From Halobellus limi (GTDB taxonomy: Archaea > Halobacteriota > Halobacteria > Halobacteriales > Haloferacaceae), in contig NZ_CP031311.1 of assembly GCF_004799685.1 (NCBI RefSeq), positions 1,736,001-1,800,000 on the forward strand: 64,000 nucleotides of DNA. Direction: 5' to 3'. The notes beneath the pieces were generated by a model, which ran no database searches, had not been told where the DNA came from, and worked only from the letters and a program-made list of their open reading frames with translations. Shown one piece after another: positions 1-64,000 of the stretch. Position 1 is the stretch's first letter. Every line of letters begins with the position of its first letter. A program made the translations under genes and the position numbers.

Positions 1-260
1 GGATCGACGGCTCGATCACGGGCGCGTTGCGGGGTGCGGGCGACACGCGGATTCCGTTCCTCTCGGCGCTCGCGGGGCTGTATCTCGTGGCCGTCCCCGT
101 CGCGTGGCTCGGAACCGTCGTTCCGGTGCTCGGGATCACCGGCCTCCTGCTCGCGCTCCTCGCGGAGACGGCCGTCCCGATGGTGGTGAACCTCTGGCGG
201 TTCCGATCGAACCGCTGGAAGGCGATCAGCCGGGAGTACCGCCCGACGGTCGGCGACTGA
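1..260 (+). CDS. MATE family efflux transporter, C-terminal fragment
   Basis: This is the 3' end of a gene that begins before the window, read in the frame whose first complete codon is at base 3. The visible residues include GALRGAGDTRIPF, the hallmark of the second half of MATE (DinF/NorM type) sodium- or proton-driven multidrug exporters, followed by two hydrophobic membrane segments and a basic tail that ends in a TGA. A second, complete MATE gene lies at 28954-30330 and carries the related KGAGDTRTPF motif. The substrate cannot be told from this fragment. Confidence 0.8.
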   Translation, partial: IDGSITGALRGAGDTRIPFLSALAGLYLVAVPVAWLGTVVPVLGITGLLLALLAETAVPMVVNLWRFRSNRWKAISREYRPTVGD

Positions 261-357
261 TCGCGACCGTGGGAGCGACTCGCGCGAACCGGTGCACTTC
301 AACGGGTTATCTATGTAGTCTCAGGTTTGACAACGTATCACTTGGAGACGGAACTGT

Positions 358-1965
358 ATGCACTCGGTGCGTGCGAGTCTGAGACAGTTCGTGGACGAAC
401 TCGACTCCGTGGTGTTCGGCGTCGGGTTCTCGGTATCGCTGATCGCAATACTGGTCTTCTTCCTGAACCCGGAGGCGTCGGCGGCCAGGATGGGACAGAT
501 AAACGAGTACCTCTGGACCGAATTCATGTGGGTCTACGTCGGGACGATGTTCCTGATGGTGACGTTCAGCCTCTGGCTGATGTTCGGTCGCTGGGGCGAC
601 ATCAAACTCGGGAAGCCCGACGACGATCCGGAGTTCAGCCTGCTGTCGTTCTTCTCGATGATGTTCTCGGCGGGTATCGCTGCCGGCATCGTCTTCTGGG
701 GGCCGGCGGAGGCGCTGGCGCACTACGAGAGCGTCCCGCCGCTGATCGGCGCGGAGGCCGGGACGCCCGCGGCGGCCGTCGGCGCGATCCAGTACACGCT
801 CTTTCACTGGGGCATCTCCTACTGGGTCCCGTACCTGATCGTCGCGCTGCCGATCGCCTACTACGCGTTCCGGAAGGACGCGCCGATGCGCGTCTCGACG
901 CTCATCGCGCCGTTCGTCGGCGTCGACAACCTCGACGGGTTCTGGGCGAAGACCATCGACGTGCTCGCGGTGTTCGCGACCATCGGCGGCATCGCGACGA
1001 CGCTGGGCTTCGTCGGCAGGCAGTTCCTCACCGGCCTGGAGTACACCGCCGGCGTCTCGCTCGGCGACGCCGGAACGGTGCTCGTGATCACCGGCCTGAC
1101 GGTCGCCTTCACCGTCTCGGTGACGCTCGGCGTGAAGCGGGGAATCGCGCGCGTGTCGCTGTTCAACATGGCCGTCTTCGCCGCGCTGGCGGTCGCGACG
1201 TTCCTCCTGGGGCCGACGAACTACATCATGAACACCGGCCTCCAGGCCGTCGGCGGCTACTTCGGGGAGTTCCTCACGATGAGCCTCTACACCAACGCGG
1301 CCGGCACCGGCGAGTGGGTCGGCAACTGGACGGTGTTCTACTGGGCGTGGGTGTTCTCGTGGGCGCCCTTCGGCGGGCTGTTCGTCGCCCGCATCTCGAA
1401 GGGCCGGACGATCCGGCAGGTCGTCGCGACGGCGCTCATCGGCGCCACGGCGTCGACGATCCCGTGGTTCCTCACGATGGGCGGCAGCGCCATCTTCTTC
1501 GAGCGCAACGACATCGCGCCGATGCTCCAGATGGTCGACCAGTACGGCGTCTCCGTCTCGGGGTTCCCCCTGTTCGGGGCGCTCCCCTTCGGCGACGCGC
1601 TGGCGGCGGTGTTCATGCTCCTGGTCGTGACGTTCTTCGTCACGTCGGCGGACTCCTCGACGCTGGCGCTCGGGATGCTCACCACCGGCGGCAAGCAGCA
1701 CCCCTCGACGATCAACCGGATCATCTGGGGCGGACTGATGGGCGGCCTCGCGTCGCTTCTCATCGTCGGCGGCGGCATCGACGCGCTCCGTTCCTCGGCC
1801 ATCATCACCGGGTTCCCCTTCGCGCTCATCTCGGTCGTCGCCATCGCGGGGATGATCTGGGAGTACCAGTCGGTCTCGCCGCTGCTCTCCGCTGACCCGG
1901 ACGAGACCGTCGCGGCGTCGAACGACTCGGCGAGGGTGTCCTCGCCGACCACCGACGACGACTGA
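358..1965 (+). CDS. BCCT family transporter (betaine/carnitine/choline type)
   Basis: A 535-residue membrane protein with about twelve transmembrane segments, the normal size and layout of the BCCT family. It carries the family signatures FFSMMFSAGIAAGIVFWGPA near residue 105 and the conserved tryptophan-rich WAWVFSWAPFGGLF stretch near residue 333. In salt-loving archaea such carriers usually import glycine betaine or other compatible solutes using the sodium gradient; the exact substrate is an inference. The C-terminus is a short acidic cytoplasmic tail. The chosen ATG follows a GGAG ribosome-binding-like sequence near 346. The gene stands alone between the MATE fragment and a small conserved gene. 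Confidence 0.9.
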   Translation: MHSVRASLRQFVDELDSVVFGVGFSVSLIAILVFFLNPEASAARMGQINEYLWTEFMWVYVGTMFLMVTFSLWLMFGRWGDIKLGKPDDDPEFSLLSFFSMMFSAGIAAGIVFWGPAEALAHYESVPPLIGAEAGTPAAAVGAIQYTLFHWGISYWVPYLIVALPIAYYAFRKDAPMRVSTLIAPFVGVDNLDGFWAKTIDVLAVFATIGGIATTLGFVGRQFLTGLEYTAGVSLGDAGTVLVITGLTVAFTVSVTLGVKRGIARVSLFNMAVFAALAVATFLLGPTNYIMNTGLQAVGGYFGEFLTMSLYTNAAGTGEWVGNWTVFYWAWVFSWAPFGGLFVARISKGRTIRQVVATALIGATASTIPWFLTMGGSAIFFERNDIAPMLQMVDQYGVSVSGFPLFGALPFGDALAAVFMLLVVTFFVTSADSSTLALGMLTTGGKQHPSTINRIIWGGLMGGLASLLIVGGGIDALRSSAIITGFPFALISVVAIAGMIWEYQSVSPLLSADPDETVAASNDSARVSSPTTDDD

Positions 1966-2083
1966 TACCGATCACGAGGCGGACTGCGGTCCCCCCTCGG
2001 CGGTGACCCGGGTTTCGGGAGTCGCGCCCCACGTCTCCGCCCGGTTCCCACAGACCCTTAAGTCGAGACGCCGCAGAGACGGT

Positions 2084-2368
2084 ATGGTCGAAACCGAGAC
2101 CTACACGATCGAAGCGCCGAACGGAGACGTCGAGGAGATCGAACTGCCGGAGGGCCTCGCGGACGTCTTCACCGAACAGGGCGAGTCGCCGACGTCTGTC
2201 GTCGGCGATCTCCTCGTCCAGTCGTTCGCCCAGCAGGCCCACGGCGTCGTCCACCACGGGCAGGGCGAGACGCCGGCGGACCTGGAAGCGCTCAACGAGA
2301 AGATGGAGGAGCTCTTCGAGGAGCGCTTCGGCGTCTCGCTCTCGGAAGCGATGGGCCACAGCCACTGA
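2084..2368 (+). CDS. small conserved haloarchaeal acidic protein (94 aa)
   Basis: A short acidic protein with a beta-strand-rich start (MVETETYTIEAPNGD), a helical centre and a histidine-ending tail (MGHSH). It resembles a small family of unknown function that I recall from many haloarchaea, but I cannot name it with certainty. The reading frame is open further upstream, but the ATG at 2084 is chosen because a TATA-like CCTTAAG at 2055-2061 sits about 25 bases before it, the spacing of a leaderless haloarchaeal mRNA, and because the upstream in-frame residues are arginine-rich as in non-coding frames. No function is assigned. Confidence 0.75.
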   Translation: MVETETYTIEAPNGDVEEIELPEGLADVFTEQGESPTSVVGDLLVQSFAQQAHGVVHHGQGETPADLEALNEKMEELFEERFGVSLSEAMGHSH

Positions 2369-2408
2369 GCGGTTCCCCTCTGTCTTCCTGATTTCCCGTC
2401 TCGATCGG

Positions 2409-3254
2409 TCAGAGGAACGCGAGCGGGACCATCGCGAACACGCCGGCGGCGATGCCGCCGAGTAGCTCCCGACGACCGTTGCCGGGGAGCCCCCGACCGA
2501 TCTCTCGGGCCTCCGGGATGAACTCCGTGAGCACCAGGTAGATCATCGCGCCGGCGGCGAAGCCGAACCCCGCCGGGAGGAACTCCCGGGCGACGCGGAC
2601 GAAGTAGAACGCGATCACGGCGCCGATGGGTTGCGGGAGGCTCGAGAACACCGACCACCAGACGAGTTTCCAGTTCGCGACGCCCATCGACCGCAGCGGG
2701 ATCGAGATGGCGACGCCCTCGGGGACGTTGTGGATCGAGATGGCGACCGTCATGAAGATCGCCAGGACGGGCACGACGAACCCGAAGAGCTGGGTGCCGC
2801 CCTCGATGCCCAGGTCGGCGAACGAGACGCCGACGGCGACGCCCTCGGGGAACGAGTGGACCGTCAGGACGCCCAGGATCAACACCAGTTTCTTGAAGTC
2901 CGCCTCGGCGTACTGGTGGGGGTCGACGTCCGCGCCCTCAATGAGGTCGTGAGCGACGAACACGAGGACCACGCCCGCGAGGAGGCCGATCCCCAGCAGG
3001 AGCAGATCCAGCCGAGGGATCGGCTCGACCGCGACCCCGCTCAGCGACACCTGCACGTACTCGCCGAGCGCTTCCAGCACCAGGCCGAACACCGACGCCG
3101 AGAGCATGATGCCCGAGGCGATCCCCCACAGCGCGACGTTCCAGCGGTCGCTCACGTCCGAGACGAAAAAGAAGGGGACTGCACCCAGGCCGGTCGCCAG
3201 CGCGGTGATGAAGCCCGCGACGAAGACGAACCCGAGAGACCAGAGCTCGACCAT
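2409..3254 (-). CDS. ZIP family divalent metal transporter
   Basis: A 281-residue protein with about eight membrane segments. It shows the paired ZIP metal-site motifs HSFPEGVAVGVSF (helix IV) and HNVPEGVAISIPL (helix V), whose His, Pro-Glu and Gly residues line the metal path in ZIP proteins such as E. coli ZupT. It most likely imports zinc or another divalent metal such as iron or manganese. The ATG at 3254 has an AT-rich TATA element (about 3279-3285) 27 bases upstream, consistent with a leaderless transcript. A DtxR-like inverted repeat lies just upstream of that promoter, so metal-dependent control is plausible. Confidence 0.9.
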   Translation of the reverse strand: MVELWSLGFVFVAGFITALATGLGAVPFFFVSDVSDRWNVALWGIASGIMLSASVFGLVLEALGEYVQVSLSGVAVEPIPRLDLLLLGIGLLAGVVLVFVAHDLIEGADVDPHQYAEADFKKLVLILGVLTVHSFPEGVAVGVSFADLGIEGGTQLFGFVVPVLAIFMTVAISIHNVPEGVAISIPLRSMGVANWKLVWWSVFSSLPQPIGAVIAFYFVRVAREFLPAGFGFAAGAMIYLVLTEFIPEAREIGRGLPGNGRRELLGGIAAGVFAMVPLAFL

Positions 3255-3555
3255 ACCGCGTCTAGGCCGCGTGCGACCATAAATATTTCATATATCTTAA
3301 AATTTGGCTGGCCTAAAAACACGGCTACCTGCGCGCCGGTAGACCGTGAAAAGGAGAGGAATCATATCTTTTCAGATATTTCTTCGGCGGCACACTCGCG
3401 AGCGACGAGGACGGCGACGCACCGCCCGCGACCGACCCATCTCGGCCGTTCTCACCGTCGCGGGCGTCGTCGACGTCGAACTCGTCGACAGGGCCGCGCC
3501 CGTCCACGACGGCGCCGGCGAAGCGTTCTTCGGGGTCGCGCTCGCAGCCGTTCCT
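3255..3555. other. intergenic region between the ZIP and YbaK genes
   Basis: About 300 bases with no gene I can defend. The first 65 bases are AT-rich and hold the ZIP promoter and the metal-regulator-like box. From about 3400 the composition becomes gene-like on both strands: the plus frame joined to the YbaK gene and a minus frame ending at 3325 both read with high third-position G+C. Repeated GTCGAC makes the two strands indistinguishable by composition. Neither reading matches a family I know. Confidence 0.5.
3303..3317. promoter_or_regulatory. candidate DtxR/IdeR-type metal-regulator box upstream of the ZIP gene
   Basis: The 15-base sequence TTTGGCTGGCCTAAA is an imperfect inverted repeat (TTTGGC / GCCTAAA) resembling the TTAGG...CCTAA boxes of iron- and manganese-sensing DtxR-family regulators, which haloarchaea possess. 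It lies about 50 bases upstream of the ZIP start and about 20 bases upstream of its TATA element. The match is imperfect, so this is only suggestive. Confidence 0.35.
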
Positions 3556-4020
3556 ATGCACCGGAGAGCCGCGGAGTTCACGAGTCGGGTGCGGGAGCGC
3601 TACGACCTCGACCTCGCCGTCGAGGAGTTCCCGGAGGGGACGAAGACGGCGGCCGACGCCGCGGAGGCGGTCGGTTGCGAGGTCGGACAGATCGCCAGCA
3701 GCCTCGTCTTCGACGCCGACGGCGACCTCGTGGTCGTCGTGACCAGCGGTGCGAACCGGGTGGACGAATCGCTGCTGGCCGAGCGCCTCGGCGCCGAAGA
3801 CGTGGCGATGGCTGATCCCGAGCGGATCAGCGAGGTCGTCGGGTGGAGTATCGGCGGCGTCCCTCCCCTGTGCCACGAGACCGACGTCCCCGTGTACATC
3901 GACGAGTCGCTCCTCGACCACGAGCGGGTGTGGGCCGCCGCCGGAACGCCGACCGCCGTGTTCCCGATCGATCCGGTCGAACTGCGGCGGATCGCGGGCG
4001 CGACGCCAATCGGCGTGTGA
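3556..4020 (+). CDS. YbaK/EbsC-type aminoacyl-tRNA deacylase
   Basis: A 154-residue single-domain protein of the YbaK/ProX fold, which clears wrongly charged aminoacyl-tRNAs in trans. Diagnostic features are the early helix followed by EEFPEGTKTAADAAEAVGC, the KSLVF-like strand here read as IASSLVF, the central GANRVDESLLAERLG helix, and the GWSIGGVPP loop that shapes the active site. The frame is open for 70 more codons upstream, but that stretch is arginine-rich and outside the domain, so the ATG at 3556 is used. Which mischarged tRNA it edits (Cys-tRNA-Pro and others are known for the family) cannot be seen. Confidence 0.85.
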   Translation: MHRRAAEFTSRVRERYDLDLAVEEFPEGTKTAADAAEAVGCEVGQIASSLVFDADGDLVVVVTSGANRVDESLLAERLGAEDVAMADPERISEVVGWSIGGVPPLCHETDVPVYIDESLLDHERVWAAAGTPTAVFPIDPVELRRIAGATPIGV

Positions 4021-4149
4021 GCGAGAAACCACGATCAAGCGGATGCGAGCGGGTGGCTGCGGTCCATCGGACGTGAGCGAGCGCGGTTCACCGGTCGTTC
4101 GCGACGGCGTCGGCGTCGACGTCGGCCCGGCCGAAAGCGGTCGGACGAC

Positions 4150-4187
4150 GTACTCGGAATCGAGTACCGAATACTCGAATTTAAGAA
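4150..4187 (+). promoter_or_regulatory. promoter and palindromic operator of the ACD operon
   Basis: A perfect inverted repeat, GTACTCG-GAAT-CGAGTAC, occupies 4150-4167. Its right arm pairs again with a third TACTCG at 4172-4177, giving three evenly placed half-sites. The TATA element ATTTAAG (4179-4185) follows at once and lies 28 bases before the ATG at 4211, so the transcript is probably leaderless. A site directly upstream of the TATA/BRE could bind an activator or a repressor that blocks promoter recognition. Confidence 0.6.
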
Positions 4188-4210
4188 TCCGCGCGGAGTA
4201 GGTCCGAACG

Positions 4211-6304
4211 ATGGGAGAGCTATCTCCGTTGTTCGCGCCCGAACGCATCGCCGTCGTGGGCGCTACGGACCGCGAGGGGTCGGTCGGCAGAGCGATTATG
4301 GAGAACCTCCTCGACGCGTTCGTGGGCGAGGTCGTCCCCGTGAACCCGGGACGAGAGGAGGTCTTCGGACTGCCGGCGCTCGACAGCGTCGCCGACTCGG
4401 AGGCCGACCTCGCGGTGGTGGTCGTCCCCCCGACGGTCGCCGTCGACGTCGTCCGCGAGGCCGGCGAGGCCGGGATCACGAACGTGGTGGTCATCACCGC
4501 CGGGTTCGGCGAGACGGGCACCGAGGGTGCCACTCGGGAGCAGGAGCTGACGGAGGTCGCAGAGGCGTACGACATCGACCTCGTCGGCCCGAACAGCCTG
4601 GGCATCATGTCGACTCCCGTCGGGATGAACGCCTCGTTCGGCCCCGAGAACGCCACCTCGGGGCGGATGTCGTTCATGAGTCAGTCGGGCGCGTTCATCA
4701 CGGCCGTACTGGACTGGGCGAACGACCAGGGCATCGGCTTCAAAGACATCGTCTCGCTCGGGAACAAGGCCGTCCTCGACGAGTCCGACTTCGTCCGCGA
4801 GTGGGGTGACGACGAGGAGACGGACGTCGTGATCGGCTACCTGGAGGGCATCGACGACGGGCAGGCGTTCATCCAGACCGCCAGGGAGGTCACCCAGGAG
4901 ACGCCGATCGTCCTCGTCAAGTCCGGCCGCACCGACGCCGGCGCGCAGGCGGCCTCCAGTCACACGGGCACCATCGCCGGCTCGGATCAGGCCTACGAGG
5001 CGGGCCTCGAACAGGCGGGCGTCATCCGCGCGGAGTCGGTTCAGGAACTGTTCGACGCCGCGCGCGTCCTGGAGAGCCAACCCCTCCCCGAGACCGACGG
5101 CGTCGCGGTCATCACGAACGCGGGCGGCCCGGGCGTGATGAGCACCGACTCCATCGGCGACTCGCGGCTCTCGATGGCCTCGTTCGCCGACGAGACGCTC
5201 GAGGCCTTCTCCGAGACGCTGCCCGCGGAGGGGAACATCTACAACCCGGTCGACGTCGTCGGCGACGCGGACAACGAGCGGTTCCGCGACGCCCTCGACG
5301 TCGCCCTCGCCGACGAGAACGTCGGCAGCGCGATGGTGCTGGCCTGTCCCACCGCGGTGCTCGACTACGGCGAGTTGGCCGAGGACACGGTGGCGATGCA
5401 GGCGAAACACGACAAGCCGGTCGCCGCCTGCTTCATGGGCGGCGCGCGGGTCAAGCCCGCCGCGGAGACGCTCTCGGAGGCGGGCATCCCGAACTACTTC
5501 GATCCCGCGCGGGCGGTCGCGGGCCTCGACGCCCTCTCGCGGTTCCGCGACATCAGCGAGCGCGAGTACCGCGAGCCGACGACCTTCGACGTCGACCGCG
5601 AGCGGGCCCGGGAGATCCTCTCCTCGGTCGAGGGACGGACCGACACGCGCCTCGGCGTCGAGGCGATGGGCCTGCTCGACGCCTACGGGATCCCGACGCC
5701 CGACGGCGACATCGTCGACGCGCCGGCCGACGCGCTGGAGGTCGCAGAGCGGATCGACGGCGACGTCGTGATGAAGATCGTCAGCCCCGACATCCTGCAC
5801 AAGTCCGACATCGGGGGCGTCAAGGTCGGCGTCCCGAACGAGGAGGTCTACGACGCCTACGAGGACCTCGTCTCCCGCGCCCGCAACTACCAGCCGGACG
5901 CGACGATCATCGGCGTGCAGGTGCAGGAGATGGTCGACCTCGACAGCGGCGTCGAGACCATCGTCGGGATGAACCGCGACCCGCAGTTCGGCCCGCTCCT
6001 GCTCTTCGGTCTCGGCGGCATCTTCGTCGAGACGCTCGAAGACACGACGTTCCGCGTCGCGCCCGTCTCCGAGCCCGAGGCCGAGGCGATGACCCGCGAG
6101 ATCGACGCCGCGCCGCTCCTCCGGGGCGCTCGCGGCCGCGACCCCGCCGACGTCGAGGGCGTCGTCGAGACGATCCAGCGCCTCTCACAGCTCGTGACCG
6201 ACTTCCCGGCCATCCTCGAACTGGACATCAACCCGCTCGTCGCCACGCCGGACGGCGTCGAAGCCGTCGACGTGCGACTCACCGTCGACCCCGACGAACT
6301 CTAG
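4211..6304 (+). CDS. acetate--CoA ligase (ADP-forming), fused alpha and beta subunits
   Basis: A 697-residue single-chain ADP-forming acyl-CoA synthetase, which converts acetyl-CoA, ADP and phosphate to acetate, ATP and CoA and is the main acetate-producing, energy-conserving enzyme of haloarchaea. The N-terminal part holds the CoA-binding Rossmann domain (IAVVGATDREGSVGRA, residues 13-28) and succinyl-CoA-ligase-like domains with the probable phosphohistidine His251 in ASSHTGTIAGSD. The C-terminal part from about residue 470 is an ATP-grasp domain (ADALEVAERIDGDVVMKIVS, IGGVKVGV). In hyperthermophiles the two parts are separate subunits; the fusion is typical of haloarchaea. The next gene starts 6 bases downstream and is probably co-transcribed. 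Confidence 0.93.
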   Translation: MGELSPLFAPERIAVVGATDREGSVGRAIMENLLDAFVGEVVPVNPGREEVFGLPALDSVADSEADLAVVVVPPTVAVDVVREAGEAGITNVVVITAGFGETGTEGATREQELTEVAEAYDIDLVGPNSLGIMSTPVGMNASFGPENATSGRMSFMSQSGAFITAVLDWANDQGIGFKDIVSLGNKAVLDESDFVREWGDDEETDVVIGYLEGIDDGQAFIQTAREVTQETPIVLVKSGRTDAGAQAASSHTGTIAGSDQAYEAGLEQAGVIRAESVQELFDAARVLESQPLPETDGVAVITNAGGPGVMSTDSIGDSRLSMASFADETLEAFSETLPAEGNIYNPVDVVGDADNERFRDALDVALADENVGSAMVLACPTAVLDYGELAEDTVAMQAKHDKPVAACFMGGARVKPAAETLSEAGIPNYFDPARAVAGLDALSRFRDISEREYREPTTFDVDRERAREILSSVEGRTDTRLGVEAMGLLDAYGIPTPDGDIVDAPADALEVAERIDGDVVMKIVSPDILHKSDIGGVKVGVPNEEVYDAYEDLVSRARNYQPDATIIGVQVQEMVDLDSGVETIVGMNRDPQFGPLLLFGLGGIFVETLEDTTFRVAPVSEPEAEAMTREIDAAPLLRGARGRDPADVEGVVETIQRLSQLVTDFPAILELDINPLVATPDGVEAVDVRLTVDPDEL

Positions 6305-6310
6305 AGACCA

Positions 6311-7450
6311 ATGAACACGCACACCCTACTCGTCACTTCGATCGCGGAAAGCACCGGCAAAACGGCAGTCACGCTCGCGCTCGGCGGCCTCGCTCAGGAG
6401 CGCGGTCTCACGGTGGGCTACATGAAGCCCAAGGGGACGCGGCTCCAGTCGAACGTCGGCAAGACGCTCGACGAGGACCCGATGCTCGCGCGCGAACTCC
6501 TGGGCCTGGAGAGTGAAATGCACCAGATGGAGCCGATCGTCTACTCGCCGACGTTCGTCGACGGCGCGATCCGCGGCCAGGAGGACCCCGACGAACTCGG
6601 CGGGATCGTCGAGGAGCGCTTCGGGGAACTCGCCGCCGACACGGACCTGATGCTGATCGAGGGCGGCGGCTCCTGGACGGTCGGCGGAATCGTCGAACTC
6701 ACCGACGTCGACGTCGCCGACCGACTCGACGCGGAGGTCCTGCTCGTGGCGGACTACGAACAGTCGAGCGACCTCGACGACGTCGTCGCCGCCGCCGAGG
6801 CCTTCGGCGACCGGCTCGCGGGCGTGCTGTTCAACGGCGTGACCGACGCCGCCTTCGACGACCTCGAACAGGAGGCGGTCCCGTTCCTCGAAAGCCGGGG
6901 GATATCCGTCCTCGGCGTCGTCCCGCGCGAGCGAGAACTCGCGGGCGTCCGCGTCGACGACCTCGCCGAGGAGCTGGGCGCGAACGTCCTCACCGGCGGC
7001 GACGACGACGCCTACGTCGAACGGTTCCTCGTCGGGGCGATGGGCGGCGACGCGGCGCTGCGGTACTTCCGCCGGACGAAGAACGCCGCGGTCATCACCG
7101 GTGGGGACCGCTCTGAGATCATCGCGGCCGCGCTCGAAGCCCCAGGCGTCAACGCCATCATCCTGACCGGCGGTCACCGTCCGACGTCGGCGGTACTCGG
7201 CAAGGCCGAACAGCGCGGCGTGCCCGTACTCTCGGTCACCGGCGACACGCTCTCGGTCGTCGACCGCGCGGAGGGCGTCGTCAACACCGGCCGGGCCCGC
7301 GACGAGGAGACCATCGCGCGGATGCGCGAACTGCTCCACGATCACGCGGACGTCGACGCGATGCTCGGCGCGGAGGCGGCCGCAGCGGATGAGGACGTGA
7401 CCGATACGGACGCCGGTCCCGACGCGGACGACGACCCCGACGCGGAGTGA
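6311..7450 (+). CDS. phosphotransacetylase-family protein (BioD-like plus DRTGG domains, no Pta catalytic domain)
   Basis: A 379-residue protein made of an N-terminal P-loop domain of the dethiobiotin-synthase type (SIAESTGKTAVTLALGG, residues 10-26, with LIEGGGS as a Walker-B-like segment) and a DRTGG domain from about residue 215 to 340 (NAAVITGGDRSEII, AIILTGGHRP). The same two domains form the regulatory N-terminal half of long bacterial Pta proteins, but the phosphotransacetylase catalytic half is absent. It begins 6 bases after the ACD gene, so a role in sensing or tuning acetyl-CoA/acetate conversion is likely by context; this is inference. An acidic Asp-rich tail closes the protein. 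Confidence 0.85.
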   Translation: MNTHTLLVTSIAESTGKTAVTLALGGLAQERGLTVGYMKPKGTRLQSNVGKTLDEDPMLARELLGLESEMHQMEPIVYSPTFVDGAIRGQEDPDELGGIVEERFGELAADTDLMLIEGGGSWTVGGIVELTDVDVADRLDAEVLLVADYEQSSDLDDVVAAAEAFGDRLAGVLFNGVTDAAFDDLEQEAVPFLESRGISVLGVVPRERELAGVRVDDLAEELGANVLTGGDDDAYVERFLVGAMGGDAALRYFRRTKNAAVITGGDRSEIIAAALEAPGVNAIILTGGHRPTSAVLGKAEQRGVPVLSVTGDTLSVVDRAEGVVNTGRARDEETIARMRELLHDHADVDAMLGAEAAAADEDVTDTDAGPDADDDPDAE

Positions 7451-7550
7451 GAGTCACCGTCGGCGGGTGACGGATCCGTCGTCGGACCGACGCGGGGTTT
7501 CTGACCGGTGAGTGCCGACATAAATGCCCTCCTTCCGGGCCGTAATCGGC

Positions 7551-7560
7551 GATTAATTAT
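7551..7560 (+). promoter_or_regulatory. TATA element of the 58-aa zinc-ribbon gene
   Basis: The AT-rich GATTAATTAT lies 25-34 bases before the ATG at 7585, the usual distance for a leaderless haloarchaeal transcript, and supports the reality of that very short gene. Confidence 0.55.
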
Positions 7561-7584
7561 TACTACGCCCTCCCGTGTGGGTGT

Positions 7585-7761
7585 ATGGACTTCGACTGGC
7601 CGACATACTTCGAGTGCGCGGCGTGCGGGTCCGAATTCCCGGCGAAGGACGTCCAGTACGACGATCTGGGCTATCCCGAGTGTCCCGACTGCGAGGCGCG
7701 CACCGGTCCGCTCGCCAGTCTGGAAGCCGTCGACGCGGTCGAGAGCGGTATCGCCGATTAG
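7585..7761 (+). CDS. 58-aa zinc-ribbon protein
   Basis: A very small acidic protein with two CxxC knuckles, Cys11-Ala-Ala-Cys14 and Cys33-Pro-Asp-Cys36, about 18 residues apart, which is the layout of a treble-clef or zinc-ribbon fold. Codon use is typical of the surrounding genes (mostly C or G in the third position) and a good TATA element is correctly placed upstream. Such haloarchaeal micro-proteins are common and a number influence growth or stress responses, but this one cannot be assigned a role. It lies alone, facing the convergent halocyanin gene. Confidence 0.75.
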   Translation: MDFDWPTYFECAACGSEFPAKDVQYDDLGYPECPDCEARTGPLASLEAVDAVESGIAD

Positions 7762-7801
7762 CGACGGTCGTGAACCGGCCCGCTGGGGCGGATCCCCTCG
7801 A

Positions 7802-8413
7802 TCATCGCTCTTCTTCGTCCATCATCTCGTAGTCGCCCCCGTATTTCAAAAAGAAGTACGCGAGCGCGACGACGGCGACGAACGCACCCGTCACCGCCAC
7901 GAGCAGAGTCTTCGCGGCGTCGGGGACGGTCGGGACCGCCGGTCCGCCCGCCTCCGTCTCCGCGCCGCCCGGCGTGACGTCGACGCTCCCGAGCATCCCC
8001 ACGCTCTCGTGAGGGATACAGAAGTACTCGTACGTCCCTTCGACCTCGAAGGTGTGCTGGTAGGTTTCCCCCTCGGGGACGTCGCCGCTGTCGGGATCGC
8101 CGGCCGAGTAGGCGCCGCGCGCGTCCGCCTCGTTGTCGAACCCCCCCGACGCGAAGTACGCGGCCTCGTCGGGGATCTCGTCTTCGTAGGCGGTGACCGA
8201 GTGGCCGACGGTTCCGACGGTCTCCCAGACGACGGTGTCGCCGGGGGCGATCGTTATCGAGTCCGGATCGAAGACCAGGTCGTCGGTCATGTCGATGCTG
8301 TGGGTCGTTCCCTCCTGCGCGGTCGCCGTTGCGGTCGCACCTCCGGCCGCACCGACGCCGACCGCGGCCTGAAGGAGTCCGCGTCGCGAGAGCCGCTTCG
8401 AGGTCTGGGCCAT
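7802..8413 (-). CDS. halocyanin-like blue (type 1) copper protein, Tat-exported and membrane-anchored
   Basis: A 203-residue exported electron-transfer protein. It starts with a twin-arginine signal (SRRGLLQAAVGVG, residues 9-21) followed by a plastocyanin domain. The four type 1 copper ligands are visible: His71 in VGHSV, then Cys132, His135 and Met140 in FCIPHESVGM. A hydrophobic segment at about residues 166-189 anchors the C-terminus, leaving a short acidic cytoplasmic tail. It probably carries electrons at the outer membrane face for a terminal oxidase or similar enzyme. The ATG at 8413 is preferred over one 7 codons earlier because it puts the twin arginines at the normal distance from the start. 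Confidence 0.88.
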   Translation of the reverse strand: MAQTSKRLSRRGLLQAAVGVGAAGGATATATAQEGTTHSIDMTDDLVFDPDSITIAPGDTVVWETVGTVGHSVTAYEDEIPDEAAYFASGGFDNEADARGAYSAGDPDSGDVPEGETYQHTFEVEGTYEYFCIPHESVGMLGSVDVTPGGAETEAGGPAVPTVPDAAKTLLVAVTGAFVAVVALAYFFLKYGGDYEMMDEEER

Positions 8414-8584
8414 AGGATAGGGACGCGGTGTCACGAATTAGTAAGTCGGAGATTTTCTCGATTTGATGCGGCTAACTGAGTCACGTTCGAGAGATTTCTC
8501 CGATCTCACGCGGACGCGGACGCGGTCGCGTCACGAACCCGGCGCAGTCGGAAGATACAGGCCGGAGACGCGCGACCGATCGGT

Positions 8585-8830
8585 ATGGAGTGGACGCGGA
8601 ACCGCAGCGAGGAGGACCTCGTCGAGTGGACGCGCGCGGACGGGTACGTGACGATCCGACGGCGACGCCGGGCCGACGGCGGGTGGGTCGTCAGACTCGA
8701 CCGACTGTATCAGGCACCGGAGGGCAGCGGCTACCGGCGCGAACGCGTCGACGACGTCGAGTCGGCCGAGCGGTTGGTCGAAGCCTGGAAGGACGAGCAC
8801 GGGGCGGCCGAAGAGCAGTCGTCCACGTGA
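8585..8830 (+). CDS. small conserved haloarchaeal protein (81 aa)
   Basis: A short protein with a likely beta-hairpin core (GYVTIRRRRRADGGWVVRLD) and a helical, acidic C-terminus rich in Glu. The pattern of alternating aromatic and charged residues (MEWTRNRSEEDLVEWTR) looks like a real domain, and I believe similar uncharacterised proteins occur in other haloarchaea. It is transcribed divergently from the halocyanin gene. No membrane segments, cysteines or catalytic motifs are seen, and no function is proposed. Confidence 0.7.
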   Translation: MEWTRNRSEEDLVEWTRADGYVTIRRRRRADGGWVVRLDRLYQAPEGSGYRRERVDDVESAERLVEAWKDEHGAAEEQSST

Positions 8831-8921
8831 CCTAGTCGCCGCCGTGTTCCGATGTCGGGCGTCGCCGTCGGATCCCGGCATCGGCCGTCGCAGTGCCTCC
8901 GACAGCGGACGCCGTCGACCG

Positions 8922-9707
8922 TCACTCCTGAAGCCGGTGCGTCGTCTCGATGAGGGGATGCCGGCCGTAGTCGGCGATCTCGATGTCTTCGAGCGAGGAG
9001 AGCCCCTCCTTCTCGGCCGTCCGCTGCATCCCCAACTCCACCGGTTCGTCCAGGACGATCACGGAGGCGTCCATCTCCTCGATTCCGAGCTGGTGGGCGG
9101 CCATCACGCGGTGGTGGCCGTCGGCCAGCAGCAGATCGCCGCCGTTGTCGATCACGACGAGCGGTTCGGCGAGTCCGCGTTCGAGTTCGTACTGCCGCCC
9201 TTCGAGTTCGTCAGCGTACACGCGCCCCTGCGTCGGAGTGAGGTCGTCGAGTTCGACCACTCTCGGCTCCTGACGTAGCGAGATGCCGTGGATCTGTTCG
9301 AGCGTCCGCATCAGTTTCCCCACCTTTTCCGGCGTCGCGCGCTCGATCTGTGAGCGGACGACGTCCGTGTTCGAGATGATCCCGACGAGGTTGTCGGCGT
9401 CGTCGACGACCGGGAGCTTCTGGATCCCCGAGCGGAGGATCACGCGCGCGGCGTCGATCACGTCCATCTCGGGGTGGGCGACGATGATGTCCTCGGTCAT
9501 CACGGTGAAGATCGGCGCCTCGTCGTCGACCAAGAGGAGGTCGCTGGCCGTGACGAACCCCTCGACTTTCCGACTCTGCGCGACCGGGAATCCGTTGTGG
9601 CCCTCGCTCTCTTTGATCCGCCGCGCGACGTCTGCGACGGTGTCCGTCGGCGCGACGGTTTGCACCTCGCGCGTCATGTACTCCTTGACTTTCGGTCGCC
9701 CACTCAT
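8922..9707 (-). CDS. CBS-domain pair fused to a ParB-like domain
   Basis: A 261-residue protein with two tandem CBS domains in the first half (KEYMTREVQTVAPTDTVADV and the following FTVMTEDIIVAHPEMDVIDA), which usually bind adenine nucleotides and sense energy state. The second half has the ParB/sulfiredoxin-like signature LLLADGHHRVMAAHQLGI near residue 200. ParB-like domains bind or hydrolyse nucleotides and often act on DNA or phosphate esters. The fusion suggests an enzyme or DNA-binding activity gated by a nucleotide ligand. The ATG at 9707 is used; the longer open frame adds only low-complexity residues. Confidence 0.82.
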   Translation of the reverse strand: MSGRPKVKEYMTREVQTVAPTDTVADVARRIKESEGHNGFPVAQSRKVEGFVTASDLLLVDDEAPIFTVMTEDIIVAHPEMDVIDAARVILRSGIQKLPVVDDADNLVGIISNTDVVRSQIERATPEKVGKLMRTLEQIHGISLRQEPRVVELDDLTPTQGRVYADELEGRQYELERGLAEPLVVIDNGGDLLLADGHHRVMAAHQLGIEEMDASVIVLDEPVELGMQRTAEKEGLSSLEDIEIADYGRHPLIETTHRLQE

Positions 9708-9822
9708 TGTCGTGGGTACGCGGGCGGGCCGCAAAAACGTGCGCCTCTCGTCGTCGAGCACGTGCGCCCCTCTCGCCGACCGCGTCGCCACCGGCGATCG
9801 GACGGCCCACCGTGACCGATGA

Positions 9823-11298
9823 TCACTCCTCGAAGGAGTCGAAGGGCGACTCGAACACCCACTCGGCGCCTTCCGGGCCGACGTCGAGAAGCGTCGTCGC
9901 GTCTTCGAGCGTCTCGAAGATCCGCCCGGCGATCACCTCCGTAACGATCGCGGACAGCTCCTCCGTGGATTCTTCTCCGGTGTCTCCCAGGATGCCGAGG
10001 GGGACCTGCGCGCCGGCCATATCGGCGTGGCCACCCGCGCTGCCGATCGCGCCGAGCGCGTCTCGGAGGGACTCGCCGAGGTCCACGTCGGTCCCGCGCG
10101 CCCGCCCGGAGACGTAGACCGTCCCGTCTTTGAACCCGTAGACGACCGCGATGCGGATCCCCTCCATATTCAGCAACCGGTCGGCGGCCTGAGCGAGCGC
10201 GTCGCGGTCGGAGATGGGGCCGACGTTCGACGCGAGCGCGTCGCCGCGGACGTCGCGGTCCCGGATCGCCCGCGCCAGCGTCTCCAGGACGGCGGAGGTC
10301 ATACTCGGCGATTCGACTCGATCCAGCGCGGAGAGGTCGGCGTGCGTGAGCAGCCACGCCGCGGCCTCGAAGTCCGTCGTCGACACCTCCCGCGCGAAGT
10401 CGTTCGTGTCGATTCGGATCCCGAAGAGCAGCGCCGTCGCCAGCGACTCCTCGGGATCGATGCCCGCCCGGCGGAGGTACTCCGCCAGGAGCGTGCTGGT
10501 CGCGCCGATGTCGCGTCTGAGGTCGACGAAGTGCGCCTCGACGGGGGCGCGGGGCGGGTGGTGGTCGACCACGATGTCGATCTGGGTATCCTCCGGAAGC
10601 CCGTCGTTGACGCCGGGGCGAGAGTGGTCGACGAGCGCGACGCCGTCGTACGCGTCGAGGTCCGCCTCGTCGTCGAGTTCGATCAGATCGAGATCCAGCA
10701 GATTCACCAGCGCCCGGTTCTCCTGGTGGGAGATGTCTCCGAAGTAACAGGAGTCCGCCGAGACGCCCACGGCGGCGGCGATCCGCGAGAGCGCGAGCGC
10801 GCTCGCGATGGCGTCGGGGTCCGGGTTGTCGTGCATCACCACGGCCAACCGACCGTCGATGCGGCGAAGCGCGGCGAACAGTCGTTGCAGGCGGTTCGCA
10901 CCGAGCCCGAGCGTCAGATCGCGGATCCGATCCCCGAGTACGCGTTCGGCGTCGACGACGCGGTCGGCGACGCGTTCGACCGTGGCCCGCGTTTCCTCGG
11001 CCGCGCCGACGCCGAGGTAGACGATCACCTGCGCGTCGGGATACTGCGCGCGCGCCCGGGCGGCGGCGTCGGCGTTCGTCTCGGCGTCGTCGCTCGCGAC
11101 GAACACCAATTCGGCGTCCGGCGGGTACGCGCCCGGGTCCTCAGGCGCTCCACGTTCGACCGTGACGCCGCTGACCCCGGTCTGGAGGCCCTCGCAGCCA
11201 CTCTCCGCGACGACTGTCAACTCGCCCGGCCACTCGGCGAGGCGCTCTACGGCCTCGCGCGCGTCCGACCCGCACCCGAGGACCAGCCGCCGTTGCAT
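9823..11298 (-). CDS. DHH-family phosphoesterase with N-terminal TrkA-N-like domain
   Basis: A 491-residue protein. The first 130 residues look like a nucleotide-binding Rossmann/TrkA-N domain (LVLGCGSDAREAVERL). Residues about 145-330 form a DHH phosphoesterase domain with metal-binding motifs HDNPDPDAIASA, VALVDHSRPG and VVDHHPP, and the end is a DHHA1 domain with the GSAGGHADMAGAQVP motif. Such proteins include oligoribonuclease/pAp-phosphatase (NrnA) and cyclic dinucleotide phosphodiesterases. The substrate here is not determined by sequence. The combination with a Rossmann domain is seen in several archaeal homologues. Confidence 0.87.
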   Translation of the reverse strand: MQRRLVLGCGSDAREAVERLAEWPGELTVVAESGCEGLQTGVSGVTVERGAPEDPGAYPPDAELVFVASDDAETNADAAARARAQYPDAQVIVYLGVGAAEETRATVERVADRVVDAERVLGDRIRDLTLGLGANRLQRLFAALRRIDGRLAVVMHDNPDPDAIASALALSRIAAAVGVSADSCYFGDISHQENRALVNLLDLDLIELDDEADLDAYDGVALVDHSRPGVNDGLPEDTQIDIVVDHHPPRAPVEAHFVDLRRDIGATSTLLAEYLRRAGIDPEESLATALLFGIRIDTNDFAREVSTTDFEAAAWLLTHADLSALDRVESPSMTSAVLETLARAIRDRDVRGDALASNVGPISDRDALAQAADRLLNMEGIRIAVVYGFKDGTVYVSGRARGTDVDLGESLRDALGAIGSAGGHADMAGAQVPLGILGDTGEESTEELSAIVTEVIAGRIFETLEDATTLLDVGPEGAEWVFESPFDSFEE

Positions 11299-11503
11299 AC
11301 TCTGCCGTCTGGTCGCCTGCGCAAAAACCCTGCCCCTCCCGAGGTTTGGGCGGACGAAACCCCGCCGTGAGAAACACGGACAGTTCGTTCGACGTGGGGC
11401 CTTCCCGGCCGGACCGCCAGAACGGGTATACGCCGTATAACCGGTTACTTGCTGATAAGCGGGCGGGTAACTATACTCGGAACGCCCGAACGAAGAGACT
11501 CCT

Positions 11504-11986
11504 ATGGCGGATCATCGGCTTCGACCAGACCCGCAACGAACGTCTGCGATCGAGCAGGACATCGATAGCGCAGTCTCCCCCCGCGTGATGGACACGGTCC
11601 GAACCGGGGCGAAGGCGCTGTTTGCCTCCCGGTCGAGGGTCCTGCTGATCGAGGAGCGGCGGGCCGATGGCTCGACGTTCTGGACGTTACCCGGTGGCGG
11701 AGTCAAACCGACGGAATCGTTGCGAGACGGACTTCACCGCGAACTCAGAGAAGAGCTCCGCTGCGCTGCGCGCCTCTCTGAGGACGTGGACAGTTGTCTG
11801 TATCGTCACCGTACGAAACCCGACACCGTGACCCACTACACGATCGTCTCGGGAACACTACTGACGTCTCCCGACCCCAACGCATCGGAGGACGTCGTCG
11901 GTTACGAGTGGGTGGACCCGGAGAATCCCCCCGAAACAACGCTCCCTCCGATCCAGGACGTTATTCGCGACTCGGGGCCCCTGTAG
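11504..11986 (+). CDS. NUDIX hydrolase
   Basis: A 160-residue (or 132-residue) NUDIX protein that hydrolyses nucleoside diphosphate-linked compounds. The NUDIX box is visible as GGVKPTESLRDGLHRELREE, matching G-x5-E-x7-R-E-x2-E-E. Two starts are possible. The ATG at 11504 is chosen because a TATA-like CTATAC (11473-11478) lies 29 bases upstream; the ATG at 11588 starts directly before the domain. Third-position G+C is lower than in neighbouring genes, and the gene borders the hairpin array, so recent acquisition is possible. The exact substrate is unknown. Confidence 0.8.
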   Translation: MADHRLRPDPQRTSAIEQDIDSAVSPRVMDTVRTGAKALFASRSRVLLIEERRADGSTFWTLPGGGVKPTESLRDGLHRELREELRCAARLSEDVDSCLYRHRTKPDTVTHYTIVSGTLLTSPDPNASEDVVGYEWVDPENPPETTLPPIQDVIRDSGPL

Positions 11987-12112
11987 GCTCCCCGCTGGTT
12001 AGTACGCGGGTCCAACAGTCCAGCGTCGCGAGCCGATCGGAACAGGGAGGTTTCGATGGCGGCGCAGCACACCGTCGACGAGCGGGTGTCTCACCGACGG
12101 AGCCGCCGGAGT

Positions 12113-12506
12113 TCCCGTGAGCGACTGACGGGAGCGAACGGGAGCACGGAAGAGCTCTGCTCTTCCGGAGGCGGCGGAGTCGGGCCCTTTTGATCCAGCT
12201 GTACTGGACGTTTCAGAGTACACGAGCGGGTTGCTGTCTCACCGATTTGTACCGCGAGGCGAGCCGGGCGGGACCGAAGGTCCCGCTGGAAGCCGGCGCG
12301 TAGCGCCGGCGACGAACGCGAGCCGAGCGGAATTTTTCCTCCGCCGTGAGACGCTGCGCGTCTCACGAGCCTTGCTTCGCTTCGCTCAGCAAGACAGGTT
12401 TTGCGCGGTGGGTTCCCGCAGCGAGCGGAGTTCCCGTGAGCCGAAGGCGAACGGGAGCACGGGAGAACGGAGTTCTCCCGGAGCGAGCGAGGAAACCCAC
12501 CGCGAC
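12113..12506. repeat. array of short perfect hairpins in a 530-base gene-free region
   Basis: The region from 11987 to 12520 has no convincing gene. It contains at least five perfect hairpins, nearly all with an 8-base stem and a 3-base loop: 12148-12166 (GGAAGAGC stem), 12268-12286 (GCGGGACC), 12292-12310 (GCCGGCGC), 12346-12366 (GTGAGACGC, 9 bases) and 12461-12479 (GGGAGAAC). A longer stem joins GCGGTGGGTT near 12405 with AACCCACCGC near 12494. A related motif, GTTCCCGTGAGC followed by GAACGGGAGCACGG, occurs twice (from 12111 and from 12430). It lies just downstream of nuoN. It may be a chain of mobile palindromic elements or a structured RNA. Confidence 0.7.
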
Positions 12507-12520
12507 AAAAAGGTGGGTGG

Positions 12521-14035
12521 TTAGAACAAGGCGGCGGCGACGGCCTGGGCGGTCTCGATGACCGGGCCGAACGCCGGCAGCAGCAGCAGCGTACCGAGGC
12601 CGGCGAACAGCACCGCGGCGTAGAGGCCGACCGGTCGGCTCGTGATCTCGAAGTCCTGTGCGGGCGACTCGATCCACATCGCCTTGACGACGCGGCTGTA
12701 GTAGAACAGCGACAGCGCGCTGTTGATCGCGCCGACGGCGGCGAGCCACCAGAACCCGGCCTCGATGGCCGAGAAGAACAGGGCGTACTTCGAGAGGAAG
12801 CCGCCGAACGGCGGCAGCCCAGCGAGGCTGAACATGAACACCGTCATCGCCACCGCGGCGATCGGTGCGGTCGAGGCGAGGCCGTTGTAGTCCTCGAACG
12901 TCCGGCCGACGCCCCAGTGTTCGACCAGGGCGATGAACAGGAACGCGCCGGTGTTCATGAAGCCGTAGACGAGCAGGTGCGCCATCGACGCGCCGAGGAC
13001 GTCGCCGTTCGGTCCGCCGGCGGTCAGCGCCGCGAGGCCGATGAGCGCGTAGCCCGCGTGACCGATCGAGGAGTACGCCAGCATCCGCTTGACGTTCTCC
13101 TGGGTCGCGGCGGCGAAGTTGCCGAGCGTCATCGTGACGACGGCGAGCACCTGGAACGCCAAGACCCAGTCGACGCCCGCCGGGATCGCGCCGAGCGGGA
13201 ACGCCTCGACGAAGACGCGGAAGGCGACGGCGAAGCCGGCGGCCTTCGACGCCGACGAGAGGAACGCCGAGATCGGCGCGGGCGCCCCCTCGTAGGCCTC
13301 CGGCGCCCAGAAGTGGAACGGCACGGAGGCGGTCTTGTAGGCGACGCCGCCGACGATCATCAGCACGCCCATCCCGAGGACGCCGGCCATCTCGGTGTCG
13401 CCGATGGCGGCGGCCACGTCACCGAGCACGAGCGATCCCGTGACGGCGTAGACGAGGCTGATCCCGAAGACCATCACGCCCGAGGAGACCGAGCCGACGA
13501 GGAAGTACTTCAGGCCCGCCTCGACGCTACCGCGGTTCTTCTTGAGGAACGCGACGAGCGCGTAGGAGGGCAGCGACGCGAGTTCGAGGCTGATGAAGAC
13601 CGTCGCCAGCGAGTTCGCCATCGACATCATCGTCATCCCCGTCGCGGCGAAGAGCACGAGCGAGTAGAACTCCGCGCGGTGGGACTGCTCGCGCAGGTAG
13701 TCGTAGGCGGCGACGGTCACCATCGCGGTGACGACGGTGAAGATGAGCGTGAAGAAGAGGCTCATCCCGTCGACGACCAGCGTGTCGCCGTACAGCGATA
13801 TCGGGCCGCCGGTCCGCTCCTGTCCGGTGCCGGCGACGAGGAACCACGCCGCGACGGCGAACGCGAGGAGCGAACCGCCGGCGGACACGCCGGCCAGGAG
13901 CGTGTTGCTCGTCTCCTTCGGGGAGATGGTGTCGATGCCGAGAAGCACCAGGCCGGTCAGCCCGAGCAGCAGCGCCGGGGCGAGTGCGGTCCACGCGGCG
14001 GCGGGTTCGGTCTGCAGTGCGATCGTATCGAACAT
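12521..14035 (-). CDS. nuoN: NADH-quinone oxidoreductase subunit N
   Basis: A 504-residue integral membrane protein of the antiporter-like Nuo/Mrp family, last gene of the nuo operon. It shows the family's proton-channel features, including SLELASLPSYALVAFLKKN with the conserved glutamate and lysines near residue 130, and KTASVPFHFWAPEAYEGAP near residue 210. About fourteen membrane segments are expected. It is one of the three proton-pumping subunits of complex I. The ATG at 14035 overlaps the nuoM stop as TGATG, the same style of junction seen elsewhere in the operon; a GTG one codon upstream is possible. Confidence 0.92.
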   Translation of the reverse strand: MFDTIALQTEPAAAWTALAPALLLGLTGLVLLGIDTISPKETSNTLLAGVSAGGSLLAFAVAAWFLVAGTGQERTGGPISLYGDTLVVDGMSLFFTLIFTVVTAMVTVAAYDYLREQSHRAEFYSLVLFAATGMTMMSMANSLATVFISLELASLPSYALVAFLKKNRGSVEAGLKYFLVGSVSSGVMVFGISLVYAVTGSLVLGDVAAAIGDTEMAGVLGMGVLMIVGGVAYKTASVPFHFWAPEAYEGAPAPISAFLSSASKAAGFAVAFRVFVEAFPLGAIPAGVDWVLAFQVLAVVTMTLGNFAAATQENVKRMLAYSSIGHAGYALIGLAALTAGGPNGDVLGASMAHLLVYGFMNTGAFLFIALVEHWGVGRTFEDYNGLASTAPIAAVAMTVFMFSLAGLPPFGGFLSKYALFFSAIEAGFWWLAAVGAINSALSLFYYSRVVKAMWIESPAQDFEITSRPVGLYAAVLFAGLGTLLLLPAFGPVIETAQAVAAALF

Positions 14036-15557
14036 CACAGTCCACCTCCCGTGAGGATCGGGTTAACGGCCTCCTGGATCATCCCGAAGAAGAGGTCGGG
14101 AGCGACGCCGAGCACGATCGTGAGCAGCAGCAGCACCGCGAGCGGCGCGACGTCGTGGAACGGCGCGTTCGTGATCTCGTACTCGCCGTCGAAGCTGAAG
14201 GGGCCGAACAGCGTCCGCTGCATCGCGAAGAGCAGGTAGCCCGCGACGATGACGATGCCGAACATCGCCGCCGCCGTGAACAGCGGCATCCCCGCGTGGA
14301 CGGTCGACTCGAAGGAGCCCTTGAAGATGAAGAACTCGCCCGCGAAGCCGGCCATCAGCGGCAGGCCCATGTAGCCGAACGCGCCGGCGACGAAGATGCC
14401 CGCGGTGAGGGGCATCCGGTCTGCGATCCCGGACATATCGCCGACCATCCGGGTGTGCGTCGTGTTGTAGATGACGCCGACCGCCATGAACATCAGCCCC
14501 GAGATGAGGCCGTGGGCGATCATCTGGAACGTCGCGCCGCCGACTCCGTAGGTGGTGTACGCGACGAGTCCGAGGATGACGTAGCCCATAGAGGACACCG
14601 AGGAGTACGCGACGATGCGCTTGAGGTCCTGCTGGGCCAGCGCCAGCATCGCGCCGTAGATGACGCTGATGACGGCGATGCCCGCGATCGGGACGACGAG
14701 CGCCGTCGCGACGTCCGGCATCATCGTGAAGTTGAACCGCAGGAGCGCGTACGTCCCCATCTTCAGGAGGACGCCCGCCAGCATCACCGACACCGGCGTC
14801 GGCGCTTCGACGTGAGCGTCCGGAAGCCACGTGTGCAGCGGCGCGACCGGCACCTTCACCGCGAAGCCGAGGAACGTCGCCACGAAGGCGACCGTCTTCA
14901 GCGTCGCGGCGTCGAGGCCGGCGAACGCGCCGAGTTCACCGGCGCGGAGCGCCTGGGCGATCTCGGGCAGGCGCATCGACGACACCGAGTCGCCGAGGCC
15001 GAACACCAAGGCGATGAAGCCGATGAACATCACGAGCGACGCGACGTTGGTGTACACGAAGAACTTGATCGCGGCGTAGCGGCGGTTCGGACCGCCCCAG
15101 ACGCCGATGAGGAAGTACATCGGGACGAGGACGGCCTCCCAGAAGACGAACCACGCGAAGAAGTCGAGCGCGGTGAAGACGCCGATGAGGTTCGCCTCCA
15201 TAAAGAGCATCAGTCCGTAGAACTGCGACTCCCGCTCCGTGATCGGCGTCCACGCGCTGACGATCGCCAGCGTGGAGAGGATCGTCGTGAGGACGACGAG
15301 CGGCAGACTGATGCCGTCGACGCCGACGAACCAGTGGAGGTCGAGGCCGCCCAGCGTCAGCCAGACGGCGTCCGTCTCGAACGCGATCGAGCCGCCCAGC
15401 AGGGCGTTCCCGCTCGCGTCGTACTGTGCCCACATCCAGAGGCTCCCGAGGATCGGGAGCGCGCTGAGTGCCGCCGCGAGTCGGCCGGCGTACTCGTCGG
15501 GGGCGACGAACACGACCAGCGCGGCGAGGAACGTGACTGCGATGAGCGCTTCGATTA

Positions 15558-15561
<4 letters not shown>
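14035..15561 (-). CDS. nuoM: NADH-quinone oxidoreductase subunit M
   Basis: A 508-residue membrane subunit of complex I with about fourteen helices. Typical NuoM signatures include FFAWFVFWEAVLVPMYFLIG with the essential glutamate near residue 140, and the APLHTWLPDAHVEAPTPVS stretch near residue 245 that marks the antiporter-like proton channel. The ATG at 15561 overlaps the nuoL stop as ATGA, which favours it over a GTG three codons upstream. It works with NuoL and NuoN in coupling quinone reduction to proton export. Confidence 0.93.
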
Positions 15562-17576
<2,015 letters not shown>

Positions 17577-17577
17577 C

Positions 17578-17880
17578 TTACCACCTCATCGTCGTCGCCT
17601 CGGTGACGTCGACGCCGTCGAAGTTGCGGTACAGCACCAGGATGATCCCGATCCCGATCGCGACCTCGGCGGCGGCGAGCGCCATCACGAACAGCCCGAA
17701 CGTCTGCCCCGTGACGTTCCCCCAGACGAAGGAGAACGCGACGAGGTTGACGTTCGCGGCGTTCAAGAGCAGTTCGACCGACATCAGGAACAGCAGCGCG
17801 TTGCGCCGCGTCAGGATGCCGAACAGGCCGATACAGAAGACGGCGGCGGAGAGAAGCAGGTAGTACTCCGGCGGGACCAT
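17578..17880 (-). CDS. nuoK: NADH-quinone oxidoreductase subunit K
   Basis: A 100-residue, three-helix membrane subunit of complex I. The buried glutamates characteristic of NuoK are present in LMSVELLLNAANVNLVAF and AAAEVAIGIGIILVLYR. The ATG at 17880 overlaps the preceding stop as TGATG. The length is the family norm, and NuoK lies where expected between the NuoJ genes and NuoL. Confidence 0.93.
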   Translation of the reverse strand: MVPPEYYLLLSAAVFCIGLFGILTRRNALLFLMSVELLLNAANVNLVAFSFVWGNVTGQTFGLFVMALAAAEVAIGIGIILVLYRNFDGVDVTEATTMRW

Positions 17881-18236
17881 CACTCCTCACCCCCGAACAG
17901 CGTGCGTTTGAGTTCCCGACCGCCGTCGGCCAGGAGCGTCCGCCCGTCGCCGTCGCCCTCCCGCGTCGCGAGGTGGACGGCCCCGTCGAGGGCGACGTCC
18001 AGCGTCACCGCGATCAGGAGGAAGGCGACGAGGAAGCTCTCCCCGGCGACGTCGCCGAGATCGAGGTTGAACATCGCGTAGCCGATACTGGCCGTGATGT
18101 TCGCGCCCTCGGCGAACCCCTGCGGTTCGGGGAACGACGCCGCGAGGATCGTCGCGGCCATTACGACGAATAGGGCCGCGGCGGCGAGACCGGGAACCAG
18201 GTGCGAACCCAGGTTCAGTTCCGGTTTCGTGGTCAT
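17880..18236 (-). CDS. NADH-quinone oxidoreductase subunit J, second part
   Basis: A 118-residue membrane protein corresponding to the C-terminal half of NuoJ, with two hydrophobic segments and the short LGDVAGESFLVAFLLIAVTLDVALDGAV region that matches the last helices of the subunit. It ends in a basic and acidic cytoplasmic tail. Its stop and start overlap nuoK and the first nuoJ part, so the two halves are made together and must assemble as separate chains. Splitting of nuoJ is a known haloarchaeal arrangement. Confidence 0.85.
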   Translation of the reverse strand: MTTKPELNLGSHLVPGLAAAALFVVMAATILAASFPEPQGFAEGANITASIGYAMFNLDLGDVAGESFLVAFLLIAVTLDVALDGAVHLATREGDGDGRTLLADGGRELKRTLFGGEE

Positions 18237-18493
18237 GTGCTACTCACCTCCGGTTGTGTGCGCGTCAGCATCACGGCGAACGTGATGAGGATGAGAACCC
18301 CGCCGACGTAGACGAGGATCTGCATTGCGGCGAGAAACTCCGCCTGCAACATCACGTAGTGCACCGCGACGCTCAAGAGCGCGCCCCCCAGCAGGAGTGC
18401 GGAGTGCCAGACGTCCCGCACGAGGACGACGCCCAGGCTGCAGCCCACGGTCACGAGGGCGAACAGCGCGAACGCGATGGTTTCATAAACCAT
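18233..18493 (-). CDS. NADH-quinone oxidoreductase subunit J, first part
   Basis: An 86-residue membrane protein matching the N-terminal helices of NuoJ, including LQAEFLAAMQILVYVGGVLI, the conserved third helix whose pi-bulge is important for coupling in complex I. A clear ribosome-binding site AAGGAG lies about 9 bases upstream of the ATG. This fits the fact that, unlike most genes of the operon, it is separated from the gene before it (nuoI) by over 100 bases. Confidence 0.88.
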   Translation of the reverse strand: MVYETIAFALFALVTVGCSLGVVLVRDVWHSALLLGGALLSVAVHYVMLQAEFLAAMQILVYVGGVLILITFAVMLTRTQPEVSST

Positions 18494-18606
18494 TGTGTGT
18501 GTCTCCTTGAGGTATCCCTTTGAAGATTTCGAGAAGTCGCCGGCCGGACGCGCCCGGGCCGAGCGGACTTTGATCGGCTGTCTGTTCCGCGCTGTGAGAG
18601 ATCACC

Positions 18607-19068
18607 TCACTGGTAGTCCACCTCGCCCTCTCCCTCGCCGATCCACGCGTCGCGGTCGGGCTCTCTGGAGTTGAGCGGGTCGATGTCCTTGTACCACGGA
18701 ACGTTCTTCAGTTGCTCTTTGTTGTACACGAAGTCGTCCTTCGTGTCGGCGGTGAACTCGAAGTTCTGCGTGAGCAGGATGGCGTCGACGGGACAGACCT
18801 CCTCGCAGAGCCGACAGTAGATGCACTGCCCGATGTGGAGGTTGTACTGCTCGCCGTTGCGCTGGTCGTCCTGGACGATCTGGATCGTGTCGTTCGGACA
18901 GACGTTCTCGCACTGTCGACACCAGATGCAGCGCTCCTGGCTGAACTTGTGGACTCCGCGGAAGCGCGGGCTCACTTCGGGTGCGACGTCGGGGTATTCG
19001 ACCGTGAACGTCTCCCCGTCCAGTGCGTGTTTCATCGTCGTCGCCATCGATTTGAGTACGCCGATCAT
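18607..19068 (-). CDS. nuoI: NADH-quinone oxidoreductase subunit I (two 4Fe-4S clusters)
   Basis: A 153-residue ferredoxin-like subunit that carries two 4Fe-4S clusters (N6a and N6b) in the connecting arm of complex I. The ligands are Cys47, 50, 53, 57 (CIWCRQCENVCP) and Cys82, 85, 88, 92 (CIYCRLCEEVCP). The ATG at 19068 overlaps the nuoH stop as ATGA; the open frame extends upstream, but that stretch is an out-of-frame reading of nuoH. Confidence 0.94.
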   Translation of the reverse strand: MIGVLKSMATTMKHALDGETFTVEYPDVAPEVSPRFRGVHKFSQERCIWCRQCENVCPNDTIQIVQDDQRNGEQYNLHIGQCIYCRLCEEVCPVDAILLTQNFEFTADTKDDFVYNKEQLKNVPWYKDIDPLNSREPDRDAWIGEGEGEVDYQ

Positions 19069-20123
19069 GCTATCACTCCCACGATTACGGCCGTGAGCAC
19101 CAGGTTCGCGAAGGAGAGCACGAGCATCCCCTTCCAGCCGACGTCGAGGAACTGGTCGATGCGGAGGCGGGGGATCGCGGATCGCGCCCACTGGGTGAAC
19201 AGGTAGAACGCCCAGATCTTGATCGTGAACCAGACGAATCCCGGCAGGACCGGTCCGGCCGGGCCGCCGAGGAACAGCGTCGCCGCCAGCGCGCCGCCGA
19301 GGAAGATGTGGATGAACTCGCCGAGGTAGATGAGCACGAAGTACACCGAGGAGTACTCAGTCTGGAACCCGGCGACGATCTCGGTCGGCGCCTCCGGCAC
19401 GTCGAAGGGGTTGCGGCCGACCTCCGCGAGGTTCGCGATCACGAACAGCACGAACGCGAACGGGTTGACGAACGCGAACCACTGCGGGATCGTGACGCCC
19501 GCGATAGAGAGCAGCGGGTCGGTCTGCTGGGCGACGATCTCGCTCATCTGCAGCGTGCCGGTGAAGATGATCACCGACGCCGCGGTGACGATCAGCGGGA
19601 TCTCGTAGGCGATGTTGGAGGCGATCGCCCGGAGGCCGCCGAGCAGCGAGTACTTGTTGTTCGACGCGTAGCCCATCATCACGATGCCGAGCGAGGCGAT
19701 CGAGGAGGCCGCGAAGGCGAACACCGCGCCCGTCTCGGGGTCGGCGAGGTGGATGCCGTTGCCCATCGGGATGACGGCGAAGCCGAGCAGCGCCGAGAAG
19801 GGAACCAGAAGCGGCCCCAGGTCGTACGCCGGTCGGTCGACGCCCTCCGGAATCACGAGCTCCTTCGAGAGCAGTCGGACGGCGTCGGCGACGATGACGA
19901 CCAGGCCGAACGGGCCGACCCGGTTCACCGCGATGCGGTCGGTGAACGCGGCGGTGATCTTTCGCTTGGCCCACGGGCCGGCGACGGCCGTCTGGACGAG
20001 CAGTAGGTTGGCGATCAGGAACGCGCCGAGCAGACCGCCGACGATCTGCCCGACCGTCCCCGAAAGCCCCAGGAGGCCGGCGATCCGCTCGGGTAAGAGC
20101 ACCTGCGACTGCAGCGGCACCAT
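19065..20123 (-). CDS. nuoH: NADH-quinone oxidoreductase subunit H
   Basis: A 352-residue membrane subunit with about eight helices that forms the quinone-binding chamber together with NuoB and NuoD. Recognisable parts are GPFGLVVIVADAVRLLSKE, LAEVGRNPFDVPEAPTEIVA (the conserved acidic loop near the quinone site), and the C-terminal LPRLRIDQFLDVGWKG-like segment. It starts within the nuoCD stop (TAATG), typical of tight translational coupling. Confidence 0.94.
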   Translation of the reverse strand: MVPLQSQVLLPERIAGLLGLSGTVGQIVGGLLGAFLIANLLLVQTAVAGPWAKRKITAAFTDRIAVNRVGPFGLVVIVADAVRLLSKELVIPEGVDRPAYDLGPLLVPFSALLGFAVIPMGNGIHLADPETGAVFAFAASSIASLGIVMMGYASNNKYSLLGGLRAIASNIAYEIPLIVTAASVIIFTGTLQMSEIVAQQTDPLLSIAGVTIPQWFAFVNPFAFVLFVIANLAEVGRNPFDVPEAPTEIVAGFQTEYSSVYFVLIYLGEFIHIFLGGALAATLFLGGPAGPVLPGFVWFTIKIWAFYLFTQWARSAIPRLRIDQFLDVGWKGMLVLSFANLVLTAVIVGVIA

Positions 20124-21793
20124 TATCGGTCCACCTCTCCGAGCACGATGTCTAAGCTACCCAGCGAGGCGACCATGTCCGGGATGTACTCGCCGGTGGA
20201 CATCTCCGGCAGCGTCTGGAGGTTCGAGAAGCACGGACTGCGGATCTTAAAGCGGCCGGGCTTCTCGGTGCCGTCCGCGCGGATGTAGATGCCGAGTTCG
20301 CCCTTGGCGGCCTCGACGGCGCGGTAGATCTCCGTGTCGTCGTCGGGGCGGAGCGTCCGCGGCACGTTCGCCTGGATGTTCCGCTCGTCCTCGGGCCAGT
20401 CTTCGAGCAGGTCGACGCACTGCTCGATGATCTTCGCGGACTCTTCGACCTCGCGGAGGCGGACGAGCAGTCGGCTGAAGTTGTCGCAGCCGTCCTCCGT
20501 GATGACGTCCCACTCGAGTTCGTCGTAGTAGCCGTAGGGGTCGTCCCGACGGAGGTCGTAGTCGATGCCGGAGCCGCGAGCGACGGGGCCCGTCGCGCCG
20601 TAGGACTTCGCGACCTCCGGCGGGAGCACGCCCGTGTCGATCGTCCGCGACTGCAGGATCTCGTTGGAGGTGATGAGGTCGTGGTACTCCTCGACGGCCT
20701 GCGGAAGCTCGTCGAGGTAGTCTCTGATCATCTCGAAGAAGTCCTCGCGCGGCTCGGGGAGGTCCCAGACGACGCCGCCCAGGCGGAAGTAGTTGAACAT
20801 CATCCGCTGGCCGGTGAGTTCTTCGAGGACGCTCTGGACCTTCTCGCGGTCCCGCATCGCGTACATGAAGATCGCGGTGAAGTCGCCGTAGACGTCCAGC
20901 GCGAACGTCCCGACCGCGAGCATGTGCGAGGCGATGCGGCAGAACTCCGCGCCCATCGTCCGGATGATCTGCGCGTACTCCGGGACCTCGATGTCGTTGA
21001 GGTCCTCCGCGGCGCGGGCGTACGCCCACTCGTTCAGGAGCCCGGAGGAGGCGTAGTCCCAGCGATCGGGGTACGGCATGATCTGGTGGCGGTACGTCTT
21101 CGTCTGACACATCTGCTCCTCGCAGCGGTGGAGGTAGCCGATGTCGGGGTCGACGTCCGCGACCTGCTCGCCGTCGAGCACCGTCTTGACGTGGAGGACG
21201 CCGTGCGTTGCGGGGTGGTGCGGCCCGATGTTGACGTACATCGTGTCGCCCTCCTCCTCGCGGTGGTCGTCGGCGAGGGGGTTCTCCCACTCTTTGAGCG
21301 TGACGATCTGCGGGCGGTCCTGGTCGTAGTTCTGCGAGAGCGGGTGTCCCTGCCACGTGTCGGGCAGGAGGATCCGACGCAGATCGGGGTGGTCGTCGTA
21401 CTCGATGCCGATCAGGTCGTAGGCCTCCCGCTCGTGCCAGTCGGCCGTCCGGAACACCGGTTCGGCCGACTCGCTGACGGGGTCGTCCTTCGTCGTCGGG
21501 ACGACGACGCTGACCTCGCGCTGTCGGTCGTCGAAGCTCGTGAGGTGGTAGATCGACTCGTAGCGGTCCTCGCGCTCCTCGGCGGTGACACACGAGAGGT
21601 GGTCGAACCCGGCCTCGTCGCGGAGGCGACGCAGCGTCTCTTGGACGCTGTCGGGCCGGATGACGAACCCGGGCGCGTTGACGTGCTCCTCGCGGTCGAC
21701 GACGAGGTCGCCGAGCAGTTCGGCGATCTCGTCGCCCTCCGTCGGGAGGACCTCGACTGCGCCGTCCTCTGGGGTCGGTTCTTCGAGGCTCAT
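20123..21793 (-). CDS. NADH-quinone oxidoreductase, fused subunits C and D
   Basis: A 556-residue fusion. Residues 1 to about 170 are NuoC (30 kDa type; WHEREAYDLIGIEYDDHPD and RRILLPDTWQGHPL). From about residue 183 it is NuoD (49 kDa type; YVNIGPHHPATHG, with the histidines that face the quinone head group, and SPCFSNLQTLPEMSTGEYIPD at the end). Fusion of C and D is found in some bacteria and in haloarchaea. The glutamate-rich start may be an adaptation to high salt. Confidence 0.94.
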   Translation of the reverse strand: MSLEEPTPEDGAVEVLPTEGDEIAELLGDLVVDREEHVNAPGFVIRPDSVQETLRRLRDEAGFDHLSCVTAEEREDRYESIYHLTSFDDRQREVSVVVPTTKDDPVSESAEPVFRTADWHEREAYDLIGIEYDDHPDLRRILLPDTWQGHPLSQNYDQDRPQIVTLKEWENPLADDHREEEGDTMYVNIGPHHPATHGVLHVKTVLDGEQVADVDPDIGYLHRCEEQMCQTKTYRHQIMPYPDRWDYASSGLLNEWAYARAAEDLNDIEVPEYAQIIRTMGAEFCRIASHMLAVGTFALDVYGDFTAIFMYAMRDREKVQSVLEELTGQRMMFNYFRLGGVVWDLPEPREDFFEMIRDYLDELPQAVEEYHDLITSNEILQSRTIDTGVLPPEVAKSYGATGPVARGSGIDYDLRRDDPYGYYDELEWDVITEDGCDNFSRLLVRLREVEESAKIIEQCVDLLEDWPEDERNIQANVPRTLRPDDDTEIYRAVEAAKGELGIYIRADGTEKPGRFKIRSPCFSNLQTLPEMSTGEYIPDMVASLGSLDIVLGEVDR

Positions 21794-22500
21794 GGCGAAT
21801 CAGCCCAGTTGTACCGCATGACCAGGTCGTCCTCGTCGATCTGGTCGGCGAGCTTCTCGACGATCTCGTCCTGTTCGAGGTCGTCGAACTGTTCGAGCTC
21901 GTAGGGTTTGACCGTCACCGGGCTCGACTCGCCCTCGGCGATGCGCTGTTGCAGCTTCGCGACGCCGTAGATGAGCGCCTCGGGACGCGGGGGACAGCCG
22001 GGGACGTGGATGTCCACGGGGATGACCTCCTCTGCGCCCTTGATGACGTTGTAGCCCTCCTGGAACGGACCCCCGGAGATCGTACAGGAGCCCATCCCGA
22101 CGACGAACTTCGGCTCGGGCATCTGGTCGTAGACGCGCTTCATCCGCGGGGCGAACTTCGAGACGATCGTTCCCGGAACGATGATCACGTCCGCCTGCCG
22201 CGGCGACGCGCGGGGGACCCCGGCCGCGAACCGGTCGAGGTCGTGTTTCACCGAGTAGGTGTGCATCATCTCGATGCTGCAGCAGGCGATCCCGAACTGC
22301 AGCATGAACATGGAGGAGCCGCGGACCCAGTTCATAAACTGGTCGAACTTGGTGAGGATGAACGGCGAGGAGCCGAACGCCTCCCGGAGTTTCGAGTTGA
22401 ACCGGTTGTCCGCGCCGCCGCCCGTCATCCGGGCGTCCCGGGTGTCGGTCTGTACCTGCGTGTCGTCCGTGACGAATGGTGTGTCTCGTTCGCTGCTCAT
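21790..22500 (-). CDS. nuoB: NADH-quinone oxidoreductase subunit B (cluster N2)
   Basis: A 236-residue protein carrying the terminal 4Fe-4S cluster N2 that hands electrons to quinone. Cluster ligands are in GIACCSIEMM (two adjacent cysteines), VGMGSCTISGG, and HVPGCPPRPEALIYG. The C-terminal extension beyond about residue 185 is acidic and haloarchaeal in character. The ATG at 22500 overlaps the nuoA stop as ATGA; the longer frame upstream is a shadow of nuoA. Confidence 0.94.
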   Translation of the reverse strand: MSSERDTPFVTDDTQVQTDTRDARMTGGGADNRFNSKLREAFGSSPFILTKFDQFMNWVRGSSMFMLQFGIACCSIEMMHTYSVKHDLDRFAAGVPRASPRQADVIIVPGTIVSKFAPRMKRVYDQMPEPKFVVGMGSCTISGGPFQEGYNVIKGAEEVIPVDIHVPGCPPRPEALIYGVAKLQQRIAEGESSPVTVKPYELEQFDDLEQDEIVEKLADQIDEDDLVMRYNWADSP

Positions 22501-22910
22501 GCGTTTCTCTCCGTCTTCCGGCGGTTCGCCAGCGGGCTTTTGACCCACTTGACTGCGCCGTTGCGCCACGCCCAGACCAGTCCGACGACGAGGATGCCGA
22601 CGAATGCGAGCATCGGCAGCAACACCGTCGAGAGGGCGACGCCCTGGTCCAGTGCGGACCGGTAGATGACGGCCCACGGGAAGATGAGAACGGTTTCGAC
22701 GTCGAACACGACGAACAGCAGCGCGACCATATAGTACTGTATGTTGAACTGGACGCGCGCCGTGCCGGTCGGTACCTCACCGCTCTCGTAGGTGGCGCGT
22801 TTGCCTTGTTCGGGTACCGACGGGCGTAGTATCGCCGAGACCGCCATCATCCCCAGTGGGATTCCGACGGCGACGAGCCCGAGGGCCCCGATTGCGATCC
22901 ATTCACTCAT
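22497..22910 (-). CDS. nuoA: NADH-quinone oxidoreductase subunit A
   Basis: A 137-residue, three-helix membrane subunit and first gene of the complex I operon. It carries the conserved loop ATYESGEVPTGTARVQFNIQ and the following FVVFDVETVLIFPWAV helix, whose acidic residues line the path to the quinone site. The start has a GGGAG ribosome-binding-like site about 8-9 bases upstream and a TATA element further upstream. No nuoE, nuoF or nuoG is present near, as usual in archaea, so the electron donor is not NADH through the standard module. Confidence 0.93.
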   Translation of the reverse strand: MSEWIAIGALGLVAVGIPLGMMAVSAILRPSVPEQGKRATYESGEVPTGTARVQFNIQYYMVALLFVVFDVETVLIFPWAVIYRSALDQGVALSTVLLPMLAFVGILVVGLVWAWRNGAVKWVKSPLANRRKTERNA

Positions 22911-22964
22911 TCCGTAGTCTCCCTGACGTTCGATGGGTTAGAAGCGCCCCCCCATAAGCGTTGA

Positions 22965-22972
22965 TTTATACC
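22965..22972 (-). promoter_or_regulatory. TATA element of the nuo operon
   Basis: Read on the minus strand, GGTATAAATC lies about 58 bases before the nuoA ATG. This would give a leader of about 30 bases that contains GGGAG, so this operon probably uses a leadered, Shine-Dalgarno-type start, unlike many of its neighbours. Confidence 0.5.
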
Positions 22973-23003
22973 GCGGCTGCCCCCGCGACGGCCGAGGCCG
23001 CCG

Positions 23004-23654
23004 TCAGTCGTCGCGTCGGCTCTCGACGTACGCCTCGACCCCGAGGTCGTGGAGGTCGCGGGAGTCGCGTGCGACCCCGCCGACGAGCCCCTCGTGGTAC
23101 TCGACCAGTCGCTCGCGCAGTTCCTCGTGCTCGCGGGAGAGTATCTGTGCGGCCGAGAGCGCGGCGTTGAACGACTTGCCGGCGTCGACGGCGACGATCG
23201 GCGCGCCGGTCGGCATCCCGATCACCGAGTCGACGGACTTCTCCTGAACCGGCACGCCCACGACCGGGAGCGGGTACGCGATGGAGGCGGTCATGTTCGG
23301 GAGGTCGGCGGACTTCCCGCCCGCGCCCGCGATCACGACGTCGAGGCCGCGGGCCTCGGCGGTCTCGCCGTAGGCGTACATCAGCTCGGGCGTCCGGTGC
23401 GCGGAGACGACGTACGTCTCGTAGGTGAAGCGCGCGTCGGGCGCGTCGCGGAAGTCGGTCTGCTCTTCGAAGCCGAGTTCGTCGAGCGCGTCGTGCGCGC
23501 CGGACATCGTCTCCAGGTCCGAGTCCGATCCCATGATGATCCCGACGTCGGGCGTCGACTCGGGGTCGACGTCGGCGTCGGCCTCGGCGTGCAGTCGGTC
23601 GATCAGGTCCTGTACGGTCACGTCGGCGTCGTCGTCGGGCGTGTAGTCTGTCAT
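23004..23654 (-). CDS. purE: 5-(carboxyamino)imidazole ribonucleotide mutase
   Basis: A 216-residue purine biosynthesis enzyme that moves the carboxylate of N5-CAIR, made by PurK, to form CAIR. The class I PurE motifs are clear: VGIIMGSDSDLETM binding the phosphate, VVSAHRTPELM with the catalytic histidine, and IAGAGGKSADLPNM. An N-terminal acidic extension of about 40 residues precedes the domain, common in haloarchaea. The ATG at 23654 is preferred over the longer frame. It follows purK by 88 bases on the same strand. Confidence 0.93.
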   Translation of the reverse strand: MTDYTPDDDADVTVQDLIDRLHAEADADVDPESTPDVGIIMGSDSDLETMSGAHDALDELGFEEQTDFRDAPDARFTYETYVVSAHRTPELMYAYGETAEARGLDVVIAGAGGKSADLPNMTASIAYPLPVVGVPVQEKSVDSVIGMPTGAPIVAVDAGKSFNAALSAAQILSREHEELRERLVEYHEGLVGGVARDSRDLHDLGVEAYVESRRDD

Positions 23655-23742
23655 CGTGGGTGTGGTCTGGATAGTCGGTCGCGGGGCCGTCACGAGAGGT
23701 CGGCGAATCCCGTCCGTCACTCGCGTCGGCGCGTCCCGTCCG

Positions 23743-24902
23743 TCACTCGAAGGTCAGCGCGTCCCGAACGTCTCTCGCGTGCGCGAGGAGGTCGTCCGGA
23801 ACGTGGTCGTCCCCCGCGCCGTTTCCGGTCACCGTGAGGTGGCCCATCTTCCGGAGCGGGCGGACCTCGTCCTTGCCGTACCAGTGCAGGGAGGCGTCCG
23901 GGTCGGAGAGGGCGGCCTCGACGTTCCCGAGCCGCGCCGATCGCGGCTCCTCGACGGTGCCGAGGACGTTCGCCGTCACGGTCGGACAGCGCAGGCGGGT
24001 CGACCCCAGCGGCCACCCGAGAACGGCGCGGACGTGCTGTTCGAACTGGGAGGCGCGCGCGCCCTCGATCGTCCAGTGCCCGGAGTTGTGCGGGCGCGGG
24101 GCGATCTCGTTGACCGAGATGGACCCATCAGAGGTCTCGAACAGTTCGATCCCGAACACGCCGCGTCCCGACAGCGTCTCCAGGACGTCGCGGGCGACCT
24201 CGTCGGCGCGGGCCTGCACCTCGTCGGTCGTCCGCGCGGGCAGGATCGTCTCCCGGAGGATCTCCTCCTCGTGGACGTTCTCGCCCGCGGGGAACGTGCG
24301 GACCTCGCCCTCGCCCTGCACGGCGATCACGGAGAGTTCGCGCGCGAAGTCGACGAACGTCTCGGCCATCGCGGGGCCGCCGACGGCCGCCATCGCGTCC
24401 TCGGCGTCGTCGGGATCAGTCACGGGAACGTTGCCGCGGCCGTCGTAGCCGCCGGTTCGGGCCTTCAGCATCACGGCGCCGAACTCCTCCAGGGCGTCGC
24501 GGAGGTCGTCGGCGTCGTCGACCCGACGGAACGGCGGGACCGGCACGCCCGCGTCCGCCAGCGCGCGCTTCTGGACGAGTTTGTCCTCGATCATCGAGAG
24601 CGTCTCGGGGTCCGGATTCACCGAGAGGTCGAACTCCGCGGCGACGTCGTCGAGCAGTTCGGCGTCGGCGAGTTCGATCTCGAACGTGAGCGCGTCGACC
24701 TTCGAGGCGAGTTCGCGGAAGGCCTCGGGGTCGTCGAAGTCGCCGACGATCTGATCGCGGGCCACCGGCGAGGCGGGACAGTCGGGCGTCGGGTCGAGGA
24801 CGATCACCTCGACGCCGAGGGGGCGGCCGCCTCGGCGAGCATCCGGCCGAGTTGGCCGCCGCCGACGACGCCGAGCGTGGGTCCGGGTACGGTGACGGTC
24901 AC
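23743..24902 (-). pseudogene. purK: N5-carboxyaminoimidazole ribonucleotide synthase, frameshifted
   Basis: PurK (ATP-grasp; makes N5-CAIR from AIR, bicarbonate and ATP) is split between two frames. The start region, from a GTG at 24902, encodes GVVGGGQLGRMLAEAAAP. After a run of five C (plus-strand G at 24819-24823) the frame changes, and translation in the next frame continues with GVEVIVLDPTPDCPASPVA and the rest of the protein to 23743. One extra C would restore one 386-residue protein of normal length. Downstream ATP-grasp motifs (MLKARTGGYDGRGN, NEIAPRPHNSGHWT) are intact. Because purE is intact and the break is in a homopolymer, a sequencing error is as likely as a real mutation. A TATA element (24926-24933) sits 27 bases before the GTG. 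Confidence 0.85.
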
Positions 24903-25028
24903 GGGCGACGGTACTGGAGGATACTGAATAAAGTTTGCCGAACGGAACGGAAAGTGTGCACGGACGTGTCTATTCCGTGGGCGCACGACGGTCTCCACGC
25001 ATCGACCGCTATCGGCACCGTCGATTCT

Positions 25029-27083
25029 TCACGACGACGGTTCGCCTTCCGAGGACGTCTCCGAAACCCGCTCCGGCGCGACGCGTTCCAACTGCTCGTT
25101 CTCGACGAAGACCACGACCCTGTCGTCCCAGAGGCGGAACCGGTGCTCGAAGGCGGTGTAGCCCGACAACTGCCGGGAGACCGCGTTGCGATCGTAGTCC
25201 TTCGCGATCACGACCGGCGGCGGGTCCGCGAGCGTCTCGCTCAGGTCGGCGTCGGGTGCCGAACTGGTCACGTTCGCGTCGTAGCGTTCCAGATACCAGG
25301 GGAGCGGCAGTCGGTCGTGCCACGCGGGGCCGCCCGGCGGCGCGGTCGACAGCGACGACTCGTTTCTGACGTAGAACACCTCGCCGTCGCCTCCCGGCGG
25401 CCGACTGCCGACGAAGAGGACGTCCGCGCCGTCGTCGTCGGCGGCCGAGACCTCGCCGACGACTTCGACCGTCGGCTTCAGGGAGTTCTCGGGCTGGGCC
25501 CACTGCAGCACCTGTCTGTCGGCCTCCTCGGTGGAGTTGAAGTACGCGGCGTTCGCGGCCAGCGCGCCGCTCAGGGCCGCGAGCACGACGAGCGCCGCGA
25601 GGCCGACGCTCACGGCGTCGCGGGCGGCGAGCGCCTCGCGCGCGGAGTCGATCACGAACCCGACGCCGACCGCGGCCGGGACGGCCAGCGGCACGACGAC
25701 GTGGACCGCGGCCCAGGGGGCCTGGATGTCGGTCGCGATCGGGTAGCCGAACAGCGACGCGACCGCCCAGTAGGTCGCGAACGTGACGGTCTCGCGCGGT
25801 CCCTCGCCGGTGAACCCGTACCGGTCGACGACGACGCCGACGAGGCCGAAGGCGAGGACCGCCGGCGCGCCGTAGATCAGCGTCTCCGCGAGATCGCCGA
25901 GGTAGGGCAGGTACGGGTGGTCCTGATGCCCCCCGCCGCCCCAGGTGTCGAACAGCTTCTCGGCCGCGCCGACGGTTCCGGCGTCGACGACGCCCGGGAG
26001 CTGTGCGGGGTTCGCGAGGGCTCCCCAGAGGTCCGGTCGCGGCGCGTAGAAGAACACGGTGATGACGAGAAAGAGCGCGACGCTCCCGAGTGCGGTCCCG
26101 AGTACGCGAGCGAGTGAAGCCTGCGCCGACGACCCGTGGCCCAGGAGCCGCTCCCGGGCCGACGCCCCCCACGCCGCGAAGACCGCGCGGGCCGACTCGC
26201 CGCGGGCCCGCGCCCCGAGCAGTCGGTGGTCCGCGAGCAGCGCGCCCGCCCCCAGGAAGCAGAGCACGTAGAGAAGCGCGTTCGCCTTCGTCGTGAACGC
26301 CAGCGCCAGCGAGACGGTCGCGGGGAACGCGTAGCGGAGCCGACCGGTGTCGAGCCCGCGGACGACGAACCCGAGGGCGACGACCGAGAACGCGGCCACG
26401 AGGACGTCGTTGCGCATGAACCGCGAGTAGTAGACGACGAGCGGGTTCAGCGCGAGCACCGCCGCGAGCGCGACGAGTTCGGTGTCGCGCAGCCGCTCGC
26501 GGAAGAGCCACGCGACGAGCGGGAACAGCCCGCCGACGAGCGCGACCGGGAACCGCGCCGCGAAGTCGGAGACGGGAATCAGGGCGAACAGCCAGTCGTT
26601 GACGATCGGGAGGAAGGGGCCGTGGACGATCGGTCGGTACGTGTGCACGCCCGTCTCGTGGTACCGGAGGATCCAGTAGCCGACGCGGCCCTCGTCCCAG
26701 TGGAAGATCCGCCCGCCGAGCGCGACGAGGCGGAGGCAGAGTGCGACCACGGTGAAGCCGACGACGCCGAGGAGGACGCGGCGCTCCCGGAGCCGTTCGG
26801 CGGTAATTCCGTCTGCGATCGTTTCGGGGGTATCGGCGACCGCGGATTTCTTCGGGGTATCGGCGGCCGCGAACTTCTCGGGGGTATCGTCGCCCGCGGG
26901 GCTCCCGGCGGCGCCGACGTCCGAAGGCGTCTCGACGGCGTCGCTCCGGGCGGCCCGGTCGTCCCGTCCTTCCCGGCGTACACCGTCGCTCGCGCCGTCG
27001 ACCGGCGAATCGGAGGGAGGGTCTGACGCACCGTCGGGGTCGGGGGCCCCGTCCGTCTCGCGCGGGCCCTCGTCAGGGCTCAT
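25029..27083 (-). CDS. Agl23-type multispanning membrane protein (TIGR03663-like, glycosyltransferase 39 fold)
   Basis: A 684-residue protein. Residues 1-95 are an acidic, low-complexity cytoplasmic region containing three 9-residue repeats (ADTPKKSAV type). A multi-helix membrane part follows, and a soluble C-terminal domain from about residue 490. The RIFHWDEGRVGYWILRYHET loop near residue 127 and HGPFLPIVNDW match the lumenal acidic loop of protein mannosyltransferase-like (GT39/ArnT) enzymes. The closest family I recognise is the archaeal protein annotated as flippase-activity-associated Agl23, linked to N-glycosylation lipid carriers. The role is inferred from family resemblance. Confidence 0.78.
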   Translation of the reverse strand: MSPDEGPRETDGAPDPDGASDPPSDSPVDGASDGVRREGRDDRAARSDAVETPSDVGAAGSPAGDDTPEKFAAADTPKKSAVADTPETIADGITAERLRERRVLLGVVGFTVVALCLRLVALGGRIFHWDEGRVGYWILRYHETGVHTYRPIVHGPFLPIVNDWLFALIPVSDFAARFPVALVGGLFPLVAWLFRERLRDTELVALAAVLALNPLVVYYSRFMRNDVLVAAFSVVALGFVVRGLDTGRLRYAFPATVSLALAFTTKANALLYVLCFLGAGALLADHRLLGARARGESARAVFAAWGASARERLLGHGSSAQASLARVLGTALGSVALFLVITVFFYAPRPDLWGALANPAQLPGVVDAGTVGAAEKLFDTWGGGGHQDHPYLPYLGDLAETLIYGAPAVLAFGLVGVVVDRYGFTGEGPRETVTFATYWAVASLFGYPIATDIQAPWAAVHVVVPLAVPAAVGVGFVIDSAREALAARDAVSVGLAALVVLAALSGALAANAAYFNSTEEADRQVLQWAQPENSLKPTVEVVGEVSAADDDGADVLFVGSRPPGGDGEVFYVRNESSLSTAPPGGPAWHDRLPLPWYLERYDANVTSSAPDADLSETLADPPPVVIAKDYDRNAVSRQLSGYTAFEHRFRLWDDRVVVFVENEQLERVAPERVSETSSEGEPSS
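26822..26905 (-). repeat. three 27-base tandem repeats within the Agl23-like gene
   Basis: A 27-base unit containing CGGGGTATCGGC is repeated three times with small changes. It encodes 9-residue repeats of the form ADTP-xxx-A in the disordered N-terminus. Repeat number may vary between strains. Confidence 0.65.
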
Positions 27084-27294
27084 TGCTGGTGTGTGTCCAC
27101 CAGGCGGTTACAACTCTTGTGTTTGCCGACGCGCGCGCCGGCCGCAGTCCGTCGCGGACCGCTCGCCACGTCCGTTCGGATATCAGACACGTTGTGCTCG
27201 CGTCGGGAGACCGACCGCCTATCGCGCCCCGCGCCCCGCGGCCTGCCGGCGGCGTGCCGATACCTCTTTGACGCCGCCGGCGGACCGCATCGGT

Positions 27295-27699
27295 ATGGTA
27301 ACGCTCGGATTAGTGGTGGCCGAGTTCAACGCGTCGGTCACCGAGGGAATGGCGTCGGCCGCTCGGGAGGCCGCCGCCGAACGGGACGTCGAGATCGCAG
27401 CGGAACTGTCGGTCCCCGGCGCGTACGACTCGCCGCTGGCGGCCGACCGCCTGGCGCGGCGCGAGGACGTCGACGCCGTGGCCGTCGTCGGCGCCATCGT
27501 CACCGGCGACACGGACCACGACCGCGTCATCGCCGACGCGACGGCGAAGTCGCTCACGGAGGTGAGCCTCGACCGCGACGTGCCGGTGACGTTCGGGGTC
27601 TCCGGCCCCGGGCAGAGCGGGGCCGAGGCGCGAGAGCGGATCGACAAAGGTGCGGAAGCGGTAAACGCCGCGGTCGATATGGTGGAGACGTTGGCATGA
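27295..27699 (+). CDS. ribH: 6,7-dimethyl-8-ribityllumazine synthase
   Basis: A 134-residue lumazine synthase, the penultimate enzyme of riboflavin synthesis. The usual order of segments is seen: LGLVVAEFNASVTEGM at the start (substrate ring-binding), SVPGAYDSPLAADRL, AVVGAIVTGDTDHDRVI around the phosphate-binding loop, and VPVTFGVSGPGQSGAEAR near the end. It is somewhat short, like other archaeal forms. Its stop overlaps the start of the following aminotransferase gene as ATGA, so the two are co-expressed. Confidence 0.93.
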   Translation: MVTLGLVVAEFNASVTEGMASAAREAAAERDVEIAAELSVPGAYDSPLAADRLARREDVDAVAVVGAIVTGDTDHDRVIADATAKSLTEVSLDRDVPVTFGVSGPGQSGAEARERIDKGAEAVNAAVDMVETLA

Positions 27700-28844
27700 G
27701 TTTCGACTTCGCAGCCCGCGTCGAACGGGTGGAACCGAGCGCGACGCTGGCAATCAGCAACAAGGCGAGCGAACTGGAGGCGGAGGGCGTCGACGTCGTC
27801 GACCTCTCGGTCGGCGAACCCGACTTCCCGACGCCGGAGAACATCGTCGCGGCCGGCCAGGACGCGATGGACGCCGGACACACCGGTTACACGTCCTCGA
27901 ACGGGATTCCGGCGCTTCGGGAGGCGATCGCCGCGAAGCTCCGCGGCGACGGCATCGACGCCGCGAGCGAGGAGGTCATCGTCACGCCCGGCGGCAAGCA
28001 GGCGCTCTATGAGACGTTCCAGACGCTCATCGACGACGGGGACGAGGTCGTCCTGCTCGACCCCGCGTGGGTCTCCTACGAGGCGATGGCGAAGCTCTCG
28101 GGCGGCTCGCTGAACCGCGTCGACCTCGCGCCGTACGACTTCCAGCTCGAACCCGCGCTGGAGGACCTTTCGGAAGCAGTCTCGGACGACACCGAACTCC
28201 TCGTCGTCAACTCGCCGTCGAACCCGACGGGCGCGGTCTACTCCGACGAGGCACTCGAAGGCGTCCGCGACCTGGCCGTCGAGCACGACGTCACCGTCAT
28301 CTCCGACGAGATCTACCAGCAGATCACCTACGGGGTCGACCCGACGAGCCTCGCGACGCTCGACGGGATGAGCGAGAGAACGGTCACGATCAACGGCTTC
28401 TCGAAGGCGTACTCGATGACGGGCTGGCGGCTCGGCTACCTCCACGCGCCCGAGTCGCTGATCTCCCAGGCCGCGAAGCTGCACTCCCACTCGGTGTCGT
28501 GCGCCGTGAACTTCGTCCAGCACGCCGGCCTCGAAGCGATCGAGAACACCGACGAGGCGGTGACTGAGATGCGCGACGCGTTCCGCGACCGCCGCGATAT
28601 GCTCGCGGATCTCTTCGCCGACCACGGCGTCGACGTCCCGGTCGGCGACGGCGCGTTCTATATGATGTTGCCCGTCGCCGATGACGATCAGGAGTGGTGC
28701 GCCGGCGCGATCGAGGACGCCCACGTCGCGACCGTTCCGGGCTCGGCGTTCGGCTCGCCCGGCTACGCGCGGATCTCCTACGCCGCCAGCGAGGAGCGAC
28801 TCCGCGAGGCGGTCGATCGGCTCGCCGAGCACGGCTACATCTAG
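27696..28844 (+). CDS. pyridoxal-phosphate aminotransferase class I/II (AspB-like)
   Basis: A 382-residue fold-type I aminotransferase. The PLP-binding lysine is Lys237 in NGFSKAYSMTGWRLGY. Other cofactor contacts are NSPSNPTGA (residues 172-180) and ISDEIYQQITY (202-212), and the substrate carboxylate-binding arginine is in GYARISYAA near the end. It belongs to the aspartate/aromatic-acid subgroup Ib, so aspartate, alanine or aromatic amino acids are possible. The overlap with ribH is a conserved-looking junction, but no functional link with riboflavin is known to me. Confidence 0.9.
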   Translation: MSFDFAARVERVEPSATLAISNKASELEAEGVDVVDLSVGEPDFPTPENIVAAGQDAMDAGHTGYTSSNGIPALREAIAAKLRGDGIDAASEEVIVTPGGKQALYETFQTLIDDGDEVVLLDPAWVSYEAMAKLSGGSLNRVDLAPYDFQLEPALEDLSEAVSDDTELLVVNSPSNPTGAVYSDEALEGVRDLAVEHDVTVISDEIYQQITYGVDPTSLATLDGMSERTVTINGFSKAYSMTGWRLGYLHAPESLISQAAKLHSHSVSCAVNFVQHAGLEAIENTDEAVTEMRDAFRDRRDMLADLFADHGVDVPVGDGAFYMMLPVADDDQEWCAGAIEDAHVATVPGSAFGSPGYARISYAASEERLREAVDRLAEHGYI

Positions 28845-28921
28845 TCGGCATCGCTGCCTTCTGGACGACTTCCCCCGACCGATCCGCGTTTCTTCCCGCC
28901 GCTCAGCCCGCCGGACACAAC

Positions 28922-28930
28922 CTATTTTAT
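28922..28930 (+). promoter_or_regulatory. TATA element of the MATE gene
   Basis: CTATTTTAT is centred 27-28 bases before the TTG at 28954. A GTG at 28933 in the same frame would lie inside or before the transcription start, so this promoter decides the start codon. Confidence 0.55.
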
Positions 28931-28953
28931 CCGTGCACGCGCACCGTCGAGCG

Positions 28954-30330
28954 TTGCTTCCCCGCCTCGACGACAGGGCGCGTTCGGTCGGGAGAGAGGC
29001 CCTCGACCTCGGGTGGCCGGTCGCCGTCCAGCAGACGCTCAACACGCTGATGCGGACGGTCGACATCCTCGTCACCGGCTTCTTCTCACCGGTCGCGGTC
29101 GCGGCGATCGGACTCGCGGACCTCTACTCGCGCATCCCGCTCCGGATCGGGATGGGCCTCGGAAGCGGGGCGATCTCCCTGTCGAGCCAGGAGACGGGCC
29201 GGGAGTCGACGGCGACCCGGGACCGCGCTGTCTCTCAGGCGCTGCTCATCGGGGCTCTCTGTGGACTCCCGCTCGTCGCCGTCGGCCTGCTGTTCAGCGA
29301 GGCGCTGATCGCGCTGCTCGGTGCCGACGCCCCCGTCGCGCGGGAGGGCGGCCGCTACCTGACGATCGTGTTCGCCGCCGCGCCGATGCGGATCGTCGGC
29401 TTCGTCGGCGCGCGGGCGCTGCAGGGGAGCGGCGACACCCGCACCCCGATGGTGATCAACGGCGGGGCGACGGGGCTGAACATCCTCCTCTCGATCACGT
29501 TGGGGCTGGGACTCGCGGGGGCGCCGCGCCTGGGGATCGTCGGCGTCGGCGTCGCCACGGCGGTCGGCCGGACCGTCGAGGCCCTCCTCGTCGTCGGCGT
29601 GCTCCTCAGCGCGCGCACGTCGCTGTCGCTGGCCCGGCCGCGCGGACTGCTCCTCACTCGCCAGTTGCTCGAAGTGAGCGTCCCCGACATCGCCGGCGGG
29701 CTGAGCACCGAGGTCGCGAACTTCCCGTTCAACTCGCTCGTGCTGCTCTTCGGGACCGAGGCGAACGCCGCCTACCACATCGGAAAGCGGATCTACCAGC
29801 AGTTCACCGCCCCGCTGTTCAGAGCGTTTCGCACCGTCTCCAGCATCCTCGTCGGACAGGCGTTGGGGGCCGCGCGCCCCGACGAGGCGCGTTACACCGC
29901 CCGCGCGATCTCGGGGTTCAGCCTCGCCGCTCTCGGGGCGATGGGCGTCCTGCTGTTCATCGCCGCGGAACCGCTGGCGACGCTCTTCACCCGGGACGCC
30001 GCGACCGTCGGGTTCGCGACCGACTTCAACCGCGCGTTCGCCGTCGCGATGGCCTTCATCGGGATCTACTTCCCCCTCTCGGGCGCGCTGAAGGGCGCCG
30101 GCGACACGCGGACGCCGTTTTACGCCGGGGTCGTCGGCTCGTACGTGTTCCTCCTGGGCGCGTCGTACCTGTTCGCGGTGGTCCTCGACTTCGGGCTCTC
30201 CGGCGTGTACCTCGGCATCGTGCTCTCGTACGTCTCGCGAGCGGCGATCGTCGGGGTCGCGATCCGCAGCGACGACTGGACGGACCTGGCCGCGCGGATG
30301 ATCGCCGAGCGGGACTCGGCGGACGGGTGA
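28954..30330 (+). CDS. MATE family efflux transporter
   Basis: A 458-residue, twelve-helix exporter of the MATE superfamily (DinF-like). The two internally repeated halves show RALQGSGDTRTPMVING near residue 155 and GALKGAGDTRTPFYAGV near residue 375. These drive drug or metabolite export with sodium or proton entry. The TTG at 28954 is chosen because of the TATA element 27 bases upstream. It is related to, but not identical with, the MATE fragment at the start of the window. Confidence 0.88.
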   Translation: MLPRLDDRARSVGREALDLGWPVAVQQTLNTLMRTVDILVTGFFSPVAVAAIGLADLYSRIPLRIGMGLGSGAISLSSQETGRESTATRDRAVSQALLIGALCGLPLVAVGLLFSEALIALLGADAPVAREGGRYLTIVFAAAPMRIVGFVGARALQGSGDTRTPMVINGGATGLNILLSITLGLGLAGAPRLGIVGVGVATAVGRTVEALLVVGVLLSARTSLSLARPRGLLLTRQLLEVSVPDIAGGLSTEVANFPFNSLVLLFGTEANAAYHIGKRIYQQFTAPLFRAFRTVSSILVGQALGAARPDEARYTARAISGFSLAALGAMGVLLFIAAEPLATLFTRDAATVGFATDFNRAFAVAMAFIGIYFPLSGALKGAGDTRTPFYAGVVGSYVFLLGASYLFAVVLDFGLSGVYLGIVLSYVSRAAIVGVAIRSDDWTDLAARMIAERDSADG

Positions 30331-30353
30331 GGCGGCCGCCGTGGTCCCGCGGT

Positions 30354-31712
30354 TCACTCGCCGTCGCCGACGGCGTCGTCCAGTTCCGAGAGGCGTTCCC
30401 GGAGTTCGGCCGGCGAACCCGCGAACAGCCGGCACATCGCTTCCTTCCCCACCGCGCCGCGGTCGTATATCGCGTCGGGCACCGATTCGCGGCCGCGCAT
30501 CGCGCGCTCGACGGTCCAGGCCATCGTCCCGCCCGCCCGCGCCTCGGTCGGGTCCGCGTCGGGTTCGGTGGTCCTGTCGACCTCGACGGCGTCGAACCGC
30601 TCCTCGACCGCGGCGGCGACGGTGTCGTCGAGGCGGACGTTGGCCGCGGCGCCGAGGGTCGGATCGCGATCGCGAGCGGCGAGCAGGAGCCGAGCGACGT
30701 GGCTCGACGCGCCTGGCCGGACGTCGCCCGTCGCGGCGACGCCGTCGACGGTCCGGTGGAGTCGCCCCTCGACGGCGGCCACCTCCTCCGTCGAAACCGC
30801 GTACGGCGTCGCGACGGCGACGTTCAGCCCGACCTCGGGGACGAGCGCGGAGACGTCGCGGTCACAGAGCGCGCGAACCACGCCCCTCACTGACTCTACC
30901 GCGTCGTGCCGGGCGGCGTCGTTGCGGACCCCCGCCAGGTGGTGGACGGATCCGGCCCCCCCGCCGACGTCGAGGCCGTACCGGACCGCCCGGTCGACGA
31001 GCGCCTCCGCGCGCCCGACGGCGGCGTGGAGGTCCTCGCCGCCGGCGAGCCCCGCGGCGACGGCCGAGGAGAGTGTACAACCGCTTCCGTGGGTGTTCGC
31101 GGTGTCGACGCGGCGCTTCCGGAACGTCCGCGTCTCGCCTCCGGAATAAAGGACGTCGACGAGTTGGTCCTCGGCGAGGTGGCCGCCGGTCACGAGGACG
31201 GCGTCGGGGCCGTCGTCGGCGATGGTCTCGGCGGCCGCGCGCATCTCGCGCTCGCCGCCGACGTCGACGCCGGCGAGGACCGCCGCTTCGGGGAGGTTCG
31301 GCGTGACGAGCGTCGCCCGGGGGAGCAGTTCCGTCCGCAGGGTCGCCTCCGCCTCGGGAGCGAGCAGTCGGTCCCCGCTCTGGGCGACCATCACCGGGTC
31401 GACCACGAGCGGGAAGTCGTAGCCGGCGAGGCAGTCCGCGACGGTCTCGATGATCGCCGCGGAACTGAGCATCCCCGTCTTCGCCGCACCGACGTCGAAG
31501 TCCTCGGCGACGGCGCTGATCTGTGCCTCGATCACGTCCGTCGAGACGTCTTCGACGGCCTCGACGCCGCGGGTGTGCTGCGCGGTGACGCTCGTGACCG
31601 CGCTGGTGCCGAAGACGCCCAGCGCCTCCATCGTCTTCAGGTCCGCCTGCACGCCGGCGCCGCCGCCGCTGTCCGACCCGGCGACCGTGAGCGCGACGTC
31701 GCGGTCGGTCAT
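30354..31712 (-). CDS. bifunctional hydroxymethylpyrimidine (phosphate) kinase / thiamine-phosphate synthase ThiD-ThiN
   Basis: A 452-residue fusion. Residues 1 to about 260 are ThiD, a ribokinase-fold kinase that phosphorylates HMP and HMP-P ([19 protein letters not shown] at the start; [20 protein letters not shown] with the anion hole and catalytic Asp region near residue 210). Residues from about 270 are ThiN, the archaeal thiamine-phosphate synthase ([35 protein letters not shown]). It ends the tenA-symporter operon, its ATG overlapping the preceding stop as ATGA. The longer open frame upstream is discarded. Confidence 0.92.
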
Positions 31713-31858
31713 CGCTCGGCCCTCCGGCCGGCGCTTCTCGCCCGCCTCTCGGTCACGTCTTCCCGAAGCACGACCCACAGCAGACAGCCGAAGGTGACGA
31801 CGACCGACGCGAGGCTTCCCCAGACGAGCACCGCGAAGGCGCCCGCACCGAGAGTCAT
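31709..31858 (-). CDS. 49-aa single-membrane-span partner of the symporter
   Basis: A 49-residue protein consisting of one hydrophobic helix (residues 2-30) and a strongly basic tail ([13 protein letters not shown]). It overlaps the symporter gene by ATGA at its start and thiD-thiN by ATGA at its end. This tight coupling and its composition suggest a small accessory subunit of the sodium symporter, like those described for some SSS transporters, but this is inference from context. Confidence 0.75.
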   Translation of the reverse strand: MTLGAGAFAVLVWGSLASVVVTFGCLLWVVLREDVTERRARSAGRRAER

Positions 31859-33399
31859 CGGTCCACCCCCGTTCCGCCGTCCACGACGGCGTTCCCGTCC
31901 TCGGGACTCCGAGCCGACCGATCGTCGAGCGAGTGGACCTCCGACGCGAGCGAACCGCCGTCGAACCGGCTGTCGGTCGCCCGCCCCGCGACTACCGAGA
32001 GGACGGCCGAGACGGCCGCCGCGCCAGCGAAGGCGTGGACGAACGAAGCGCCGGGGAGGATCGGGCCGACCACGGGGAGACCGGTCAGAGCGCCGTGGAA
32101 GGTCGGGAAGTAGGCGAGTCCGACGGCGAGTCCCAGGACGCTCGCGACCAGGGCGCCCCACTGGGTGGCTCGTTCGGAGTAGAGCCCGTGCAGGAACGGA
32201 ACGAACGTCGCGGCCCCGAGCAGGTCCGCCAGCAGGAACAGCTCGAGGACGCTGTATCCCTGTGCGCCGACGGTGATCGCACCGGCGGCGACGACCGCGG
32301 TGAGCCCGCGAGCGACCGCCTGGAGGGTTCGTTCGTCGGGGTCGTCGAGCACGCGGGACAGGTCGACGGTGACGAGGCTCGCCAGCGCGTTGAACATCGT
32401 GTCGGCCGAACTCGTCACGAGCAGGACGACCAGCACGACGACGGCCAGCGTCGCCCACTCGGGGAGCGCCTCCGCGACGACGAGGAAGAAGGCGACGCTC
32501 GCGTTGCCCTCCGCGAGCAGCCCCAAACCCGCGGCGGCGACCCCGAACAGCCCCGCGAGCAGGATCATCGGGACGCCGGCGATCGCTGCGGCCGCGAACC
32601 CGCGGCGGACGGCGGCGTCGCTCTCGGCGGCGAAGACGCGCTGCCACTGGCCCTGGTTGAACACGTTCGCGCCCGTGATGCCGATCGTCACGAACGCCCC
32701 GAAGGCGACCCCCGGCAGGAACGTCGGATCGAGGAGGTCGGGGTTCGTCGCGAACACCGCGGCGTGTATCTCGCCCGGACCGCCGAGTCCCAGGACGACC
32801 GCCCCGAAGCCGACCGCGAGCAGCGGCAGGACGACGAGCGTCTGGACCGTGTCGGTGAAGATGCTTGCGACCAGTCCCCCGTAGCCGGTGTACGCGAGTA
32901 CGAACGCGCCGATGGCGCCGGCCGTGACCCAAGTCGGCACTCCGGCGACGTACGCGAGAGCGCCCGAGGCGGCCGTCATCTCCGCCGCCAGGAAGATGAA
33001 CATGTAGAACGACGCGATAGCGACGGCGTAGGCGTACATCCACGCGCCGTAGCGCGCGTAGACGTATTCCGTCAGCGAGTGCCCCCGGGGAATGGACTCG
33101 CGGATTCGCACGCCGACGGAGACGAAGAGCAGGAGCGGGACCGCGCTGCCGATCGCGTAGCCGAGGACCGCCGCCACGCCGCCGAAGGCCGCGCCGGCCT
33201 CGGCGGGGCTGAACAGGATCCACGCGCCCATCCCGGAGGCGACGAGCGTGGCCGCCGTGCCGCCGGTGCCGGTCGACCCCCGGGCGCTGACGTAGTCCTC
33301 GACCGAGAGCATCCGCCCCCGCGAGTAGAGCAGCCCCGCGACGGTTACGCCCGCGAGCGTCAGCACCGTCGCGCCCAGTGCGAGCCCGGCTTCGACCAC
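31855..33399 (-). CDS. sodium:solute symporter (SSS family), probably for a thiamine precursor
   Basis: A 514-residue membrane protein of the SSS/LeuT-fold family with about thirteen helices. The family features are the early SARGSTGTGGTAATLVASGM region, YTGYGGLVASIFTDTVQTLV near residue 165, and VTSSADTMFNALASLVTVD with the serine/threonine sodium ligands near residue 330. It lies between tenA and thiD-thiN in one operon, so uptake of thiamine, HMP or a related pyrimidine is the best guess. The GTG at 33399 follows the tenA stop by one base. Confidence 0.87.
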   Translation of the reverse strand: MVEAGLALGATVLTLAGVTVAGLLYSRGRMLSVEDYVSARGSTGTGGTAATLVASGMGAWILFSPAEAGAAFGGVAAVLGYAIGSAVPLLLFVSVGVRIRESIPRGHSLTEYVYARYGAWMYAYAVAIASFYMFIFLAAEMTAASGALAYVAGVPTWVTAGAIGAFVLAYTGYGGLVASIFTDTVQTLVVLPLLAVGFGAVVLGLGGPGEIHAAVFATNPDLLDPTFLPGVAFGAFVTIGITGANVFNQGQWQRVFAAESDAAVRRGFAAAAIAGVPMILLAGLFGVAAAGLGLLAEGNASVAFFLVVAEALPEWATLAVVVLVVLLVTSSADTMFNALASLVTVDLSRVLDDPDERTLQAVARGLTAVVAAGAITVGAQGYSVLELFLLADLLGAATFVPFLHGLYSERATQWGALVASVLGLAVGLAYFPTFHGALTGLPVVGPILPGASFVHAFAGAAAVSAVLSVVAGRATDSRFDGGSLASEVHSLDDRSARSPEDGNAVVDGGTGVDR

Positions 33400-33400
33400 T

Positions 33401-34084
33401 CTAGACCACCTCCGGACCCGCTCGCTCGTGCGGCCACCGCTCCTCGGTGTAGGCCATCTCCCAGAAGGCGTGTTCGAGTTCGGCGCTCCGGCGGAAGGCG
33501 GCCTCCATCTCCTCGCGGAGCGACGGATGCTCCTCGGCGCAGCGGTCGACCAACCCGCGCATCCAGGCGACGGACTCGCGGAACGCCTCGCTCGTGTACT
33601 TCTCGATGAAGGGCGTGTATCGGTGCTCGCCGTCGGCGCGGTCGGCCATATGCTCGGCAACGTCGAGGTACCCCCGTCCACAGGGGAAGATGGCCGCCGC
33701 GCCCACCGGAAGGGGACTCCCTCGCGCCGTCCGGAGCAGGAAGTCGGTGTACGCCTCGCACGTCGGCGTCTTCCGAACGTCCGTGAGGTCCGCGGCGGTG
33801 AGGCCGTGCTCGGCGGCGAAGGACCGGTGGAGGTCCATCTCCTCGTCGACGATGGCGTTCGCCACCTCGAAACAGTGCGCCATCGTCCCCTCGTCGGTCG
33901 CCTTCGTCCCGAGGATCGCGAACGTCCGCGCGTAGTCGAGCAGGTACAGGTAGTCCTGTTCGAGCCAGGTTCGGAACGCCGCCTCGTCGAGGCTGCCGTC
34001 GGCCAGCTCGCGGACGAACGGGTGTCGCTTCTGTGCGTCCCAGAGACTCTCCCCGGTTTCGAGGAGGTGGTCGCTGAAGCCCAT
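33401..34084 (-). CDS. tenA: TenA-family aminopyrimidine aminohydrolase / thiaminase II
   Basis: A 227-residue all-helical TenA protein that salvages thiamine breakdown products by turning aminopyrimidine into HMP. The catalytic cysteine is Cys135 in AAIFPCGRGYLDVAEHM, at the same number as in Bacillus TenA; the paired acidic residues are in SAELEHAFWEMAY near 204. The ATG at 34084 has the TATA element AATATATAAC about 30 bases upstream (34111-34120). It leads the salvage operon tenA, symporter, small subunit, thiD-thiN. No thiamine riboswitch was seen in the leader. Confidence 0.9.
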   Translation of the reverse strand: MGFSDHLLETGESLWDAQKRHPFVRELADGSLDEAAFRTWLEQDYLYLLDYARTFAILGTKATDEGTMAHCFEVANAIVDEEMDLHRSFAAEHGLTAADLTDVRKTPTCEAYTDFLLRTARGSPLPVGAAAIFPCGRGYLDVAEHMADRADGEHRYTPFIEKYTSEAFRESVAWMRGLVDRCAEEHPSLREEMEAAFRRSAELEHAFWEMAYTEERWPHERAGPEVV

Positions 34085-34267
34085 ATCCGTCCGGAGCCTC
34101 AGCCGCCGCGAATATATAACTGACGAATACAACCAAGTAATATCGAAGTACACGGCCTCCCGGTCCGATGAGTTCGGTTCCGGAGGTCGTCGGGTCCCGG
34201 GGGCTCGCCGACGCCAGCCGCAGCATTCCGACTCGGGTCTTATCGGCTCCCCGGCGGCTCGACGCCG

Positions 34268-35949
34268 TCAGTCCGCGGCCGCGGAAGGCGCGCCCGGCTC
34301 CACGTCGGGGACGACGCCCTCTTCGGTCCACCCGCGGGCCTCGTAGTAGTCGTCCAGCGCCGTCTCGAAGCCCTCGATGTCGTAGGGGAGCCGGTCGTCC
34401 GCGCGGTCGAAGCCGCGCTGGTTGTTGAAGTGTCGCTCCAGTTCGACGACCCGCGACCCGACGTCGAGGAGGTCCTCGTAGTCCGCGTCGAACAGCGCCT
34501 CGAAGCGGTCCGGCGTCATGAAGTCACGCGAGAACCGGCAGACGACCCCGCAGTCCTCGAGCGCCCGCGCGTTCTCCAGTTCGACGAGCTTCTCGGCCTT
34601 CGCCGCGTCGAGGCCGTCGGGATCGAACGCGTCCTGGCGCGGGACGAGCGGGTACTCGTAGGCGTAGAAGGTCGCGTACATGTGGTCCGCACCGCGGTTG
34701 GCCGTCGCGAACGAGAGTCCCTGCCCGTTCAGCGCGCGGCCGTCGTGAGCGGGGAACTCCAAGCCCTTGACGGTCCAGTTCTCGATCCCCAGTTCCTCGT
34801 GGGCGCGGTCGATCCCCTCCGCGAGCGTGTCGCCGACGCCCTCGCGCGCGGCGATCTTCTCGACGGTCTCGCGGACGAGTTCCGCGTCGCCGAAGGCGTC
34901 CTCGCTGGCGAGGTAGCCGGCGACGGTGTCGCCGCAGGAGATCACGTCCAACCCGAGGCGGTCACACAGCTCGTTCGACCGCATCACGTCGACGATGTCG
35001 TCGACGCCGCAGTTGCTGCCGAAGGACATCACCGTCTCGAACTCCGGACCCTCCGTCTCGACGCCGGTGGCCTCGTCGCGGGTCGGGAGTTTGCAGGCGA
35101 ACGCACACTGCGAGCAGGTCCCCTTCTTGTACTTCTTCTCCTCGACGCGGTCGCCGTTGATCCCCTCCGCGCCCTCGAAGGACTGCTCGGCGAAGTAATA
35201 CGAGGGCAGCGCGTCGGTCTCGTTGGCGAGGTCCGTCACCGACGTCGTCCCCTGTCGCTTCATGATGTGGTCGTCGGTCGCGGCCTCCCGGTGGACCTCC
35301 ATCTGGACCGAGGGGATCTCGACGCCCGGGTCGGCGTCGCCCGCGAAGGTGAGGAGCTTGACGTTCTTCGCCCCTAGCACCGCGCCGAGGCCGCCGCGGC
35401 CGAACGCCCGCGACTCGCTGGTCATAATCGACGCGAACCGAACCCGGTTCTCCCCGGCGGGGCCGATGCAGGCCGTGTGCTCCGGTTCGAGCCCGTGTTC
35501 GTCGGCGGCGTAGGCGACGGTCTCGGGGACCTCCGCCCCCGCCAGTTCCGGCACCTCCTCGAACTCGACGCCGTCCTCGCGGACGTGGACCGCCAGGAGT
35601 TCGTCGCTCTCGCCGGTCACCTCCACCGCGGCCTGGCCCGCCCCGACGAAGTTCCGCGAGAGGAAGCCGCCGGCGTTCGACGAGAAGAGCCCGTCGGTCA
35701 GCGGCGACACGCCGGTACAGTTCATCCGACCGGTGAACGACATCCGCGACGCCTGCATCGGACCGGTCGTGAAAAACAGGCTGTTCTCCGGGCCGAACGG
35801 GTCCGCGTCGAACGGGATCCGGTCGTGTGCGAGCGCCGTCGCCACCCCCGACCGCCGACGAACTCGGCGAGCGTCTCCTCGATCGGTTCGGTCGCGGTCT
35901 CGCGTGCACCCACGTCGATCGTACGAAGCGGTCCCTGCGTGTGCAACAT
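34268..35949 (-). pseudogene. aldehyde:ferredoxin oxidoreductase (tungsten), frameshifted near its start
   Basis: A tungstopterin AOR-family enzyme that oxidises aldehydes to acids with ferredoxin. The first 35 residues (MLHTQGPLRTIDVGARE, ending in EFVGGRG) are read from the ATG at 35949, then the frame breaks at a run of five G (plus-strand C at 35845-35849). The next frame continues with VATALAHDRIPFDADPFGPE and on to 34268. With one more base the product would be 560 residues. The iron-sulfur ligands are present as CSQCAFAC plus the distal CGVVC. A TATA element (35972-35980) lies 27 bases before the ATG. The rest of the gene is intact, so error or recent mutation are both possible. Confidence 0.85.
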
Positions 35950-35971
35950 ACGAATTTCAACTCGGGGCTCG

Positions 35972-35980
35972 ATAATAAAA
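35972..35980 (-). promoter_or_regulatory. TATA element of the aldehyde oxidoreductase gene
   Basis: On the minus strand TTTTATTAT is centred 27 bases before the ATG at 35949. This confirms that the N-terminal fragment, not an internal ATG after the frameshift, carries the true start. Confidence 0.55.
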
Positions 35981-36003
35981 TGGTGGCATAGATGTGCCGG
36001 TGT

Positions 36004-36636
36004 TCAGACGACCCCGACCGCCCTGACGGGGGCACCGTCGCCGCCGAGCGCCAGGGGGTAGGCCCGGAGTTCGAACCGGTCTTCGACCGCATCCAGACCG
36101 GTGAGGTTCTCCAGGACGAGACAGTCGGCCTCGAGCAGCGCGTGGTGGGCGGCGAACCCCTCCGGTTCGCCGTCGTCGGCCGCCGGCGTCGGCGTCGGAT
36201 CGGGGTTCAGCGTGTCGGAGGCGACGGCCAGTCCCCGATCGGCACACCGCCGTGCGGCCGCCGGCGAAAGGTACGGGTGATCGGCGTATCGGTCGGACCC
36301 CCAGTGGTCGTCCCAGCCGGTCCAGAGCACCAGACACTCCGCCTCGGTCGCGGGAACGCGCGCTGCGGGGATCGGTTCGCGCGCGCCGAGGTCCCGGCAG
36401 TCGACGCGCACCGCGTCGAAGACGAACCGGTCGAGGGGGTAGTCGTCGAGCGTCTTTCCGTCCGGAACCACGTGCGAGGGGGCGTCGACGTGCGTTCCCG
36501 TGTGGCTGCCCAGGTCGACCGACGAGACGCGGTAGCCGTCGGCGTCGTGCGACGCGTGGTCGTGAACTGCCACGTCCGGGTCCCCCGGATACGTCTGCAT
36601 TCCCGTCTCGATCGGATGGGTCAAATCGACGTGCAT
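36004..36636 (-). CDS. cyclase family protein (kynurenine formamidase-like metal-dependent hydrolase)
   Basis: A 210-residue hydrolase of the cyclase/kynurenine formamidase superfamily, which cleaves amide or lactone bonds using a divalent metal. The signature LGSHTGTHVDAPSHV supplies the metal-binding His-x3-His-x-Asp set, and DLTHPIETGMQTYPGDP is the usual N-terminus. A second start at 36672 adds 12 residues and has a TATA element (about 36690-36698) close upstream, so the start is uncertain. It is divergent from the sodium symporter gene, with an NrpR-type operator between them, so a nitrogen-release role is possible. The substrate is not known. Confidence 0.83.
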   Translation of the reverse strand: MHVDLTHPIETGMQTYPGDPDVAVHDHASHDADGYRVSSVDLGSHTGTHVDAPSHVVPDGKTLDDYPLDRFVFDAVRVDCRDLGAREPIPAARVPATEAECLVLWTGWDDHWGSDRYADHPYLSPAAARRCADRGLAVASDTLNPDPTPTPAADDGEPEGFAAHHALLEADCLVLENLTGLDAVEDRFELRAYPLALGGDGAPVRAVGVV

Positions 36637-36726
36637 TCGAGCGGTGGTTCGTGCTACGGGTACGTAAGCCATGTCACTCGCCACCACAATTTTTATATGT
36701 GTCGTCTCACTCTGCTTCTCTTGATA

Positions 36727-36742
36727 TGGTAATACATTACCA
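36727..36742. promoter_or_regulatory. candidate NrpR operator GGTA-N6-TACC (divergent promoter)
   Basis: TGGTAATACATTACCA is a perfect inverted repeat (7-base arms, 2-base centre). Its core at 36728-36741 is exactly GGTA-N6-TACC, the form of operator reported for NrpR in Methanosarcina. It lies about 50 bases before the symporter start and overlaps the AT-rich segment that is the best candidate for its TATA box, so a bound repressor would block that promoter. Confidence 0.6.
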
Positions 36743-36790
36743 CCATCGGTGTCGGGCGGGCGATCGGTTCTCCGACCGGGGTGATCGGCC

Positions 36791-38299
36791 GTGGTGACGC
36801 AACTCACGGGCGCCGGGCTCTTGGCGGCCTGGGGGGTCGCGATGATCGCGCTGAGTTACTACATCTACCAGCGGCAGTCGGTGAACGACACGGAGGAGTT
36901 CATCACCGCCGGCGGGCGAGCCCAGGTCGGGCTGACGACGGCCTCGTTCGCCGTGACCTGGATGTGGGCGGGCGACATCCTCGGCGTGCCACAGTACGTC
37001 GGCATCACCGGCGTCGCGGGCACCTGGATGTACGCCGCCCCCGCCGTGCTCTCCTCGTTCGTGGTCATCCCCTTCGCGCTGCGGATGCGCAAGCTCTTCC
37101 CGCAGGGACTGACCTACAGCGAGTACTTCATCGAGCGGTTCGGCAAGTGGGCGCATCTGGTCGTGATCTTCGTGATCCTGTACACGATGGTTCTCGGCGG
37201 GGTGATCCAGCTGTTCGTCGGCGGGACGGTCATCGGTGGACTGACCGGCATCGACCCCAACATCGTGATGGCGGTTCTGATGGGCGTCATCGGGGTGTAC
37301 ATCCTCCTCGGCGGCCTCTGGGGGTCGATGACGACCGACTTCGTCCAGTTCGTCAGCGCGCTGGTGTTGACGCTGGTCTTCGTCCCGCTCCTGCTGCTCG
37401 AAACGGGAGGACCGGGCCAGGTGTACGACCAGATGGTCGCGAACCTCGGGTCGCAGGCGTCGTCGTTCCTCTCGATGGCGAATCTCAACGCCATCGAGGG
37501 GCTGTTCCTCCCCTACGCGCTCGGGCTGGGCGTGTGGGGCGTCGTCTCGCTCGCGACCTGGCAGCGCGTGTTCGCCGTCCGCCGCGACAAGACCTCGCGG
37601 TTCCTCACGATCGGCGGGATCGGCGTGTTCACGACCATCGCGATGTACTCCGTCATCGGGTTCGTCGGCCTCGCGGCGTTCACCGACGTCGCGCCGGGCA
37701 ACCTCTCGATCGAGGCGCTCGGCCTGCTGCCCGACTGGGCGGCGATCCTGTTCCTGCTCGTGGCGCTTATGGTCCTGGGATCGTCCGTCGACTCGTACCT
37801 GACGGCCATCGCCAGCCTCACCTCGCGTGACATCTACTACCGACACCTCGACACCGGGGCGTCGGACGAGCAGCAACTCCGGGTCGCCCGCGCCGCTTCG
37901 ATCGGGTTCGCGGTCGTGATCTTCGTGGCCACGGTGTTCGCGCTCGGTTCGATCAGCTTCGTGCAACTGCTCCTCATCGGCGGCATCGGCGCGTCCGCGC
38001 TCGTCGGCCCGTTCGCGCTCTCGCTGTTCTGGAAGAAGACCTCGCAGGCCGGGTTCGTCTCCGGCGTCGTCGTCTCACAGGTCGTGACGGGGTACCTGCT
38101 CGCGGCGAGTTACGGCGTCGTTGTCAGCACGCCGGCGCTCAAACTGTGGGAGATAATGGCCGTCGGCCACCTGGTGTCGACGGGGCTCGCCGCCGCCCTC
38201 AGCGCGGCCGCCCCCGACGACTTCCGGTTCGATTCGATCGCTCAGAAGGGCTCAGAGATCGCTGCCGACGGCGGCGTCGACGGAGGTGAGGACCGATGA
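36791..38299 (+). CDS. sodium:solute symporter (SSS family), probably nitrogen-regulated
   Basis: A 502-residue sodium-coupled transporter with about thirteen helices. Family landmarks are FITAGGRAQVGLTTASFAVT (residues 36-55), the LLGGLWGSMTTDFVQF motif near residue 180, and LGSSVDSYLTAIASLTSRD near residue 335 with sodium-site serines. The GTG at 36791 is used. A small membrane protein gene overlaps its end. The NrpR-type operator upstream and the neighbouring aminotransferase and ureohydrolase suggest import of a nitrogen compound such as a guanidino or amino acid; this is inference. Confidence 0.87.
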   Translation: MVTQLTGAGLLAAWGVAMIALSYYIYQRQSVNDTEEFITAGGRAQVGLTTASFAVTWMWAGDILGVPQYVGITGVAGTWMYAAPAVLSSFVVIPFALRMRKLFPQGLTYSEYFIERFGKWAHLVVIFVILYTMVLGGVIQLFVGGTVIGGLTGIDPNIVMAVLMGVIGVYILLGGLWGSMTTDFVQFVSALVLTLVFVPLLLLETGGPGQVYDQMVANLGSQASSFLSMANLNAIEGLFLPYALGLGVWGVVSLATWQRVFAVRRDKTSRFLTIGGIGVFTTIAMYSVIGFVGLAAFTDVAPGNLSIEALGLLPDWAAILFLLVALMVLGSSVDSYLTAIASLTSRDIYYRHLDTGASDEQQLRVARAASIGFAVVIFVATVFALGSISFVQLLLIGGIGASALVGPFALSLFWKKTSQAGFVSGVVVSQVVTGYLLAASYGVVVSTPALKLWEIMAVGHLVSTGLAAALSAAAPDDFRFDSIAQKGSEIAADGGVDGGEDR

Positions 38300-38526
38300 T
38301 GAGCCAGGGCCTCTTCACCGGGATGATCGTCCTGTTCTGGGTGGCCGAGGCGCTGTTCGGCGCGCTCGTCGTGTACTGGTTCCTCACCCAGGGGTTCGAC
38401 AGCGATCGGGAGACCGCCGACACGGGGCCGGTAGAGCTCGAAGACAGGACGGAGACGCTGCGGTCGCTGGGACTGTGGGCCGCGTTCTTCGGCGTGCTCA
38501 TCGTCGGCATCGTCGTCGGCGCGTAG
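38296..38526 (+). CDS. 76-aa two-helix membrane partner of the symporter
   Basis: A 76-residue protein with a hydrophobic helix at residues 5-30, a short acidic loop (FDSDRETADTGPVELED) and a second hydrophobic helix to the C-terminus. It overlaps the symporter stop (ATGATGA), as does the unrelated-looking 49-residue protein of the thiamine operon with its own symporter. An accessory or stabilising subunit is likely. Its stop is directly followed by the convergent NrpR-type regulator gene. Confidence 0.78.
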   Translation: MMSQGLFTGMIVLFWVAEALFGALVVYWFLTQGFDSDRETADTGPVELEDRTETLRSLGLWAAFFGVLIVGIVVGA

Positions 38527-39495
38527 TCACAGCCGTTCGCGGAGCGTCGGCGCCGGTTCGAACGCGCTCCGCGGTCGTACTCCGCCCAGCGACTCCCACT
38601 TCCGTAGTAGGTCGTGTTCGTACAGCAGCGCGAACGCCGCCTCGCTGACGCCGCCGTAGGTGAGCGAGGCGAACTCCCAACCGGACCGACCGGCCGGGAT
38701 CTGGCCGGTCTCCCGAGGACGACGGAAGTCGAGCACGCCGCCCAGTTGGTCCCGTGCGGCCGTCGAGAGGTCCCGCGCCTCGTCGAACCGGGTCAGCGGA
38801 AACTCCCGGCTGTCGACGATCAGGATCCCCTCGCGTTCCTCGAGGATCGCGTCGACGTCCGTCCGACCGGCCTCGACGAGCAGGCGAACGACGTCCATCG
38901 TCGAGCCCTCCCCGCTGATGGCGTCGATGTAGCGGTCGATTTCGCCGTCGTATTCGACGAGACCGCCGGTGACGAGCCGAGCGTTGATCCCGCGGGAGAG
39001 GAGGATTCCGTCCAGCGTGATGCTCGACGGGGCCGCGATCTCCACCTCGGACTCGGAGTCGGTCTCGATCAACGAGACGGGGACCGGACCCACGGACGAC
39101 CGGTGGAGCGCGGTCAGCAACGCGAACGCGTCGTCGACCCGGTCGGCCGGCACTCGACCGGAGCCGAACACCACTTCGCCGCCGTCCTCGGAGGGGTCGT
39201 AGGTGACCTCGCTCGTCAGGGTGGCGATCCGCTCGCGGATCCGCTCGAACCGACCGCTCACGTCCCCGCGCCGGAGTTCCTCGCGTCCCTCGGGCGTCAA
39301 CCGCCGCCCCTTTCCGGTGACTTTCTCCGTGAGGTTCTCCTCGTCGAGTTCCGACAGCATCAGGCGGATCGTCCGGTCCTTGATCGAGTAGCCGCGCTGT
39401 TGCATCAGATCGACGAGCCGGATGCTCCCGATCGGTTCGTTCTCGTCGATGAGGCGGAGCAGATCGTACCGTCGCCTCTCTCCACCGGTGGCCAT
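38527..39495 (-). CDS. NrpR-type transcriptional regulator (winged helix plus DUF128/NrpR domain)
   Basis: A 322-residue regulator. Residues about 5-80 form a winged helix (YDLLRLIDENEPIGSIRLVD, then DRTIRLMLSELDEEN as the recognition region). The rest is one NrpR effector domain. In methanogens NrpR represses nitrogen-assimilation genes and is released by 2-oxoglutarate; methanogen forms with a single effector domain (NrpRI) are known. Three palindromes matching NrpR operators occur in the adjoining promoters. The ATG at 39495 is preferred to a GTG six codons upstream because a TATA-like GATTTTTAC lies about 32 bases before it. Whether it senses 2-oxoglutarate here is untested. Confidence 0.82.
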   Translation of the reverse strand: MATGGERRRYDLLRLIDENEPIGSIRLVDLMQQRGYSIKDRTIRLMLSELDEENLTEKVTGKGRRLTPEGREELRRGDVSGRFERIRERIATLTSEVTYDPSEDGGEVVFGSGRVPADRVDDAFALLTALHRSSVGPVPVSLIETDSESEVEIAAPSSITLDGILLSRGINARLVTGGLVEYDGEIDRYIDAISGEGSTMDVVRLLVEAGRTDVDAILEEREGILIVDSREFPLTRFDEARDLSTAARDQLGGVLDFRRPRETGQIPAGRSGWEFASLTYGGVSEAAFALLYEHDLLRKWESLGGVRPRSAFEPAPTLRERL

Positions 39496-39555
39496 TTGCT
39501 TACTTCGAGCCACGACAGGGGCGGGTAAAAATCCTCCACACCCACGGATCTAAGC

Positions 39556-39569
39556 GGAAACAGATTACC
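39556..39569. promoter_or_regulatory. candidate hybrid NrpR operator GGAA-N6-TACC
   Basis: GGAAACAGATTACC combines a GGAA half-site and a TACC half-site with exactly six bases between them. It lies about 25 bases upstream of the TATA element of the nrpR-like gene and could mediate autoregulation. It is less symmetrical than the two flanking operators and could be chance. Confidence 0.4.
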
Positions 39570-39696
39570 ATATCTCATCCCGACGATCCGTCGCACGTAC
39601 CGCACCGGGAAATCGCTATTCGCATCTTTGACCCGTTTCTGGTCGGCTCGCTCACCTCAAGATTTTTGAACGCATCGAAACAAGAGCCACTCAAGG

Positions 39697-39712
39697 TGGA
39701 ATAGGGATTCCA
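39697..39712. promoter_or_regulatory. candidate NrpR operator GGAA-N6-TTCC before the aminotransferase
   Basis: TGGAATAGGGATTCCA is a perfect inverted repeat whose core at 39698-39711 is GGAA-N6-TTCC, the operator form found for NrpR in Methanococcus. It ends 8 bases before the ATG at 39720. If the upstream GATTTTTGAA (39661-39670) is the TATA box, the operator lies just after the transcription start, a position typical for repression. Confidence 0.6.
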
Positions 39713-39719
39713 TATAAAT

Positions 39720-41051
39720 ATGTCACAGCAAACAGACTCACCACCGTCGAACGAGCGGGTCGAAGCACAGTACGACGAGTATCTGATGCCCATCTGGAAG
39801 AATCTCAACGTTCCGATCAAGCGCGCGTCCGGGAGCACGGTCGAGGACTTCGACGGCAACGAGTACCTCGACGTGTTTTCGGGGATCTCGGTGACCAACG
39901 CGGGCCACAACAACGAGGCCGTCGTCGAGGCGGCCAAAGCGCAACTCGACGAGTTCGTCCACGGGTGCACGTACGTCCATCCGAACCAGCCGGCCGCGGC
40001 GCTGGCGGAGCGACTCGCGGAGGTCACGCCCGGCGACCTCCAGAAGACGTTCTTCTGTAACTCCGGCACCGAGGCGGTCGAGGGCGCGATCAAACTCGCG
40101 CGGAAGTACACCGGCTCGAAGGAGGTGCTGGCCCTGGAGATGTCGTTCCACGGCCGCACGCTCGGCTCGCTCGCGCTGACGGGCAACAAGTCCTACAAGG
40201 CGGACATGGCCCCGACGATCAACGACGTCGCACACGTCGCGCCGCCGTACGCCTACCGCTGTCAGATGTGCGACGGCGGGCCGTGCTCGTGCGCCTGCGC
40301 CGAGGACGTCGAACGCGTGATCGAGACGCACACCGCCGACGACCTGGCGGCCGTCGTCGTCGAGCCCGTGATGGGCGAGGGCGGAATCATCGTTCCGCCG
40401 GAGGGGTGGCTCTCGCGCGTCAAGGAGATCGCGCACGATCACGGCGCGCTCCTCGTCGTCGACGAGGTGCAGGCCGGGTACGGCCGGACCGGCGAGATGT
40501 GGGCCTCGGACCACTTCGACGTGGTCCCCGACATCATGCCGCAGGCGAAGGGCATCGCGAACGGCCTCCCGCTCGGCGCGTTCACGGCCAGCTCGGAGGT
40601 CGCGGACGCGTTCGAGGCCGGCGACCACCTGTCGACGTTCGGCGGCAACCCCGTCGCGTGCGCCGCCGCGCTGGCGACGATCGACGAACTCGAGGGCGGC
40701 CTGATCGAGAACGCGAGCGAACAGGGCGCGTGGCTGAGCGACCGGCTCGCGGAACTGGAAGCGGACTACGACGTCGTCGGCGACGCGCGGGGACTGGGGT
40801 TGATGCAGGGCATCGAACTCGTCGATCCCGACGAGACCGGACCGATGGGCGTCGCGCCCGCCCCGGACGCCGAACTCGCGAAGTCGGTCGGAAAGCACCT
40901 CCGAGAGCGGGGGATCATCATCGGCGTCGGCGGCTTCCACAAGAACGTGATGCGGTTCCAGCCGCCGCTGTCGATCTCCCGCGACCAGCTCGAACGCGCC
41001 GTCGAGGGGCTCCGGACGGCCGTCGAGGCGACCCGCGACGGGGGCGCGTGA
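39720..41051 (+). CDS. class III aminotransferase (GABA/omega-amino acid type)
   Basis: A 443-residue PLP-dependent aminotransferase of the class III family, which transfers terminal amino groups of GABA, beta-alanine, ornithine-like compounds or alanine to keto acids. Cofactor residues include FFCNSGTEAVEGAIKLAR (residues 111-128), VDEVQAGYGRTGE (248-259) and the Schiff-base Lys277 in MPQAKGIANGLPLG. A five-cysteine cluster (CQMCDGGPCSCAC, residues 181-193) is unusual. It is followed one base later by the ureohydrolase gene, suggesting consecutive steps in degrading a guanidino or polyamine compound. The promoter carries an NrpR-type operator. Confidence 0.88.
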   Translation: MSQQTDSPPSNERVEAQYDEYLMPIWKNLNVPIKRASGSTVEDFDGNEYLDVFSGISVTNAGHNNEAVVEAAKAQLDEFVHGCTYVHPNQPAAALAERLAEVTPGDLQKTFFCNSGTEAVEGAIKLARKYTGSKEVLALEMSFHGRTLGSLALTGNKSYKADMAPTINDVAHVAPPYAYRCQMCDGGPCSCACAEDVERVIETHTADDLAAVVVEPVMGEGGIIVPPEGWLSRVKEIAHDHGALLVVDEVQAGYGRTGEMWASDHFDVVPDIMPQAKGIANGLPLGAFTASSEVADAFEAGDHLSTFGGNPVACAAALATIDELEGGLIENASEQGAWLSDRLAELEADYDVVGDARGLGLMQGIELVDPDETGPMGVAPAPDAELAKSVGKHLRERGIIIGVGGFHKNVMRFQPPLSISRDQLERAVEGLRTAVEATRDGGA

Positions 41052-41052
41052 G

Positions 41053-42093
41053 ATGGACCGAGGCCAGGGAACCAGCGGCGCCGCCGGGGGCCAGGGCACC
41101 AGCCGCGCCGCCGCGTTCCGCGAGTCCAACCCGGGGAGCGCGGTCGAACTCCCCTACGCGGGCTTCGACACGTTCCTGAAGCGCGAGATCGCCGACGTCG
41201 AGGAGGTCGCCGGCGCGGACGCCGCCGTCCTCGGCGCGCCGTACGACGGCGCGGTCAGCAACCGGCCGGGGACGCGCTACGGACCCCGCGCCCTCCGCCG
41301 CGCCAGCGGGTGGCTGGCGTACCTCTCGGGCTACAAGGGCGGGTTGACGAACGTCCGGACCGGCCGCGAGGTCGACTTCGGCGCGCTCGACCTGGTCGAC
41401 TGCGGCGACGTCCCCGTCTTTCCGATGGACCGCGAGACGACGGCCGAGTCCATCTCCGCGCACGTCGCGACCGTGGCCGACCAGGGCGTGATGCCGGTCC
41501 TCCTCGGCGGCGATCACTACTGCACGTTCCCGTCGTTCAGGGGGTTCGCCGAGGGCAGTGACCACGACACCGTCGGCCTGGTCCAGATCGACGCCCACAC
41601 CGACACGGTGGCCGAGAGCGCCGTGCTGGGCGAGCACTTCCACGGCTCCTCGACGCACCACATCGCCGAGTCGCCGCACACCGACTACGAGCACGTCTCG
41701 CAGGTCGGCATCCGCGGCTACGAGTCGCCCGGGTTCTTCGAGTTCGCCGAGGAGAGCGGGCTGTCGCTCTTCACCGTCCGCGACGTCGAGCGGGAGGGGA
41801 TCGAAGCCGTCGTCGAGGCGGCCGTCGCCGACGCCGCGGCCGACGCCGACGCCGTCTACGTGACCTTCGACATCGACTCCGTGGACCCGTCGGTCGCGCC
41901 GGGGACCGGGACCCCCGAACCGGGCGGGTTGAGCGCCTCGCAGGCGCTGACCGTGATGGAGACGCTCGGGCGGCACGGCTCGGTGGGGGCCGTCGACCTG
42001 ATGGAGGTCTCACCGCCGCTCGATCCGACCGACAACACCTCGCGGCTGGGCGCGTACCTGCTCACGACGCTCCTCGAACAGCGGTTCGCGTAG
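41053..42093 (+). CDS. ureohydrolase of the agmatinase/arginase family
   Basis: A 346-residue binuclear metal hydrolase that splits urea from guanidino compounds. Metal ligands are His155 (GGDHYCTFPS), Asp180, His182 and Asp184 (QIDAHTDT), and Asp273 and Asp275 (TFDIDSVDPSVAP). The PGTGTPEPGG and EVSPPLDPTDNTSRL signatures are typical of the agmatinase subgroup. Agmatine, guanidinobutyrate or guanidinopropionate are all possible substrates. It is probably co-transcribed with the aminotransferase, which could act on the GABA-like product. The first 25 residues are a low-complexity extension. Confidence 0.9.
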   Translation: MDRGQGTSGAAGGQGTSRAAAFRESNPGSAVELPYAGFDTFLKREIADVEEVAGADAAVLGAPYDGAVSNRPGTRYGPRALRRASGWLAYLSGYKGGLTNVRTGREVDFGALDLVDCGDVPVFPMDRETTAESISAHVATVADQGVMPVLLGGDHYCTFPSFRGFAEGSDHDTVGLVQIDAHTDTVAESAVLGEHFHGSSTHHIAESPHTDYEHVSQVGIRGYESPGFFEFAEESGLSLFTVRDVEREGIEAVVEAAVADAAADADAVYVTFDIDSVDPSVAPGTGTPEPGGLSASQALTVMETLGRHGSVGAVDLMEVSPPLDPTDNTSRLGAYLLTTLLEQRFA

Positions 42094-42128
42094 TCGGGCG
42101 CGACTTCCGACTTCGGTGGCACGCGGGA

Positions 42129-42137
42129 GTTTTTATG
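42129..42137 (+). promoter_or_regulatory. TATA element of the Hel308 gene
   Basis: GTTTTTATG is centred about 28 bases before the GTG at 42161 but only about 7 before the ATG at 42140. The leaderless start rule therefore favours the GTG. Confidence 0.5.
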
Positions 42138-42160
42138 TGATGACGCGCCCACTCGGAGGT

Positions 42161-44212
42161 GTGCACGTCAGCGACCTCCCCGTCCCCGCGGCCGTCCGCG
42201 AGCACTACCGCGCGTCGGGCATCGAGGAACTGTACCCGCCGCAGGCCGCCGCCGTCGACGCCGGGATCACCGAGGGCGAGAACGTCGTGGCCGCGATCCC
42301 GACGGCGTCGGGGAAGACGCTGATCGCGGAACTGGCGATGCTGACCGCCGACGGCCCGGCGCTGTACGCCGTTCCGCTGCGCGCGCTCGCCCGCGAGAAG
42401 TACGAGTCGTTCGCGGAGCTTCCGGGGGTGAGCGTCGGCATCTCGACGGGCGATTTCGACTCGCCCGACGAGGAACTCGGCGAGGAGGACGTCGTCGTCG
42501 CGACGGCGGAGAAGGTCGACTCCGCCATCCGGAACGGGGCCTCGTGGGTCGAAGACCTCGCCTGCGTCGTCGTCGACGAGGTCCACCTGCTCGGGCGGGA
42601 GCGTCGCGGCCCGACGCTGGAGGTCACGCTCGCGACGCTGCAGCGGCGCGCGCCGGGCGTCCAGATCGTGGCGCTGTCGGCGACGGTCGACAACCCCGAA
42701 GACGTCGCCTCGTGGCTCGACGCCGAACTCGTCGAGTCGACGTGGCGGCCGGTGTCGCTCCGGACGGGCGTCTACGACGGCGACGACGTGACGTTCGACG
42801 ACGGGTCGACGCTCGGAGTCGACGTGCGCGACGTCGGTCCCGACGAGGAGCGCGACACCGAGGCGACGGCCTCGTTGGTGGAGGGGGCGATCGACTCGGG
42901 CGGGCAGTGTCTCGCGTTCGTCCGCTCGCGCCGGGAGGCGGAGTCGCTGGCGGCGCGGCTCGCCGAGGCGGAGCTGGCCCCCGACGCTGCCGCCGCGGGC
43001 GACCTCGCCGAGGAGATCCGCGGCGTCGACGGGACCGCGACGGGGAGGCGCCTGGCCGCGGCCGTCGAGTCCGGGGTCGGATTCCACCACGCGGGGCTCG
43101 TCGACGAGCACCGCGCGCTCGTCGAGTCCGCGTTCCGGGACCGCGAACTCGGCGTGATCTGCGCGACGCCGACGCTGGCGGCGGGGGTGAACGTCCCCGC
43201 GCGGCGCGTCGTCGTCCGCGACCTCGAACGCTACACCGGCGAGGAGATGTCGAAACTGCCGGTCCTCGAGGTCCACCAGATGTGCGGCCGCGCGGGCCGG
43301 CCGCACCTCGACCCCTACGGCGAGGCCGTCCTCGTCGGCGACGAGCGCACGGCCGAGGACCTCTGGGACCGCTACGTCGACGCCGGCCCCGAGGCCGTCG
43401 AGTCGCAACTGGCCGCGCGGGAGGCCCTGCGGACGCACGTCCTCAGCGTGGTCGCCTCCGGGTTCGCCGACTCGACGGCGGGCGTCCTCGACCTGCTCGA
43501 CGCGACGTTCTTCGCCCCCCAGTCGCCCGACGTCGACCTCTCGGGGCTGCTCGCGACGGTCGCGGGCGAACTCGCGGAGATGGAACTGCTCGACGTGGAC
43601 GGCGACGCGGGCGGCGCCGCGAGCGCCGACGCGGAGCGGGGTCGCGGGGACGGACCGGATCCGAGGGCGACCGCCAGCCGGGCCCTCGCCGCGACGGACC
43701 TCGGGGAAACCGTCTCCAGACAGTACGTCCGCCCGGAGACGGGCGCGCGGTTGATCGAGGGAGTCCGGACGATCGAGTCGATGGCGGACGCCGACGTCAC
43801 CGCGCTCACGGCGCTGGGCGTCGTCTGCGCGACGCCGGACATGCGCGGGACGTACCTCGGCAACCGCGAGCGCGCCGACGTCTACCGGTACGCCTCGCGG
43901 CACGCCGCGGAGTTCACGACCGCACCGGAGGAGGCCGAGGACTTCGAGGCGTGGCTCTGTGCGGTCAAACTGGCGCGACTCGTCTTCGAGTGGAGCGAGG
44001 GCGCGTCCATCGAGGCGCTCGTCGACCGCTACCGCGTCGGCCCGGGGGACGTCGAGTCCCACGTCGAGCGCGTGGTCTGGCTCCTCGGGGCCGGCGACGC
44101 CCTCGCGGGGACGCTCGGCGCAGACGTCGACGTCTTCGATCGGGTTCGGCGGCGACTCGCCGATTCGGTCGAGGACGCGCCCGGTGACGAGATCGGACGA
44201 CAACCGCGGTGA
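42161..44212 (+). CDS. hel308: Hel308-type superfamily 2 DNA helicase
   Basis: A 683-residue 3'-5' DNA helicase related to eukaryotic HELQ, acting on stalled replication forks. Motifs in order are AAIPTASGKTLIAEL (Walker A), VVVDEVHLLGRE (DEVH), IVALSATVDNPED (motif III), and EVHQMCGRAGRP (motif VI), followed by winged-helix and ratchet domains. It is slightly shorter than many homologues at the C-terminus, where the stop lies inside a tandem repeat (44188-44257). The GTG start is supported by the TATA element spacing. No operon partner is evident. Confidence 0.9.
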   Translation: MHVSDLPVPAAVREHYRASGIEELYPPQAAAVDAGITEGENVVAAIPTASGKTLIAELAMLTADGPALYAVPLRALAREKYESFAELPGVSVGISTGDFDSPDEELGEEDVVVATAEKVDSAIRNGASWVEDLACVVVDEVHLLGRERRGPTLEVTLATLQRRAPGVQIVALSATVDNPEDVASWLDAELVESTWRPVSLRTGVYDGDDVTFDDGSTLGVDVRDVGPDEERDTEATASLVEGAIDSGGQCLAFVRSRREAESLAARLAEAELAPDAAAAGDLAEEIRGVDGTATGRRLAAAVESGVGFHHAGLVDEHRALVESAFRDRELGVICATPTLAAGVNVPARRVVVRDLERYTGEEMSKLPVLEVHQMCGRAGRPHLDPYGEAVLVGDERTAEDLWDRYVDAGPEAVESQLAAREALRTHVLSVVASGFADSTAGVLDLLDATFFAPQSPDVDLSGLLATVAGELAEMELLDVDGDAGGAASADAERGRGDGPDPRATASRALAATDLGETVSRQYVRPETGARLIEGVRTIESMADADVTALTALGVVCATPDMRGTYLGNRERADVYRYASRHAAEFTTAPEEAEDFEAWLCAVKLARLVFEWSEGASIEALVDRYRVGPGDVESHVERVVWLLGAGDALAGTLGADVDVFDRVRRRLADSVEDAPGDEIGRQPR

Positions 44213-44294
44213 CGTCGCTGACGACACGAGATCGGACGACAACCGCGGTGACGTCGCGGACGGCGCAGGGACGGGTGACAACCGAAGCGACGTC
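44188..44294. repeat. 39-base tandem repeat spanning the Hel308 stop
   Basis: A 31-base block (44188-44218) is repeated perfectly at 44227-44257, a period of 39 bases, with a third, degraded copy at about 44270-44294. The Hel308 stop codon is inside the first copy. In another frame the repeats read DDNRGDVAD, an acidic tail-like sequence, so a shift near the 3' end may have shortened the protein. Confidence 0.7.
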
Positions 44295-44361
44295 GGGGCG
44301 GGCGGACGACAGCGCCGCCCCCGACGAGGTTTATCAGCCTCCGCCGTGAACTTCGACGGGT

Positions 44362-45648
44362 ATGGCTGGAATCACCTACGAGGACTTCATCGACCTGTCG
44401 TTCGAGCCGTCCGACGCCGACCTGGTCTGTACGTTCCGGATCGACCCCGCCGACGGGATGGGCGTCGAATCGGCGGCCTCCCGGGTCGCCTCAGAGTCGT
44501 CCAACGGGACGTGGGCGGCGCTCCCGACGGGCGAGGGGTTCACCGATATGCGGGCGATGGCGTTCGAGATCGGGGAGATCGACGACGACTCGGGCACGGG
44601 CGCCACGACCGACGCCGCGGAGATCAAGGTCGCCTACCCAGAGGGCCTCTTCGAGCCGGGGAGTATGCCGCAGATCCTCTCCTGCATCGCGGGCAACATC
44701 ATGGGGATGAAGGCCGTCGACACGATCCGGCTCGTCGACTGCGAGTGGCCCGAGGGGCTCGCGACGTCCTTTTCGGGCCCGCAGTTCGGGTCGTCGGTGC
44801 GCCGGGAGATCTTCGGCGTCGACGACCGGCCGATCCTCGCGACCGTGCCGAAGCCGAAGGTCGGCCTCTCGACCGAGCGGCACGCCGAGGTGGGCTACGA
44901 GGCCTGGACCGGCGGCGTCGACCTCCTGAAGGACGACGAGAACCTCACTGACCAGGAGTTCAACCCGTTCCACGACCGCCTCGTCGAGAGCCTCGCCGAG
45001 CGCGACCGGGCCGAAGACGAGACCGGCGAGCCGAAGTCGTACCTGATCAACGTCACCGCGGGCACGAACGAGATGCTCGAACGCGTCGACCAGGTCGCCG
45101 CCGAGGGCTGCGAGTACGTGATGGTCGACGTCGTCACCACCGGCTGGGCCGCGGTGCAGACGGTGCGGGAGCGCTGCGAGGAACTGGGCCTGGCGATCCA
45201 CGCCCACCGCGCGATGCACGCGGCGTTCGACCGCCTGCCCGAGCACGGCGTCTCGATGCGCGTGCTCGCGCAGGTCGCCCGCCTCGTCGGCGTCGACCAA
45301 CTCCACACGGGAACGGCCGGACTCGGCAAGCTCGCCAACGAGGACACCGTCGGCATCAACGCGTGGCTCCGTGACGATCTACACGGCCTCGACGACGTCC
45401 TGCCCGTGGCATCGGGCGGGCTGCACCCCGGACTGGTCCCGGACCTGCTGGACGCGACCGGCACCAACGTCTGCGTGCAGGCCGGCGGCGGCATCCACGG
45501 CCACCCCGACGGCACGCACGAGGGCGCGAAGGCGCTGCGTGCGGCCGTCGACGCCTACGCCGAGGACCGGTCGCTGGAGTCGAAGGCCGAGGAGAGCCCC
45601 GCGCTCCGGGCGGCGATCGACGAGTGGGGGACGGAGACGCCGCGGTAA
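44362..45648 (+). CDS. rbcL: ribulose-bisphosphate carboxylase, archaeal form III
   Basis: A 428-residue RuBisCO large subunit of form III, which in archaea works in nucleotide (AMP) salvage, fixing CO2 on ribulose bisphosphate made from ribose 1,5-bisphosphate. Active-site residues are all in place: Lys164 in TVPKPKVGLS, carbamylated Lys190 with Asp192 and Glu193 in GGVDLLKDDE, His280 and His282 in IHAHRAM, loop 6 Lys323 in TGTAGLGKLA, Ser351 in ASGGLHPG, and the GGG at 375-377. It should therefore be active. Ribose-1,5-bisphosphate isomerase is encoded about 1 kb away; AMP phosphorylase is not in the window. Confidence 0.95.
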   Translation: MAGITYEDFIDLSFEPSDADLVCTFRIDPADGMGVESAASRVASESSNGTWAALPTGEGFTDMRAMAFEIGEIDDDSGTGATTDAAEIKVAYPEGLFEPGSMPQILSCIAGNIMGMKAVDTIRLVDCEWPEGLATSFSGPQFGSSVRREIFGVDDRPILATVPKPKVGLSTERHAEVGYEAWTGGVDLLKDDENLTDQEFNPFHDRLVESLAERDRAEDETGEPKSYLINVTAGTNEMLERVDQVAAEGCEYVMVDVVTTGWAAVQTVRERCEELGLAIHAHRAMHAAFDRLPEHGVSMRVLAQVARLVGVDQLHTGTAGLGKLANEDTVGINAWLRDDLHGLDDVLPVASGGLHPGLVPDLLDATGTNVCVQAGGGIHGHPDGTHEGAKALRAAVDAYAEDRSLESKAEESPALRAAIDEWGTETPR

Positions 45649-45667
45649 GAGACGAGAGCAATCAGTA

Positions 45668-46279
45668 TCAGTCGGTGTCGGTCCCGACCGGGTCGCCGCC
45701 GTGATCGGCCGCCGCCGATCCCGACCGAACCCGGCTCCGATACAGCGCGGTCGCGGCCGCGAAGACGGTCGCCCCGGTCGTGTTGAGGACGAGGTCGACG
45801 ACCGTGTCCTCCACGTAGAACGCCAGGGACCAGCGGTGCCAGAACGCCTTGAAGAGGAACTCGTAGACCTCGAAGCCGGCCCCGATCGCGAGGACGGCCG
45901 GGACGAGCCAGACGGGTGACCGAAGCGTCGGCCCGCGGAAGGTGAACGCCAGGAGCGCCGCCACGCCGAGGCCGCCCATGGCGTGGGTCATCAGGTCCCA
46001 CCACGGCATCGTGGTGTAGACGTTGTAGTAGACGCCGCCGAAGTGCAGCCCGGAGACGGCGACCGACCAGAGCGCGACCGCGACCCACGCGGCGGTGAGG
46101 TGGTCGCCGCGGGGGAGTTCGTTTCGGAGCCGCGAGCCGAGGACCTTCGGCCACGCGGGAAGCGACCGCTCTGCGGGGTAACCCGACGTGCGCATCGTCG
46201 CCCACGTCGCGACGAGCGCCAGGAGGAGGGAACCGACCCCGACGACGAGTTTCGGGGAGAGGTGCGGGGGAGTCGCCAT
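45668..46279 (-). CDS. multispanning membrane protein (YjdF/DUF2238-like)
   Basis: A 203-residue protein with about six hydrophobic segments. The WWDLMTHAMGGLGVAALLAF segment and the later FYVEDTVVDLVLNTTGA segment, with Asp/His and Asp/Asn in membrane helices, resemble the DUF2238/YjdF family of uncharacterised membrane proteins. The ATG at 46279 is used; the frame further upstream is arginine-rich. It lies convergent to rbcL and downstream of the ribose-1,5-bisphosphate isomerase gene on the same strand. Function is unknown. Confidence 0.75.
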   Translation of the reverse strand: MATPPHLSPKLVVGVGSLLLALVATWATMRTSGYPAERSLPAWPKVLGSRLRNELPRGDHLTAAWVAVALWSVAVSGLHFGGVYYNVYTTMPWWDLMTHAMGGLGVAALLAFTFRGPTLRSPVWLVPAVLAIGAGFEVYEFLFKAFWHRWSLAFYVEDTVVDLVLNTTGATVFAAATALYRSRVRSGSAAADHGGDPVGTDTD

Positions 46280-46398
46280 CGCTCCTGGGTCGCTCCCACG
46301 TCGGTAAAACTCTTCTGTGGCGGATCTGCGTCGCTTCGGTGCGGCCGGCAGTGCCCGACGCGGTCGTCTGCGCCGGCGGACCACTCGTGGACGCCCGC

Positions 46399-47367
46399 TC
46401 AGGCCTCCGCCCACGGTTCCGTCGTGCTCTCGCCGAACAGCTCCCGCATCAGGCTGACGATGCTCTCCGGCGGGAACTGACCGCGCTCGGTGACGATGGC
46501 GTCGACGTAGCGCGGCGGCGTCACGTCGAAGGCGGGGTTCAGAACCTCCGGGTCGCCGATCTCCTCGGCCGTCTCCCTATCGACCACCTCGCGCTCGTCG
46601 CGCATCTCGATGTCGACGGTGTGGCCGGTCAGGGTATCGGGGTGGAGCTTGATCGTCTGGGCGGCGCAGACGATCGGAGTCCCCCGGTCGCGGGCGTTGA
46701 CCGCGAGGCCGCTCGTGCCGATCTTGTTGATCACCGACCCGTCGGCGGCGATGCTGTCGGCCCCGACGAGGACGTGGTCGACGTCGTTGAGGTACCGCCG
46801 CGCCGCGGAGTCGACGATCAGCGTCACGTCGACGCCCAGCTCGCCGAGCGCCTCGGCGGTGATGTGACCCTGGTTCCTGGGCCGGGTCTCTTTGACGAAC
46901 GCCGACAGCGACTTCCCCTGCTCGACGGCGGCCTCGACGCAGGCGAGGACGTCCGTCGAGTGGCAGTGGGTCATGATCGTGTCGCCGTCGCGGAGGCGGT
47001 TCGCACCCACGCGTCCGAGGTCGGTCTGTGCGTTGTCGAGCCGTCGACAGAACTCCGAGACGCTCGCCCGGACGCTGGCCCGGAGGCGTTCGACGGTCTC
47101 GCCTTCGACGTCGCGGAGGACGTACCGGAGCGCGTTCGGGAGGCTGACCGCCGTCGGACGGGTGTCGTAGAGGACGCGGGCGGCCGCCCGGAGTTCCGCG
47201 CGGAACGCCTCGGGGGAGTCGGCGTCGCTCCCGGCGGCCTGTTCGCCGAGCGCCTCGGCCGCCGCGGCGGCGATGGTCGCCGCGCCGCGGATCTCCATCG
47301 AGCCGATGTCCTCGGCGGTGCGGGCGACGGCCGGCGATACCTCGACCTCGGGTGGCGAATCGCTCAT
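46399..47367 (-). CDS. ribose 1,5-bisphosphate isomerase (eIF2B-like family)
   Basis: A 322-residue member of the eIF-2B alpha/methylthioribose-1-phosphate isomerase superfamily. Characteristic segments are EIRGAATIAAAAAEAL near residue 25, MTHCHSTDVLACVEAA, KETRPRNQGHITAEAL (phosphate-binding region), and VLVGADSIAADGSVINKIGT with the catalytic aspartate. In archaea with form III RuBisCO this enzyme makes ribulose 1,5-bisphosphate, and rbcL is the close neighbour at 44362-45648, which strongly supports this over a translation-factor role. The ATG at 47367 is used. Confidence 0.9.
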   Translation of the reverse strand: MSDSPPEVEVSPAVARTAEDIGSMEIRGAATIAAAAAEALGEQAAGSDADSPEAFRAELRAAARVLYDTRPTAVSLPNALRYVLRDVEGETVERLRASVRASVSEFCRRLDNAQTDLGRVGANRLRDGDTIMTHCHSTDVLACVEAAVEQGKSLSAFVKETRPRNQGHITAEALGELGVDVTLIVDSAARRYLNDVDHVLVGADSIAADGSVINKIGTSGLAVNARDRGTPIVCAAQTIKLHPDTLTGHTVDIEMRDEREVVDRETAEEIGDPEVLNPAFDVTPPRYVDAIVTERGQFPPESIVSLMRELFGESTTEPWAEA

Positions 47368-47447
47368 ACGGCTCCTTCGGGCCCCCGACAAAAAAGCGCG
47401 CGCCCGGCGCCGCGGCGGTCACGCGAGGGGCGGCCGGCGCGGTCGCT

Positions 47448-47879
47448 CTATAGGTACTGCTCGATCAGCGACCGGAGCGTCGACTCGTCGCGGACGCCGA
47501 CGACCTGCTCGACGGCGTCGCCGTCGCTGAAGAGCTGGAGGGTCGGCACGCCGCGGACCTGGTACTGCTGGGCGAGCTGCTGGTTCCGGTCGATGTCGAC
47601 CTTCGCGACCGCGGCGTCGGTCGAGGCCGCCAGCGACTCGACGGTCGGTTCGAGCATCTTGCACGGACCGCACCAGTCCGCGTAGAAGTCGACCAGCACG
47701 ACGTCGTACGTCGAGATCGCGTCCTGTAGCTCGTCGGACCCGTTGACGTGGATCGGTTCGCCGGGCACGGAGGCCTCCTCTTCGGACTCGTCGGCGGTCT
47801 CGTCCCCGTTCAGCTGGGAAGCAAGCTCCTCGCGCTTCTGCGCGCGGATCTCGTCGATCTCGTTGGGTGATTCGCTCAT
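47448..47879 (-). CDS. thioredoxin
   Basis: A 143-residue thioredoxin with the active-site WCGPC at residues 69-73 (Cys70 and Cys73), the cis-proline segment RGVPTLQLF, and an acidic 40-residue N-terminal extension typical of haloarchaea. It reduces protein disulfides. The ATG at 47879 is chosen over a GTG two codons upstream because of the TATA element GTTTTATTC 28 bases before it (about 47903-47911). A small palindrome lies next to this promoter. Confidence 0.92.
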   Translation of the reverse strand: MSESPNEIDEIRAQKREELASQLNGDETADESEEEASVPGEPIHVNGSDELQDAISTYDVVLVDFYADWCGPCKMLEPTVESLAASTDAAVAKVDIDRNQQLAQQYQVRGVPTLQLFSDGDAVEQVVGVRDESTLRSLIEQYL

Positions 47880-47910
47880 CACCACCTCGTTGGAGGGCGT
47901 AGAATAAAAC

Positions 47911-47923
47911 AGTTTTGCAAACT
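47911..47923. promoter_or_regulatory. short palindrome upstream of the thioredoxin promoter
   Basis: AGTTTTGCAAACT is a perfect inverted repeat (5-base arms, 3-base centre) abutting the thioredoxin TATA element on its upstream side. It could be a binding site for a redox or other regulator. The short length makes chance occurrence possible. Confidence 0.3.
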
Positions 47924-48047
47924 ACGGGCAATACAATCGCACAAAACGATCCGGTACCGGGCGTCGGGCGGATGCCGGAACCGCGGGAGAAAGTGAGACG
48001 TTCGACCGACGCCGGCCGACGGCGGGTGACGGCCGACGCGGCGCCGA

Positions 48048-48341
48048 TCAATCGGCGTACAGCGAGTAGGTGATGACGGCGAACCCGACGAACGTGAGGA
48101 TCGCGTCGATGAGCAGTCCGGTCGCGAGGTCGACGCCGAGGATGAAGTCGAACGTTCCACCGAGGAGCGCGCCGAGGGTGATGATGCCGAATCCCATCGC
48201 GAGCGCTCGCAGCGCCCTCGTCCCGGTCTTGCGGTACGCCTTCAGCGAGAAGTACGTGATGAGTCCGCCGAGGATGAGGATCCCCGTCTTCACCACGATG
48301 ATTCCCGTCGCGATACTCGTCGTCGTAGTCGTGTGTACCAT
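48048..48341 (-). CDS. 97-aa three-helix membrane protein, coupled to a HTH regulator
   Basis: A 97-residue protein with three hydrophobic segments (ATGIIVVKTGILILGGLIT, then two more) and a few charges between them (LKAYRKTGTRALRALAMG). Its start overlaps the stop of the upstream regulator gene as TAATG, so the two are translated together. This pairing of a winged-helix regulator with a small membrane protein is frequent in haloarchaea, and I recall the membrane protein as a conserved haloarchaeal domain of unknown function. It may sense membrane state or modulate the regulator. Confidence 0.78.
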   Translation of the reverse strand: MVHTTTTTSIATGIIVVKTGILILGGLITYFSLKAYRKTGTRALRALAMGFGIITLGALLGGTFDFILGVDLATGLLIDAILTFVGFAVITYSLYAD

Positions 48342-48715
48342 TATGTTTCCTCCCGTACGGCGGTCCAGATGTCCGCGAGCCGTTCTTCGGGCCCCTGTTC
48401 GAGGCGAGCGACCTCGACGTCGAGCTCTCGGGACTCGGTGAGCGCGATCCGGACTTCCTCGAACGCGACGGCGTACGTCGTCGTGTGATGTCCGTCCGAG
48501 CGGATCTCCGTGCCCTCTTCGAGCAGTCCCGCGTCGGTGAGTAGATCGAGCTTTCGGTACGTCGTCGACAGCGGAATGTCGCACTGTTCGGAGAGCTCAC
48601 TCGCCGTTCGCGGCTCGTCCAACGCCCGGACGATAGCTCTCGCGTCTTCGTCGTCGAGCGCGTCGAGGACGGACTGGAGGTCCGCCGACTCGTTCGCGGA
48701 CGGCTCGCGCGCCAT
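48341..48715 (-). CDS. winged-helix transcriptional regulator (ArsR-like)
   Basis: A 124-residue DNA-binding protein with a single winged helix-turn-helix, VLDALDDEDARAIVRALDEP followed by TASELSEQCDIPLSTTYRKL and the wing LLEEGTEIRSDGHHTTTYAV. No ligand-binding domain is fused. Its stop overlaps the start of the three-helix membrane protein gene. The target genes are unknown; autoregulation of the pair is the simplest guess. Confidence 0.85.
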   Translation of the reverse strand: MAREPSANESADLQSVLDALDDEDARAIVRALDEPRTASELSEQCDIPLSTTYRKLDLLTDAGLLEEGTEIRSDGHHTTTYAVAFEEVRIALTESRELDVEVARLEQGPEERLADIWTAVREET

Positions 48716-48810
48716 TATCAGATGCTGGAGTACCGCCCGTATTAATCTCCCGGGATGTACTCGCTCGGCGGCGCGGGCCGTCCCGCGGTCGACGCGAAAA
48801 CGCAGCCGCT

Positions 48811-48820
48811 ACTATATGAC
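48811..48820 (+). promoter_or_regulatory. TATA element of the aspartoacylase-family gene
   Basis: ACTATATGAC is centred 26 bases before the GTG at 48841, giving a leaderless transcript and supporting the GTG start. Confidence 0.6.
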
Positions 48821-48840
48821 GCGCGGTCGAAGCCCGGCGC

Positions 48841-49872
48841 GTGAGCGACCCGAAACCGTTCAGATACGACACCGAGGTGCCGCCGGGGCAGACGCGGCAC
48901 CTGCGATACGAGATCAGCGAGACGTACCTCGGCGACCCGGTCGAGATCCCCGTGACCGTCGTCAACGGCGAGCACGGCGGGCCCACGGCGTTTCTCTCCG
49001 CGGCGATCCACGGCGACGAACTCAACGGCGTGAAGGTCCTCCAGGAGGTCGCCGACCGGTACGATCCGGCCGCGGTCCACGGCACGATCGTCTGCGTGCA
49101 CGTCGCCAACGTGCCCGGCTACCTCGCACAGCAGCGGTACATCCCCATCTACGACCAGGACCTGAACCGCTCGTTCCCGGGGAGCGCCCGATCGAACACC
49201 GCCGAGCGGATGGCCAACGTGATCTACGAGCGATTCGTCCGCCCCTGCGACTTCGCGCTCGACTTCCACACCTCGACGCGCAACCGGACGACGATGTACC
49301 ACGTGCGGGCGGACACCAGCAGGCCGGAGGTCGACAGGCTCGCCCGCGCGTTCGGATCGAACCTCGTCCTCTCGGGCGAGGCCGACGCGGGGTCGCTTCG
49401 CACCGTCGCGACGAACGACGGCATCCCGACGATCACCGTCGAGATGGGCCGCGCCCACCGGTTCCAGCCGGAACTGATCGACCGCGCCCTCGACGGCGTC
49501 GAGAGCGTCTTCGCGGAGTACGGGCTGTTGCCCGACGCCGCCGTCAGGTGGCCGGGGTGGACCCGCGTCGTCGACGGCAACGGCGACAAGAAGTGGCTCC
49601 GCGCCGACACGGGCGGGCTCGTCGAGATGCAGTACGGACCCGTGCCGCTGGTGTACGAGGGCGACACGATCTGTACCGTCTCGGATCACTTCAAGGAGCG
49701 CGAAAAGCGCGTCGCCGCCCCGTTCACCGGCCTCGTCATCGGTTCGTTGCAGAACCCCGTGGCGGCCCCGGGGCACCCGCTGTGTCACCTCGTCGGCGTC
49801 GACGACGCGACGCTCCGGGAGATCGAACGCGAGATAGACGCCGGGGAGTTCTCCGAACGGCCCTGGGTGTGA
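48841..49872 (+). CDS. succinylglutamate desuccinylase/aspartoacylase-family hydrolase
   Basis: A 343-residue zinc-dependent carboxypeptidase-like hydrolase that removes acyl groups from amino acids or related amides. The zinc ligands are in AAIHGDELNGVKVLQ (His and Glu near residue 57) and DFALDFHTSTRNRTT (His near residue 141). The catalytic glutamate is in ITVEMGRAHRF. The C-terminal third is a barrel-sandwich domain (KRVAAPFTGLVIGSLQNPVA) typical of the AstE/AspA subgroup. Leaderless GTG start. Its substrate is not known and no pathway partner is adjacent. Confidence 0.87.
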   Translation: MSDPKPFRYDTEVPPGQTRHLRYEISETYLGDPVEIPVTVVNGEHGGPTAFLSAAIHGDELNGVKVLQEVADRYDPAAVHGTIVCVHVANVPGYLAQQRYIPIYDQDLNRSFPGSARSNTAERMANVIYERFVRPCDFALDFHTSTRNRTTMYHVRADTSRPEVDRLARAFGSNLVLSGEADAGSLRTVATNDGIPTITVEMGRAHRFQPELIDRALDGVESVFAEYGLLPDAAVRWPGWTRVVDGNGDKKWLRADTGGLVEMQYGPVPLVYEGDTICTVSDHFKEREKRVAAPFTGLVIGSLQNPVAAPGHPLCHLVGVDDATLREIEREIDAGEFSERPWV

Positions 49873-49897
49873 CGCCCGCGCCACCCGCCGAACCCGA

Positions 49898-50971
49898 TCA
49901 GAACGCGAGGTAGCCCGCGTTCGGGAGCAGCCCCGAGAGGTACAGCAGCGCGACGGCGGTCATCGTGACGGCGATGGCCATCGCCGGCGGATCGACGTGC
50001 GTCCCCGAGTGCGCGTAGAACACGCGCTGGGTGACCTCGCCGACGATCCCGGTGAGCCCGCCGAACGCGCCGGCGACGAGGAGGACCAGCGGGTCGCTGC
50101 CGACGACGGGGAGCGCGACCACCGCGCCGACGCTGCCCAGGAGCGTGACGTGGTGGGTGACGGGGATCCGCTCGACGCCCAGGTTGAGAAACAGCAGGCT
50201 CATCGCCGAGATCGCATACCCCAGGAACACGCTCCCGGTTTCGAGCCAGATGTAGCCCGCGAGGACGCCCCCGACCAGCCCGATCGCCGTGACGCCGCTC
50301 CAGGTGTACTGGTGCGGGAGCCACGGCTCCGTCGCCGGCCGCCCCTCGACCGTCCCGCCGTCGGGCGCGGGCCGCGGCTCGTCGCGCTCGAACGGCGACA
50401 TATCGAGGACGTTGCGGCCGGCGATCCGACCGACGATCGGGTACCCGAAGGCGACGCGAGCGAGCAGGGCCGTCGCGACGACAGACAGCGCGATCGTGTC
50501 CGTCGGAGCCCCGAGGCCGCTCGCGAGGCGGGTGATGAGCATCCCGAGGACGCCGAAGATCCCCCCGACCGCCAGGACGTCCGGTTTCGTCCCGAACGCG
50601 AAGCCGATGTTCTTCCCGAAGTGGTAGCTCCAGCCGTCGGGCTCCATCTCCGGGTAGCGCTTGGCGGCGTAGGCGGCCGCGGCGACGCCGCCGGCGAAGG
50701 AGACGTGCGGGCCGGTCACCATTCCGAACCCGATCACGCTCGTCACGCCCGTCGCGAGTTCGCCCTGCGGGGCGAGATCGACCGCCTCGATCTCCCGCTG
50801 GAGGATCCCGAGTCCCTCCCCGAGGAAGACGACGAACCCGGTGAAGACGAACGCCGGGAGCGCGCCGAGCGCCGCGCCGAACGCCCCGCCGGCGAGGGCG
50901 GCGATCACCAACACCGCGAGCCCTTCGACGCCGACCCCGAGCAGCGGCACCTGGAGCGGCAGGTCCAACAC
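49898..50971 (-). CDS. multispanning membrane protein next to glycerol kinase, possible glycerol uptake protein
   Basis: A 357-residue protein with about ten hydrophobic segments in two halves joined by a polar loop (residues about 190-215, DEPRPAPDGGTVEGR). It starts 7 bases after the glycerol kinase stop on the same strand. Glycine-rich helices and conserved-looking GPHVSFAGGVAAAAY and HVTLLGSVGAVVAL segments suggest a transporter or channel, but it is not an aquaporin-type facilitator. I recall a similar gene, called glpX in Haloferax, placed after glpK. The glycerol role rests on that context only. Confidence 0.72.
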   Translation of the reverse strand: MLDLPLQVPLLGVGVEGLAVLVIAALAGGAFGAALGALPAFVFTGFVVFLGEGLGILQREIEAVDLAPQGELATGVTSVIGFGMVTGPHVSFAGGVAAAAYAAKRYPEMEPDGWSYHFGKNIGFAFGTKPDVLAVGGIFGVLGMLITRLASGLGAPTDTIALSVVATALLARVAFGYPIVGRIAGRNVLDMSPFERDEPRPAPDGGTVEGRPATEPWLPHQYTWSGVTAIGLVGGVLAGYIWLETGSVFLGYAISAMSLLFLNLGVERIPVTHHVTLLGSVGAVVALPVVGSDPLVLLVAGAFGGLTGIVGEVTQRVFYAHSGTHVDPPAMAIAVTMTAVALLYLSGLLPNAGYLAF

Positions 50972-50977
50972 GGGCCC

Positions 50978-52510
50978 TTACTCCTCTCTGGCCCAGTCGA
51001 GGGAGCGTTCGACGGCGTCGCCCCACCGCCCGTAGCGTCGATCGGCGGTCGCAGCCGGCATCTCGGGGGCGAACTCCCTGTCGATCTGCCAGTTGTCGCG
51101 CAGTTCGTCGACGCTCCCCCAGTAGCCGACCGCCAACCCCGCCGCGTAGGCGGCCCCGAGCGCCGTCGTCTCGTCGACCTGCGGGCGGGCGATTTCGATC
51201 CCGAGGACGTCGGACTGGAGCTGACACAGGAAGGAGTTCTTCACGGCCCCGCCGTCGACCCGGAGCGACGTCGTCTCGATGCCCGAGTCGGCCTCCATCG
51301 CCTCGGCGACGTCGCGCGTCTGGTAGGCGATCGACTCCAGGGCGGCGCGAACGATGTGTTCCTTTCTGGTCCCGCGGGTCATCCCCACGATGGTCCCGCG
51401 GGCGCGACCGTCCCAGTGGGGCGCACCGAGTCCGGTGAAGGCCGGGACCAGATACACGCCGTCTGTCGACTCTACCGAGCGAGCGAGTTCTGCGGTCTGG
51501 GCGGCGTTGTTGATGAGATCCACGTCTTCGAGCCACTCGATCGCCGCGCCGGTGATGAAGATCGACCCTTCGAGCGCGTACTGGACCGGCTCGCCCGAGA
51601 GCTGGAACCCGATCGTCGTCAGCAGGCCGTGATCGGAGTCGACCGCCTCCGTGCCCGTGTTCATCAGGTAGAACGATCCCGTCCCGTAGGTGTTCTTCGC
51701 GTCGCCCCCGTCGAAGCAGGTCTGGCCGAACAGCGCCGCCTGCTGGTCTCCGAGCGCGCCCGCGACCGGAACTGCGGCTCCGAGGAACCCCTCGGGGTCC
51801 GTGTGACCGTAGAGCGCCTCGTCGGAGGACGGCCGCACCTCCGGAAGCATCTCCGCCGGCACGTCGAACTCCGCGAGGAGGTCGTCGTCCCACGCCAACT
51901 CGTGGATGTTGTACAGCATCGTCCGCGAGGCGTTCGTCACGTCGGTGACGTGGTTGCCGGTGAGGTTGTAGATCAACCACGCGTCGACCGTCCCCATCAG
52001 CAGCTCGCCCGCCTCCGCCCGCGATCGGAGGTCGTCGTCCCGCCTGCTCTGCATCTTCAGCGGTTCGGCGTTGTCGAGCAGCCACTCGGTCTTCGTCGCC
52101 GAGAAGTACGCGTCGGCTTCGAGGCCGGTCTTCCCGCGGATCCACTCGACTTTGTCTGCCGACTCCAGCTCCTCGACGCGGTCGGTGGTGCGGCGGTCCT
52201 GCCACACGAGGGCGTTGTGGACCGGCCGCCCGCTGTCGGCGTCCCAGACGACCGTCGTCTCGCGCTGGTTCGTGATCCCGAGCGCGTCCAACCGCTCGGC
52301 CTCGATACTGGCCTCCCGGAGACCGCGCTCGACGACGGCCTGCGTGTTCTCCCAGATCTCGACGGGATCGTGTTCGACCCAGCCCGGCTCCGGGTAGATC
52401 TGCTCGTGTCTCTCGTAGGCGTTCGCGACGATCCGTCCGCTGTGGTCGAACGCGATGAACCGCGTTCCGGTCGTCCCCTGATCGATCGAACCGACGTAGG
52501 TGGTCGTCAT
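50978..52510 (-). CDS. glpK: glycerol kinase
   Basis: A 510-residue FGGY-family kinase forming glycerol 3-phosphate, the entry step for glycerol, a major carbon source for haloarchaea in algal brines. Features include the ATP-site SIDQGTTGTRFIAFD at residues 8-22, glycerol contacts in ITNQRETTVVWD and AFTGLGAPHWDGRARG, and the C-terminal VDGGAVKNSFLCQLQSD. Length and motifs fit GlpK rather than xylulokinase. Possible operon with the membrane protein at 49898. The upstream region contains an inverted repeat at 52617-52642. Confidence 0.95.
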   Translation of the reverse strand: MTTTYVGSIDQGTTGTRFIAFDHSGRIVANAYERHEQIYPEPGWVEHDPVEIWENTQAVVERGLREASIEAERLDALGITNQRETTVVWDADSGRPVHNALVWQDRRTTDRVEELESADKVEWIRGKTGLEADAYFSATKTEWLLDNAEPLKMQSRRDDDLRSRAEAGELLMGTVDAWLIYNLTGNHVTDVTNASRTMLYNIHELAWDDDLLAEFDVPAEMLPEVRPSSDEALYGHTDPEGFLGAAVPVAGALGDQQAALFGQTCFDGGDAKNTYGTGSFYLMNTGTEAVDSDHGLLTTIGFQLSGEPVQYALEGSIFITGAAIEWLEDVDLINNAAQTAELARSVESTDGVYLVPAFTGLGAPHWDGRARGTIVGMTRGTRKEHIVRAALESIAYQTRDVAEAMEADSGIETTSLRVDGGAVKNSFLCQLQSDVLGIEIARPQVDETTALGAAYAAGLAVGYWGSVDELRDNWQIDREFAPEMPAATADRRYGRWGDAVERSLDWAREE

Positions 52511-52616
52511 TGATAGCTCTCGGGCGGACGAGCGAGATCGGCGGATCCCGACGTTGTCCTACCGCAGTGACGGCCTCCGCGTGTATAACGATTCCCCACA
52601 CAATTTCACAGAGGTC

Positions 52617-52642
52617 AATTTCTGGTGGTATCTGCAGAAATT
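52617..52642. promoter_or_regulatory. inverted repeat upstream of glpK
   Basis: AATTTCTG (52617-52624) and CAGAAATT (52635-52642) are perfect 8-base arms separated by 10 bases. The repeat lies about 30 bases upstream of a TATA-like GTTATAC (52582-52588) that probably serves glpK. It could be an activator site for glycerol control, or a hairpin in the end of the upstream small gene's transcript. Confidence 0.45.
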
Positions 52643-52710
52643 CAGGTAGAAAAGATCCGAATAGGCGGATACATATCGAACGGGATCGGCTTCGCGTCTC
52701 CGGGTCCACC

Positions 52711-52917
52711 TCAGTCGCCGGAATCGGCCTGTTCGTGCGTGTGGTGGTAGAACCGGACCCGCGCCTCGCCGTCGACGAGGACGGGGTCGAAACAGACCCG
52801 CCGGTACCGCTCGTTGTCGAGGAGGTTCACCATCAGTCCCGCGGCGTGTTCGGAGACCGAGTCGTAGTCGGCCCCGCAGACGGGACAGTTCGCCGGGGAG
52901 TCGTCTGGAACGTCCAT
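52711..52917 (-). CDS. 68-aa zinc-finger-like protein
   Basis: A short acidic protein with one CPVCGADYDSVSEHA knuckle (two cysteines near residue 11, with a histidine and Cys43 further on) that could bind one zinc ion, and an ending rich in His (FYHHTHEQ). It resembles small haloarchaeal zinc-finger proteins of unknown function. It lies 19 bases upstream of nothing on its own strand other than the macrodomain gene that precedes it, and may be co-transcribed with that gene. Confidence 0.7.
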   Translation of the reverse strand: MDVPDDSPANCPVCGADYDSVSEHAAGLMVNLLDNERYRRVCFDPVLVDGEARVRFYHHTHEQADSGD

Positions 52918-52936
52918 CTGGTGGCAAAGTCGCTCG

Positions 52937-53452
52937 TCACTCGCGGCCCGAACGGACCTCGTCGGCGACGCGCGAGACCGTCTCGTACCCGTCGTCGCCG
53001 TACGTGATGAACCGGACGTCTTCGAGCGTCGCTGGACGGTACGACCGTATCTCCTCGGCGATGATGCGCGCTCCCTCCGCGAGGTCGAACCCGGCGACGC
53101 CGCACCCGAGCGCCGGGATCACGACCGACTCGCAGCCGAGGTCGTCGGCGCGTTCGAGGCTGTTACGGGTCGCGTCGCGGACGCTCTCGGCGGTCGCCTT
53201 CCCGTCGCCGTAGTGAGGCATCGCGGCCGCGTGGATCACGTACGCCGCGTCCAGATCGTAGGCGTCGGTGACGGCGACCTCGCCGAGGTCGACCGGCCCC
53301 TTCGTCACGGCGGCCTGGTTCAGCGCCTCCCCGCCGGCGCGACGGAGCGCGCCCGCGACGCCCGATCCCATCTGAAGGCTCGTCCCGGCGGCGTTGACCA
53401 GGGCGTCCGCCGACTGCCGTGCGATGTCGCCCTGGATGACGGTGAACTCCAT
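52937..53452 (-). CDS. macrodomain protein (ADP-ribose or O-acetyl-ADP-ribose hydrolase type)
   Basis: A 171-residue single macrodomain of the MacroD/YmdB type. The ligand-binding parts are VIQGDIARQSADALVNAAGTS, MGSGVAGALRRAGG, and VIPALGCGVAGFDLAEGA. These proteins bind ADP-ribose and many hydrolyse O-acetyl-ADP-ribose or mono-ADP-ribosyl bonds. The ATG at 53452 is used; the longer frame runs antisense through the next gene. The small zinc-finger gene follows 19 bases later on the same strand. Confidence 0.88.
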   Translation of the reverse strand: MEFTVIQGDIARQSADALVNAAGTSLQMGSGVAGALRRAGGEALNQAAVTKGPVDLGEVAVTDAYDLDAAYVIHAAAMPHYGDGKATAESVRDATRNSLERADDLGCESVVIPALGCGVAGFDLAEGARIIAEEIRSYRPATLEDVRFITYGDDGYETVSRVADEVRSGRE

Positions 53453-53584
53453 ACCGCCGGTTTGGTCGGCCACGGACAAAAATCTCGGCGGCCGTCGGTC
53501 CGACGGCGCGAGGACCGAACCGGGTTCCGGAACCGACCGCGAGAACCGAACGGTTCTTTCCGCGTCCGCCCCCTGCTCGCAGTT

Positions 53585-54427
53585 ATGAGCGACCACGCAG
53601 TCGATCCGCCGCTGCTGGAAGCCGTCGCCGCGCGAGCGGTGCGGGCGGGCGGCGACTACCTCGCCGACGCGTTCCGCGACGTCGACGTCGAGGCCGAGTA
53701 CGGCACCCACGACGTGAAATCGGCCGCAGACCGGATCGCCGAAGACCGCGCGCTGGCCGTCGTCGAGGACGCGTTCCCCGACCACGCCGTGCACGGCGAG
53801 GAGTCCGGTCGCGACGGCGAGCACCGCTACGAGTGGGTCGTCGACCCGCTCGACGGAACGAACAACTTCGCCGCCGGACTCCCCTCGTTCGCGACGGCGG
53901 CGTGCGTGCTGGAGGAGGGGACTCCGCTGGTGTCGGCCGTCTACGAACCGCTCCCCGACTCGCTGTATCTCGCGCGCCGGGGCGAGGGCGCGACGGTCGA
54001 CGGCGAGCCGCTGGCCGCCGACAGCGACCTCGAACTCCCGCAGGGGACCGTCTCCTTCGTCGTCGGGCTTCCCGCGGTCCGCGACGACGACCACCGGGCC
54101 GTCGCCCGCGAGGTCGAATCGGCTGTCGACGCCCGCTGCAAGCGCGTCGTCAACACCTGGTCGCCCTGCGTCGACTGGGGGCTCCTCGCCCGCGGGGGAC
54201 TCGAGGGCCTCGTCGCCTACCGCCCGGACGTCTACGAGCAGTACGCCGGCGCGTTGCTGGCCGAGGAGAGCGGCGTCATCGGCCGCGCCTTCGACATCGG
54301 CGCGGGTGGCGGCGACCTCCAAGAGGCCGCGGACCCGAGGGCGACCGGCGTCGACGGTCTCTACGTCGCGGCACCGGACCGCGAGACGTGCGACCGACTC
54401 GTCGAGGCGGCGACAGAGGCACTGTAG
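53585..54427 (+). CDS. inositol monophosphatase family protein
   Basis: A 280-residue metal-dependent phosphatase of the IMPase/FBPase superfamily. Metal-binding residues are in HGEESGRDG (Glu72, Glu73) and YEWVVDPLDGTNNF (Asp87, Asp90), plus the later CVDWGLLARGGLEG segment with the third-site aspartate. Substrates in archaea include inositol 1-phosphate, fructose 1,6-bisphosphate and NADP or PAP; the sequence alone does not decide. It is divergent from the macrodomain gene, and both deal with phosphorylated metabolites. Confidence 0.88.
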   Translation: MSDHAVDPPLLEAVAARAVRAGGDYLADAFRDVDVEAEYGTHDVKSAADRIAEDRALAVVEDAFPDHAVHGEESGRDGEHRYEWVVDPLDGTNNFAAGLPSFATAACVLEEGTPLVSAVYEPLPDSLYLARRGEGATVDGEPLAADSDLELPQGTVSFVVGLPAVRDDDHRAVAREVESAVDARCKRVVNTWSPCVDWGLLARGGLEGLVAYRPDVYEQYAGALLAEESGVIGRAFDIGAGGGDLQEAADPRATGVDGLYVAAPDRETCDRLVEAATEAL

Positions 54428-54518
54428 CGGCCCTTCGCGGACCGATCCTCGCCTCGGGCACGACGCCCGACTCGCCCGCCGGAGAAGCCCGAAGTACCTG
54501 CGGACCCTACGTTCGGGT

Positions 54519-55238
54519 ATGGATGTCCTCCGAATGCGGTGGACCGACGCCCTGTTCGCACACTGGCCGGTCGACCCGAGCGTCGTGTCGGCCCGGCTCC
54601 CGGCGGGGTTGGAGGCGGCGACCTACGACGGACGGGCGTGGCTCGGCGTCGTCGGCTTCGCGATGGAGGACATCAGGCCGCGGGGGTCCCCGGTCGGGCT
54701 GTCGTTCCCGGAACTGAACCTCCGGACGTACGTGCGACGCCCCGGGAGCGACGACCACGCGGTGTACTTCTTCAGCCTCGATGCGGACGACCGGGTCGGC
54801 GTCGCCCTCGCTCGAAGACTCTTCAGACTGCCGTACTTCCGCGCGGAGATACGCGTCACCCGCGAGAGCGGGGAAATGATCGACGACGACGCAGGAACTC
54901 GTGACGACGCGGTGACGCTCCGACACCGGCGGACGCACGCGGACGCGCCGCCGGCGCGGTTCGGGGGGACGTACCGCCCGCTCGAAGATCCCTCGCCGCC
55001 CGCCCCGGAGACGCTCGAACACTTCCTGACGGAGAACTACCGGTTCTACACCGAGGGGGACCGGCTGTACTACGGCGACATCGATCACCCGCCGTGGCCG
55101 CTCGCAGCGGCCGAGGTCGACATCGAGTCGAACACGCTGTTCGCGGCGAACGGCTTCGAGCGCCCCGCAGGCGACCCCGTCGTTCACTACGCGCCGGGAA
55201 CGGAGGTGACCGCGGGCCGGCTCCACGCCGTCCGGTAG
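54519..55238 (+). CDS. YqjF family protein (DUF2071)
   Basis: A 239-residue soluble protein of the DUF2071/YqjF family. The characteristic segments are RWTDALFAHWPVDPSVVSAR at the start and VGLSFPELNLRTYVRR, VYFFSLDADDRVGVALAR, and FYTEGDRLYYGDIDHPPWPL. Bacterial relatives form a ligand-binding fold similar to acetoacetate decarboxylase, but no activity is established. The ATG at 54519 is taken; a second in-frame ATG lies five codons on. It stands alone. Confidence 0.83.
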   Translation: MDVLRMRWTDALFAHWPVDPSVVSARLPAGLEAATYDGRAWLGVVGFAMEDIRPRGSPVGLSFPELNLRTYVRRPGSDDHAVYFFSLDADDRVGVALARRLFRLPYFRAEIRVTRESGEMIDDDAGTRDDAVTLRHRRTHADAPPARFGGTYRPLEDPSPPAPETLEHFLTENYRFYTEGDRLYYGDIDHPPWPLAAAEVDIESNTLFAANGFERPAGDPVVHYAPGTEVTAGRLHAVR

Positions 55239-55355
55239 GTCGAAATCGCGGAACCGCCCCGGTCGCGTATCAACTGCAGAGAACCGCGACGCCGGGGGCC
55301 GACGCCCGCGACCGAACCGCCGGGTTTCAAGCGCCGTCGGTCCTTCTCGCACCCT

Positions 55356-55814
55356 ATGGTACTCGACACCGTGATGACGACCCTGCACGTCCTCGTCGGG
55401 GCGCTGTGGGTCGGCAGCGTCGTCTTCGTCGCCGGAGCGATCCTCCCCGCCGCGGTCGAGGGAGCCCTGGACGCGGCCCCGCTCGAGAAGATCGCCGACC
55501 GGCTCGTCTACCTCTCTCGCGGGTCCTCGGTCGTGATGTTCCTCACCGGCGGCCACCTCGCCGGCACGCGGTACACGATCGAGACGCTCACCGGCACCGG
55601 CCGGGGACACCTCGTCCTCGCGATGCTCGCGCTGTGGCTCGCCCTCGCGGCGCTCGTCGAGGTCGGACGGAGCCGACTGGTCGACGGGTTACAGGAGAAG
55701 CGCGTCCGGACGCCCGCGGCCGAGGTGACGACGGTCTTCCGCGTCGCGGCGGTCGTCGGAATCCTGCTCCTCGTCGACGCGGGACTGCTCGCCTCCGGAC
55801 TCGCGCTCTACTGA
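55356..55814 (+). CDS. four-helix membrane protein, CopD-like fold
   Basis: A 152-residue protein with four hydrophobic segments. The first contains LHVLVGALWVGSVVFVAGAIL with the His and Trp pattern seen in CopD-like and related heme- or copper-linked membrane proteins. A basic-acidic loop (VGRSRLVDGLQEKRVRTP) separates helices three and four. It ends 8 bases before the first PH-domain gene, so the three genes 55356-57974 may form one operon. Function unknown. Confidence 0.7.
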   Translation: MVLDTVMTTLHVLVGALWVGSVVFVAGAILPAAVEGALDAAPLEKIADRLVYLSRGSSVVMFLTGGHLAGTRYTIETLTGTGRGHLVLAMLALWLALAALVEVGRSRLVDGLQEKRVRTPAAEVTTVFRVAAVVGILLLVDAGLLASGLALY

Positions 55815-55822
55815 TCGACCAG

Positions 55823-56290
55823 ATGAACCGACTCCACCCCCGCATCCGACTGCTCTGGGTCGGCCGATCCCTTCTGACGGCCGTGATTTTCGCCGGCATC
55901 GTCTTCGGGGTCGGCCGCGTCGTCGATCCCGCCTGGCTCCCCGCGTGGGCGCCCGCGGCGGTCCTCGTCGCGTTCGGCGGGCTCGGGTCCGCCTTCGCCG
56001 TGCTCCGGTACCGCGCCTGGCGCTTCGAGGTCCGCGAGGACTCGCTGTACCTCGAACGCGGCGTGCTCACGAAGGTCCGGACGGTGGTCCCGTTCGTCCG
56101 CATCCAGCACGTCGACACCTCGCGCTCGCCGACCGAGCGACTCGCCGGCCTCGCGAGCACCGTGGTCTACACGGCCGGCTCCCGCGGTGCCGACGTCTCG
56201 GTGCCGGGGCTGACCCCGGGCGACGCCGACGACCTCCGCGAGCGGCTGAAGCGGCTGGCGATCCGTTCGGAGGGCGAGGACGCCGTCTGA
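55823..56290 (+). CDS. bacterial-PH-domain membrane protein (YdbS-like)
   Basis: A 155-residue protein with two membrane helices at residues 10-60 followed by a bPH2 domain (YRAWRFEVREDSLYLERGVL, RTVVPFVRIQHVDTSRSP). In Bacillus the related YdbS and YdbT pair protects against antimicrobial compounds. Here too the gene directly precedes a longer relative with only one base between them, so the proteins probably act together in the membrane. Confidence 0.87.
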   Translation: MNRLHPRIRLLWVGRSLLTAVIFAGIVFGVGRVVDPAWLPAWAPAAVLVAFGGLGSAFAVLRYRAWRFEVREDSLYLERGVLTKVRTVVPFVRIQHVDTSRSPTERLAGLASTVVYTAGSRGADVSVPGLTPGDADDLRERLKRLAIRSEGEDAV

Positions 56291-56291
56291 G

Positions 56292-57974
56292 ATGCCCCGA
56301 TCGCTCTCACCGCTGTCGGTCCCGTACCGCGTGCTCCAGCGCGGCGGCGGTCTCGCCGTCGGTCTCGCGTTCGTGCTGAGCGGCGGTGTCAACCTCCCGT
56401 TTCTCGGTCCCGCCGGGCCGCTCGTCGTCCTGGCCGTCGCCGGCGTCGCGGCGGTCGCGCTCGTCGGCTACGAGACGGCGTACGTCCGCCGGTTCAGCTA
56501 CGAACTCACCGCCGACACGCTCGATATCGACTCCGGCGTCCTCTCGCGCCGGAGCCGAGAGATCCCGCTCCGTCGGATCCAGAACGTCGACATCTCGCGG
56601 AACGTGATCCAGCGGCTGCTCGGCATCGCCGTCGTCTCCTTCGAGACCGCCGGCGGCGGCGAGACCGAGGCACAGCTCCGGTACGTCACCTTCGAGGAGG
56701 CCAAGCGGCTGCAAACGGAGCTCGCGCGGCTGAAGCGGAGCGCGTCGACGGACGCGGAGGGTTCCGCGGCCGACGCCGCCGACGCGGGGTCGGTCGAACC
56801 GGAATCCACGGAGCTGTTCGCGCTGGACCGAGGCGAACTCGCGATCCTCGGCGCGCTGTCGGTCGACCTCCGGGTCCCCGGGGTCCTCTTTCTGCTCGTC
56901 TCGACGCTCGGGTCGACGGTCGTCTCGACGTACCTCTCGGCGGTCCCCGGCGCCGCGCTGGTGGTCGTCGCCGGCGTCCTCTTCGTGGCCGTCGCGGCCG
57001 TCTCCTGGATCGTCGGGGCCGCGGCCGCGATCGTCGAGTACTACGACTTCAAGTTGGTCCGCTCCGGCGACGAACTGCAGTACGAGCGCGGCCTGCTCCA
57101 GCGCTACGACGGGTCGATCCCCTTCGACAAGATCCAGACGCTGACGATCGCGGACAACCCGCTGAAGCGGCACTTCGGCTACGCGACGCTGTACATCGAG
57201 ACGGCGGGCTACACGCCCGGGGGCTCCTCGGGGTCGCGCGGGTCGGAGGCCGCGATCCCGCTGGCCGAGCGCGAGCACGTCCTCGACCTGGTCGAAGAAC
57301 TCGAACCGGTCGGGGACGTCGACTTCGAGCGGCCGCCCCGTCGCGCGCGGCGGCGGTACCTCGTCCGCTCGCTCCTCGCGGTCGGCGCCCTGACGGGAGT
57401 CCTCTACGCCGCGCGCGCGCTGCTGTCGACACCGTTCCCCTGGTGGCCGCCGCTGCTTCTGCTCCCGATCGCGGTCCTGTACGCGCACGCGACGTGGCGT
57501 CACCGCGGCCGCTGGCTGGGCGACCACCACGTCGTCACCCGCAACGGCGTGCTCAGGCGGAGGACGAAGATCGTCCCCTACTACCGGATCCAGACGATCA
57601 TCGACTCGCGGAGCGTCTTCCAGCGCCGACTCGACCTCGCGACCGTCACGGTCGACACCGCCGGGTCGCTCTCGCTGGGCGGGCAGGACGCCGCGGCGGT
57701 CGACGTGTCGGGGGCGACCGCCGACGGACTCCGTGACGAACTGGAGACGCGTCTCAGTCGCGCAGTCGACGCCTACCGCGCCGGCCGCGCCGGGATCGGG
57801 ATCGAGGACGAGTACGCGCACGGACAGAACGGGGCGACCTCCGAGGACGGCGGCGACTCGGCGGCGAACACGGGAGCCGATCCCGGAGCAAACACCGGGG
57901 AAGGTCCGGTGAAAGACACCGACGGTGGCGACGCCGGAAATGCACGGACGTCGTCCTCCGACGAGGACGCGTGA
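56292..57974 (+). CDS. large PH-domain membrane protein (YdbT-like)
   Basis: A 560-residue membrane protein with three repeats of a two-helix unit plus a bPH2 domain. The repeated domain cores are YELTADTLDIDSGVLSRRSR, FKLVRSGDELQYERGLLQR, and HHVVTRNGVLRRRTKIVPYY, each followed by a segment of the form I-Q-x-(V/I/L). The C-terminal 70 residues are an acidic, disordered tail. Together with the 155-residue protein it matches the paired YdbS-YdbT arrangement found in bacteria and haloarchaea. Molecular function unknown. Confidence 0.88.
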   Translation: MPRSLSPLSVPYRVLQRGGGLAVGLAFVLSGGVNLPFLGPAGPLVVLAVAGVAAVALVGYETAYVRRFSYELTADTLDIDSGVLSRRSREIPLRRIQNVDISRNVIQRLLGIAVVSFETAGGGETEAQLRYVTFEEAKRLQTELARLKRSASTDAEGSAADAADAGSVEPESTELFALDRGELAILGALSVDLRVPGVLFLLVSTLGSTVVSTYLSAVPGAALVVVAGVLFVAVAAVSWIVGAAAAIVEYYDFKLVRSGDELQYERGLLQRYDGSIPFDKIQTLTIADNPLKRHFGYATLYIETAGYTPGGSSGSRGSEAAIPLAEREHVLDLVEELEPVGDVDFERPPRRARRRYLVRSLLAVGALTGVLYAARALLSTPFPWWPPLLLLPIAVLYAHATWRHRGRWLGDHHVVTRNGVLRRRTKIVPYYRIQTIIDSRSVFQRRLDLATVTVDTAGSLSLGGQDAAAVDVSGATADGLRDELETRLSRAVDAYRAGRAGIGIEDEYAHGQNGATSEDGGDSAANTGADPGANTGEGPVKDTDGGDAGNARTSSSDEDA

Positions 57975-58071
57975 CGCGCCCTGACGGCTCTCGTCCTGTC
58001 TGAGGGGTGCCCGTGAGTAATTCGCTGCCTCGCGGTAGCGGACATCTCGAAGACGCGAACGGCCGACAGCG

Positions 58072-60570
58072 TCAGTCGTCGGCGGCGGGCGGCGCCACCG
58101 CGCGCTCGGGGGAGACGGGTTCTGCCTCCGCTTCCAGGCCCGTCCACGAGAGTTCCTCCTCGTAGTGGAAGGGCTCGTGTCCGCGAGTCGGATCGACGAC
58201 CGTCAGCGAGAGCCAGTCGTTGTCGAGGAGCGTGGTGAGTTCCGGGTGCTCGGCGAGGACGTCGGTCACGCGGTCGACGGGCGCGTGGATCACCGTCGAG
58301 AGCCGGAGCGGCTGGTGGTGGGGTTCGCCGTCCGTGCCCGTCACCGACTGGAGGGGAAGCCCGCGCATGAGGTCGCCGCCGTTGCCCTGGAAGACGCCGA
58401 CGTTGCCGACAGGGTTGTGGGTCACCTTCGAGCCGCTCCCGTAGACGGCCGTGTCGACGGTCGCGAAGTAGTACTGGGCGCTGATCCACTGGGTGACGAC
58501 CATCGGGCCGGTGAGGATCCCCTCAAGCGCGTCGCCGTCTGGGTCCGCGCGCCAGTCGTAGGAGTGGAGGAAGGCGCGCCCGTTCAGGTCCAAGTCGGCG
58601 GTGAGGTCCCGCGGCCCGACGACGAACCCCGCGTTGCCGGCGAGGCCCCACTCGGGGCGTGTTTCGGCCCAGTCGCCGGCGCGCCGTTCCGTCTCGCGCT
58701 CGGGGTTCGAGGGGTCCGCACTCAGCGATTCGGCGCGCTCTGCGGCCGCGCCCTCGGCGGCGGTCGCGAGGTCGGCGCGCAGCCGCTCGACGTCGGCCTC
58801 GTGGCTGGCGGGGACGGCGTCGTCGTACAGCGACACCTCGTCGGTCGTGGTGTTGTGTTCGGCGGCGACGAAGACCGTGTCGTCGGGAATCTCGATGCCC
58901 CGCGACGCGAGCGCCGCGCGCACCGCGTCGTCGTTGCAGATCGACGCGAGGACGCGGGCGTTCGGGCCGCCGGGGTTGCCGGCGCAGGCCCCGCAGTCGA
59001 GGCTCGATCCGAAGGGGTTGTTCGACGTCTCGCTCGCGTGACCCGCGAACACGACGACGCGGGCGAACTCGTCCCACCCCATCAGCTCGAAGGCCGTCGC
59101 GGCGTACTCGACGCGCTCTTCGAACGTCATCCCCAGCGGGAGGTCGTCACCGGCGTCCTCGTCGCGTTCGAGGGTCTGACCGCAGAACTCCCGCGCGTTC
59201 GGAACCCGCTCGTCGACCGCGCTCAGGAGGTCGCGGACGCGACCCGGCAGGAGCGTCCGGGCCGCGAGCGCCGCCCCGTACCCGCTCCCGGACGTCTCCA
59301 CGAAACTGAACGCGGTCGCGGCGTTCGACTTGAGCGAGTGGAGGAGCGTCTCGCCCGCCTCGACCGCGTCGGTCCACCGGTCGTGGCTCGCGTGGCGGTG
59401 GTCGTGGCCGTCGGTCGGGCGCTCTTCGATCCGGTGGGCGGCGTCGACGATCGGCGGACACGCGTCGGTTCCGACGTCGGAACCGTACCCCTCGTAGCGC
59501 ATCGGGACGCCGAAGAACCCGGCGTACCCGTGCGTCTCGTAGTCGCCCGTCGATTCGATGTGCCGGCGGACGACCTCCGAGCGCGTGTCGATACAGAAGA
59601 CCAACTGCGCGTCGGGGCGGTCTTCCTCTTCGGCTTCCTCGCGGGCGGCGCTCTCCTCGGCGACGGCGTCGACTAGTTCCCCGCGGTACGTCGCCTCCCA
59701 GGCGTTCAGCCACGCCTCGGCCAGCGGGACGTCTCCGTCGCCGTCGACCTCGGCGCCGGCGGACGTGACCGGGACGTCCGCCGTCTCACCCACCGCCGCT
59801 TCCGGCGCGATGGGCGCACCGAACGCGTCGGCGAGCGTCAGCCGGACGGCCAGGTACCCCGGGAGCGAGATCGGGTGCGCCGACTGCCAGGGACCGCCGT
59901 CCTCGACGCGCTGTCTGATCAGGCCCGTCCAGCCGGGGAGCGCCGAGAGGTGGTGCTCGAAGATTCCCACCCACTCGTCCCGCGAGTGCCCGTCGAGACG
60001 GTCCGCGAGGGCGTCGATCGGGTCCTCCGGGAGGTCGGCGATCGCTGCGCTGTCGGGAATCTCCCCGTCGTAGCGTGCGACGGACCGGAACGCGCGGTAG
60101 AACCCCTCCGAGCGGTCCGCCATCGGCCACTCCGCGCGGCCCTGATCGAGGAAGGCAGCCAGCCACTTCGTCAGGACGCCGTCGACTCGATCCGACGGGG
60201 TCGTCTCGGACTCGTCGTCGGCGTCGTTGTCGGCGGCGGCCTCGACGGACGTGTCACCGTCATCGGACTCTGCGGACGCCATCCGATCGAGGAGCGTCTC
60301 GGGGTCGGCGTCGTACCCGTTCCGCTCCAGTTCCTCGCTGAGGACCTCCGTGTCGATCCGTCCCCGCTCCCACGCGCGGCGGAAGACCGCGGCGCTCGGA
60401 TACCCGTCGCCGCCGAACAGCCGCTCGCCCTGGGCCACCGCCTCGTGGAAGGGCCGGTCCTCGAACCCGGCGAGAGGGTTGGCCGTCACGAACGAGTGGA
60501 GCGGCCAGACGCGGCCCACTGCGCTCTCTGCCTGCTCGATGCTGTCGCGGATCGCGGTCTCAGTACTCAT
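58072..60570 (-). CDS. dabA: DabA, inorganic carbon transporter subunit (DUF2309)
   Basis: An 832-residue cytosolic-side subunit of the DAB bicarbonate/CO2 accumulation complex, with a beta-carbonic-anhydrase-like zinc site. The ligands correspond to Cys326 and Asp328 (VFCIDTRSE), and His511 and Cys526 (FAGHASETSNNP, SSLDCGAC), with the same 15-residue spacing between the last two as in the characterised Halothiobacillus protein. Residues 100-130 are a halophile-specific acidic insertion. It overlaps dabB by 11 bases. It should supply inorganic carbon using the ion gradient made by DabB. Confidence 0.93.
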   Translation of the reverse strand: MSTETAIRDSIEQAESAVGRVWPLHSFVTANPLAGFEDRPFHEAVAQGERLFGGDGYPSAAVFRRAWERGRIDTEVLSEELERNGYDADPETLLDRMASAESDDGDTSVEAAADNDADDESETTPSDRVDGVLTKWLAAFLDQGRAEWPMADRSEGFYRAFRSVARYDGEIPDSAAIADLPEDPIDALADRLDGHSRDEWVGIFEHHLSALPGWTGLIRQRVEDGGPWQSAHPISLPGYLAVRLTLADAFGAPIAPEAAVGETADVPVTSAGAEVDGDGDVPLAEAWLNAWEATYRGELVDAVAEESAAREEAEEEDRPDAQLVFCIDTRSEVVRRHIESTGDYETHGYAGFFGVPMRYEGYGSDVGTDACPPIVDAAHRIEERPTDGHDHRHASHDRWTDAVEAGETLLHSLKSNAATAFSFVETSGSGYGAALAARTLLPGRVRDLLSAVDERVPNAREFCGQTLERDEDAGDDLPLGMTFEERVEYAATAFELMGWDEFARVVVFAGHASETSNNPFGSSLDCGACAGNPGGPNARVLASICNDDAVRAALASRGIEIPDDTVFVAAEHNTTTDEVSLYDDAVPASHEADVERLRADLATAAEGAAAERAESLSADPSNPERETERRAGDWAETRPEWGLAGNAGFVVGPRDLTADLDLNGRAFLHSYDWRADPDGDALEGILTGPMVVTQWISAQYYFATVDTAVYGSGSKVTHNPVGNVGVFQGNGGDLMRGLPLQSVTGTDGEPHHQPLRLSTVIHAPVDRVTDVLAEHPELTTLLDNDWLSLTVVDPTRGHEPFHYEEELSWTGLEAEAEPVSPERAVAPPAADD

Positions 60571-62056
60571 TGTAGTCCTCCGTCGAATTCAGCACCGTCG
60601 CGGACGGCGGGCGGGACGCGTTCAGGAGCGTCACGTAGAGACGCCGACTGCGACGGTAGACGCCCGTCTCGATCGCGAGGTACGCCAGGACGAACGCGGC
60701 GGCGACGAGGCCGTGCCCCGCGGTCAGCGGCGCCGGTGCGGCGACGACCGGCAGTCCTGCCAGTACGGCCTCCACGGCGCGATAGACCATTCCGTAGACG
60801 GCGATTGCGGGAAGGAACACCAGCGGGACGACCGCTGCCCGGGCCACCACCGGGAGCGCGGTCTGGGAGATCGTCTCCCGCGTCGCGTGCAGCGTCGTCA
60901 ACACGACGACGAGCGCCAGCAGGAGTCCGCTGTCGAGTCCCGCGCCCTTGCCGGTGAGCCACACGAACACCGCCCCGCCGGCCACTGCCGAGAGGATCGT
61001 CGCGACCGTGCCGACGGCCCCCAGGGAGTCGCCGTTGGACTCCGCTGTCGGGCTCGTCCGTTCGACCCGGCTCCCCGACGAGAGGAACTTGTAGGCCTTG
61101 TAGAACCCGTGCAGGACGAGGTGGGTGATGGCCGCGCCGAAGAAGCCGAGGCCGGCCTGCATAATCATAAAGCCCATCTGACCGACCGTCGAGCAGCCGA
61201 GCCGACGCTTGACGTCGGGTTGAACCGACTTCAGGAGCTTCCCGCCCAGCGCGCTGACGGCACCGACGACGACGATCCCGAGCATCACCTCCGGGTTCGC
61301 CGTCACGACGGGCGCGAACCGCACCAGCAGGATCCCGCCCGCGTTGACGAACCCCGCGTGCATCAGCGCCGACGCCGGGGTCGGGGCGGTCATCGAGGCG
61401 AGGAGCCAGGCGTGAAACGGGAGCAGCGCCGACTGGATCATCGCCGCCAGCACGAGGAGTGCGGAGACGAGAAGCACCGTCGACGCCGGGAGGGACCCGA
61501 CCGATGCGGCGATCCCGGCGACGGTCGTCGCGCCGGTCTGCCACCACAGGACCGCGACGGCGAGGCTCAGCAGGCCGCTGCTCGCGAGGAAGTACCGGCG
61601 GGCGAGGGCGGCCGCCGCCTGCGCCTGCGGCCACCCGCGGACGTGACCGATCAGGTCGGCCATCACGAGCCCCATCGCCAGCCACGCGACCGCGAAGAGC
61701 GCCGCGTGGTTCGCGGCGACGAGGACCATCACGACCAGCGTGAAGGCGAACACTCTGGTGAAGAACCGGGCGACCCCGTCGTCGCCGGCCATATACCGGC
61801 GCGAGTAGCTGTGGACGATCCCGCTGAAGAACGTCACGACGACCCACAGCAAGAGCGTCAGTCCGTCCACGGCGACGACGTCACCGAGCGTCCCGGTCGC
61901 CGACCACCACCCCAGGAGTCGCGCGGCGAGCGCCCCGAGGCTCGCGACACAGAGCGCCCACACGAGTCGCGTGAACGCGACCGGCACGAGCGTCGTCCGC
62001 TCCGGACTGGCGTTCGGCAACTCTCCGACCGTCGTCGACTGGTTCTCTCCCGTCAT
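60560..62056 (-). CDS. dabB: DabB, NuoL-like ion-conducting subunit of the inorganic carbon transporter
   Basis: A 498-residue membrane protein related to NuoL/MrpA proton channels with about fourteen helices. Typical parts are SALLPFHAWLLASMTAPTPASALMHAG near residue 220-245, LKSVQPDVKRRLGCSTVGQM, and LHGFYKAYKFLSSGSR. It supplies ion flow to DabA, encoded next with an 11-base overlap. The ATG at 62056 is used, but a GTG at 62128 lies 26 bases after a TATA-like ATTAAAT (62151-62157), so a leaderless, 24-residue longer product is possible. Confidence 0.9.
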   Translation of the reverse strand: MTGENQSTTVGELPNASPERTTLVPVAFTRLVWALCVASLGALAARLLGWWSATGTLGDVVAVDGLTLLLWVVVTFFSGIVHSYSRRYMAGDDGVARFFTRVFAFTLVVMVLVAANHAALFAVAWLAMGLVMADLIGHVRGWPQAQAAAALARRYFLASSGLLSLAVAVLWWQTGATTVAGIAASVGSLPASTVLLVSALLVLAAMIQSALLPFHAWLLASMTAPTPASALMHAGFVNAGGILLVRFAPVVTANPEVMLGIVVVGAVSALGGKLLKSVQPDVKRRLGCSTVGQMGFMIMQAGLGFFGAAITHLVLHGFYKAYKFLSSGSRVERTSPTAESNGDSLGAVGTVATILSAVAGGAVFVWLTGKGAGLDSGLLLALVVVLTTLHATRETISQTALPVVARAAVVPLVFLPAIAVYGMVYRAVEAVLAGLPVVAAPAPLTAGHGLVAAAFVLAYLAIETGVYRRSRRLYVTLLNASRPPSATVLNSTEDYNEY

Positions 62057-62172
62057 TCTCGAACTTGTGGTCGGTCGGGGACCGCGGCGGCGGATCGGAC
62101 CGCCACGAACGGAACCCGTCCGAATCACCTCTTCGTAGAACAAATTGCCTATTAAATCTACTTATCTGAACA

Positions 62173-62210
62173 GAACGTTCTATAATAGAACATTATAGAA
62201 CATTATGTTC
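62173..62210. promoter_or_regulatory. cluster of GAAC/GTTC palindromes upstream of dabB
   Basis: This 38-base AT-rich stretch contains GAACGTTC (62173-62180), the perfect palindrome GTTCTAT-A-ATAGAAC (62177-62191), a direct repeat ATAGAACATT twice (62185-62204), and GAACAT-T-ATGTTC (62198-62210). It sits 16-50 bases upstream of the dabB TATA element. Several regulator dimers side by side would fit, as Lrp-family proteins often bind; an Lrp gene is the next gene upstream. Confidence 0.6.
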
Positions 62211-62298
62211 TTGGAGAGAAAGGGAACGAAGGGGGAGGAGAGAGGTGGGGACGAGGAAGGAAAGAAGAGGGTAAGCAGGGGGAGACGAAGGGAACCCC
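62211..62298. other. polypurine tract in the lrp-dabB spacer
   Basis: Nearly 90 bases on the plus strand are almost only A and G (for example GGGGGAGGAGAGAGG). No gene is seen from 62129 to 62418. On the minus strand the tract would be a C/T-rich transcript end of the lrp gene, which could aid transcription termination. It is also suited to unusual DNA structure. Confidence 0.5.
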
Positions 62299-62418
62299 GA
62301 CTGGTCGGTCCGCCGCTGCGAACCGGCGAGTACCGCGGTACCCACCGGACACCGGACCCAGCGCTCCGGGCGAAAATGAGTCGAGCGGTCGACAGCGCCG
62401 TTCGGTAGCCGGTTCCGG

Positions 62419-62883
62419 TCAGTCGGGGTCGAACGCGCCGAACGGTTTCGTCTCGTGACTCCGGACGAGCACCTCGTCGGCGACGGTCAGGCCCATCTCC
62501 AAGAGTTCCTGTGCGACGGGCGTGATGTCGTCGTCCGTGTGCCCGACGACGGTGACGAGGAGGTTGCGCTCGCCCGTGACTAGCTCCTGGACCGAGACCA
62601 CGCCGTCGATCTCCAAGATGTCCTCGACGAGTTCGCCGCGTTCGGGGATCGAGGCGGTACAGAAGAGCAGCATCCGGAGCGGGTACCCGGAGGCCTGGTA
62701 ATCGACCTCGGCGCTGTACCCCTTGATGATCCCGTCGTCTTCGAGGCGGCGAATTCGCTTACGGACGGTGCTGTCGGAGGTCCCAGCACGTTCGGCGATG
62801 TCGCCCGACGACACGTTTCGCGCGTCCTCCTGGAGCGCGTGGAGTATCGCCTTGTCGACGCCGTCTATCTCCCGGTCGGACAT
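62419..62883 (-). CDS. Lrp/AsnC family transcriptional regulator
   Basis: A 154-residue regulator with an N-terminal winged helix-turn-helix (VDKAILHALQEDARNVSSGD, then TSDSTVRKRIRRLEDDGII) and a C-terminal RAM effector domain (MLLFCTASIPERGELVEDIL, VSVQELVTGERNLLVTVVG). Members bind amino acids or other small ligands and form multimers on clustered sites. It is transcribed in the same direction as dabBA, whose promoter region has a palindrome cluster, so control of dabBA is plausible but unproven. Confidence 0.9.
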   Translation of the reverse strand: MSDREIDGVDKAILHALQEDARNVSSGDIAERAGTSDSTVRKRIRRLEDDGIIKGYSAEVDYQASGYPLRMLLFCTASIPERGELVEDILEIDGVVSVQELVTGERNLLVTVVGHTDDDITPVAQELLEMGLTVADEVLVRSHETKPFGAFDPD

Positions 62884-62990
62884 AGCGGGGCGTTCACGCG
62901 GCGCAGACTAAGGTACTTCGGCTCGGTCGGTGTGACGAGGGGTATCGCGACCGCCGGCCCCGGAGCGGTTCGCGTTCGCGGCCGACCGGA

Positions 62991-63650
62991 TCACGCCTCT
63001 CGGGCGTCTTCGATCTCCCGTCTGAACTCCCGCGCCGTCTCGGTGATCGTCTCGAACTCGCCCGCGGCGATCGCCTCCTCGTCCATGATCGCGCTGCCCG
63101 CGCCGACGACGACCGCGCCCGCTTCGACGTAGTCGGCGACGTTGTCGAGGTCGATCCCGCCGGTCGGCATCAGCGGAATCTGCGGGAGCGGCCCCGCGAT
63201 GCTCGACAGGTGCGAGGGCCCCATCGACGAGGCGGGGAATATCTTCACCAGATCCGCGCCCGCCTCGTAGGCGCTGATCGCCTCCGTCGGGGTGAGCGCG
63301 CCGGGGGCGACGAGCGTCCCGTAGCGGTTGCACGTCTCGACGACGCCCTCGTCGACGGTCGGGCCGACGACGAACTCGGCGCCGCTCGCGATCGCCGACC
63401 GGGCCGTCTCCCCGTCGAGGACGGTGCCCGCGCCGACGATCGCTTCCTCCTCGGTGAACGACGCCGACACCTCCTCGATCAGGCCCATCGCCTCGGGGTT
63501 GTCGGCGGTGATCTCGAAGGCCGTGACGCCGCCGGCCGCGAGCGCGTCCGCCACCTCGATGATCGTGTCCGCGTCGGCGCCGCGCATCACCGCGACGACG
63601 CCGCTGTCCACCAGCCGCTGCATGTCCTCGCTCGCGTCGAGTGTGACCAT
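62991..63650 (-). CDS. KDPG/KHG aldolase (2-dehydro-3-deoxyphosphogluconate or hydroxy-oxoglutarate aldolase)
   Basis: A 219-residue class I aldolase with a TIM-barrel fold. The catalytic residues are Arg23 (VAVMRGAD), Glu46 (GVTAFEIT) and Schiff-base Lys136 (DLVKIFPAS). In haloarchaea this type acts in the semi-phosphorylative Entner-Doudoroff route, cleaving KDPG to pyruvate and glyceraldehyde 3-phosphate; activity on hydroxy-oxoglutarate is also possible. The ATG at 63650 is in line with the family start. Confidence 0.92.
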   Translation of the reverse strand: MVTLDASEDMQRLVDSGVVAVMRGADADTIIEVADALAAGGVTAFEITADNPEAMGLIEEVSASFTEEEAIVGAGTVLDGETARSAIASGAEFVVGPTVDEGVVETCNRYGTLVAPGALTPTEAISAYEAGADLVKIFPASSMGPSHLSSIAGPLPQIPLMPTGGIDLDNVADYVEAGAVVVGAGSAIMDEEAIAAGEFETITETAREFRREIEDAREA

Positions 63651-63691
63651 CTCCCCTCAGTGTGTGAACTGCGTCGAGATAAATCCGACCG

Positions 63692-64000
63692 TCAGTCCGT
63701 CCGCGGGACGGCGAGCGCGCCGGCGACGAAGAACGCCACGGCGAGGACGGCCACCACGAGGAGGTTCGGGAGGGCGGCCGTCGCCGCGTCGGCGTAGGTC
63801 ACCGCGCGGATTCCGCGGGCGACGTAGGTCAGCGGCGAGAGTCCGAGCGCGGGGCGGAACCAGACGGGCAGCAGGTCGGGCGTGACGAACGTCTCCGAGA
63901 GGAACAGCAGGGGAAGCGCGATGGCGTTCGAGGCCGCGATGACGCCGTCCTGGGAGTCCGCGACGCGTCCGATGACCGCGCCGAGCCCGCAGAACAGCAC
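63692..64000 (-). CDS. ABC-2 type transporter permease, C-terminal fragment
   Basis: The last 102 codons of a gene that continues beyond the window. The visible part includes ALPLLFLSETFVTPDLLP and LGLSPLTYVARGIRAVTY, the signature of ABC-2 (DrrB/NodJ-like) exporter permeases, and a final hydrophobic helix. The substrate and the partner ATPase cannot be seen. It begins its reading on the minus strand from the right edge and stops at 63692. Confidence 0.82.
   Translation of the reverse strand: MLFCGLGAVIGRVADSQDGVIAASNAIALPLLFLSETFVTPDLLPVWFRPALGLSPLTYVARGIRAVTYADAATAALPNLLVVAVLAVAFFVAGALAVPRTD

Follow-up and report, generated by a model that had tools for sequence, protein, structure and literature searches.

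A candidate inside-out, two-way terminator with exchangeable hairpins at the 3' end of nuoN in Halobellus limi

Transcription in archaea ends by a route different from that of the bacterial hairpin. The bidirectional intrinsic terminator of bacteria is composed of an A-tract, a hairpin, and a T-tract, in that order, and MITEs form a further class of palindromic sequence that is non-coding, inverted-repeat, and multi-copy. Among the closest described systems is the U-tract terminator of Haloferax volcanii, where the motif T5C gave 95% termination in an in vivo reporter (PMC7237163). It should be stated that this reporter evidence was obtained in another genus and with the T5C motif, not with a whole element of the kind analyzed here. 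Also comparable are the REP/BIME sequences, which are described in the accessible parts of PMC3733652 and PMC12306157 as short intergenic palindromes, often located close past stop codons and assembled into mosaics; the string “halo” does not occur in the main text of either paper. The element located at the 3' end of nuoN in Halobellus limi resembles each of these systems in part. It is filed here as a putative two-way terminator of gene ends with inside-out polarity and exchangeable hairpins.

The window analyzed is a 64,000-nt stretch of the H. limi genome, in which the hairpins occupy a GC-rich gap between two convergent genes, nuoN and a NUDIX gene, as listed in Table 1. A sequence-only reading had noted at least five perfect stem-loops here, mostly with 8-base stems and 3-base loops. 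With a criterion of a perfect stem of at least 8 bp and a loop of 3-5 bases, five were indeed obtained in 12111-12506, all with 3-base loops, although only two of the five stems are 8 bp long. The longer outer stem of that reading is also present, formed by pairing of 12399-12417 with 12491-12509. In 1,000 dinucleotide shuffles of the region, the mean number of such hairpins was 0.041 and the maximum 1, and the RNA fold of 12090-12520 displayed z = -6.67. The remainder of the 64-kb window contained 17 such hairpins, compared with an average of 13 in whole-window shuffles. In a 400-kb grid sample of the genome, which happened to contain none of the full element copies found, hairpin density was 1.9 per 10 kb in noncoding and 2.4 per 10 kb in coding DNA, and the idea that intergenic DNA in H. 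limi is generally hairpin-rich was rejected. The shuffle deficit and the lack of a noncoding excess in the sample therefore indicate that the cluster is local and not due to chance. Clusters of this type are not general in the genome.

Table 1. Features of the nuoN-NUDIX interval, in window coordinates
Feature	Position	Strand	Remarks
Convergent NUDIX gene, far side of the element	11504..11986	+	Pfam NUDIX E=3.3e-14
Hairpin 2 of the likely remnant	12094..12183	-	outer arms 12094-12107 and 12170-12183
Second D-type cassette, inside hairpin 2 of the likely remnant	12106-12168		includes the perfect 9-bp hairpin 12147-12167
Perfect hairpin	12147-12167		stem 9 bp, loop 3
Likely remnant linker of a second element (CTGGATCAAAAGGGCCCGACTCCG)	12175..12198	-	resembles the linker beside a D-type cassette at locus L128
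Hairpin 2, enlarged by cassette F	12249..12330	-	perfect hairpins 12292-12310 and 12268-12286
Perfect hairpin	12268-12286		stem 8 bp, loop 3
Perfect hairpin	12292-12310		stem 8 bp, loop 3
Second T5 tract TTTTTCCTCC	12333..12342	+	T5C opposing transcription that enters from the NUDIX gene
Cassette E, in the linker	12343..12394	-	hairpins 12371-12393 and 12345-12367 (perfect, 10 bp)
Perfect hairpin	12345-12367		stem 10 bp, loop 3
Linker AAAACCTG, CAGGTTTT on the (+) strand	12395..12402	-	A4/T4 here; most of the other copies have A5/T5
Hairpin 1, 3' arm, type A	12403..12425	-	from the sequence
Cassette D, in the hairpin-1 loop	12426..12481	-	hairpins 12460-12480 (perfect, 9 bp) and 12432-12456
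Perfect hairpin	12460-12480		stem 9 bp, loop 3
Hairpin 1, 5' arm, type A GTCGCGGTGGGTTTCCTCGCTCGCT	12482..12506	-	from the sequence
Element start CCACCTTTTT	12507..12516	-	T5 begins 10 nt past the nuoN stop; same start in Halobellus copies
nuoN, with the element at its 3' end	12521..14038	-	ORF; Pfam Proton_antipo_M E=6.8e-70; TAA stop 12521-12523

Regarding the two genes, nuoN was matched in all 17 of the Halobellus genomes searched. The NUDIX gene has too low a codon-usage score, on the usage of the window itself, to be called, and it is missed by the gene finder, a home-made program for which seven of the window's ORFs served as training set. The nuoN locus of Halobellus rarus (G089, a name assigned from the equal spacing of matches) shows no nucleotide match to this gene. 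The NUDIX gene may have arrived recently.

The array is explained by a frame that the sequence-only reading had overlooked, namely the T5/A5 tracts and the position directly past the nuoN stop. Repeats of the element elsewhere on the main contig were revealed when part of the region, and afterwards a consensus, was used to search the genome. In the grammar of the element, a stop codon and a few bases are followed by C(C/T)ACC-TTTTT, hairpin 1, GCAAAAACCTGGAGGGAAAAA, and hairpin 2, which often ends in GCGGTAC. Its palindromic frame can be written as C(C/T)ACC-T5 / hairpin 1 / A5-NN-T(G/A)G...A5 / hairpin 2, with CYACC and CTGGA/GAGGG as the conserved ends of elements. On the minus strand, starting at the nuoN stop, the window copy comprises C(C/T)ACC-TTTTT, hairpin 1, AAAAA-CCTGGAGGG-AAAAA, and hairpin 2, and is enlarged by extra hairpin cassettes in the hairpin-1 loop, the linker, and hairpin 2. 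The T5 of the element start is the proposed U-tract terminator for nuoN. Hairpin 1 occurs as type A (GGTGGGTTTCC...GGGAACCCACC), type B (GGAGGGGTCC-nnn-GGACCCCTCC), type C (CCTCGGGTTCGC-nnn-GCGAACCACTCGG), and further types. Three optional cassettes of two hairpins each are recognized, D in the hairpin-1 loop, E in the linker, and F in hairpin 2. Cassette D is also present in hairpin-1 loops of H. rarus and of genome G085, which is assigned in the same way to H. captivus, and is missing from the nuoN copy of G088; cassette F also occurs at locus L018, with stem-changed versions at L026 and L101. The stretch 12094-12198 is likely what remains of a second element, one that carries a D-type cassette too. 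The presence of cassette D twice explains the module that had been reported as shared by the blocks at 12111 and 12430, which is recovered as 25-nt copies at 12098 and 12417 (84% identical) and 37-nt copies at 12134 and 12447 (81%). As further details, the 3-base loop of the second E hairpin (12355-12357 in the window) varies among many copies, the stem being nearly invariant, and a composite hairpin-1 type at L145 and L148, with a GAAGCGAGAC stem beside cassette E, differs from types A-C.

The polarity of this arrangement separates it from the bacterial bidirectional terminator, which it resembles in being a palindrome near gene ends that is bordered by T and A on opposite sides. In the element the order is T-tract, hairpin, A-tract, and across 116 genomes T5..A5 pairs outnumbered A5..T5 pairs by 757 to 243, being more frequent in 78 genomes, less frequent in 22, and equal in 16. 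A hairpin followed by a T-tract on both strands, as in the bacterial type, was not found in the element: a T-tract precedes hairpin 1 on both strands, and only hairpin 2 has a T5C after it, on a single strand. Because the T-tract comes first on both strands, the element is “inside out” in comparison with bacterial terminators, and the palindrome is not a terminator hairpin in the bacterial style.

The position of the element was assessed in 74 parsed copies, gathered by the linker pattern from the fetched loci, 66 of which are from Halobellus. In 44 of the 74, a stop codon lies 0-12 nt before CCACC (observed range 0-9, median 3.5), so that a T-tract stands just past the coding sequence as in a U-tract terminator, and the stop criterion was satisfied by 10 of 1,480 positions drawn at random from these loci. 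A further 14 copies lie less than 80 nt from the start of a divergent gene, 9 have another setting, and 7 have no called gene. Among these remaining 16, inspection by eye revealed a tRNA-like 3' end before four (L024, L049, L061, L096) and a stop codon missed by the gene finder before three (L002+, L062, L149-). Loci L152-L181 and L202-L211, mostly outside Halobellus, supplied 43 places: a stop precedes the T5 side in 11, a convergent stop lies no more than 35 nt from the opposite side in 15, the place stands ahead of a divergent start in 6, and 11 show none of these. The possibility that T5 past the stop is the norm of the genome was rejected, any T5 within 30 nt of the stop being found at 3 of 227 sampled gene ends. 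Hence the T5 belongs to the element, and since the other 224 ends have no nearby T5, the element is unnecessary for termination in general. A strong preference for convergent neighbours was not found, the far side being co-directional in 22 cases, convergent in 17, and not called in 5. Gene names besides nuoN and NUDIX, and tRNA, were recognized by eye; the genes bearing the element, such as nuoN, acs, radA, ilvE, dnaJ, DNA polymerase large subunit, TFS, and others, we take by eye to be core functions. The nuoN ends in relatives were located by tblastn, that is, by protein and independently of the motif. Among 16 other Halobellus nuoN loci, 6 carry the element, 9 do not, and one is cut off; in the seven nuoN orthologues with the element, a T4-T5 tract and two A4-A6 tracts are kept, and hairpin 1 differs widely. 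The element thus has T5 at gene 3' ends, exactly T5C in many copies, in common with the Haloferax U-tract terminator as presented in the accessible text of PMC7237163, and differs from it in having a T-tract each way, a kept palindrome between, and repeated linker and hairpin modules. Hairpins occur there upstream of some termination sites, whereas the hairpin of the element is downstream of the T-tract.

The stems of these elements are maintained through compensatory change. For 71 hairpin-1 sequences from many genera, hand-chosen from the matches listed with many near-duplicates left out, pairing of a hairpin's own arms averaged -19.2 kcal/mol, compared with -13.4 kcal/mol for swapped arms, and none of 500 same-length permutations reached the real sum. 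In an alignment of 22 sequences of one type, also hand-chosen from the matches listed, 93.9% of cells were paired, against 80.3% in shuffles, and 41 cells, counted as sequences and not as events, had changed on both sides, against 14.3 in shuffles. Six pairs had changed on both sides in this alignment, which is not an unusual number (245 of 500 shuffles). Sliding the partner by 1-3 columns lowered pairing to 38-56%. The stem extends beyond the T/A tracts, where the outer pair is C-G in 87, T-A in 12, and G-C in 3 of 107 cases; this covariation was matched by 0 of 2,000 shuffles over all 61 distinct rows and by 17 of 2,000 in the 39 distinct rows of the 74-copy set alone. The fixed T/A tracts amid covarying pairs suggest that T on both strands is needed for itself. 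Together with similar elements throughout the genome and the order, these changes bear out the earlier view that constant shape with changing sequence reflects selection for structure. A structured RNA in the sense of a riboswitch or ncRNA, which had been offered as one form of it, fares poorly: the Rfam scan of both strands of the 64-kb window gave 0 matches above the gathering score, and little is conserved beyond the T/A tracts and the linker. A tRNA scan of the window found none.

The family is widespread in salt-loving archaea and apparently undescribed. Among 170 genomes of the family (28 genera), the exact linker was detected in 14 (3 genera), and the reversed control had 0 matches; 30 of the places found were taken as loci. 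A relaxed pattern, CTTTTT-N22-52-CAAAAA-N-CT-N-GA, occurred in 48 of 151 family genomes (11 of 25 genera) and, across the order, in 97 of 243 genomes (41 of 71 genera), with 1 match to the reversed control in each survey. The window genome holds 18 matches and the richest genome of the order survey up to 26. No description of the element family was recognized in a literature search, subscription papers being mostly outside its reach.

Hairpin types are exchanged between sites that themselves persist across species. At 22 sites, at least two genomes, Halobellus included, share the element at the same gene end, often with a different hairpin type, and one additional shared site belongs to a Haloferax pair. 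Mean identity of hairpin 1 was 0.630 at orthologous sites (56 pairs), 0.665 between other sites of the same genome (345 pairs), and 0.603 when both genome and site differed (1,744 pairs). Position thus retains a slight memory, orthologous sites exceeding those that differ in both. Of 59 copies, 36 have their closest hairpin 1 in a paralogue elsewhere in their own genome and 23 do not; rows of Haloferax and Halogeometricum are excluded from the means and included in this count. At one pair of facing gene ends (L018/L051), the two hairpin types are swapped between the window genome and H. rarus. An inversion was considered for this pair and dropped, as the spacer is collinear and the hairpins alone are exchanged. 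At L018 (~1977, minus), hairpin 1 also looks recombinant, its outer pairs being broken because a 5' arm of type C is combined with an outer 3' arm of type A. Elsewhere (L009, 1535-1712 and 2718-2883, compared with L065), two facing elements enclose flanks whose orientation is reversed between the same two genomes. These patterns point most simply to recombination or conversion between copies, that is, to concerted evolution, and such exchange would account for the constant shape with changing sequence.

One alternative is that the elements are non-autonomous mobile palindromes, similar to REP/BIME or MITEs, which insert at gene ends and whose terminator activity is a by-product. This would suit the fit of copies at unrelated sites of one genome to a single consensus at up to 97%, the occurrence of cassette E at 17 places in 5 of 17 Halobellus genomes, after an A4/A5 linker wherever the flank is readable, the private change shared by all five E copies of genome G093, and the nesting of D in the hairpin-1 loop at nuoN in the window genome and at another gene end in H. 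rarus. The reading of D at nuoN as an insertion was set aside as unpolarised, G088 being without D and loss fitting too, and the same applies to F. The 22 shared orthologous sites, however, favor retention over random insertion, and neither a clean empty site nor a constant target duplication was seen by eye around Halobellus copies. MITEs, with which the element shares its non-coding, inverted-repeat, multi-copy character, are marked by terminal inverted repeats, a constant target duplication, and a partner transposase; the element stands at fixed orthologous sites. Abundance is also low: REP/BIME palindromes are conserved and number hundreds of copies, whereas the 18 pattern matches in the window genome have unconserved, freely varying stems and are defined by T5/A5 tracts and the CTGGA linker. 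A GTAG or CGTC tag at one end and an associated tyrosine transposase (RAYT) are further marks of REP/BIME. Insertion as the primary explanation is accordingly judged unlikely. The suggestion of a palindromic mobile element in the sequence-only reading holds to the extent that cassettes recur and swap between sites, but not for the sites themselves, which are fixed at gene ends.

The reading preferred here is that the element is probably a two-way transcription terminator or insulator, of which the nuoN copy is an enlarged member of an order-wide family. Many copies have CTTTTTC past the stop and TTTTTCCC on the other strand, and on both strands the T-tracts face incoming RNA polymerase. A polymerase leaving nuoN would release at TTTTTG, 10 nt beyond the stop. 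One arriving from the NUDIX side would cross the hairpin-2 cassettes and release either at the TTTTTC of 12333-12337 or at the TTTT of 12399-12402. Between the T-tracts, the GC-rich palindrome may serve as a backstop against read-through and as a separator of converging polymerases, and an element placed before a divergent gene would shield its promoter from read-through. Cassettes D, E, and F would be spare hairpins that recombination or conversion among copies brings in and that are tolerated since any stem suffices. Against a terminator, the long palindrome, the nested hairpins, and near-identical sequence at many loci are not obviously required.

A strand asymmetry is also unexplained by the terminator model. 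Predicted RNA folding was lower on the strand opposite the gene for hairpin 1 in 64 of 71 and 63 of 74 copies and for hairpin 2 in 41 of 60, and hairpins with tandem G-A mismatches were confined to that strand in three sets (5/64 vs 0, 13/59 vs 0, and 7/28 vs 0; 25 vs 0 together). The asymmetry hints at an opposite-strand RNA or at single-stranded DNA. If the hairpins acted in such an RNA, they would be 3'-end protectors or processing signals for transcripts from the other side, in keeping with the location of hairpin 2 ahead of T5C on that strand. Hairpin 1, however, lies past two T-tracts and would be untranscribed if those terminate well, tandem-GA patterns are frequent in this genome (189 on the two strands of 400 kb), and G-U and G-A terms of the energy model may contribute to the folding asymmetry. 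A role in opposite-strand RNA therefore appears a doubtful explanation. Less likely still is that the palindromes are DNA sites, as cruciforms or as sites for nucleoid or topology proteins, with transcription incidental. Near-perfect palindromes of variable sequence would suit recognition of shape, and the elements recombine with each other, but constant T5/A5 tracts and a fixed distance from the stop codon point to transcription, and a strand bias is unexpected for a cruciform. Chance hairpins of GC-rich DNA, in spite of the composition of the region, are refuted by the region shuffles, none of which yielded as many hairpins, and by the order-wide survey, where reversed-pattern controls were near zero genome-wide, leaving this origin a negligible likelihood.

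A bolder version of the two-way terminator reading is advanced tentatively, as a conjecture that we would sooner doubt than believe. An order-wide, inside-out terminator would have its cassettes shuffled and nested by active recombination between facing copies or by single-stranded hairpin copying, the strand-biased G-A mismatches marking the single-stranded or RNA stage. If true, structure would be inherited by position and sequence from elsewhere in the genome. The family provides a large natural set of gene-end palindromes kept for shape, with the pattern found in 41 of 71 sampled haloarchaeal genera, and a clear case in which structure is kept by wholesale exchange instead of point-by-point compensation. 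It makes testable the role of a hairpin behind the T-tract and the reason a palindrome is required. The elements are also a source of inversions and gene-end rearrangements, and their parts could serve as insulators in haloarchaeal genetics.

Several minor observations concern individual genomes and the shorter copies. In genome G092 (contig C80, 146517-148030), the nuoN match falls into two overlapping pieces, residues 245-505 and 1-252 (96% and 83% identical), which may reflect a frameshift or a mosaic gene. In family f3, genus g30 (G200, G220, and G226 among others) is the richest in the pattern, with 17-26 matches per genome, and T6 replaces T5 in many of the matches listed. The outer stem of the element is inverted, and duplications, variable in length, are frequent at copies of the Haloferax type. 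Short elements often lie between direct repeats of 16-35 bp (L154, L155, L157, L159, L162, L166, L167, and L178, at about position 1500). When five of these loci were read on the gene strand, the repeat proved to copy the tail of the neighbouring gene together with the stop codon. Tandem arrays of a gene tail plus element also occur, with three such tails in L178.
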